Shown here: in pieces, positions 1 through 29,519 of the stretch
How the letters are laid out: the number at the start of each line of letters is the position of its first letter
How positions within the stretch are numbered: position 1 is the first letter of the stretch
IMG/VR virus record: IMGVR_UViG_3300020180_000093
Coordinates: 1-29,519 of that record
Direction: 5' to 3' (one strand)
From: a virus
DNA: 29,519 nucleotides
Program-made: the position numbers and the translations under genes
The notes under the pieces: generated by a model
Databases searched by the model: none
Seen by the model: only the letters and a program-made list of their open reading frames with translations
Told to the model about the DNA's origin: nothing

Positions 1-29
1 GCCTTTGGGAAATCAGCGAGGAATAATAA

Positions 30-227
30 ATGCCTCGCAAACCCGGTAGACGCAGCATATCCTTTGCTGTGACGGCAGAGCAGCTAGCCGCCGTCACAGC
101 CGAAGCCAGACGGCGCGATATCGATCTATCGCGGCTCATCCATCTGGTGTTAAGTGAAAGCGTGGAAGGGTACGACGCAGACGCAATCCCGCGGCGTGGA
201 ACGTATCCGAGAAATCCATCAAGCTAA
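30..227 (+). CDS. Small ribbon-helix-helix-like protein
   Basis: A 65-residue basic protein whose residues 8-45 (RSISFAVTAEQLAAVTAEAR, then RRRDIDLSRLIHLVLSESV) fit the CopG/Arc-type ribbon-helix-helix pattern: a short beta strand, a helix, a turn and a second helix. Such proteins are usually dimeric DNA-binding repressors, often of plasmids, phages or toxin-antitoxin loci. The ATG is preceded by GAGG about nine bases upstream. The last 15 residues look disordered. It is followed by the unknown gene at 290 on the same strand with a 62-base gap. The regulatory role is inferred from the fold pattern only; no partner toxin is visible. Confidence 0.5.
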   Translation: MPRKPGRRSISFAVTAEQLAAVTAEARRRDIDLSRLIHLVLSESVEGYDADAIPRRGTYPRNPSS

Positions 228-289
228 TCCGCCGCCGGACGGTTTTCCGGTACGAATGAAGGAAGCGCTCAGGGGGCGCACACAAAAAC

Positions 290-673
290 ATGAACAAAAA
301 CACCAAATACACAAACTTTGAACTCTTTGGGGAAGAAAAGACCCCCAAAGCCCACCGCGACGCGCTGGACGCATCGTTGAGTTACCACCTCGTGGAATCT
401 CTGGAAGCTATTCCAGAGGCAGAGGAAACCGAACGCGTTTCCGGAAACGCGTTTAACAGCCGGACAGTCCGGCGCTCCGTAGGCCGGACTGTCCTCGCCG
501 ACGGTGCCGTCGCAGTCGGCATAAGCCGGACGGTCATCAACTCCAACTCGTCCTCCCCGGACGGGAGGAGCGATTCCTCCTCCATGTCGTTCTATCTGCT
601 GCCCGGTCACCCTGACCGGAAGTACTGGGAGGAACTGAAGAAGGAGTACGCCTCCCTCTTAGTCTCGCGTTAA
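290..673 (+). CDS. Hypothetical protein with a palindrome-filled middle
   Basis: A 127-residue protein I do not recognise. The N-terminus (residues 1-48, acidic, with EEKTPKAHRDALDASLSYHL) and the C-terminus (FYLLPGHPDRKYWEELKKEY) look like normal folded protein. The middle (about 50-100) is Ser/Val/Gly/Arg-rich low-complexity sequence because the DNA there is a run of inverted repeats (see the repeat at 432-619). The frame stays open through all of them. A G-rich stretch 14 bases before the ATG is a weak ribosome site. It ends nine bases before a strong hairpin facing the convergent minus-strand genes. It may be an old gene that took up palindromic DNA without losing its frame. Confidence 0.45.
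   Translation: MNKNTKYTNFELFGEEKTPKAHRDALDASLSYHLVESLEAIPEAEETERVSGNAFNSRTVRRSVGRTVLADGAVAVGISRTVINSNSSSPDGRSDSSSMSFYLLPGHPDRKYWEELKKEYASLLVSR
432..619. repeat. Cluster of perfect inverted repeats
   Basis: At least six perfect short inverted repeats lie in under 200 bases. 432-453 is a continuous 22-base palindrome with arm AACGCGTTTCC. 459-473 is GCCGGAC-A-GTCCGGC. 462-473 pairs over 12 bases with 483-494. 499-512 is CGACGG-TG-CCGTCG. 551-557 pairs with 563-569, and 564-569 can instead pair with 575-580. 603-609 pairs with 613-619 around CCC. The decamer GCCGGACNGT occurs at 234, 459, 483 and 525. All but the copy at 234 lie inside a coding frame. Confidence 0.8.
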
Positions 674-681
674 CGCCGCCA

Positions 682-710
682 ACCCCCTCTCCATTCATTG
701 GAGAGGGGGT
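682..710. terminator. Strong hairpin between convergent genes
   Basis: ACCCCCTCTCC (682-692) pairs perfectly with GGAGAGGGGGT (700-710) over 11 bases with a seven-base loop. It sits between the stop of the plus-strand gene at 673 and the end of the minus-strand block at 732. It therefore looks like a two-way terminator, although neither side has a clear U-run; it could stop RNA decay or use another termination mode. Confidence 0.55.
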
Positions 711-731
711 CGGACGGTGAGGTTCTTACCC

Positions 732-956
732 TCACCCGATAACCAGCGCCAGCATTCCGTTTACCACCGCTAACACGACCCCTGCCCCGACAGTCAGCAG
801 ACCCCCGATAAACAAAAACCCGACGAAAGACAACACGCCTTCGCCGGGTTCACCGATGCCCGTCCATCCTGTTTCACTCGGTAATGGTTTCCATGTCGGC
901 CTAGTCACCGGATATTGGTCTTGGTGGCGGACTGATTGACGTGGGGTAGACGGCAT
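732..956 (-). CDS. Small membrane protein, last gene of the minus-strand block
   Basis: A 74-residue protein with a polar N-terminus and a hydrophobic C-terminal half (residues 41-74, VLSFVGFLFIGGLLTVGAGV followed by VLAVVNGMLALVIG), giving one or two membrane segments. Small size, position at the end of the tail block and neighbouring exported proteins would suit a holin-like or envelope role, but no family is recognised. The ATG at 956 has no visible ribosome site and overlaps the upstream gene by 56 bases. An in-frame GTG at 907, overlapping that gene's stop by only seven bases, would give a 58-residue product that is almost all membrane segment and is a credible alternative. Confidence 0.45.
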   Translation of the reverse strand: MPSTPRQSVRHQDQYPVTRPTWKPLPSETGWTGIGEPGEGVLSFVGFLFIGGLLTVGAGVVLAVVNGMLALVIG

Positions 957-1179
957 AACACGGTGCGCCGATCATCGAATAGTCAGGGGTATATCCATCT
1001 GGACACGTCCAGCCGCGAGGTAGGGTGGGCATCGCCGTAACCTCTGCTGTTGCGTCCATCGGTACAGACCGAGCGCGGGGCGTTGAGGTAGGGTCGATGA
1101 AACCCCACTGCGAGTCATTGATCGCCAGCGCTGCGCTGACGACCAAGAGAACAGCGATCAGGGCGAGAAAGACACGCAT
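901..1179 (-). CDS. Small exported or membrane-anchored protein
   Basis: A 92-residue protein with a clear N-terminal signal or signal anchor (MRVFLALIAVLLVVSAALA), then a soluble part with two cysteines (C59 in GWTCPDGYTPDYSMIGAPC, and C73) and a proline-rich end. The cysteine pair could form a disulphide outside the membrane. The start codon overlaps the previous stop by one base (TAATG), so it is translationally coupled to the exported protein upstream. No family is recognised; part of a four-gene envelope-type cassette with 732, 1179 and 1804. Confidence 0.55.
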   Translation of the reverse strand: MRVFLALIAVLLVVSAALAINDSQWGFIDPTSTPRARSVPMDATAEVTAMPTLPRGWTCPDGYTPDYSMIGAPCYAVYPTSISPPPRPISGD

Positions 1180-1802
1180 TATTCAGAGCCGTGTTTCGCC
1201 GGGTCGGGAGCGGCGGCGCGGTCAAAGTCGGGATCGCGCATACCCGCACTGCGTTTGCCCATGTCTTCGTAGTCGTAGTTTCGTCTGGCACCAATTACCA
1301 AATCTTTAACCGACAATCCGGTTGCAATTTGTGATTTAAGAAGTTCAAATTCACGATCAATCTTTGCCCACCGCGCATCATCATCAGCGGAGGGTGTCTT
1401 AGCGGCTTCCGCCTGGCGATAATCAATATACCGATCAGTCGCATTAATCAGTTTTTCGCGCCGCACAGGCGATAAGGTCACCGCGAAAGCAATAACTACA
1501 ATAATTGCAAATGCACCAAACACGATATAGGCGGTGCGGTTTTGTGCGGCTGCACTGTTGGAAAGGTCAGTCGCTAGATTAATCAGCAGATCGACCAGTT
1601 CAATATCCGGCGCGGGAGCAGTCTCGACGCTGATCACCTCTGGTGCAGTAACCGTCGCTTCGGGCACCGCCACCGCTTCATCAGATGGAAGGGTGACAAC
1701 TGGCTCGCTGGATGGGGTGACTTCCTGAGCAAAGGCGGGGGCGCACAGTGCCAGCGCCAACAATAAGACAAGGACAAAGGTAACGAAACGGGACACTTTC
1801 AT
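1179..1802 (-). CDS. Exported protein with signal peptide and internal membrane helix
   Basis: A 207-residue protein. Residues 1-26 form a textbook Sec signal (MKVSRFVTFVLVLLLALALC then APAFAQ, likely cut after AFA). A Val/Pro/Glu-rich spacer follows. A single membrane helix (AYIVFGAFAIIVVIAFAVTL) lies near residue 105, with a charged cytoplasmic part after it. I chose the ATG at 1802 because GGAGG lies five bases upstream, one base after the previous gene's TGA; the ATG at 1814 lies within that ribosome site. Signal plus one helix suggests a type I membrane protein. Spanin, holin or superinfection-exclusion roles are possible, but none is shown by a motif. Confidence 0.6.
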   Translation of the reverse strand: MKVSRFVTFVLVLLLALALCAPAFAQEVTPSSEPVVTLPSDEAVAVPEATVTAPEVISVETAPAPDIELVDLLINLATDLSNSAAAQNRTAYIVFGAFAIIVVIAFAVTLSPVRREKLINATDRYIDYRQAEAAKTPSADDDARWAKIDREFELLKSQIATGLSVKDLVIGARRNYDYEDMGKRSAGMRDPDFDRAAAPDPAKHGSE

Positions 1803-1803
1803 C

Positions 1804-2565
1804 TCAACCTCCAAGTAATTTAATAAGAGCAGAAATCAAACCACCGCTGACAAGACCGCCGACAGCAGCCGTCTTGGCATTGGATAAAGTCCACCTCAAC
1901 GGACGAACCAAAAATTGCACCACACGGTCACGTTCCGTTTTAAGAATATTGACATCCGTTTGGATGGTGGTAAGTTGGCTATGAACGATACTTACTTGAG
2001 TACCAACATTTGCTACAGTGCGATCCAGCCCCGCGAACATCATCTTGAGCGTGACGAACCCGGGTGTTGCTTCCATGTCGGTTGACCCAAAGATGAAATC
2101 CGTCATCTTTCGGTTGCGCGCATTCATATCATCCATGAACAGGTTGATGTCGCGTGTTTCAGCTTCGACATTATCCAGCCGCTCACCGTAGGTTCTCACT
2201 TGGTCATCGCGGCTGTTGATGACTTTCTCGAAAGAGCGCATCTGCAAGCCAAGCGATTCGTTCCCGGCTCTGATCGTTTCTTGCAAAGTCTTTTCCAAGT
2301 TGCGGATGTCATCGGCGACAGCTTGTTTGTGAGTCTTGAAGCGTGTCTCAATCGCATTGTCGGTGGCTTTACGTTCATCCAACCGAACCGTCTCCAGCGC
2401 TTCGCCCATCTCAGCGCGAGTCGGCACATTCGCAAGACGCTCGTCAATAGCCACAAGCTGCTGCTGGTTGTGCGCTGCTATTTCCTCACGGATGATACGC
2501 CTGAAATCCCCTTCACTCATTTGCGGTGGGGTGGGTGGCGCATCAGTAATCGGGTCAAGCGTCAT
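1804..2565 (-). CDS. Coiled-coil protein with C-terminal hydrophobic segment
   Basis: A 253-residue protein. The first 15 residues are proline-rich. Residues 18-215 are long charged helices with heptad-like spacing (for example ADDIRNLEKTLQETIRAGNE and later TQVSIVHSQLTTIQTDVNIL). The C-terminus (AAVGGLVSGGLISALIKLLG) is glycine-rich and hydrophobic, like a membrane tail. It may be a membrane-tethered coiled coil of the lysis/envelope cassette or a late virion accessory; no family is recognised. The ATG at 2565 is preceded in frame by a TTG. No ribosome site is visible, and the IS-like palindrome ends about 20 bases upstream, so the original leader may have been replaced. Confidence 0.6.
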   Translation of the reverse strand: MTLDPITDAPPTPPQMSEGDFRRIIREEIAAHNQQQLVAIDERLANVPTRAEMGEALETVRLDERKATDNAIETRFKTHKQAVADDIRNLEKTLQETIRAGNESLGLQMRSFEKVINSRDDQVRTYGERLDNVEAETRDINLFMDDMNARNRKMTDFIFGSTDMEATPGFVTLKMMFAGLDRTVANVGTQVSIVHSQLTTIQTDVNILKTERDRVVQFLVRPLRWTLSNAKTAAVGGLVSGGLISALIKLLGG

Positions 2566-2583
2566 CAAAATTGGTGCGAGATA

Positions 2584-2935
2584 CCCCTAGCTTTAGCTAT
2601 GGGGAGGTAAGCACCTTAATCCTTTCAATTCTGTCGGACAAGTATCCCCGAAGGGAAAGGGAGATTTGCAGTTACCTGCTGGCTCTCCCTCAAAGCCTCC
2701 TCCGCTTGCGCGGGGTAAAGTCTTCCTCGACAATGTTATGCGGTGGTTTTGTGTACACGACACTGGCTTAGACCCTCAACCTGTTTAATCGTGTACCGCA
2801 GCGTTCAGGGCTGGAACGTCACCCCAAAGTGCCTATCTATATTCACCGCTAACGTAGTTCCCCGAAGGGAACTGAGTCTGGTCAGCATGGCTTGTATTGC
2901 TACAAGCCCCTAGCTTTAGCTATGGGGTCGCTGAC
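2584..2935 (-). mobile_element. IS200/IS605-like terminal remnant without transposase
   Basis: The interval lacks a credible gene but is bounded by two direct copies of the imperfect palindrome CCCTAGCTTTAGCTATGGGG (2584-2604 and 2907-2927). Inside are two CCCCGAAGGGA hairpins (near 2645 and 2861). Palindromic ends of this kind, followed on the minus strand by a structured G+C-rich tract, resemble the right end and omega-RNA region of IS200/IS605 TnpB elements. Translating the minus strand over 2700-2810 gives only short pieces broken by stops, so any TnpB is absent or fully decayed. An unrelated structured RNA or palindromic mini-element is possible. Confidence 0.4.
2881..2935. repeat. Three-way-junction-like palindrome cluster
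   Basis: GTCAGC (2881-2886) pairs with GCTGAC (2930-2935) and encloses two further hairpins: CTTGTA/TACAAG (2891-2896 with 2901-2906, loop TTGC) and the palindrome at 2907-2927. The nested design resembles a subterminal DNA hairpin recognised in single strand by a Y1 transposase, or a folded RNA domain. Confidence 0.6.
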
Positions 2936-2966
2936 AAGAAACACCGTTGTCTATAGAATAAATGTT

Positions 2967-3001
2967 CATATATAGTGTAGCACGAAAAAGAAAGATGTAA
3001 A
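2967..3001 (-). promoter_or_regulatory. Minus-strand promoter before the non-coding element and envelope cassette
   Basis: Reading the minus strand, TTTACA (3001-2996) and TACACT (2979-2974) are separated by 16 bases, and TGC directly precedes the -10, giving an extended -10. The word GTGCTACACTAT is shared exactly with the capsid promoter at 19435. A LexA-box-like sequence GAATAAATGTTC (plus strand 2956-2967) covers the expected start point. It would drive the structured element and then the genes at 2565-732. Confidence 0.55.
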
Positions 3002-3045
3002 GTATATGGGTGAGTTATATCAATTCTAAATTAATAGGTCTGTGA

Positions 3046-3068
3046 GGGCATTACTAACGATAATGCCT
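3046..3068 (-). terminator. Hairpin after the last fibre gene
   Basis: GGCATTA (3047-3053) pairs with TAATGCC (3061-3067) with a seven-base loop, about 45 bases past the stop of the gene at 3112. There is no U-run, so termination is only suggested. The rest of 2936-3111 is A+T-rich and holds only the promoter described at 2967-3001. Confidence 0.35.
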
Positions 3069-3111
3069 ATTATCAGAGAGTAATTACGTTTGACATTAGA
3101 ACAGGCCGGAT

Positions 3112-4311
3112 TTAATATTTGTCGATTGTGCCGCGTCCGCCCATCTGGAAGTAGCTCACGCCATTGGTGGAGTAAGCGGTAGCCGTGCCGAAAGGCGATT
3201 GTTCTAGCAGATACATGGTCTTGCGTCCGACGGGTAGTTTGTCGATGTACTCAGCGCTAGATTGTCCGCCGCCCTTTGGTGATGCACCGTTAATATCGCT
3301 CTCATCTTGGTAAGCGCCAGCGCCAGGTCCGGGTACGCCGATGCCAACGTAATACAGTGAGTTGATGGCATACCCATCATGACGCAACTTGATCGTTGAT
3401 TCGCTCACACCGATGAGAACTTGAATTTGGCGAGTATCGTCGTTGTGCAGGGGTCGCCATGACGCAGTATTGACCGTCCACGAGTTGGGCCCGGGACTGA
3501 GTGCATACAGCCTGAGCTTCTTCTCGACCTGATTGTAGTAGTTGTAACACAAGGCGCGCTCATTGCTATCATAACACCGTCCGCTGACATCATCGCTACC
3601 AATATCCCCCAGATAGCGGCGAGTGGGATCACCTGATTTAACAAGCCAACCGTTTTGTTTTACAAGCGCCGTTGCGCGTGTCCCGGTGTCCGTCCATTGT
3701 TGGAGTTCGATGTCTACCGCGCTGCCCGTCCAGTAGGCATATACCGCCCACTGTCTCGATGTACCAGACGGGACGCTTTTAGAAATCTCACTAAAGGTAT
3801 ACAGTCCCCACGCGCCGCTGGAGTACAAGCCAATTTGAGCGCCCCTGTATGGGGCGTAATAGATGGTTGTGCCGAATGTGTTTGATACATTAACAGGTTC
3901 ACCGCTGGTAATCGTAAGGCGACCATCCACGATATGACCAGCGTTCAATCCTTCAGAGACAATCCAATCCGTGCCGTTACTAACAAGCGTTCGCCCCGCC
4001 GCGCCGGGTACGACACTGGACAATACGCCTGTAGCCGTTGTGACGGCGAGTAGGCCACTTGCCAAAGCTGCTAGAGCAAACTCGTTAGTTAATGCGCTGT
4101 TGGCTACCTGTGTAATGTAAGTTGCATTGACAGGTGCAGCGGCTGTCACAGCATTGACCAAAACCGGAAGGCGAAGCAGGTTTGAGAGATAATAATTCCC
4201 GGTATCCAACGCCCAGAAGCCATCATTAGGCACGTCGAACAGCGTAGGTAATTCCGATTGAAGCCCGATGCGGACGTGTCCTAAACCCGGATATTCCCAA
4301 TAATTTGTCAT
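3112..4311 (-). CDS. Tail fibre / tail tip protein
   Basis: A 399-residue virion protein. Residues 25-45 (VPNDGFWALDTGNYYLSNLL) match the start of the next gene upstream (its TYFATDTGNRYIA). An Ala/Val/Thr-rich stalk follows at 50-115. Then comes a domain beginning RLTITSGEPVNVSNTFGTTI with YYAPYRGAQIGLYSSGAW, a pattern frequent in phage tail proteins. The C-terminus is Gly/Tyr-rich beta sequence, ending GVSYFQMGGRGTIDKY, likely trimeric and receptor-facing. The start overlaps the upstream stop by four bases (ATGA). Last gene of the tail block; it probably binds the host surface. The receptor cannot be guessed. Confidence 0.65.
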   Translation of the reverse strand: MTNYWEYPGLGHVRIGLQSELPTLFDVPNDGFWALDTGNYYLSNLLRLPVLVNAVTAAAPVNATYITQVANSALTNEFALAALASGLLAVTTATGVLSSVVPGAAGRTLVSNGTDWIVSEGLNAGHIVDGRLTITSGEPVNVSNTFGTTIYYAPYRGAQIGLYSSGAWGLYTFSEISKSVPSGTSRQWAVYAYWTGSAVDIELQQWTDTGTRATALVKQNGWLVKSGDPTRRYLGDIGSDDVSGRCYDSNERALCYNYYNQVEKKLRLYALSPGPNSWTVNTASWRPLHNDDTRQIQVLIGVSESTIKLRHDGYAINSLYYVGIGVPGPGAGAYQDESDINGASPKGGGQSSAEYIDKLPVGRKTMYLLEQSPFGTATAYSTNGVSYFQMGGRGTIDKY

Positions 4312-5096
4312 GATGCAGCGATGACCGTCCAGTTATTGGCGGCGTTAACTGAGGGAGAGAGTGTCGCGCTGTTGGTGAGTAGTATCTCCCACTGCAAGTA
4401 ATCGGTGGCGGCGAGTGCGCCCTCCCACGCCCCATCTATCATCTCAGTTGTGGTCGTGGAGAAAGATCTACCATACAGCACTGACAGCGATGTGCCATTC
4501 TTGAGCAGACGAATTGTTACATCCGCAGTAGAATTTATGGTGATCGTGGAATAAAGGTTCATGGAGACGCGATACCGTCCAGCGGTAGCAATCGTCAGCC
4601 TAGAACGATCTGCGCTTGTCCAGAAATTGGCATCATCATAACTTTCAGTTGCCCAATCGATTACGGCGGAGACGCTGTACGTCGGTGTGCCATTGACTCC
4701 TTCAATCCGAGCGGAGGTCTTCGGTAGAGGCGCAGCCCACTTTACACCTGTAGCGGTTGTGCTATCGGCTAACAGCGTTTGATCGTTTGCCCCCACCGTA
4801 AGCAGTGTCGGAACACCACTCGCATTGGTGACCAGTATTTGACCCCTACTATTTGCTGGATCAATTAACCCGTAAGTTCCCGGCGCGGTACAAACAATGA
4901 GTTGCCCCGCTTCGGTTGGGGTTGGAATGGCACTGCTAAAGCTCACCCAATCGCCCGATGAGCTTGTACCCGTAGCGATGTATCTATTTCCGGTGTCAGT
5001 GGCGAAATAAGTCTGCCCCAAGTATGCGGGTGTGCCTTTAGCGGCATCCAGTCCCGATTGAAACCAAGTTGGAAAACTTCTTAAATCATTGCTCAT
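4308..5096 (-). CDS. Tail fibre protein with C1q/TNF-like C-terminal domain
   Basis: A 262-residue protein. The N-terminus carries a short motif shared with the 3112 gene (YLGQTYFATDTGNRYIATGT). The middle is repetitive and Thr/Ala-rich, as in fibre shafts (GQILVTNASGVPTLLTVGAN). The last 120 residues, from YSVSAVIDWATESYDDANFW through AGRYRVSMNLYSTITINSTA to the C-terminus, look like a jelly-roll C1q/TNF-type trimer head. I start at 5096, where ATG and the previous TGA overlap as ATGA with GGAG seven bases upstream; a start at 5108 would overlap further and lacks this signal. Role: host recognition, by inference from fold pattern and place. Confidence 0.65.
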   Translation of the reverse strand: MSNDLRSFPTWFQSGLDAAKGTPAYLGQTYFATDTGNRYIATGTSSSGDWVSFSSAIPTPTEAGQLIVCTAPGTYGLIDPANSRGQILVTNASGVPTLLTVGANDQTLLADSTTATGVKWAAPLPKTSARIEGVNGTPTYSVSAVIDWATESYDDANFWTSADRSRLTIATAGRYRVSMNLYSTITINSTADVTIRLLKNGTSLSVLYGRSFSTTTTEMIDGAWEGALAATDYLQWEILLTNSATLSPSVNAANNWTVIAAS

Positions 5097-5923
5097 AACC
5101 CACTCCATGTTACTACTTGGCTGTTAAATGTCACGACCTGTCCGCGATAGGTCACAATGTCGCTTGCCCCGCTGCCTGACTTGGCGAGGACTTCCTGTGC
5201 TGCCAGTACCTCATTAATGGTGATTGCCGTCATGCCGTTGTAGAGCTTGACCCACCCCGAAGCGAACCGCCCCGGCTGAACGGTTTTGATGAGATTCACA
5301 TTAAACACATCCTTCAGCGTCAAATTGGTGTTGAAGGTTGTCCCGGTGGTGTAATAGAGCGTCCCCGTTGCCGGGTCAATCTCGACCAGTATTCCCACAG
5401 CCAACCCAACAGTGACGGGGATATCGGCGGTAAAGTCTTTCGTGTCCCGGTTGAGGACAAGATAACGTAGGTTGCCCAGCGTGTACGCTGCCTCAGAGAC
5501 AATACAGCGCATGACGACTGGATACATCGGACGCAGCAGCCCTACATCGAATTGTGAAATGTTGATCGGGCGCTGTGGACGCACTGGTACACCTTCGCGG
5601 TAGAGCGCATCTTCTGGCGCGCGTCCGACGATGGTTAGCCCTTTGGCTGAAGGCTTGACCGAGACAAAGCAGTTTGGGACAATTTCCTCCGAAGTCAGCG
5701 ACACGTTAAGCGCGGGTATCGCTTCGCCGTCGAGCGAGTTAGATGTGTATGGACGCACCCACACCATGCCGGGGATTTCGGGATTAGGGACATAGACCTG
5801 AACAGTGCCATCCGTCAGCACTCGCCCAACACGATAGGTCTTTGCGGTTTCAATATGCGTCGACCAAGTGTCGCGGGCGGCGACGTACATCTCTTGCAGG
5901 TCGCTTTCATTTAGAATACTCAT
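5093..5923 (-). CDS. Tail tip structural protein
   Basis: A 276-residue protein of mostly beta-strand character (GRVLTDGTVQVYVPNPEIPG, SLTSEEIVPNCFVSVKPSAK). It ends with a small repeat-like tail, TYRGQVVTFNSQVVTWSGL. No named family is recognised. It lies between the large hub protein and the fibres, with ATGA overlaps on both sides, so it is co-translated with them and most likely a tip or baseplate component. The start at 5923 is chosen because it forms ATGA with the hub gene's stop; the longer frame from 5989 would put 22 extra basic residues inside the hub gene. Confidence 0.55.
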   Translation of the reverse strand: MSILNESDLQEMYVAARDTWSTHIETAKTYRVGRVLTDGTVQVYVPNPEIPGMVWVRPYTSNSLDGEAIPALNVSLTSEEIVPNCFVSVKPSAKGLTIVGRAPEDALYREGVPVRPQRPINISQFDVGLLRPMYPVVMRCIVSEAAYTLGNLRYLVLNRDTKDFTADIPVTVGLAVGILVEIDPATGTLYYTTGTTFNTNLTLKDVFNVNLIKTVQPGRFASGWVKLYNGMTAITINEVLAAQEVLAKSGSGASDIVTYRGQVVTFNSQVVTWSGL

Positions 5924-8900
5924 GGTGTTTTCTCGATCAATATAAGGGCGTTTTCGATGCGGCCTACCTGCCCCACGTTCTGCAACCATGTCCCAATACG
6001 CGGCTCAAACGTACTCAGATCATCAATAGAGATGTCCAGTTTATTGTCCCCGCCCGCGACGAACACACCCGCCTGTAAGCGCTTGAGCCAGTTATAATTT
6101 GTGCTGCGTCCCTGCGCCCAAAGGGTGCCACCATCACCAGAACGCCAGAAAGCGCGTGACCCGTCCAGCGCTGTAGCGATCATGCGTAACTCGCTGCCAG
6201 CAGCCGTAAGCGCGAAGGGATGGCGCGGTACTCTTTCTTCTGTCGGGGTAACGTCCGTCCAGATGCTTGAACCGCTGACGCGATACATGCGCCGTCCGGC
6301 CTGTCGTTTGTTGGTGATAATGAGGCTGCCAAAGACGGCTTCAAGTTGGAGTTCTGGAAGTGTCACACTGTTGTTAATCCACTTTCCATAAAGTTCCGTT
6401 GAGTCGCTGAGGAAGCGCACTTCAACAAAGCGCACGTTTTCGATTGGTGTAATGAAGGTTACATTAATCGCCGCCGTGACATTAAACTGCACAAAATACG
6501 GAAACCCAAAGATGGCCGCCGCGCCGATATACGACACGCTCCACGACTGGCTTTTATCGAGTGTGTGGAACTGGACGCGCTGCGAGTATAAGACCTCGCG
6601 CCTACTGTTGAGCATGGTTAGTTCAGCGGTGACATTCACGCGATACGCGCCGTCAATCGTGTTGCCCGGAGGCCAATAGATTGGCGTACCACTAACGCCG
6701 GGCGGGTCCGCAATGACGCTTGGATACAAAAGTTTGGTGGTGAAGCTGCCAATCAGTTGAGACACTGTGTATACCGTCCCTGATTTCTGCTCATCCGATT
6801 GCGCCAGATAATCAACGCCGTACCGAATAGATTGTTGATCAGCGTCGGCCTCATCAGATGACAACGCCAGTTCGGTATTAGGAAGCAGGTCAATCCGGTT
6901 ACCTGTCGGGAAGGTGCTAATTGTGGTGCTGATGGGCGTATCGTCATAGATGTTATACGTCGTAAAGATGTTGCCCGAACCATCTTTCTTGATGGTGGAC
7001 ATGGGTTCACTGCTGGCTTGATCGTCGCCCGGATGATTAGCAATCTCGCTGAACGCTCCCGCTGACCCGGTGGCCTTCATTAACTTCCAGCGTCCGGTGG
7101 CGAGTGTTCCCGGTAGGTAAATGTCACTGCCGGAAATCTCCATACCCAAAGGCATGTTAGCGTTAGCTTCATCTATAAACGAACCTGAACCGACATTGAC
7201 CACTGCCCCCCACGACCCACCGCTGGAACGGCGTTTGATCTTGACACCGAAACTAGACAGATAGGCCACCGCCAGAAAGTAAGGCGCGGTGGTACTCTGC
7301 ACGATTCGGGCGCGTCCATAGAATAAACCTTCGGTGACGATCGTCGTCTGCGTATTCCAGATGGGCGCAGGAGATAGCAAATTAGGACAACTCGATACCG
7401 TGAGCGTTATTCCGCCATCCCATACAACGACCAACACAGACGGATAGAGCAAACCTTTCGACCAACACGCATCAAGGACTTGACCAACCAGCGCTTGAGA
7501 CCCAGAGTCGCGCACACGCGCATAATTCACGACTTCCTCTAAAAAGTTCTCGGAGAGTCCCGGCTCACCGAAGGAGTTCCAAGGCATCGCTAGAGCAAAG
7601 TCTGCACCCAAATTAATTTCCGGCGGATCAGGTGGAAAGACTTGCTCAACGGTATCAATCCAACCGTCCGGGTCAACATACCCACCCGCCCCGCCGCGTT
7701 CGATGGGGAGATAGATTCCGCGTGTGCCGTCGCTTTCAGTGCGGACATTCACAGCGATATCCATCAACCAGACATTGCCCAACTTGCGCCATGTGCGCGT
7801 GACCTGTACCGGACGCACACGAATACCGGTCCCGTCACTACCGCCCCATCGCACCCCAAACCGATCAGGTTCAAACGCAAGATAATCCTCAGGTACGTTC
7901 AATTTATGCCAGTCGTCATCTGCGGGGTCGAAGATGTCCAGCGGCATCAGCAAAGTTAAAGGCAGACTTGCCAGCGGGTTATTGACATAAGCAAAAGCAT
8001 CACCGACTAAAAATTCAAGTTCTGTTTGTCCGCCAGCGGCGGTTACGCTCACGTCGGGAAGGTCGCTCTTGGACAGCCCTTGTCCCTGAGCGCTGCCGGG
8101 TGCCAATGCCCGATAGGTCGAAGGAATCTCCGAGCCATCATGTGAGATACCATCAAGGATGACATGCGCCACGTCCGGCCTCAGTTTTGGCTCAAGCGCC
8201 AGCGGCACACGGACGCTGTTCTCTGTCCAGGTGTATTTGGTATCGAGCGCATTACGCGGCACACCGGGAAGATGGTTCGGCTCACGGACAAAATAGATGG
8301 TGCCATCGCTGCGACAATTGACTTCGCCCGTTGAAATTTCATTCAAGAATTGCAATTGCGAAGCGATGTTTTCAGCGCGAAAGCCATAGGTACGGCGGCG
8401 CAGCCCAAGCAGGTTGGCACTAAAATAAAAGTCATGGTTATAAAGGAAGGTCGCATGATTGCGGAGGATATAATAAGCCGCAAAGCCCGGATGGGTGTAA
8501 GCCGGAGCGACTTGAGTCCATTCCGTCGGCGTTGTGTTTTCTTCCATCAATTGGGTTGCAGTCGGAATACTGCGCGCCAGCTTCAGCGGGCCGTAAAACT
8601 TGAGCGTCACGCTTTTACGTCCGCGCTGGCCTTCGGTGGTCATGTCATCCATGTACCCGACAAAGCTCTTGGTGATAACGCCTTCGGCCAATTCCTGACC
8701 GTCGAAGAGAATGCGATTGGTCAACACGCCCATCATGCCGGGATAGAGCGCGGCTTTCGCTTCACCCTTCACCGTGACCGAAAGTTCACGCCCAATATTG
8801 ACGGAGGCATCCCCACCGATGGCATCCAGTCCATATTTATAATTAAATGGTGCATAAGGACTGGCGGGATTATCCGAGTTGGCAAACAGCCAGCGCCAAC

Positions 8901-9609
8901 CGGAGGCTTGCCGTCCGTTGATGCTCGTCACGGTGCAGTTCACTTCATAGAATCCAGCAGGCAAATCAACCACCACCACCGAAGACGTAGAACTCCCCGA
9001 CAGGATAACCGCACCAGCAGGCAGACCCCATGCATAGGCGATGATGCCGGGCGACCCGTACAACCAATCGAATGACCCTCCGGCGTTGAGTGTGAACACA
9101 GCGCGACCACTGGTATTGACCCACTGCTGTTGATGTGTTCCCATGTTGACGACGGGTACAGGGCGAGACCCAGAACCATCATAGGGCAAATCCCACGCCT
9201 TATAAGCTGCTTCGCCTGTGGCGCGAGAGAGCAGCCCCCACATCGGGCGATGCTGATAAATATGCAAGGTATCGCCAGCGATGACAGTCTGCATTACATC
9301 TCTTGCATATCCGAAATCACCTTCGCTTTTGGCATCGGTGTAAAACGTGGTGGGTGTAGGCTGTTTCCGAACAACACCCCACGTCTTGATTTTGCCTGCG
9401 CTATTCTTGATCGTGAAGGCCTGCCCCACCGTGAAGTTTCCCCAGCCTACGGTGCTGGTCACACTGATCTCGATCATCGGAATAGTAGGAGCTGCGGCAA
9501 GTGTCGCACTGGCGACCTCTACGAGCGGCACCACATTAAATACAGGCTGTACCGTGACACGCTTGGCGTTGGTGATCTTGTTTTTGTCGGGCGTTGAGAG
9601 GATAACCAT
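5920..9609 (-). CDS. Large tail hub / tail-associated protein
   Basis: A 1229-residue virion protein, the largest in the window. Residues 160-245 form a PKD/Ig-like segment (AGSFDWLYGSP-type start, then ILSGSSTSSVVVVDLPAGFY). Residues 265-350 look like a tail-hub domain (ELSVTVKGEAKAALYPGMMG, ILFDGQELAEGVITKSFVGY). The part after about residue 700 holds beta-propeller-like repeats reminiscent of sialidase/BNR folds (WKLMKATGSAGAF, then RSGDGGTLWAQGRS near the C-terminus). It would cap the tube and carry the fibres. It begins with TAATG overlap on the Dit-like gene and follows the tape measure, the usual place of a tail-associated protein. No peptidoglycan-cutting domain is recognised. Confidence 0.65.
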   Translation of the reverse strand: MVILSTPDKNKITNAKRVTVQPVFNVVPLVEVASATLAAAPTIPMIEISVTSTVGWGNFTVGQAFTIKNSAGKIKTWGVVRKQPTPTTFYTDAKSEGDFGYARDVMQTVIAGDTLHIYQHRPMWGLLSRATGEAAYKAWDLPYDGSGSRPVPVVNMGTHQQQWVNTSGRAVFTLNAGGSFDWLYGSPGIIAYAWGLPAGAVILSGSSTSSVVVVDLPAGFYEVNCTVTSINGRQASGWRWLFANSDNPASPYAPFNYKYGLDAIGGDASVNIGRELSVTVKGEAKAALYPGMMGVLTNRILFDGQELAEGVITKSFVGYMDDMTTEGQRGRKSVTLKFYGPLKLARSIPTATQLMEENTTPTEWTQVAPAYTHPGFAAYYILRNHATFLYNHDFYFSANLLGLRRRTYGFRAENIASQLQFLNEISTGEVNCRSDGTIYFVREPNHLPGVPRNALDTKYTWTENSVRVPLALEPKLRPDVAHVILDGISHDGSEIPSTYRALAPGSAQGQGLSKSDLPDVSVTAAGGQTELEFLVGDAFAYVNNPLASLPLTLLMPLDIFDPADDDWHKLNVPEDYLAFEPDRFGVRWGGSDGTGIRVRPVQVTRTWRKLGNVWLMDIAVNVRTESDGTRGIYLPIERGGAGGYVDPDGWIDTVEQVFPPDPPEINLGADFALAMPWNSFGEPGLSENFLEEVVNYARVRDSGSQALVGQVLDACWSKGLLYPSVLVVVWDGGITLTVSSCPNLLSPAPIWNTQTTIVTEGLFYGRARIVQSTTAPYFLAVAYLSSFGVKIKRRSSGGSWGAVVNVGSGSFIDEANANMPLGMEISGSDIYLPGTLATGRWKLMKATGSAGAFSEIANHPGDDQASSEPMSTIKKDGSGNIFTTYNIYDDTPISTTISTFPTGNRIDLLPNTELALSSDEADADQQSIRYGVDYLAQSDEQKSGTVYTVSQLIGSFTTKLLYPSVIADPPGVSGTPIYWPPGNTIDGAYRVNVTAELTMLNSRREVLYSQRVQFHTLDKSQSWSVSYIGAAAIFGFPYFVQFNVTAAINVTFITPIENVRFVEVRFLSDSTELYGKWINNSVTLPELQLEAVFGSLIITNKRQAGRRMYRVSGSSIWTDVTPTEERVPRHPFALTAAGSELRMIATALDGSRAFWRSGDGGTLWAQGRSTNYNWLKRLQAGVFVAGGDNKLDISIDDLSTFEPRIGTWLQNVGQVGRIENALILIEKTP

Positions 9610-10472
9610 TACACGACCACCGTTACATCTATTGCGGCATTATTCCCGACGCTTACATCGCCCGGTGTGGTCACGCTGGCGCTCACATCATAAGTGTCTG
9701 TCAGCGTTGGCATCATCGTCAGCGTAAGCGTAGTGGCTGTTGCTCCGGCTGCGAGTGAAGCATCCAGTGTCGCCCGAACTTTAGTGACATTCGCCGGAGT
9801 TGTAACGGTGCTGACCCATACCCCGCTTTCAAAGTATTCTCTCGTCCAGCCTGTCCCTGCGAAGGTGACGAATGTAAACGATGCCAGCACATCAGCGCTC
9901 ACAACCACATCCCCATACGTCGCAGAGCCAATATTGTTGACCGTGATCGTGTAGGCCTTATTGACGTTGACCGCCACAGGGGCAGGATGCGTCATAGTGA
10001 TGGCGAGATCGGGACCCGCTGGTGCATCAGCAACAATCACCCATTCAATTTTGTAGCTCTTAAATCCCCGCCGCCAGCCGGGCGTACCCGCTTCCGCTGG
10101 ACGTTTGAGATAGCCGTAACACTGGACGACGATCCAGCCTACGCTTCTATCCCACGTCATAATCGTAAATTTCCCCCAATTGAGTCCGCTAAAGATCGTA
10201 TCCTTAACGTAGGTGGTCATGCCCGTTGTCCAGCCGCCCAGAGGCCATAAGTCGTTACCTTCGCCTAACGTGATGGCCGCGCCGCCTAAGCTGATAACAT
10301 CCTCCGCGTAACGATTGGTCAAACGCCCTTCGTCCATTGGAATTTTCCATCGGGCGTACCTTTGATCGGCGGCTTTAGGCCAGCGCACAATCTCATACTC
10401 TGCTGCCAGTTCGGCTCGACTGACCCACCCGGCGCGCAAGCGATACGAGCCGCCGCTGTGGTAATCCGACAT
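9609..10472 (-). CDS. Dit-like tail protein with C-terminal DUF11-type domain
   Basis: A 287-residue protein. Residues 1-150 (WKIPMDEGRLTNRYAEDVIS, LNWGKFTIMTWDRSVGWIVV) are beta-rich and lie where a distal tail protein is normally encoded, between tape measure and hub. Residues 155-285 form a DUF11/CARDB-type Ig-like domain (DLAITMTHPAPVAVNVNKAY then TITVNNIGS), as found in bacterial surface proteins and as an add-on on virions. AAGGA lies eight bases before the ATG. The Dit assignment is positional; the Ig-like domain is a sequence-pattern call. Such domains may bind carbohydrate weakly. Confidence 0.55.
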   Translation of the reverse strand: MSDYHSGGSYRLRAGWVSRAELAAEYEIVRWPKAADQRYARWKIPMDEGRLTNRYAEDVISLGGAAITLGEGNDLWPLGGWTTGMTTYVKDTIFSGLNWGKFTIMTWDRSVGWIVVQCYGYLKRPAEAGTPGWRRGFKSYKIEWVIVADAPAGPDLAITMTHPAPVAVNVNKAYTITVNNIGSATYGDVVVSADVLASFTFVTFAGTGWTREYFESGVWVSTVTTPANVTKVRATLDASLAAGATATTLTLTMMPTLTDTYDVSASVTTPGDVSVGNNAAIDVTVVV

Positions 10473-10481
10473 CGCATTTCC

Positions 10482-12812
10482 TTACCTCGCGCCAGACAGC
10501 GCGGCTTGATTTGCTTTTAAAATTTCTCGTACAGTTGATTTGAGTGCGCCGCGCACATCATCGACAGTGACTTGATTCCCTGCCCCGATAACGATGTCGC
10601 CGTTCATGGTGAATCCGCCACCCTGTCCCGTATTCATACTCAGCGCGAGTCTGGATAAGGTGTCTGCATTTAAAGGCAAAACCACCTCGTCATAATTGCG
10701 GTTGCCCTCGAACTGCGCGAAGACTTCCTTACCTTTCGGAACGAGGCCGCCCTTACCGAATTGAATAAAACTGCCGCCTCCTCCGCTGGCTCCTCCGCCG
10801 GACGTTGGTCGAGTGCTTGAACTGTTGTTCGTCGGCCTTTGAGTAGTCGTGGTTGTCCTGCTTGCGGCGGCTTGTTGGACGCTTCGCACCATCGTGAGCG
10901 CGGCGGTTTGCACTGCCTGAATACCTTGCAGTTCAGCGTCCCGCTTACGGGTGATTTCTTGGAGTTGGCGGTTGGTCGCGTCCTGTCGGCGACGATCCGC
11001 CAGCGCATCATCTTCCGCTTGGCGTGTGTTGCGCTTCTGGCGACTGGCTTCCTGCGTGGCCTGTTGTGCCTGCTCACCAGCGACAGCCGCCGCGTTCTGC
11101 GTCCGCTGTGCCGTGAGGCGCTCCACAAGTCCGGCCTGAATCTGTGCGCGTTCTTCGCCTAAGCCGCTTTTAATTTCAGCGATACGCGCTTCGCCCTCAG
11201 CACGAATTTCGGCGAGGCGTTCTTCTTTTTGCGTTGCGGCTTCCTGCTTAGTCGCATCAAAATCTTGTTGGCGCTGCGATGCTTCGGTTTCGCCTCTGCG
11301 TTTCGCCACCGTTATGCTCAATATATCGTTGCTTAATTCGCCCTCGAAGATTTGCTGGTCAAGCGCTTTGGCTGCCCGTTGGCGTTCTTTGGAGAAATCC
11401 ACATCGCGTTTAAGTGTTGCTTTTTGGCTGTCGACTTCCAGCTTGGCGCGGTCTTTGTTGATCTTCGCTTCGGCGGCGATGATGTCTTTGCGCGCCTTCG
11501 CGGTGGCCTGAACCTCAGCCTTACCCGCTTCTTTGGTGATGGCCTCGATTTGCTTGAATCCGTCTGCGCGAATTGCCTTGAGTCGGATATTGGCCGCAAT
11601 CGCTAACTCTTTTTGATCTTCATCGGCGCGGCGGTCTCTGATCTTACGATCTTCCCGCGTCTGCGCGGACTGCTGCGAAGCGGCGGCGCGGATACTCGCT
11701 TCCTGCTCGGTAAGCTGCGCGATGACCTGAGCAGACCGAGCGCGTTCTTGTGACAGTTCATTCTCGTTTTGTTTTGCGCCGTCTGAGGCGGCAATACCGC
11801 GCTTGTCGGCATCCGTTGCGGCTTCTTCAGCTTGTGCGCGATCAATGGCTGCCGTACTGCCGTTATCCATCGCGGCCTGAAGCGCTGTAATACTGCCTCG
11901 GTAATCATCGATATTGTCTTGAGCCTCGTTACGCTGGTTGACAATCAACTGCTCACGCTTGTCAAATATCGAGACGATACCCGCGGCGGCACCAAACCCC
12001 TCATTAAATCGGCGACGAGCCTCTTGAGCGCGCGCAAGTTCCCCCTGCTCACTTGTAACGAGTGCTGACAGGCGTTCAATCTCAGCCTGTGCAACTTCGG
12101 TAGAAAGTGTGCCACTGGCAAGCTGTTCGTTGACGGAGCGCCGACCCGCTGTAGCAGACTGTACCGCTTTAACTTGTTCGTTCACACCTTTGTTGTAGTC
12201 ACCCAATGCAACTGCTGCGAATGCTATAGCCGCGCCAGCAGCAGCACCAACAACCCCCATTGTGACGAGTCCTGCACCTGCACTCGACAGGCCGGGTACA
12301 GCAGAGAGCGCACTACTTGCCATACTGCTCAATGGTCCCGTCGCGGTGTTGACCGCTGTGCCAATTGCCTGAATACCCTCCCCAAATCGTGGAAGGTATT
12401 CGATCAGTCCGGCAATATCCCCACCACCTTGCAGCGCCCCTTGCAGCGCCCCACCACCCGCCAGCGAGGCGACAGACCCCGCCGCGCCCAATGATGTACT
12501 GATGTCGCCAACCGAACCGCTAACATCCGGCTTCTTAATGTCTTGCAGTGCCGCGCTTGTTTTAACGGCTTCGTTCTGCACTGATACCAGTTCAGATCGT
12601 AGAGTGGCTAATTCTTGTGTTGCGGGGTTGACGTTGGTTTGCGCCGCCATATTTTTAAGGGATCGACCTGCAATGCTGGCGGCCTTGCCGATTGCCTCAG
12701 CGCCTTTGCCTACCTGTTCAAGACGCGACTCAACAGAGCCGATAGCCTTGATACTATCGCCGATGCTTCGCTGGTCGGGTCTAAGTTTAAGCAGCGCTTC
12801 TACAACGGTCAT
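10482..12812 (-). CDS. Tail tape measure protein
   Basis: A 776-residue protein with the usual tape-measure plan. The N-terminus is helical and Ala/Gly-rich. A hydrophobic segment lies at about 165-203 (GVVGAAAGAAIAFAAVALGD). A very long charged helical region (230-660), rich in Gln, Glu, Arg and Ala with many basic/acidic heptads, comes next. The C-terminus has a Thr/Ser/Gly linker and the typical end FGKGGLVPKGKEVFAQFEG plus YDEVVLPLN. At about 0.15 nm per residue, a known rule for these proteins, the tail would be near 115 nm. It follows the frameshifted chaperone pair, its usual neighbour. Confidence 0.9.
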   Translation of the reverse strand: MTVVEALLKLRPDQRSIGDSIKAIGSVESRLEQVGKGAEAIGKAASIAGRSLKNMAAQTNVNPATQELATLRSELVSVQNEAVKTSAALQDIKKPDVSGSVGDISTSLGAAGSVASLAGGGALQGALQGGGDIAGLIEYLPRFGEGIQAIGTAVNTATGPLSSMASSALSAVPGLSSAGAGLVTMGVVGAAAGAAIAFAAVALGDYNKGVNEQVKAVQSATAGRRSVNEQLASGTLSTEVAQAEIERLSALVTSEQGELARAQEARRRFNEGFGAAAGIVSIFDKREQLIVNQRNEAQDNIDDYRGSITALQAAMDNGSTAAIDRAQAEEAATDADKRGIAASDGAKQNENELSQERARSAQVIAQLTEQEASIRAAASQQSAQTREDRKIRDRRADEDQKELAIAANIRLKAIRADGFKQIEAITKEAGKAEVQATAKARKDIIAAEAKINKDRAKLEVDSQKATLKRDVDFSKERQRAAKALDQQIFEGELSNDILSITVAKRRGETEASQRQQDFDATKQEAATQKEERLAEIRAEGEARIAEIKSGLGEERAQIQAGLVERLTAQRTQNAAAVAGEQAQQATQEASRQKRNTRQAEDDALADRRRQDATNRQLQEITRKRDAELQGIQAVQTAALTMVRSVQQAAASRTTTTTQRPTNNSSSTRPTSGGGASGGGGSFIQFGKGGLVPKGKEVFAQFEGNRNYDEVVLPLNADTLSRLALSMNTGQGGGFTMNGDIVIGAGNQVTVDDVRGALKSTVREILKANQAALSGAR

Positions 12813-12816
12813 TTGA

Positions 12817-13116
12817 TCACTCAGTCTTTAGTCTCATAAAATCACCCCATGAAGGTAATTCGTCTGGATCGTCGCGTTCATTTTCAACGAGCCACCAAGA
12901 GACCATACGGTCTATCAGTCGCAGCCCATCGAGCAACCCATTAGGCTGCTCAAGTACGCCACCGTCGAATGGTAGGAGGTTCTTGTCCCGATAGTGTAAA
13001 TAGGCTTCTATCACCATGTCCGGGTCAAAGTAACCTTCTATCTCCTCATCTTCGTGGTCGCTTTTAAGCAATCCCGCCTCGCGCAGCGCGACCTGTCGGG
13101 CGAGATCGCTTAACCT
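12817..13116 (-). CDS. Tail assembly chaperone, frameshift-extended part
   Basis: This frame encodes the C-terminal part of the tail assembly chaperone, reached by a -1 shift on the A6 run at 13121-13116. It then reads RLSDLARQVALREAGLLKSD and continues to the stop without interruption, adding 99 residues to the first 147 (fusion of 246). Acidic helices (EAYLHYRDKNLLPF, DGLRLIDRMVSWWLVENERD) fit a chaperone that coats the tape measure, as lambda GT does. An independent TTG start at 13071 without a ribosome site is less likely. The tape measure gene starts four bases downstream. Confidence 0.75.
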   Translation of the reverse strand, partial: RLSDLARQVALREAGLLKSDHEDEEIEGYFDPDMVIEAYLHYRDKNLLPFDGGVLEQPNGLLDGLRLIDRMVSWWLVENERDDPDELPSWGDFMRLKTE

Positions 13117-13556
13117 TTTTTGGTAGTCTTGCCTTCGTCTAAAAAATTCGGGTCTGCTTTTTCCGCCTCAGTGTGTTCACTTGCAGGCAGAATCGGGCGC
13201 GGCACCAGCGGCGCGTTAATCCGATCAAACGCGGCACTAATGGCGTTCCCGATACTAGGCTCTGTTTCCATCCAAAGGGTGACGGCATTAACATGCTGCG
13301 CGATAGGCACATGAAAGGCGGGAATATTCCACGCTGGATCATCGCTGATAATTTCGCAGCTATTGCTTGCCAAGAGAACATAGATTTCAGCATCTTCAAC
13401 ACGAAGCGGTAGGCGGTTACCTTCCTCGTTAAATCCCCGAACCGCACCTACTAAGTCGTTATAGAGGATGCCGCGCTGCGCTTGACCCATACGGTTTTCA
13501 CGATAGACCGTAAAAGTCACGCCCAAGAGTTCGCCTTTTTCGCTGGCACGTTCCAT
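13110..13556 (-). CDS. Tail assembly chaperone (short product)
   Basis: A 148-residue protein between the tail tube and tape measure genes. Its beta-rich N-terminus (GVTFTVYRENRMGQAQRGIL) and helical middle precede an acidic, Lys-ending tail (KADPNFLDEGKTTKKG). It ends on the slippery A6 run, so two products are expected: this one and a frameshifted 246-residue form. In phages with flexible tails these bind the tape measure and recruit tube subunits. The ATG lies two bases past the tube gene; the ribosome site (GAGGG, 12 bases upstream) is weak, so coupling to the tube gene is likely. Confidence 0.75.
   Translation of the reverse strand: MERASEKGELLGVTFTVYRENRMGQAQRGILYNDLVGAVRGFNEEGNRLPLRVEDAEIYVLLASNSCEIISDDPAWNIPAFHVPIAQHVNAVTLWMETEPSIGNAISAAFDRINAPLVPRPILPASEHTEAEKADPNFLDEGKTTKKG
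13114..13122 (-). promoter_or_regulatory. Programmed -1 frameshift site
   Basis: The minus strand reads ACC AAA AAA GGT TAA in the zero frame. Slipping back one base on the six A's gives AAA AAA AGG TTA and enters the open frame of the tail chaperone extension, skipping the stop two codons later. The place, direction and gene pair match the lambda G/GT arrangement. The first slipping codon would pair imperfectly (C AAA AAA), but a single tRNA-Lys on the second AAA can re-pair perfectly. Confidence 0.7.
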
Positions 13557-13557
13557 G

Positions 13558-14427
13558 TTAAGAAGCCCTCAAATACACGATGTAGTTACGCTTGGTTGCG
13601 CTGGGCGCGACTGCAAACGTGACAACTCCGGTTGATGGAACAACCGTCCATGCAGTAGTCGGCACTAAAAGCGTGGACACTTTTGTAGACGTATCTTGCT
13701 GATAGACCACGATATTCGTACTGGTATGATCGCTAAGCGGTTTTTTGGAAAGTGTCATGGTGGTTAACACACCATTGCCCTGAAAAATGTCAATGTGCGG
13801 CGGCGTTACTGCAATAGCGCGTCCGCCAGACATGGCAAGCGACCCTTCAGCAGCCAAAGTCATGATCTTGCCCCAAGGCCATACGGTTGTACGTTCCCAT
13901 GTACCCGTGTGGGTGTAGTCGCGCAAAACGCGCTCGTCACGGCTACTCTCGCCTTTGACTGCAATTTCGCCATAATTCATGATGATGAACTCATAGCCTT
14001 TTTGAGATTGTTCCCCATACACGCGCTTCTTCGCGCTGCTGTGGTTGAGTAGCATCATCGGCGGGAGGTCTTCGATCTGTGGGTTAATACCCACAATCTC
14101 GAATGGTCCCACGTCATAGACCTTTGTTCCTTGCAACGCTGCTTCGCGGTCGAGGTCGCCCACGCCCATATCAATGTCGGTGGTTGTATTCTCGATAGGG
14201 TCAAACGTGAGAAAACCTTGTGAGATATCATCACCGCTTTGATTTTCGCGGGTGCGTTCTGGTGTTGCCACACTCATCTTTTTGACGGCATTGAGACGCA
14301 GCAGGGACGATGACTCGCCAGCAGCCAACGCGGTTACGCTCCCGCATAACATGCCGTTGGTATCGTAGAATGCGCCCCACGTCTCTTTACTGCCGCCAGC
14401 TATATAGCGCTTAAACGGACTTCCCAT
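13558..14427 (-). CDS. Major tail tube protein candidate
   Basis: A 289-residue protein directly before the chaperone pair, the standard place of the major tail protein. It shows tube-like beta sequence (YEFIIMNYGEIAVKGESS, SQGFLTFDPIENTTTDID) and a C-terminal segment (VTPPHIDIFQGNGVLTTMTL ... TAWTVVPSTGVVTFAVAPSA) that resembles an Ig-like add-on common at the end of tube proteins. AGGAG lies eight bases upstream of the ATG, one of the stronger sites in the block, as expected for an abundant protein. Assigned mainly by order and composition. Confidence 0.6.
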   Translation of the reverse strand: MGSPFKRYIAGGSKETWGAFYDTNGMLCGSVTALAAGESSSLLRLNAVKKMSVATPERTRENQSGDDISQGFLTFDPIENTTTDIDMGVGDLDREAALQGTKVYDVGPFEIVGINPQIEDLPPMMLLNHSSAKKRVYGEQSQKGYEFIIMNYGEIAVKGESSRDERVLRDYTHTGTWERTTVWPWGKIMTLAAEGSLAMSGGRAIAVTPPHIDIFQGNGVLTTMTLSKKPLSDHTSTNIVVYQQDTSTKVSTLLVPTTAWTVVPSTGVVTFAVAPSATKRNYIVYLRAS

Positions 14428-14430
14428 AGC

Positions 14431-14952
14431 CTAAACTCCTAGCCAGATGGCTTCTTCATTTTCGATATTGAATTTCAAGGTGTGGCTTAGTTCAAAGCCG
14501 ACATGCTCCGGGTCATCCCGAAATAAGCCGTTGCGCGTTACAGATGTCACAAACGCACCGCCCGGTATTAGCCAAAGGTCAGCTTGTCCCGTCTTCCAGC
14601 TAAGGTCAGAATGGGCATTGAACCAGTTGACCGCATACGGGATAAACAGCCATAATAGTTTTTGATTTTCGCCTTTTAGGTTGCTCTGCACCTTCCCGAT
14701 CAGGAAGCGACTGATGACGGTAATCGCCTGCTCGTCGTAGGGTTCGCCAGCATCGCCAGCAGTCAACCCGCCCGGATAAAGCATCACACACGGGAAGGCT
14801 GTCGGAACAGGAAGTAAGAACTTCTGTGCCGCCTGCACAACTTTAAGCGACTTCTTCAAGCGCGGCGGTGATGCCGGAATGGTCATCTCCTCCCACGCTT
14901 CTACGATGCGCTCTACAGCATCATCAAGGTACAAGTATTGAATGTCGGTCAT
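14431..14952 (-). CDS. Tail terminator-like protein
   Basis: A 173-residue protein between connector and tail tube genes, where lambda gpU/HK97 gp10-class tail terminators are usually encoded. It opens with a helical segment (DDAVERIVEAWEEM) and continues with beta strands (FPCVMLYPGG, EQAITVISRFLIGKV, HTLKFNIENEEAIWLGV), a mix consistent with that fold. The ATG overlaps the connector's stop as ATGA. It would close the tail tube before joining to the head. The call is mostly positional. Confidence 0.45.
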   Translation of the reverse strand: MTDIQYLYLDDAVERIVEAWEEMTIPASPPRLKKSLKVVQAAQKFLLPVPTAFPCVMLYPGGLTAGDAGEPYDEQAITVISRFLIGKVQSNLKGENQKLLWLFIPYAVNWFNAHSDLSWKTGQADLWLIPGGAFVTSVTRNGLFRDDPEHVGFELSHTLKFNIENEEAIWLGV

Positions 14953-15833
14953 ACTTTTTTAATCCTCGCCAAACGTACCAGTGAGGCGAAAAACAACTTT
15001 GATTCATCGGGCATATCCACAGGCCATTCAATAGCGGTCATGCCGTCAACTTGCGTTTTGATGAACTGTCCACGATGTTGAAATTTGTAAGCTGCCCACC
15101 GCGTCGCGTAATAGCGGACACTTGGGTCAGGCCGCCAGATTGTGATCGGCGCGCCTTGCGCGTATTCGGCTGCGGTGGTGCCGCGTACTCCACGCATGAC
15201 TGAAAGCGTGTGGACAGGTGTAGCGGCGACTGAGATCGTGACCTTGCGCACCTGCATATATTCGCTCCCGATCTTGAGCAACTGACCGGGTGAAAAGCGC
15301 GGCGTTTCAAAGCGCTCGTCTTCGCCTTTGATGTCGGTGACGGTGATCGTGCGACTGGATGAAGACAGTGGGGTATCCCGCACCGTGTCCATACTGTTGA
15401 GCCACGCCTCGCTCGGCTGCGTGTGGTATGCCCAAACACCCGCCACCGCGATAGCATCAGCCGGAACGCTTGCACCCAACCAAGACCCGTCAATGATCTG
15501 GATTTTGGTTTTGTGCTTATCCTCTTGCGGCAATAGCGTATAGGCACTTGCCGCAAGCGCCGAACCTTCGACTGTGATTGATGAGGCGGTCAACAGTTCA
15601 GCGTCTAGGAAAAGTAGATCGTCATAAACCAGACCATTGCACGACATGGGTAAAGCGTCGAATTTGCGCGTCTCAAGACGGGGTGCTAGGCTGCGCCGCG
15701 TGTTACGCTCGGCGGTTGCAAGCACATCGTCTATTGCTCTCAGGATGTATTGCTTATCCTGCACCGTTGGCGTGACGTAGCTTTCCTCTGTCTCTCGCAT
15801 CTCATCAATCACTAAATCAAAGGTCGTGAGCAT
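14949..15833 (-). CDS. Head-tail connector candidate
   Basis: A 294-residue protein. Its N-terminal helices (DKQYILRAIDDVLATAERNT, then RRSLAPRLETRKFDALP) resemble the helical connector family (HK97 gp6-like, which often begins with such a two-helix unit). An inserted beta domain (RFSPGQLLKIGSEYMQVRKV, TLSVMRGVRGTTAAEYAQGA) resembles segments seen in several phage adaptor proteins. A C-terminal helix follows. The start overlaps the upstream stop by one base (TAATG). It would bind the portal and build the neck. Confidence is moderate because the protein is longer than typical gp6-like adaptors. Confidence 0.5.
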   Translation of the reverse strand: MLTTFDLVIDEMRETEESYVTPTVQDKQYILRAIDDVLATAERNTRRSLAPRLETRKFDALPMSCNGLVYDDLLFLDAELLTASSITVEGSALAASAYTLLPQEDKHKTKIQIIDGSWLGASVPADAIAVAGVWAYHTQPSEAWLNSMDTVRDTPLSSSSRTITVTDIKGEDERFETPRFSPGQLLKIGSEYMQVRKVTISVAATPVHTLSVMRGVRGTTAAEYAQGAPITIWRPDPSVRYYATRWAAYKFQHRGQFIKTQVDGMTAIEWPVDMPDESKLFFASLVRLARIKKV

Positions 15834-16147
15834 TACTTACGCTTCACTTTCGGTTCGGCTTCCGGGTCAACCCATTCAAGTATTTCGGGCGCGATGCGTT
15901 TAAGTGTCTCCTGCGAGATACCTAACTGCTTGGCGCTGCGGATTTGCTCCTCAACGGTGGCGCGCTGTTCTTGCGTGATGCCATTCCGCGCCTGACGGGT
16001 CAAGCGATAGAACAACATCGTTTCTCTGATAAAGCATTGCGCCCCTTCGCCATGCGGCACAAACGCACCCGTGACGGCGCAAGTCTGCGTGTCACGGATG
16101 GTCTGCCCTGTTTCGTCAACTTCGCCCCAATACTTGAATTCGCTCAT
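15833..16147 (-). CDS. Hypothetical small head-region protein
   Basis: A 104-residue protein. The first part (TQTCAVTGAFVPHGEGAQCF, with C23 and C39) has two cysteines and histidine that could hold a metal or a turn. The second part is helical and charged (ITQEQRATVEEQIRSAKQLG) and ends in a basic tail. It overlaps its neighbours by ATGA and TAATG junctions and so belongs to the head-neck operon. No family is recognised. Confidence 0.6.
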   Translation of the reverse strand: MSEFKYWGEVDETGQTIRDTQTCAVTGAFVPHGEGAQCFIRETMLFYRLTRQARNGITQEQRATVEEQIRSAKQLGISQETLKRIAPEILEWVDPEAEPKVKRK

Positions 16148-16491
16148 TTGCCGCCGCCCTTCTTAGCGGTTTTAGCGACAGGTGCAGCCAGTTCCTCATC
16201 CGAAAGCTGTTTGGTGACAACTTCGGTTTTCGTGACTTGGGCGATAAGCGCCAGTTCCTCATCCGTTAAAGGATCAAGTTCCGGGTCGCGGTCTAGGTCG
16301 GTTGGGACGATAGGCGCGATGACTTCTTCGGGTAACGATTCGGCGATGACTTCCGCATGACCGTTCTCCACGAGGTACTTAGCCAGCCCAAAGAGGCGTG
16401 GATCAGTATCTTCATATTCGCCCGGCTCGATGCGTTCTTCATTTGTCAGTCGTCCGCCATAGTTGTTGTGTACGGAAATTGTTATAGCCAT
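16144..16491 (-). CDS. Hypothetical small head-region protein, acidic
   Basis: A 115-residue acidic protein (YGGRLTNEERIEPGEYEDTD, LFGLAKYLVENGHAEVIAES) with a Lys/Gly-rich end. The motif of a short region on target position followed by ...LAKYLVENGHA is often met in small phage head proteins of unknown role. The start at 16491 is set by AGGAGGT eight bases upstream, 11 bases after the previous gene's stop; the longer frame to 16623 would overlap the decoration gene by 120 bases. Possibly a head-completion or decoration accessory, unproven. Confidence 0.6.
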   Translation of the reverse strand: MAITISVHNNYGGRLTNEERIEPGEYEDTDPRLFGLAKYLVENGHAEVIAESLPEEVIAPIVPTDLDRDPELDPLTDEELALIAQVTKTEVVTKQLSDEELAAPVAKTAKKGGGK

Positions 16492-16502
16492 CTGTACACC
16501 TC

Positions 16503-17111
16503 CTATGAGAAGGCTACGCTGCCAATGTTGGACAGCACTAAAAATCGGGTTGCAGAAAGTGCGATGACAAGCAGCGCTTCGCCTGGTGCATCCAGTGTCG
16601 CAACGCTGTTTGTCCCGTTCCAAGTCACACCCGAAAGCGTGACGGTATGTGCAACCGTTCCCGATGCAGAGCCATTCGCAATGATGAGCATGTCACCCGC
16701 CGTAGGCGCAACTAAAGTTGCCGCGATGACTACCGTCGCATGACTGAGGATCACCAAGCCGCAGCGCAGCGTAATCGCCCCGGTGGCAGTTAAGGTCTGC
16801 ACCGCTTGGCGAAGTTCGCCTTTCATTAGGCTGCCCGACAACGCTTCAAAGAGATTGGCGGTAAAACGGAAGTCGTCCGCCCCGGCAATCTCAACGTCGA
16901 TCTGGTTATCCGTTGGGGCGCTGATGGTGGTATCGGCATCGGCATCTAAAACAAGCGCATCATTCTCGCCGTTAAGATCAACGACTTGCCCCGCACCAAG
17001 CAGCACTGAGGTCATGCTCACCGCGTTGCCGCCAACAGTCAATGTGGCGGCGGTGAGATTTCCAAAATCTGCGTCTTCACCCATGCGCGGGATATAAGTT
17101 TTCTGGGTCAT
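16503..17111 (-). CDS. Capsid decoration / head fibre-like protein
   Basis: A 202-residue beta-rich protein just after the capsid gene. Residues 45-95 (LDADADTTISAPTDNQIDVE then IAGADDFRFTANLFEALSGS) match a repeat-like phrase common in phage head or tail decoration proteins. The second half (TATGAITLRCGLVILSHATV, PTAGDMLIIANGSASGTVAH) resembles a beta-helix or jelly-roll tip. GGAGG lies nine bases before the ATG. Place and composition suggest it coats the capsid. A shaft of a head fibre is an alternative. Confidence 0.55.
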   Translation of the reverse strand: MTQKTYIPRMGEDADFGNLTAATLTVGGNAVSMTSVLLGAGQVVDLNGENDALVLDADADTTISAPTDNQIDVEIAGADDFRFTANLFEALSGSLMKGELRQAVQTLTATGAITLRCGLVILSHATVVIAATLVAPTAGDMLIIANGSASGTVAHTVTLSGVTWNGTNSVATLDAPGEALLVIALSATRFLVLSNIGSVAFS

Positions 17112-17177
17112 TTCTACAGTCCTCCGTTAATGGACAAGAAAGAGTTTCTTTACTTGCCTGCTTATGCAGCAGACGGA

Positions 17178-19343
17178 TTAGGCGATAGTCGTGCTGACGT
17201 TGTATGCAATCGCGGCGGCTTCGTTGTCACGAAACGCCAGACCCCAACGCATATGCGCCACAACCTGAGTTGTATCCGATGCCGGATAGTAGGTCGTAAA
17301 AACCTGCATACGACGCTTCCAGCGACTCGCCCACTGATCGGGTCGCACCAGTAGGATGCGGCCTTTGGTGTTGTTGCCACCCGTCGCGCTGACTTTGCCT
17401 GTGGCATTGCCTTTGCCGAAGAAGCCGGAGCGCACAATTTCAATGCCATAAATCCGACGCAACACACCTTCAACGATGGTGGCCGTCGGGAAGACATCTT
17501 GCGTCTTCAAGATGGCAAGGTTGAGCGCTGCGAAGTACGTTGAATTGTCGATGATGTACAGCACCTTGCTTGGGTCGGTGGCATGTTTACCGTCCACGCC
17601 TAGCAGCGGAAGCAGTGCCAAGAAAATCGTATCTGCCAGCGTGTTAGCTGCGTCAGCGGCATTGGCGGTATTGGTCACCAGCGCCAGTTTCGCCAAACCG
17701 TTCAACAGTGTGTAGGACGGTTTGGAGGGTGCCGTTGCCGGAGTGCCATCGATCAAATTAATGTTCGTACTCGCGCCGGTGGCGGTATCCCCATTAATCA
17801 GGATGCGTTCCATTTGTTCCGCACCACTCACATTGATCTTGCGGTTGGCTTCTCTGACGATGTTGATGATGCTGTCTTCTTCCAGTTCCTGCTGGTAGTT
17901 GAGACGTGTAGACAGCTTGGCGACAGTGACGCTTTTCTGTCCCGTCCCGAATTTTGAAGAGGCCGATGTAGGGGTGACCGTACCGCTACTTGCGTTTTCA
18001 TCTGCCCCCCCGGTGGAAACATACCAATCAGGATCAGCGCCTTCAAGCGGGATGGTTTCAGCTTCATATCCTTGTGGAATTTCGGCTTCATCCATGCCAT
18101 AAGAAAGCATCTTCTGATAGACGGGTGTTTGTTCGCGGATTTGTTCCCACAGTTGAGTCCCGTAGTAATTGAAAACCCACTCGTCGCCAAAACCTGCTGA
18201 ATCAGCAGCCATGACTTCGCTAGCCTTCAAAAACGGGAAGTGACTTTTGACAGCCAGATCATTAGCGGCGACATCGCCTTTTTCGACCAGTTGAGCGGTT
18301 TTATAGGTCATCGCTTTGCGATATTCATCGCTCGTCCGTCCGCGCAGCATCTGATAACCAAGCGCCAAGTCATGGGCGGTCAGTGGGTCAAACTTGCTAC
18401 CAACGGTGATCTGTGTCGGCTTGTTCGCGGGTGGGTTGACCTGTGCGCCAGATGCGCGGCTCGTGCCGCCATGTCCTACATTGGCTTTGATAGCCTCAGC
18501 AATAACGGCATTGGCGCGGTATTTGTTGATGACATCCATCACAGTCTTGATAAAGGCGGTGTTAATCGTCTTTTGCGGAATGATGTCTTCGACATTTTTC
18601 ATCATTTCTTCTTCGGGTAGGGCTGCCTGGGCTACCGGATCGGCTTTTTGTTCGCCGCCCACGCTGCTGTTTGCGGCTTCAACTTGGGTGACGATCTGCG
18701 CGAGTTGTTCCTCAGCAGGTACATCAAGTCCCATAGCGGCGAAAACCGCTAGGACTAAATCACGAATGGTCATGGTCTTTGCTCCTGTTTGCGATTGAGA
18801 TTCGGATGGTGCCGTCTCGCGTTCAGGGTCGCTCTCTGCTTCACCTAAAAGGTCTTCCAGAGTCTTGAAACCGTTAACGCCTCTAATGGCGGCTTTCAAA
18901 TTACTGACATTAGTTCTGCGCGGTTCAGCGGGGGTGGGTGTGAGACTACCTTCGACGATAGGCCACTTCTTAATCCGTCCATCTGCGGCGACTTCCACCA
19001 AATGCGGAAGGCTACCGGACGACCAACCAAGAGCGCCCTTCTCTACGAGGTTGCGGACAGCCCCAACATAGCGGTTACGCATGTCGAGCTGGGCTTCCGC
19101 CCAAAGGCCAACGGCATCTACTTTCAGTGTGTCGATTGTGCCGATGAGCGCTGTCTTAAGTTCGCCGTCGAGTCCGTGATGGTAGAGCATGGGACGCTGT
19201 GCGTACCAATCCAAGCCCAATTCAGTCTCAGGTGTAAAATATTCACCTGTCAGGTCTTTTTGTGCTGGACTGCCGAAGACGACCAGATAGCCGCCGATGC
19301 GATCCCCTGCATCACCCAACATCTTCAAAGCTGGAACTATCAC
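17178..19343 (-). CDS. Fused prohead protease and major capsid protein (HK97-type)
   Basis: A 721-residue fusion. Residues 1-145 form an S78-type prohead protease (YLVVFGSPAQKDLTGEYF), with candidate catalytic His at LYHHG (55/56) and Ser in GWSSGSLPH (108/109/111) followed by the VEGSLTPTPAEPRR motif. Residues 146-300 are a helical, acidic delta/scaffold-like linker. About 330-721 is an HK97-fold capsid protein (GDEWVFNYYGTQLWEQIREQ, INVSGAEQMERILINGDTAT). The start is GTG with GGGGG nine bases upstream, right after a terminator-like hairpin. An internal start at residue 191 could supply capsid protein without protease. Maturation would cut within the linker. Confidence 0.85.
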   Translation of the reverse strand: MIVPALKMLGDAGDRIGGYLVVFGSPAQKDLTGEYFTPETELGLDWYAQRPMLYHHGLDGELKTALIGTIDTLKVDAVGLWAEAQLDMRNRYVGAVRNLVEKGALGWSSGSLPHLVEVAADGRIKKWPIVEGSLTPTPAEPRRTNVSNLKAAIRGVNGFKTLEDLLGEAESDPERETAPSESQSQTGAKTMTIRDLVLAVFAAMGLDVPAEEQLAQIVTQVEAANSSVGGEQKADPVAQAALPEEEMMKNVEDIIPQKTINTAFIKTVMDVINKYRANAVIAEAIKANVGHGGTSRASGAQVNPPANKPTQITVGSKFDPLTAHDLALGYQMLRGRTSDEYRKAMTYKTAQLVEKGDVAANDLAVKSHFPFLKASEVMAADSAGFGDEWVFNYYGTQLWEQIREQTPVYQKMLSYGMDEAEIPQGYEAETIPLEGADPDWYVSTGGADENASSGTVTPTSASSKFGTGQKSVTVAKLSTRLNYQQELEEDSIINIVREANRKINVSGAEQMERILINGDTATGASTNINLIDGTPATAPSKPSYTLLNGLAKLALVTNTANAADAANTLADTIFLALLPLLGVDGKHATDPSKVLYIIDNSTYFAALNLAILKTQDVFPTATIVEGVLRRIYGIEIVRSGFFGKGNATGKVSATGGNNTKGRILLVRPDQWASRWKRRMQVFTTYYPASDTTQVVAHMRWGLAFRDNEAAAIAYNVSTTIA
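18773..18786 (-). promoter_or_regulatory. Internal ribosome-binding site and start in the protease-capsid fusion
   Basis: On the minus strand AGGAG (18786-18782) lies eight bases before an in-frame ATG (18773) that begins MTIRDLVLAVFAAMG at residue 191. This falls just after the protease domain and a Ser/Glu/Gln-rich linker, so it would yield a 531-residue scaffold-capsid product. Internal starts of this kind are known in lambda C/Nu3. Confidence 0.5.
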
Positions 19344-19354
19344 GACCTACCCCC

Positions 19355-19408
19355 AAAATAAAAAGAAGTGTTGCCAACACCTTGAATAGACAAGGCATTG
19401 GCAACACT
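19355..19408 (-). terminator. Intrinsic terminator in the capsid leader
   Basis: AGTGTTGCCAA (19367-19377) pairs with TTGGCAACACT (19398-19408), and CCTTG (19380-19384) with CAAGG (19391-19395) inside, around a six-base loop. On the minus strand the stem is followed by TCTTTTTATTTT, a good U-run. It stands between the capsid promoter (19435-19462) and the capsid start (19343), so it may attenuate, or end a read-through transcript from the HNH genes. Confidence 0.75.
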
Positions 19409-19427
19409 CCGCGCAGAGTTAATTGTT

Positions 19428-19462
19428 GAACAATAGTGTAGCACAATTGTTCGTTAAGTCAA
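19428..19462 (-). promoter_or_regulatory. Capsid promoter with overlapping operator
   Basis: Minus strand: TTGACT (19462-19457), 16 bases, TACACT (19440-19435), with TGC just before the -10 (extended -10). Inverted repeat GAACAAT/ATTGTTC (19428-19434 with 19446-19452) brackets the -10. The block GAACAATTGTGCTACACT has the same layout as GAACTGATGTGCTATAGT at 21263-21246, so the two promoters probably share a regulator. Confidence 0.65.
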
Positions 19463-19493
19463 ATGGAATAGGTGAATCAAAAGACCGCCGCGT

Positions 19494-19865
19494 TCAACCA
19501 CATCTCGCTCTCACCTTTTTTAGATTAGCAGCGTAGTAAAGGCGGTTTTTCTCTCTCACCTTTCCCGAGTTAGCAGCCCGCCAGACGCGGTTTCTCTCTC
19601 TCACCTTTTCCGAGTTAGCAGCGTAATAGCGTCGGTTTGCCTCTCTCACCTTTTCTAGATTAGCAGCCTGCCAGACGCGGTTTCTCTCTCTTTCCTTGTC
19701 TGGATTAGCAGCCCGGTACACGCGATTGTACTCTCTCGCGCACTCTTTGCACTCTGATCGTAATCCATCTTTTTTCGTGCTGTGCCGCGAAAACGCGCTC
19801 ACCGCCTTCGTTTCCCCGCATTTCGCACACCGCTTACTGGTAACGGTTATCTCGTCTGCGCTCAT
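19494..19865 (-). pseudogene. Truncated paralogue of the repeat-rich HNH endonuclease
   Basis: A 123-residue reading frame nearly identical at its start to the intact gene upstream (MSADEITVTSKRCAKCGETK; C13, C16, C39, C42 zinc ribbon). It then has five 15-residue repeats, ending in KVRARCG at a stop. The HNH domain is absent, and the following 30 bases lead straight into the capsid promoter, so it looks like a decayed or partial duplicate. The duplication includes 5' flank: GGGTTGAAAGCAGG precedes both starts. I start at 19865 to match the intact copy. A functioning zinc-ribbon-only protein is not excluded. Confidence 0.6.
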
Positions 19866-19935
19866 CCCCAACCTGCTTTCAACCCATCATCTCTATCATG
19901 GTAGCCTGCACACCGATTTCAACTACATCTCGCTT

Positions 19936-19964
19936 GACCGTCTGCGCTGTCCGCCTTGACGGTC
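19936..19964. repeat. Inverted repeat between the two HNH frames
   Basis: GACCGTC (19936-19942) pairs with GACGGTC (19958-19964) with a 15-base loop, just past the stop of the HNH gene at 19967. It may be a weak terminator or a trace of the duplication; no U-run follows. Confidence 0.4.
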
Positions 19965-19966
19965 AG

Positions 19967-20962
19967 TCATGCGACTTCCTTATCCTTTGCTTTTACCAAT
20001 TCAAAGTATGCGTTGATGCGCTGCAAGATTACTCGCGCCTTCCGTTTGCCAAATTTCAGGGCAAGCCACACTTCTGGCATAGCGTTATGCTTGGAATTAT
20101 TGCATCCGTCCTCACCGTGACATAGAGGCACGATGTTATCCGCTGTCGTCCCGCCGCCTTTGGTGAGTGGTATCCAGTGATCGGCGGAAGCGGTGTGCGT
20201 GACGAATAAATCCTTTAACGGTCTATCGCATACCGCGCAGTAGCCATGAAAGTAATCAATGGCATATTGCCATTCGGCGGTGGTCAAGGTGTTGGGGAGG
20301 TTAGCTTTACGGGCGCGGCGGCGCTGGCTGTGAACCCGCACCTTTTCCGGGTTAGCAACCTGCCAGACGCGGTTTTTCTCTCTCACCTTTTCTGGATTAG
20401 CAGCGTAGTAAACGCGGCCTTTCTCGTTCAACTTTTCTGAGTTAGCAGCGTAGTAAACGCGGCTTTTCTCGTTCACCTTTTCTGAGTTAGCAACGTAGTA
20501 AACGCGATTGTACTCTCTCACCTTTTCTGAGTTAGCAGCGTAGTAAACGCGTTTTCTCTCTCTCCCCTTTTCCGGGTTAGCAGCGTAGTAAACGCGGCCT
20601 TTCTCGTTCAACTTTTCTGAGTTAGCAGCCCGGTAAACGCGATTGTACTCTCTCATCTTTTCTGGATTAGCAGCCCGGTAAACGCGGTCTGCCTCTCTCA
20701 CCTTTTCTAGATTAGCAGCCCGGTAAACGCGGTCTGCCTCTCTCACCTTTTCTAGATTAGCAGCCCGGTAAACGCGATTGTACTCTCTCATCTTTTCTGG
20801 ATTAGCAGCCTTGTAAACGCGGGCGTACTCTCTCGCGCACTCTTTACACTGGTAAAGTAATCCATCTTTTTTCGTGCTGTCCCGCGAAAACGCGCTCACC
20901 GCCTTCGTTTCCTTGCATTTCGCACACCGCTTGCTACCAACAATTATCTCGTCTGCGCTCAT
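19967..20962 (-). CDS. HNH endonuclease with zinc ribbon and 11 tandem repeats
   Basis: A 331-residue protein. Residues 11-46 form a zinc ribbon (CAKC at 13-16, CKEC at 39-42). Residues 48-212 are 11 tandem 15-residue repeats of the form RVYRAANPEKVREYN. Residues 215-300 are an HNH domain: C242/C245, DH at 261-262 (ADHWIPLTKGG), N275 (ADNIVPLC), C281, C286 and SKHN at 290-293. The fold is of the homing/endonuclease VII-like class, which cut or nick DNA. Free-standing HNH genes near terminase and capsid often act as selfish elements or aid packaging. It follows the LexA-N-like gene by 21 bases; the ribosome site (AGG) is weak. Confidence 0.8.
   Translation of the reverse strand: MSADEIIVGSKRCAKCKETKAVSAFSRDSTKKDGLLYQCKECAREYARVYKAANPEKMREYNRVYRAANLEKVREADRVYRAANLEKVREADRVYRAANPEKMREYNRVYRAANSEKLNEKGRVYYAANPEKGRERKRVYYAANSEKVREYNRVYYVANSEKVNEKSRVYYAANSEKLNEKGRVYYAANPEKVREKNRVWQVANPEKVRVHSQRRRARKANLPNTLTTAEWQYAIDYFHGYCAVCDRPLKDLFVTHTASADHWIPLTKGGGTTADNIVPLCHGEDGCNNSKHNAMPEVWLALKFGKRKARVILQRINAYFELVKAKDKEVA
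20327..20821. repeat. 45-base tandem repeats coding for the HNH repeat region
   Basis: Eleven head-to-tail 45-base units, with a nearly constant block around TTAGCAGCCCGGTAAACGCG on the plus strand and variable ends. A second array of five units lies at 19497-19721 in the truncated paralogue. Unit-to-unit identity is high enough for slippage or unequal exchange, so repeat number probably varies between strains. Confidence 0.85.
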
Positions 20963-20983
20963 CGTTTACCTGCTTTCAACCCA

Positions 20984-21238
20984 TCACACGACCTCTCGCC
21001 ACGCCCACGCCCATGCAGCCAACCTATCCATAGCGACTACATAACAGCGGTTTGGTCTTCCGTTCCGCACCAAATAACCCATCCTGATGAGCTTCTCGCA
21101 CCAGCCGTATACGGTGGCGTGATCGGCGTAAAATTTTGTGCCGATCTCCTGAAGTGTCGGCGCGTAGCCGTACATCCGGCGATGGATTTCGATGAAAAGT
21201 AGAAGCTCAACTTGGTTGGTGGTTAGATCGTAATTCAT
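20984..21238 (-). CDS. LexA N-terminal-like winged-helix protein
   Basis: An 84-residue protein matching the DNA-binding half of LexA: LTTNQVELLLFIEIHRRMYG-YAPTLQEIG-...-LIRMGYLVRNGRPNRCYVV, against LexA's LTxxQxEV..I......GxPPTxxEI...L...G.I....GxxR. No autoproteolytic Ser-Lys domain follows, so it would act as a plain DNA-binding regulator. I start at the ATG 21238 (GTGs at 21247 and 21244 are possible but lie in the -10). An extended -10 ends eight bases upstream, so the mRNA could be leaderless. Promoter-operator GAACTGATGTGC overlaps its own start region, consistent with self-regulation. Other winged-helix families are possible. Confidence 0.6.
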   Translation of the reverse strand: MNYDLTTNQVELLLFIEIHRRMYGYAPTLQEIGTKFYADHATVYGWCEKLIRMGYLVRNGRPNRCYVVAMDRLAAWAWAWREVV

Positions 21239-21245
21239 ACACACC

Positions 21246-21263
21246 ACTATAGCACATCAGTTC
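21246..21263 (-). promoter_or_regulatory. Promoter/operator of the winged-helix gene
   Basis: Minus strand GAACTGATGTGCTATAGT (21263-21246): a LexA-box-like GAAC-N4-GTGC directly abuts TATAGT, and TGC gives an extended -10. No -35 is clear. The spacing places the transcript start at or next to the ATG at 21238. The layout copies the capsid promoter at 19452-19435. Confidence 0.5.
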
Positions 21264-21742
21264 TCATCAAGCGACTCTTGGACGATCATAGGCCACATCT
21301 CAATGATGTTGTCCTCAAGTTCCGCGCCGATATCTAATGCGATGTTTTCAACCACAGGCCATTTGTTTAAAAACGGCTGCTGATCTGGACCGTATACATA
21401 ACGCGCTTGAGGCGCTGCGTTCTCAACATTAATGGTCACGTCGCCACTGTTGAGGTCGATACTTGTCTCCCAACCTTTCGCCAATGCTCCTGTGCGTCGG
21501 TATGGGAGATTGTTCTCTTTACGCAGCTTTGCCATCACATAGCGCCGCTGACGCTCACTCGCCCACCGAATAGGATAATCCGGTTTTGGCGGCGTATACC
21601 GCAATCGTCGATCTAGCTCACGTTCCAGCGGCGGGATGATGACACGCGCCACTACGCGGTAGATTTTGCGCGCTGCTTTTTTCTCAAGGCCGCGTAGTGC
21701 TTCTGCAAGACCGGACGAAACGGAAAGCGAGATGTCAATCAT
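21257..21742 (-). CDS. gp10-like head-tail morphogenesis protein
   Basis: A 161-residue protein. The N-terminal helix (SGLAEALRGLEKKAARKIYR) followed by beta hairpins (YRRTGALAKGWETSIDLNSG, VTINVENAAPQARYVYGPDQ) has the look of the HK97 gp10/neck or virion-morphogenesis family, in which an initial helix and an RTG...W...V turn are typical. It overlaps the portal stop as ATGA with GGAGGCGG upstream, so I start at 21742, not 21790. Its position before rather than after the capsid gene is unusual; the accessory insert 21238-19494 now separates it from the rest of the neck genes. Confidence 0.5.
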   Translation of the reverse strand: MIDISLSVSSGLAEALRGLEKKAARKIYRVVARVIIPPLERELDRRLRYTPPKPDYPIRWASERQRRYVMAKLRKENNLPYRRTGALAKGWETSIDLNSGDVTINVENAAPQARYVYGPDQQPFLNKWPVVENIALDIGAELEDNIIEMWPMIVQESLDEN

Positions 21743-24654
21743 TCGGTGACCGCCTCCGGCGCGGGTTGCGAGTCGGGAATATCCGGCCATTCGCTGAGAC
21801 TGTCATAAGCAGCCTTCGCCCTGCCCCGCGTCGTGTATTCGAGAGGATTAAAGTTTACGGGTTCATCGGTGTCGTCAAGCTGGCAGTTACAGTTCCATTG
21901 GCCGCAAGCGTGACGATTTGAAACGCCGGAGCGTGGCGACCATCCCGACTTATTCCAATCATCCCGGGTTGCAATTTTACCATCCAAAAACGCACAGTCC
22001 GCACAATGTTGGATTGTGCCACCAAGGCGGAAGACTGATTTTTGACCCGGATTAGCGCGAGCCTTTCCTTCATCGTAAATGCGGTCAAGGCTTAGGTTTG
22101 CCCATAACTGCGCTCGTGTTCCTACTTCTGTTTCGGTTAAGCCAGAGGTATACATCTCCGCGCCAAGATTAGTGACACGACTACTTTGCTCACTTAACCA
22201 ATCACGGAACACCGCTACATCGTCGGTGGATAAACTCTCGCTGGTCATGCCGCCCGATTCTAAACCATCACGGAAAGCAATCAATCCGTAGCGTCTTAGT
22301 TCCGAGCGCATCCGAGACGCGAACTGGCGACGGTTAACCTCATTGTTTCGACCCGACTCGAAGAGTGCCACAAAGGTATCAATGAACTCGCTGCGGGTGG
22401 TCGTGTAGGCTTTGATAGTCGGGCGCGGGAGCAATGCCTCACGCAACTCAACATAAATATCCCACAGTTCCAGCCCCTTGCGAGCGGCCTCAAACACCGC
22501 ACTCATGGCGGGTTTGTCATTGGCTGCGTCTAGGCTGGCTTGAATGCTCTTGACCAATTCGGGCGGAATGATGTCCGTCCCGAATTTACGGACGTTGGAT
22601 TTACCTGCGCGTTTTATCTCAAACCGCTGCCACTTGAGCAGCTCATCAAGCACAATCGTAGACTTGGCGGTGATGTCTTCGACTGGCGCTGGTTCGTCGT
22701 CTGGTTCGGGCGTAGGGTCGTCCGGCTGTTCGCCAATCGGTAACTCCTGAATGATGGTGTCGTCTACACCGATCTGCAAGCTAACAGGGGATACGCTCAA
22801 CTTAGGATTAAACGGTACAGCGCGAGGCCGTTCTTTCGCTTTACCCATCGTGATATGTGGTACATAGTTGACCGGATTACTGTAGGTACTCATCTGTAAA
22901 CCGTCATCGACGCACAGATCATAAAGTGTTTCTTGCAGGTCGCGCAGATCGGGGTTACTGCCCTTCAAACGAAAATGAATCGCGTGACTGCCTAGACTGT
23001 CAAACGTCCTCAACGAACCGATAGGAAGACTTAACGTAGGTAGTTCAAGGGTTGCAAGTGTGCTTTGCAGCGCCTTAATTTGTTCATCTGTCGCAGCGGG
23101 GATATGCACGAGCGCGACATGAAAGGTGTCTGCCGCGTTCCATTCAACTTGTGCATCAGGAAGCAGAATTTTAACCTGCCCTTGCAGCGCGATCAAATCA
23201 GGGCTGTTTTTGAGAGAAAGCGTCAGATAGAGAGACTTGCCCGCTGGTGGCGTGACATCCTTGTCCGCTGTTGCTGGTGCAGGGAGTTGCGGTACAACGG
23301 GCGGCGCTTCTAATACAGGCTGTATAGGTGTAACGTCAATCGTTGGTGTAGCCGTTGCCAGCATCCCGGCGTGTGCTGCGTTCTGGATAATCTCAGGCGC
23401 ACGTTCTAAATCCTCAATCTGAACAATGATGGTGCCGGGCTTGAACACAAGAAAGTCACCACCGGGTAAAGGTTTATAGCCTTCTTTTTCGCGCCGCTCG
23501 TTGAGGGTGATAACCCCATCGTTGTACTGCACACTCAGGATGTCGGTCTTTTCTTTGGTGTTGTGGATCAATCCCAACACCTGCTCGGACTCGAAGCACA
23601 GTTCAGATGTAGGGTCGAGCCAAGGCATGACCACCGCATTGTAGAACATGGCGATTTCTTCCGCGTCGGGGATGGCGACCATCTCCCAAAAGTTCGCCGT
23701 CTGTGCATCCATCGTGGAGCCTGCGCTCAACGGGTCACTTACACCCCCTGCTCCCGCCATCGACATAGGCACACGAAACGCCGCGCATATTTTCTTGGCG
23801 GTGCTTTCTTCGTTGTCCTTCTGGCTCGTGGGTGGCTCTGCACCCATCTTGATGTACTCAAGCGCCCAGGGCAAGAGGATTGTGCTAAAGGCATTGTCTA
23901 CACCTTTAGTCTGTTCAGCGAATTGTGTTTGGATAAGTTGCGCTTGGTTTTCATCTACAACCGTGCCATCGCGTCCGACAATGATGCCGCCCGGCGTTGC
24001 GTCGTTTTTGTAAAAGGATTTGATAAAACGCTCGATGTTTCGGTCAATGTTGACCGACCCCAAAGCGACCATCAGCGGCGACTTGCCACGCATGTCGTCA
24101 GAGGGGCGCATCAGTTTATGATACGCAATGTCATCAAGACCGTAGAATACCATGCCGCCCCCGCCGCTGTAGTCGTAGCGGATGATCTCACCCATCATAA
24201 CGAAAGGCGCGGTTACGGCGGGATTCAACCAGCGCAGCCCACCGGGGATATGAGTATTTCCTATCTGCATTTTTTCAAGATAGACCTCACCCCAGATCAT
24301 CAGGCTTGCCATATGGTTGTAAATAATGTTTTGCTGCCACTGTAAATAGGCTTGGTCGAAGGCTTTTTGAAATGGCGAGTTAAGGATCGGCTCGCCCGTA
24401 TATTTATTTTTGATCGTCCGTTTGAAACGACTTACGGCCTGCGCTCGAATGTGGATGCAGACATCAGCCCAAACAACCGCTTCGGCGGCGCGAGCGAGAT
24501 CGTCCGGCGATAAGTCGAAGTCCTTAAGCTGCTGGCGTATGCGATAGCCACTTTCATAACCGCCGCGCGCTCGGCTGTTCTGTTTAGCCAACATTAACCC
24601 CGCAGTGATAAATGCGCGCGAGGCTTGTGTCTGGAGTCTTTGTAATGGTCCCAT
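21739..24654 (-). CDS. Portal fused to a 2H-phosphoesterase-like domain and a MuF-like C-terminus
   Basis: A 971-residue protein. Residues 1-420 are a portal (SPDDLARAAEAVVWADVCIH, GDFLVFKPGTIIV). A Pro/Ala/Val linker leads to 472-640, a 2H-phosphoesterase-like domain: TFHVALVHIP (H512; the Thr/Ser of HxT replaced by Ala 514) and YVPHITMGK (H600, T602 intact). Residues 665-930 resemble the MuF/phage-head-morphogenesis type, with a Cys-rich end (HCADC at 883-887, ACGQWNCNC with C917, C922, C924). The start at 24654 shares TAATG with the terminase stop; GGGAA lies upstream. The portal would form the DNA-entry ring. The MuF part usually sits inside the head. The 2H part suggests an RNA- or cyclic-nucleotide-related activity, which is inference. 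Confidence 0.8.
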   Translation of the reverse strand: MGPLQRLQTQASRAFITAGLMLAKQNSRARGGYESGYRIRQQLKDFDLSPDDLARAAEAVVWADVCIHIRAQAVSRFKRTIKNKYTGEPILNSPFQKAFDQAYLQWQQNIIYNHMASLMIWGEVYLEKMQIGNTHIPGGLRWLNPAVTAPFVMMGEIIRYDYSGGGGMVFYGLDDIAYHKLMRPSDDMRGKSPLMVALGSVNIDRNIERFIKSFYKNDATPGGIIVGRDGTVVDENQAQLIQTQFAEQTKGVDNAFSTILLPWALEYIKMGAEPPTSQKDNEESTAKKICAAFRVPMSMAGAGGVSDPLSAGSTMDAQTANFWEMVAIPDAEEIAMFYNAVVMPWLDPTSELCFESEQVLGLIHNTKEKTDILSVQYNDGVITLNERREKEGYKPLPGGDFLVFKPGTIIVQIEDLERAPEIIQNAAHAGMLATATPTIDVTPIQPVLEAPPVVPQLPAPATADKDVTPPAGKSLYLTLSLKNSPDLIALQGQVKILLPDAQVEWNAADTFHVALVHIPAATDEQIKALQSTLATLELPTLSLPIGSLRTFDSLGSHAIHFRLKGSNPDLRDLQETLYDLCVDDGLQMSTYSNPVNYVPHITMGKAKERPRAVPFNPKLSVSPVSLQIGVDDTIIQELPIGEQPDDPTPEPDDEPAPVEDITAKSTIVLDELLKWQRFEIKRAGKSNVRKFGTDIIPPELVKSIQASLDAANDKPAMSAVFEAARKGLELWDIYVELREALLPRPTIKAYTTTRSEFIDTFVALFESGRNNEVNRRQFASRMRSELRRYGLIAFRDGLESGGMTSESLSTDDVAVFRDWLSEQSSRVTNLGAEMYTSGLTETEVGTRAQLWANLSLDRIYDEGKARANPGQKSVFRLGGTIQHCADCAFLDGKIATRDDWNKSGWSPRSGVSNRHACGQWNCNCQLDDTDEPVNFNPLEYTTRGRAKAAYDSLSEWPDIPDSQPAPEAVTE

Positions 24655-26075
24655 TATCGTTTCCCTTGCCTCAGCACCGTAACACTCGCTACGGGTGCGG
24701 TATTCGCGCCATGCCACGCTAAGGCATTGGCTATAACAAAATCGTCGTGTTCGCCGTCTGGGGCGCTGTATTGCCACACGCCCGTAATCGTTTGCTTGGC
24801 GGTGAAGGCTTGCATCTCCCGGCGCTGGTCGGGAATGTTGAGCAGCTTCAAGTCGCCCATGTGCAGCGCTTCATGCAGCGCGCCCATGATCTGCGCTTTG
24901 CTGGATGCGCTGGTGGTAAACGCCTTCACCGAAGTCTTACATTCGGCGGCGCGCATCTCACTTTGAAGCGCCTCAATATTGGTGCTGCCCATACTGTTGC
25001 GTTCCGCGACCAACGTCACCACGTTCCAGCGTTTGAGTTTCGCCACGATCTGCCGCCGCATCTCTGCCCAAGGCAAGCGGTTAATCCGCAGCACATCGAC
25101 CTGCCGCATGGTGACCAGATCAATGACGGATAACACGGTGTAATCGACAGTCTGCGCGAAATCGAGTCCGGCGTAGTGGCGTCCGTCGCCGGGTTCGACA
25201 CCATTCGACGCGCTGAACACTCCGGTCAGGTCTCCAAAGTAACCACCGCCCGACAGCAGGAAACATGACCGCGCATTCTCAGGATAGGCTTGGAGAAAGC
25301 GATGCTTTAATTCGAGTTGCTTACTGCGTCGCCACTTGATCTGCTCCGGCGATAGGTTATAGAGGTCAATCACTTCTAATTCTTCGTCGGTGTACTCAAT
25401 GTCTTCGCCGCGCCTAAGCGATATGCAGTAGGCCGGATCGCTGAACCAAGGATAGAAATGCAGCGACCACGCGCTATCTCCATCCATAGCGCTCATACAA
25501 GCATTGTAAAACCAACCTTGTGCGCCGTTGGGCGTGGACTCCAGCACAATCCATGAGGGATTTCCGCCCTGCATGATGCCTTCCATCAATGACTCGGCAT
25601 CCTTCCAATAGGCGACCTCTGAACCGTGAATATGGGAGTAGGTGCCGCCGCGCCCGGTGTGGACGTTGCCAGCCGTGATGATGACCGCCTCGCTATCCAG
25701 ACCCGGATAGGTCGTCACGGTGGCGTTTGCATAGTGACGTTTGGGGCGAAAGCCAGTCGGGAGATTGTTGTAGAACCGGTCTTTCATGCGTCTCAGTTTT
25801 TGAGTGCTTTCATCGTCATGGGAGAGTGTCGCCGTCGTTGCCGTCCGGGTCGTCTCATATCGGAACATCTCACCCTGAATGGCGGTTGAAAATCCCAACT
25901 GTCGCGCCTTCAGGACCAGATCGCGCCGGGTGCGGTGGGCTAGGTAATGTCTTTGTGCGGCGTTGTGCCGAAACCTGACCAACTGTTTTTCTTTGTTCTG
26001 GACGTAAAGAAATGCCTCGGCAAAGAGCGACGCATCATTGGCGACTTCGACGGGTGTAGGCATGGCGCGAACCAT
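24654..26075 (-). CDS. Terminase large subunit
   Basis: A 473-residue packaging motor. ATPase: Walker A-like KARQLGFST (56-64), Walker B-like HIHGSEVAYW (148-157), and coupling motif LESTPNG (179-185). Nuclease (RNase H-type): GLDFAQ (D305), AERNSMG (E358), and EHDDF (D444/D445). This set is typical of a complete TerL, so DNA cutting and ATP-driven filling should both work. The start at 26075 overlaps the small-subunit stop by one base (TGATG) and is preferred to 26105, which lies 30 bases inside that gene. Next to the portal, as usual. Confidence 0.9.
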   Translation of the reverse strand: MVRAMPTPVEVANDASLFAEAFLYVQNKEKQLVRFRHNAAQRHYLAHRTRRDLVLKARQLGFSTAIQGEMFRYETTRTATTATLSHDDESTQKLRRMKDRFYNNLPTGFRPKRHYANATVTTYPGLDSEAVIITAGNVHTGRGGTYSHIHGSEVAYWKDAESLMEGIMQGGNPSWIVLESTPNGAQGWFYNACMSAMDGDSAWSLHFYPWFSDPAYCISLRRGEDIEYTDEELEVIDLYNLSPEQIKWRRSKQLELKHRFLQAYPENARSCFLLSGGGYFGDLTGVFSASNGVEPGDGRHYAGLDFAQTVDYTVLSVIDLVTMRQVDVLRINRLPWAEMRRQIVAKLKRWNVVTLVAERNSMGSTNIEALQSEMRAAECKTSVKAFTTSASSKAQIMGALHEALHMGDLKLLNIPDQRREMQAFTAKQTITGVWQYSAPDGEHDDFVIANALAWHGANTAPVASVTVLRQGKR

Positions 26076-26569
26076 CAGTCTTTGCCTCGCATCACATCTT
26101 CCCATGTCAGGCTAACATCGAATGACGTAGGCTCACCGAACTCCAGTCGCGTTTCCTTCATGATGGTTGCGGCTGCTTGAGCAAGGTCTTTGAGGTCTTT
26201 CATCGAAAGTTTGGCCACCTGTTCCTGCTGCGCGGTAATGACCTTGCCCAAGATCGATTGAAGCGCTCGGATAGTCACCTGACGCAGTTCGACAGCACGG
26301 GCGCGGTCTGTCTGGCGCTTCTGATCTTCGGCGGCGCGTCTTTCTTCCCGTACAAATTCGTCCCACGCTTCGGCGCGGGATTGCCAGTTCCATAGATCGG
26401 ATGTGTCACGCCAAGGTTTCGGGATGGCTTTAGCGGCTGGCTTGCCCAAGTCGCTGCGCTCGGCATTGTAGACAGCCTGCTTTGCTCGGTTCGACCCTAG
26501 CAGGCGATAACGTTCAAAGCGATCAAACCAGTTGCCCGGCTCGTCCGACTGCTGATCCCATAGGTTCAT
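26075..26569 (-). CDS. Terminase small subunit
   Basis: A 164-residue protein directly before TerL. The N-terminus (WFDRFERYRLLGSNRAKQAV, RDTSDLWNWQSRAEAWDEF) carries the helix-turn-helix-like sequence and W...RA.AWD stretch common to small subunits of this phage type. A charged helical region and an oligomerisation-like C-terminus follow. It would bind the packaging site and load TerL. The ATG overlaps the methyltransferase stop as ATGA, so the two are probably translated together. Confidence rests on motif and place. Confidence 0.75.
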   Translation of the reverse strand: MNLWDQQSDEPGNWFDRFERYRLLGSNRAKQAVYNAERSDLGKPAAKAIPKPWRDTSDLWNWQSRAEAWDEFVREERRAAEDQKRQTDRARAVELRQVTIRALQSILGKVITAQQEQVAKLSMKDLKDLAQAAATIMKETRLEFGEPTSFDVSLTWEDVMRGKD

Positions 26570-27888
26570 GAGCCGCGCTCCACTGTTAATCCCATGAGAG
26601 TCAAGCGTTCCAGTGTGCAGGCGACGTAGACGGGCGATAGCTCTACCCCACTACCCAACCGCCCCCGCGATTCACAAGCAACGATGGTTGTGCCTGTACC
26701 GCAGAAGGGGTCAAGCACACGCTCGCCCCGGTTGGTAAAGTTCGTGATGAGGTGCCCAGCTACATCAAGCGGCATGGTCGCGGCGTGTAGATCGGCAAAT
26801 TCGTTTTGACGCTGTGCCGGAGCAGCGAAGACATTATCGACAGTGCCGCGAAAGTCCTTTGTGCCAATGGCGCGTGTCGGGTATTTCGACTGGCTCAGGA
26901 CATGCACATACTCAAAGCCGGAATTAATGACCCGTTCCGCCATAGCAGGCTGTGCGTTGTCCTTCGACCAGATGAGGGTATCGGCGTAGTGCGCTTTGAA
27001 CGTGTAGAGATAGTCGATTAAGGCCAGCTTGTTACCAGCCAATGATTGAATGTTGATGAATAGCCATCGCGCATAGGGTATCGCCGACTGGGTGAAATCG
27101 ATCAGCAGCCGCAGGTAGTCATCGACGGATAACGCATCATCGCCGCCAGCGACATACTTAGTATTGTCGGTGTGGGTGTTTCCAGACAGGCTTTCACTCG
27201 ATCCGGCGTTATAAGGCGGACTGGTTAGGAGCATCGAAGCAATAGAGTTATCGACGGCTCGGCATACATCGTCAGATTGAGTCGCATCGCCGCAAACTAA
27301 TCGGTGAGTACCAGAAACGCTTTGACTTGCAATCAGCCACAGGTCACCGGGTTGCACATCATACTTAGCGACTAGCTCCTCACCGCGCATCGAAACGGCT
27401 GGCGCATCGCGTTTAGCTTCATCGGCGCTCATGTCATCGACCAATGCCCGAAGGTCGTTTAACGCGCTGTCGTCGAAGCCAACCGCCAGCCGCACATCGC
27501 CCACCATCGACTCCAGGTACTCTAGCAAGAGTCGATCATCCCGCACCGAAGACCGGGCGATTTCATTATCGGCAATCGCAAATGCGACGGCCTCAGACTC
27601 GGAGAGATGAGAGATGTCTACCGTGTCGATAGACCATGCACCGTTATCGACATGCACATTCTGCGGCGGGTAGCTGTGATCAAGGCCGGGGCGCGCCCCT
27701 TCTGACTGAATCAATCGAAGGGCTAAAACCGTGTGATTGTTGGCTCTAACATGCACATCACGCCAGATGCGCGGCGCATTGTTGAATCCAAAATGGCGAA
27801 TGCTTAACGCAATCGCTTCAACGTCACCCCTATTATAATTTTCCGGCCACACTATGAGGCCGTTTAGCATACATCTTGTCATCGGCAT
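26566..27888 (-). CDS. ParB-like/DNA methyltransferase fusion (beta class)
   Basis: A 440-residue protein. Residues 1-150 match the ParB/Sulfiredoxin-like domain often fused to phage methyltransferases (LNGLIVWPENYNRGDVEAIA, then the NNHTVLALRLIQ stretch). The catalytic half has motif IV TSPPYN (222-227) before motif I LDPFCGTGTT (392-401), the beta-class order. SPPY is more usual for N4-cytosine, though N6-adenine is possible. It would modify phage DNA, perhaps against host restriction, and lies directly before the terminase. The ATG at 27888 is preferred; ATG 27882 and TTG 27891 are in frame. A TTGACA promoter lies 50 bases upstream. Confidence 0.85.
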   Translation of the reverse strand: MPMTRCMLNGLIVWPENYNRGDVEAIALSIRHFGFNNAPRIWRDVHVRANNHTVLALRLIQSEGARPGLDHSYPPQNVHVDNGAWSIDTVDISHLSESEAVAFAIADNEIARSSVRDDRLLLEYLESMVGDVRLAVGFDDSALNDLRALVDDMSADEAKRDAPAVSMRGEELVAKYDVQPGDLWLIASQSVSGTHRLVCGDATQSDDVCRAVDNSIASMLLTSPPYNAGSSESLSGNTHTDNTKYVAGGDDALSVDDYLRLLIDFTQSAIPYARWLFINIQSLAGNKLALIDYLYTFKAHYADTLIWSKDNAQPAMAERVINSGFEYVHVLSQSKYPTRAIGTKDFRGTVDNVFAAPAQRQNEFADLHAATMPLDVAGHLITNFTNRGERVLDPFCGTGTTIVACESRGRLGSGVELSPVYVACTLERLTLMGLTVERGS

Positions 27889-27940
27889 CAACCGTCTTAA
27901 TTTTGTCTTACATCTATTTTAATAGAACAACCGTCCTAAT
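27889..27940. repeat. Direct repeat near the methyltransferase start
   Basis: CAACCGTCTTAAT (27889-27901) and CAACCGTCCTAAT (27928-27940) differ by one base, 39 bases apart. One covers the start region of the methyltransferase, the other its promoter spacer, so they may be binding sites of one regulator, possibly the methyltransferase's own N-terminal domain. Confidence 0.6.
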
Positions 27941-27945
27941 GTCAA
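27916..27945 (-). promoter_or_regulatory. Promoter of the methyltransferase-terminase operon
   Basis: Minus strand TTGACA (27945-27940), 18 bases, TAAAAT (27921-27916). The spacer holds GAACAACCGTCC (plus strand 27925-27936), one base off GAAC-N4-GTTC, so a repressor could sit between the boxes. Confidence 0.65.
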
Positions 27946-27989
27946 AGTATTGAGTAACCCCCCCACTTTTTGGGTGCTGTCAATGTGGG

Positions 27990-28010
27990 ACAACATTGTA
28001 TAATATAGAT
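27990..28010 (+). promoter_or_regulatory. Forward promoter-like repeat, copy 1
   Basis: Contains CAACATTGTATAATATAGAT with TATAAT at 27999-28004; a 21-base stretch is identical to 28236-28256. No strong -35 is visible. Downstream 28012-28235 has no gene but can fold: GGTGG (28027-28031) with CCACC, and CGACT with AGTCG, around 28045-28076. It may make a small RNA or be an orphan leader. I see nothing else in 27946-28235. Confidence 0.45.
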
Positions 28011-28235
28011 ACAACTAAATAGCGCGGTGGCACACCGTACAAGCGACGACTAGAAATCAGGGGAGGAGTCGCCACCCTACCCCCGACGCTGGTTTCGTTA
28101 AGACCAATAGAACACGACTAGAACATATCAACACTAAACAATTATAGAATACAACAGAACAGACCCTTAATCTACCCCTATCGCCCTACCCCATAACCAT
28201 GAAATGACCCGCGAACCTTTACGTATTTATGTTCA

Positions 28236-28256
28236 ACAACATTGTATAATATAGAT
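28236..28256 (+). promoter_or_regulatory. Forward promoter-like repeat, copy 2
   Basis: Second copy of the 21-base repeat, TATAAT at 28245-28250, about 75 bases before the start of the gene at 28332, which is preceded by AAGGAG. It likely drives that gene. The leader holds a possible short reading frame (28269-28322). Confidence 0.55.
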
Positions 28257-28268
28257 GTACTGCAAAGC

Positions 28269-28322
28269 ATGAGCGGTACGCCGGACGTGCGAAAAATCAT
28301 TCGCCCTGGCTCTCACACATAA
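28269..28322 (+). CDS. Possible leader peptide
   Basis: A 17-codon frame (ATG to TAA) in the leader of the next gene, reading MSGTPDVRKIIRPGSHT. Its stop lies inside the ribosome site region (TAAGGAG) of the gene at 28332, so its translation could open or block that site. Start signal weak; may be chance. Confidence 0.2.
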   Translation: MSGTPDVRKIIRPGSHT

Positions 28323-28331
28323 GGAGTCATC

Positions 28332-28889
28332 ATGCAAAACGAAAACGTCACCACATTTTTTAGCCGTCTCGGAATCAATGCCAGTGAGATAAGTCTCATG
28401 GCAGATAATGAGACAATTGAATTTGCCGCCACTTTGGGCGGGTTCGGCAAATTGCAAAGTATTCCGGCGAATACCTTGCAGTTAGTGACAATCAAGGGCA
28501 GCCGCGTTATTGGGCGCATTAGCCTAGCGGAATTGTCCAGTATTACGCCAGCCCGTGCGGAACGCGCCAAGCGGTCTTTTGATGGGAATATCGCCAGTAA
28601 AACGGTTTACGAAATTACTCCGAATACTGGCGATGTGAACATTTTGACGCTTGCAGAGATGGGCGGCGATGAAGGGTTCGCCATTATTAACGGCGAACAC
28701 TTTACACTGTTTACCGCGGCGGCCTCAGATTACTATCAAGTTGGTGAATTGAGTGACCCCGCCCGTGTCATTTATGCAGTGGAATACCTTGACCCGGAAA
28801 ACAAAAAACAAACTTTGAGCGCTTATGGTGTAACAAATTTGTTGCGCCGGATTCAAGCGCTCAAAGTGGCGATTACCCCTACTGAATAA
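28332..28889 (+). CDS. Hypothetical protein, first gene of the right-hand plus operon
   Basis: A 185-residue protein of mixed helix and strand (MADNETIEFAATLGGFGKLQ, FAIINGEHFTLFTAAASDYY). It has no motif I can name and no signal or membrane segment. AAGGAG lies six bases before the ATG, and the promoter-like repeat at 28236 lies 75 bases upstream; a strong terminator follows at 28908. It is therefore a single-gene transcript on the opposite strand to the structural block, the usual place for a regulatory, early or accessory function. Confidence 0.65.
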   Translation: MQNENVTTFFSRLGINASEISLMADNETIEFAATLGGFGKLQSIPANTLQLVTIKGSRVIGRISLAELSSITPARAERAKRSFDGNIASKTVYEITPNTGDVNILTLAEMGGDEGFAIINGEHFTLFTAAASDYYQVGELSDPARVIYAVEYLDPENKKQTLSAYGVTNLLRRIQALKVAITPTE

Positions 28890-28907
28890 TCCCCGCTAAT
28901 CCCCTAA

Positions 28908-28943
28908 CCTGAGGCTCCAACCAGAGCCTCAGGATTTTTATTG
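28908..28943 (+). terminator. Intrinsic terminator
   Basis: CCTGAGGCTC (28908-28917) pairs perfectly with GAGCCTCAGG (28924-28933) around CAACCA, followed by ATTTTTATT. It ends the single-gene unit at 28332-28889. Confidence 0.9.
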
Positions 28944-28953
28944 TATTGCGGTA

Positions 28954-28993
28954 GAACAAATGTTCCGACCATTTGAGCATAGAACATTTGTTT
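28954..28993. promoter_or_regulatory. Pair of LexA-box-like operators
   Basis: GAACAAATGTTC (28954-28965) is a perfect GAAC-N4-GTTC site, the Gram-positive LexA pattern. GAACATTTGTTT (28982-28993) is one base off and 28 bases away, on the same helix face within a base or two. Together with 2956, 19441, 21252 and 27925 they form a family. No -10/-35 sits between them, so their target promoter is unclear. Confidence 0.6.
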
Positions 28994-29101
28994 TTCGTCA
29001 AGGGTGGGGCGGCGTGTCCCTTAGTTCCCCTATGTGCCGTTAGCACCCTGCCGAAGATGGCAGTAGGTTTAACTTTTAAAGCGTCCCGATGAACCGCGGT
29101 A

Positions 29102-29131
29102 TTGACTTGTTAAAGAACTTAGATATATTAT
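29102..29131 (+). promoter_or_regulatory. Promoter of the small HTH gene
   Basis: TTGACT (29102-29107) with TATATT at 16 bases or TATTAT at 18 bases. An inverted copy of CATTGTATAATATA (29124-29137) overlaps the -10, so the repeat seen at 27990 and 28236 occurs a third time here. The gene therefore starts at 29179, not further upstream. Confidence 0.6.
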
Positions 29132-29178
29132 ACAATGATACACCTTATAAACAGCACCCAATAATGGGGGGGGTTCAA

Positions 29179-29400
29179 ATGTATACCACAAAACAAATGA
29201 CCGAGATGCTTCATATATCACGCCACACATTCTTAAATCATCTGGATAAATTGCCAGCGCCCGGCACGAAGGTCAATGATCGCTTACGCATCTTCACTGA
29301 TGAGGACATCGCAGCGAACCGCGCTTACTTCGATAGCCACGTTGACAGCCGGAATCGCGGCGGACGTGGCAAGAAACGCAAGATCAATCCAGCAAGCTAA
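29179..29400 (+). CDS. MerR/excisionase-type helix-turn-helix protein
   Basis: A 73-residue protein. MYTTKQMTEMLHISRHTFLN HLDKLPAPGT is the typical start of excisionase or MerR-like winged helices (YTTKQ...LGIS..T..N...K), and the end is basic (RGGRGKKRKINPAS) for DNA contact. The start at 29179 has eight G's then five bases before the ATG; the promoter at 29102-29131 lies upstream, so the longer frame from 29089 is rejected. Such proteins direct excision or regulate a lysogeny switch. No integrase is in the window. Confidence 0.65.
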   Translation: MYTTKQMTEMLHISRHTFLNHLDKLPAPGTKVNDRLRIFTDEDIAANRAYFDSHVDSRNRGGRGKKRKINPAS

Positions 29401-29456
29401 TTCGCGCTAAGAATTAAACGGCTATAACCGTGTTTCATATTAGCTCACCCGTTCTA

Positions 29457-29485
29457 TTGCGCTTAATCAACTGTTCAAGTATACT
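29457..29485 (+). promoter_or_regulatory. Promoter for a gene beyond the window
   Basis: TTGCGC (29457-29462), 17 bases, TATACT (29480-29485): a good sigma-70-type promoter reading out of the window. The ~55 bases before it (29401-29456) show nothing else. Confidence 0.6.
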
Positions 29486-29519
29486 ATTGATGTAGTTCAC
29501 ACACACTGAGATAGCAAAG

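Follow-up and report, generated by a model that had tools for sequence, protein, structure and literature searches.

Why should a phage portal protein carry a 2H phosphoesterase-like domain inside its own chain, and what might this domain do? The question came from a stretch of 29,519 bases (GC 53%) of a virus record, called hereafter the window, in which a preliminary description had read one open frame as a portal, a domain with two His motifs and a Cys-rich, MuF-type C-terminus. The assignment of residues 472-640 to positions 22735-23241 of the minus strand, counted from ATG 24654, was correct, as were the motif coordinates, the frame and the order of the parts. The features used below are the following.

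17178..19343, minus strand: prohead protease-major capsid fusion of the head operon (PF04586, PF05065, alignment with contig L075)
21739..24654, minus strand: portal-2H-MuF-like fusion gene, 971 aa from ATG 24654, stop at 21739
21865..22653, minus strand: helical MuF-like tail, residues 668-930 (family models built in this analysis)
22654..22734, minus strand: acidic Pro-rich linker, C-terminal to the 2H domain (sequence)
22735..23241, minus strand: 2H phosphoesterase domain, LigT/ThpR-like, residues 472-640 (TIGR02258, AlphaFold, Foldseek)
22846..22857, minus strand: second motif H600-I-T-M, intact (alignment)
22975..22977, minus strand: H560, third histidine, invariant in 19 relatives (alignment)
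23110..23121, minus strand: first motif H512-V-A514-L (sequence, relatives)
23242..23430, minus strand: Pro/Ala-rich linker from portal to 2H, residues 409-471 (sequence)
23479..24459, minus strand: HK97-family portal domain, residues 66-392 (PF04860, TIGR01537)
24654..26105, minus strand: large terminase, directly upstream of the fusion gene (PF17289 E=3e-9, phrog_2 E=8e-24)

The fusion gene lies in a minus-strand head operon that reads methyltransferase, small terminase, large terminase, fusion gene, neck-like protein, HNH gene with repeats, and protease-capsid fusion. Its ATG at 24654 adjoins the terminase stop and is preceded by AAGG 9 bases upstream; the open frame itself extends upstream to GTG 24777. 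The portal was readily recognised N-terminal to the 2H domain, as described, by PF04860 (E~8e-34, 117.7 bits, above the cut-off of 39.1), phrog_2662 (E=1e-38) and TIGR01537 (E=8e-23). The protease-capsid protein scored 21.9 bits with PF04586 (cut-off 21) and E=5e-4 with PF05065, and aligned with residues 204-952 of a protein of L075 (E=2e-70, 781 columns). Most related phages of this group likewise have the prohead protease and the major capsid protein in one frame. Elsewhere in the window, a gene next to the terminase genes (26566-27891) joins a ParB-like domain to an N6/N4 DNA methyltransferase, and region 19494-20962 holds, besides a short related frame, the adjoining HNH gene (19967-20962), in which a 15-aa repeat (VYRAANPEK...) occurs many times. 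Because this region aligns in multiple registers, the number of repeats probably differs between the window and its twin contig, L001. PADLOC returned zero hits on the window.

Is the middle domain a genuine 2H domain? TIGR02258, the model for RNA 2′,3′-cyclic phosphodiesterases, matched it with E=1e-10, at 41.8 bits compared to an equivalog cut-off of 65.7, and was also matched by 19 of 19 aligned members of the family. PF13563 gave E=3e-5 in the window (24.6 bits, slightly below the Pfam cut-off of 27), and 17 to 18 of the 19 relatives matched PF13563 and PF02834. Judged by these scores, the domain is a relative of the LigT/ThpR family that the TIGR02258 cut-off leaves outside the filed members. 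A profile of the 19 relatives matched drCPDase by sequence, both HxT motifs being in register. An AlphaFold model of the domain, built from four sequences, reached a pLDDT of 86 and a pTM of 0.83. Its best PDB matches by Foldseek were E. coli LigT/ThpR (TM 0.72, E=2e-7) and then D. radiodurans CPDase, with AKAP18, Acb1 (rank 29), viral 2′,5′-phosphodiesterases and Usb1 lower down; with a probability of 1.00 to LigT, CPDase, AKAP18, Usb1 and Acb1, the predicted fold is that of 2H proteins, a duplicated alpha-beta unit. In the model, two strands equivalent to the catalytic strands of LigT begin with H512 and H600, respectively; in LigT, strands 2 and 6 have the catalytic residues at their start (PMC5283653). 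Curated models, AlphaFold and Foldseek results, and relatives together put the 2H call beyond chance.

LigT/ThpR (5ldm from E. coli, 5h7e from D. radiodurans) is thus the best match in both sequence and structure, with the same fold and with paired strands that each start with an HxT motif. It is, however, a free-standing cellular enzyme, whereas the domain studied here is part of a phage portal and, in the window, has T514 replaced by alanine. Acb1 was considered as the nearest relative and rejected, as LigT/ThpR was favoured by the Foldseek rank and by TIGR02258. It has the 2H fold and the HxT/HxT tetrad in common with the family, but is free-standing and smaller, and its fold match to the window is weaker (TM 0.52, query-normalised). 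The Acb1 model, PF23474, had zero match in the window and sub-threshold matches in a few relatives. A single-sequence structure model of the 2H domain and tail together had a pLDDT of 35 and was discarded.

The C-terminal part is less easily named. A Cys cluster is present (C884/C887/C917/C922/C924), but the window tail found no match in Pfam, PHROG or NCBIfam, and PF04233/TIGR01641 (MuF/SPP1 gp7) was matched neither by the window nor by most relatives. A recognisable MuF/SPP1-gp7 tail, which is a different tail type, occupies the same place in a few relatives, and a profile comparison of the window-type tail with classic MuF was weak (probability 40%). On this evidence “MuF” appears to be the weakest part of the preliminary description: the Cys pattern stands, the model match does not. 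In one relative (L006, 4588-7740), the 2H domain and the tail are set apart by an additional insert, which contains Cys and is about 120 residues long.

How widespread is this arrangement? A scan of 2.9 million viral contigs, queried with the 2H domain, yielded about 30 contigs with the window order portal-2H-tail in one frame, a few of them truncated by a contig end or near-identical. A search of 84,980 bacterial and archaeal genomes revealed no relative of the 2H domain, and one of 50,697 annotated phage records none with a meaningful E-value; a match in Phabba (E=0.06), to a separate gene annotated RNA ligase, was not counted as a relative. When 19 of the proteins were aligned, all columns invariant over the whole protein fell in the 2H domain (W505, H512, L543, G546, S547, F551, H560, L570, P599, H600 and T602, each in 19 of 19), so that both motif histidines are conserved in homologues. 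T514 was present in 18 of the 19, the window being the sole exception. Mean pairwise identity was 40% for 2H, 24% for the portal and 26% for the tail, in a sample gathered via the 2H domain and hence biased toward 2H conservation; neither of the two main scans searched for the pattern of the first motif, which limits this bias for motif 1. When the portal was used for scanning, only the twin and contig L019 were close, the remainder having about 25% identity and no 2H; no empty site (a portal without 2H) was found in a near relative in that scan. In L016 (4510-8046) and L017 (4414-7884), a second 2H-like segment without the histidine motifs follows the first (profile E=3e-5, probability 73%); its sequence makes it a probable degenerate duplicate.

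The HVAL form of the first motif had been read as a hint of a binding role or of altered specificity. Base 23115 is C in the window and T in L001, a contig from another metagenome that is 99.3% identical over 9.6 kb, so that the window codon is GCG (A514) and that of the twin ACG (T514, motif HVTL). This codon change is the only difference between the two across the 507 bases of the 2H domain. In the other domains, motif 1 is HxT or HxS in 46 of 46 rows, or 33 of 33 distinct domains when window and twin are counted once; the window itself has HxA first and HxT second. As far as these comparisons go, A514 is either a derived change found in the window only or an error. Being private to the window, it is uninformative on the family, and altered specificity or binding only is not a family property. 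A degenerate first motif as a family trait was therefore rejected, given the HVTL of the twin and the HxT/S of all other domains. In Acb1, the active-site tetrad includes Thr46 and Thr115 (PMC9117128), and by analogy T514A probably weakens catalysis in the window copy, unless it is an assembly error. Over positions 21739-24777, window and L001 differ by 13 amino-acid-changing and 9 silent codon differences, a rather high share of the former.

We compared the histories of the three modules. By portal and tail, the contig nearest to the window is L019 (42% and 49% identity, tree support 100/99 and 99/99). The window 2H is nearer to that of L008 (52%), but portal and tail of L008 share only 20% and 22% with the window. 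A grouping of the window with L019 was rejected weakly by the 2H data (AU p=0.065 with 17 rows, 0.023 with 34 rows), and a grouping with L008 was rejected by the portal data (p=0.007). Contig L017 combines an L016-type portal (L017 with L021 rejected, p=5e-9) with another tail (L016 with L017 rejected, p=1e-5). From these sequence comparisons, modules have likely been exchanged among these phages; for the window's own 2H, exchange is suggestive, since the L019 2H is a long branch.

The domain also occupies other places. It lies between two tail parts (portal-tailN-2H-tailC) in L059 and L063-L065, and C-terminal to the tail (portal-tail-2H) in L062. In L075, a 954-aa protein (5651-8515) with an N-terminal 2H followed by protease-major capsid is encoded directly downstream of a 2H-less portal-tail gene. 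In L073 (5669-7321), and likewise in L074, an N-terminal 2H belongs to a 550-aa protein that also comes after a 2H-less portal-tail gene; the partner domain in L073 is protease-like by eye only. In the 2H tree, each placement is set apart from the rest by a single branch. When only the tail was used as query, 17 contigs were returned, with 2H in the same protein in 11, in the next gene in 3 and nowhere in the covered stretch in 3. Portal-tail fusions of the same kind thus exist without 2H (L067, L080) or with it in the next gene (L073-L075), which indicates that the portal-tail protein can exist without 2H and that the portal needs no 2H in place. Where present, the domain sits in a head gene, with the single exception of L060/L061. 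In L061 (4782-10340) it lies close to the N-terminal end of an open frame, 1853 aa or longer, that may encode a polyvalent protein. From this distribution, the 2H domain looks like an enzyme cassette targeted to the head. It is doubtful, in our estimate, that such a cassette settled at several points of head polyproteins, is freed in the procapsid by the maturation protease, and then either leaves the head together with the genome or counters portal- or capsid-sensing defences at the site of assembly.

Overall, the best explanation, to which we give a probability of about one half, is a portal-held 2H phosphodiesterase that blunts a nucleotide-activated defence. Fold, motifs, fusion order, catalytic conservation and occurrence at several head-protein sites were computed; position inside the head, activity, substrate, release and delivery are what we infer. 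The domain would be a metal-independent phosphodiesterase of the LigT/ThpR branch, made within the portal subunit and held at the portal vertex inside the head, in up to 12 copies per head if all portal subunits are full length. The C-terminal side of this portal class and MuF-type proteins face the head interior. SPP1 gp7 is a MuF-type example of this position (PMC5576092). The substrate would likely be a small nucleotide or an RNA-end phosphodiester (2′,3′-cyclic, 2′-5′ or cyclic oligonucleotide), the LigT-like sequence favouring 2′,3′-cyclic or 2′-5′ bonds, and its hydrolysis would blunt the host defence; a 2H tetrad, that of Acb1, is able to destroy CBASS signals (PMC9117128). Two routes may be envisaged. 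The head protease might free the 2H domain from the portal for ejection with the DNA: an S78-type protease encoded in the same operon is a candidate for this release, and Pro-rich linkers flank the domain. Alternatively, the domain may act in the infected cell before or during assembly, in which case release would be unnecessary. Separate translation of the 2H-tail part was rejected, as no internal start with a Shine-Dalgarno or ribosome site for it was found in the fusion gene; covalent fusion to the portal without such a start implies that proteolytic release is needed, or that the domain acts in assembly. Against this best explanation, the LigT/ThpR-like sequence would suit RNA-end chemistry as well, and the window copy lacks T514.

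RNA-end chemistry might indeed be the function: the domain would open 2′,3′-cyclic phosphates at the cuts made by host nucleases that attack anticodons or mRNA (RNases of toxin or defence systems), as a step in RNA repair. Its nearest families are RNA 2′,3′-cyclic phosphodiesterases (TIGR02258 in 19 of 19, LigT/drCPDase), but the window proteins scanned gave no match to an RNA ligase or kinase, a head-bound location is odd for a repair enzyme, and Iyer et al. (PMC5512222) remark that 2H domains of this sort do not occur together with RNA ligases; we consider this function unlikely. Catalysis could also be dispensable, the 2H fold serving as a nucleic-acid-binding module that aids packaging or holds nucleic acid. 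The long retention of 2H between portal and tail, the missing T514 and the second 2H-like segment devoid of histidine motifs in L016/L017 are in line with such a structural role, which we nevertheless find quite improbable, for both HxT motifs are conserved far more than the portal body, and similar phages lack the domain or encode it in the next gene. Finally, the window copy could be a decaying or inactive enzyme (T514A) kept by its linkage to the portal, which would be compatible with a defence-blunting enzyme in the rest of the family. A single derived change at a tetrad position, and more amino-acid-changing than silent codon differences from the twin over the open frame, point in this direction; the change is nevertheless the sole difference in the domain, no other part of the active site is altered, and a single wrong base in assembly or sequencing may account for it. 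Decay is possible, though on balance somewhat unlikely.

Fusions of 2H domains to MuF or portal are in print (Iyer et al. 2017, PMC5512222, section 20; Iyer et al. 2022, PMC9503650, section 21), with the proposal that the domains act as RNases or destroy nucleotide signals of the host; both the kind of fusion and the proposed use are those considered here. These sections name MuF or portal partners, and the triple order, the other placements, the 2H-protease-capsid protein and a 2H domain better conserved than its carrier are absent from them. What the present analysis adds to that text is the family itself, with its triple order, its conservation pattern and its further placements, among them the one in the capsid polyprotein. 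The triple fusion had been called unfamiliar; 2H-portal/MuF fusions as such are already published. The suggestion of a head-borne enzyme acting on nucleotide signals or RNA ends agrees with the published proposal, although the closest enzyme is LigT/ThpR, and not Acb1. The observation itself is confirmed, and its interpretation is partly supported. In MuF toxins and SPP1 gp7 (Jamet et al. 2017, PMC5576092), a head protein associated with the portal likewise bears an enzyme domain; in that case the toxin belongs to a separate MuF protein whose gene follows that of the portal, whereas here the enzyme stands between portal and tail in one chain.

The family provides a clean test set, with catalytic motifs intact: some portal-tail proteins lack 2H, and elsewhere it is encoded one gene further on or as part of a capsid polyprotein. 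If the enzyme works, a counter to a nucleotide alarm would sit in the protein complex with which infection both begins and ends, and the answer to that alarm could be present before any phage gene is expressed.
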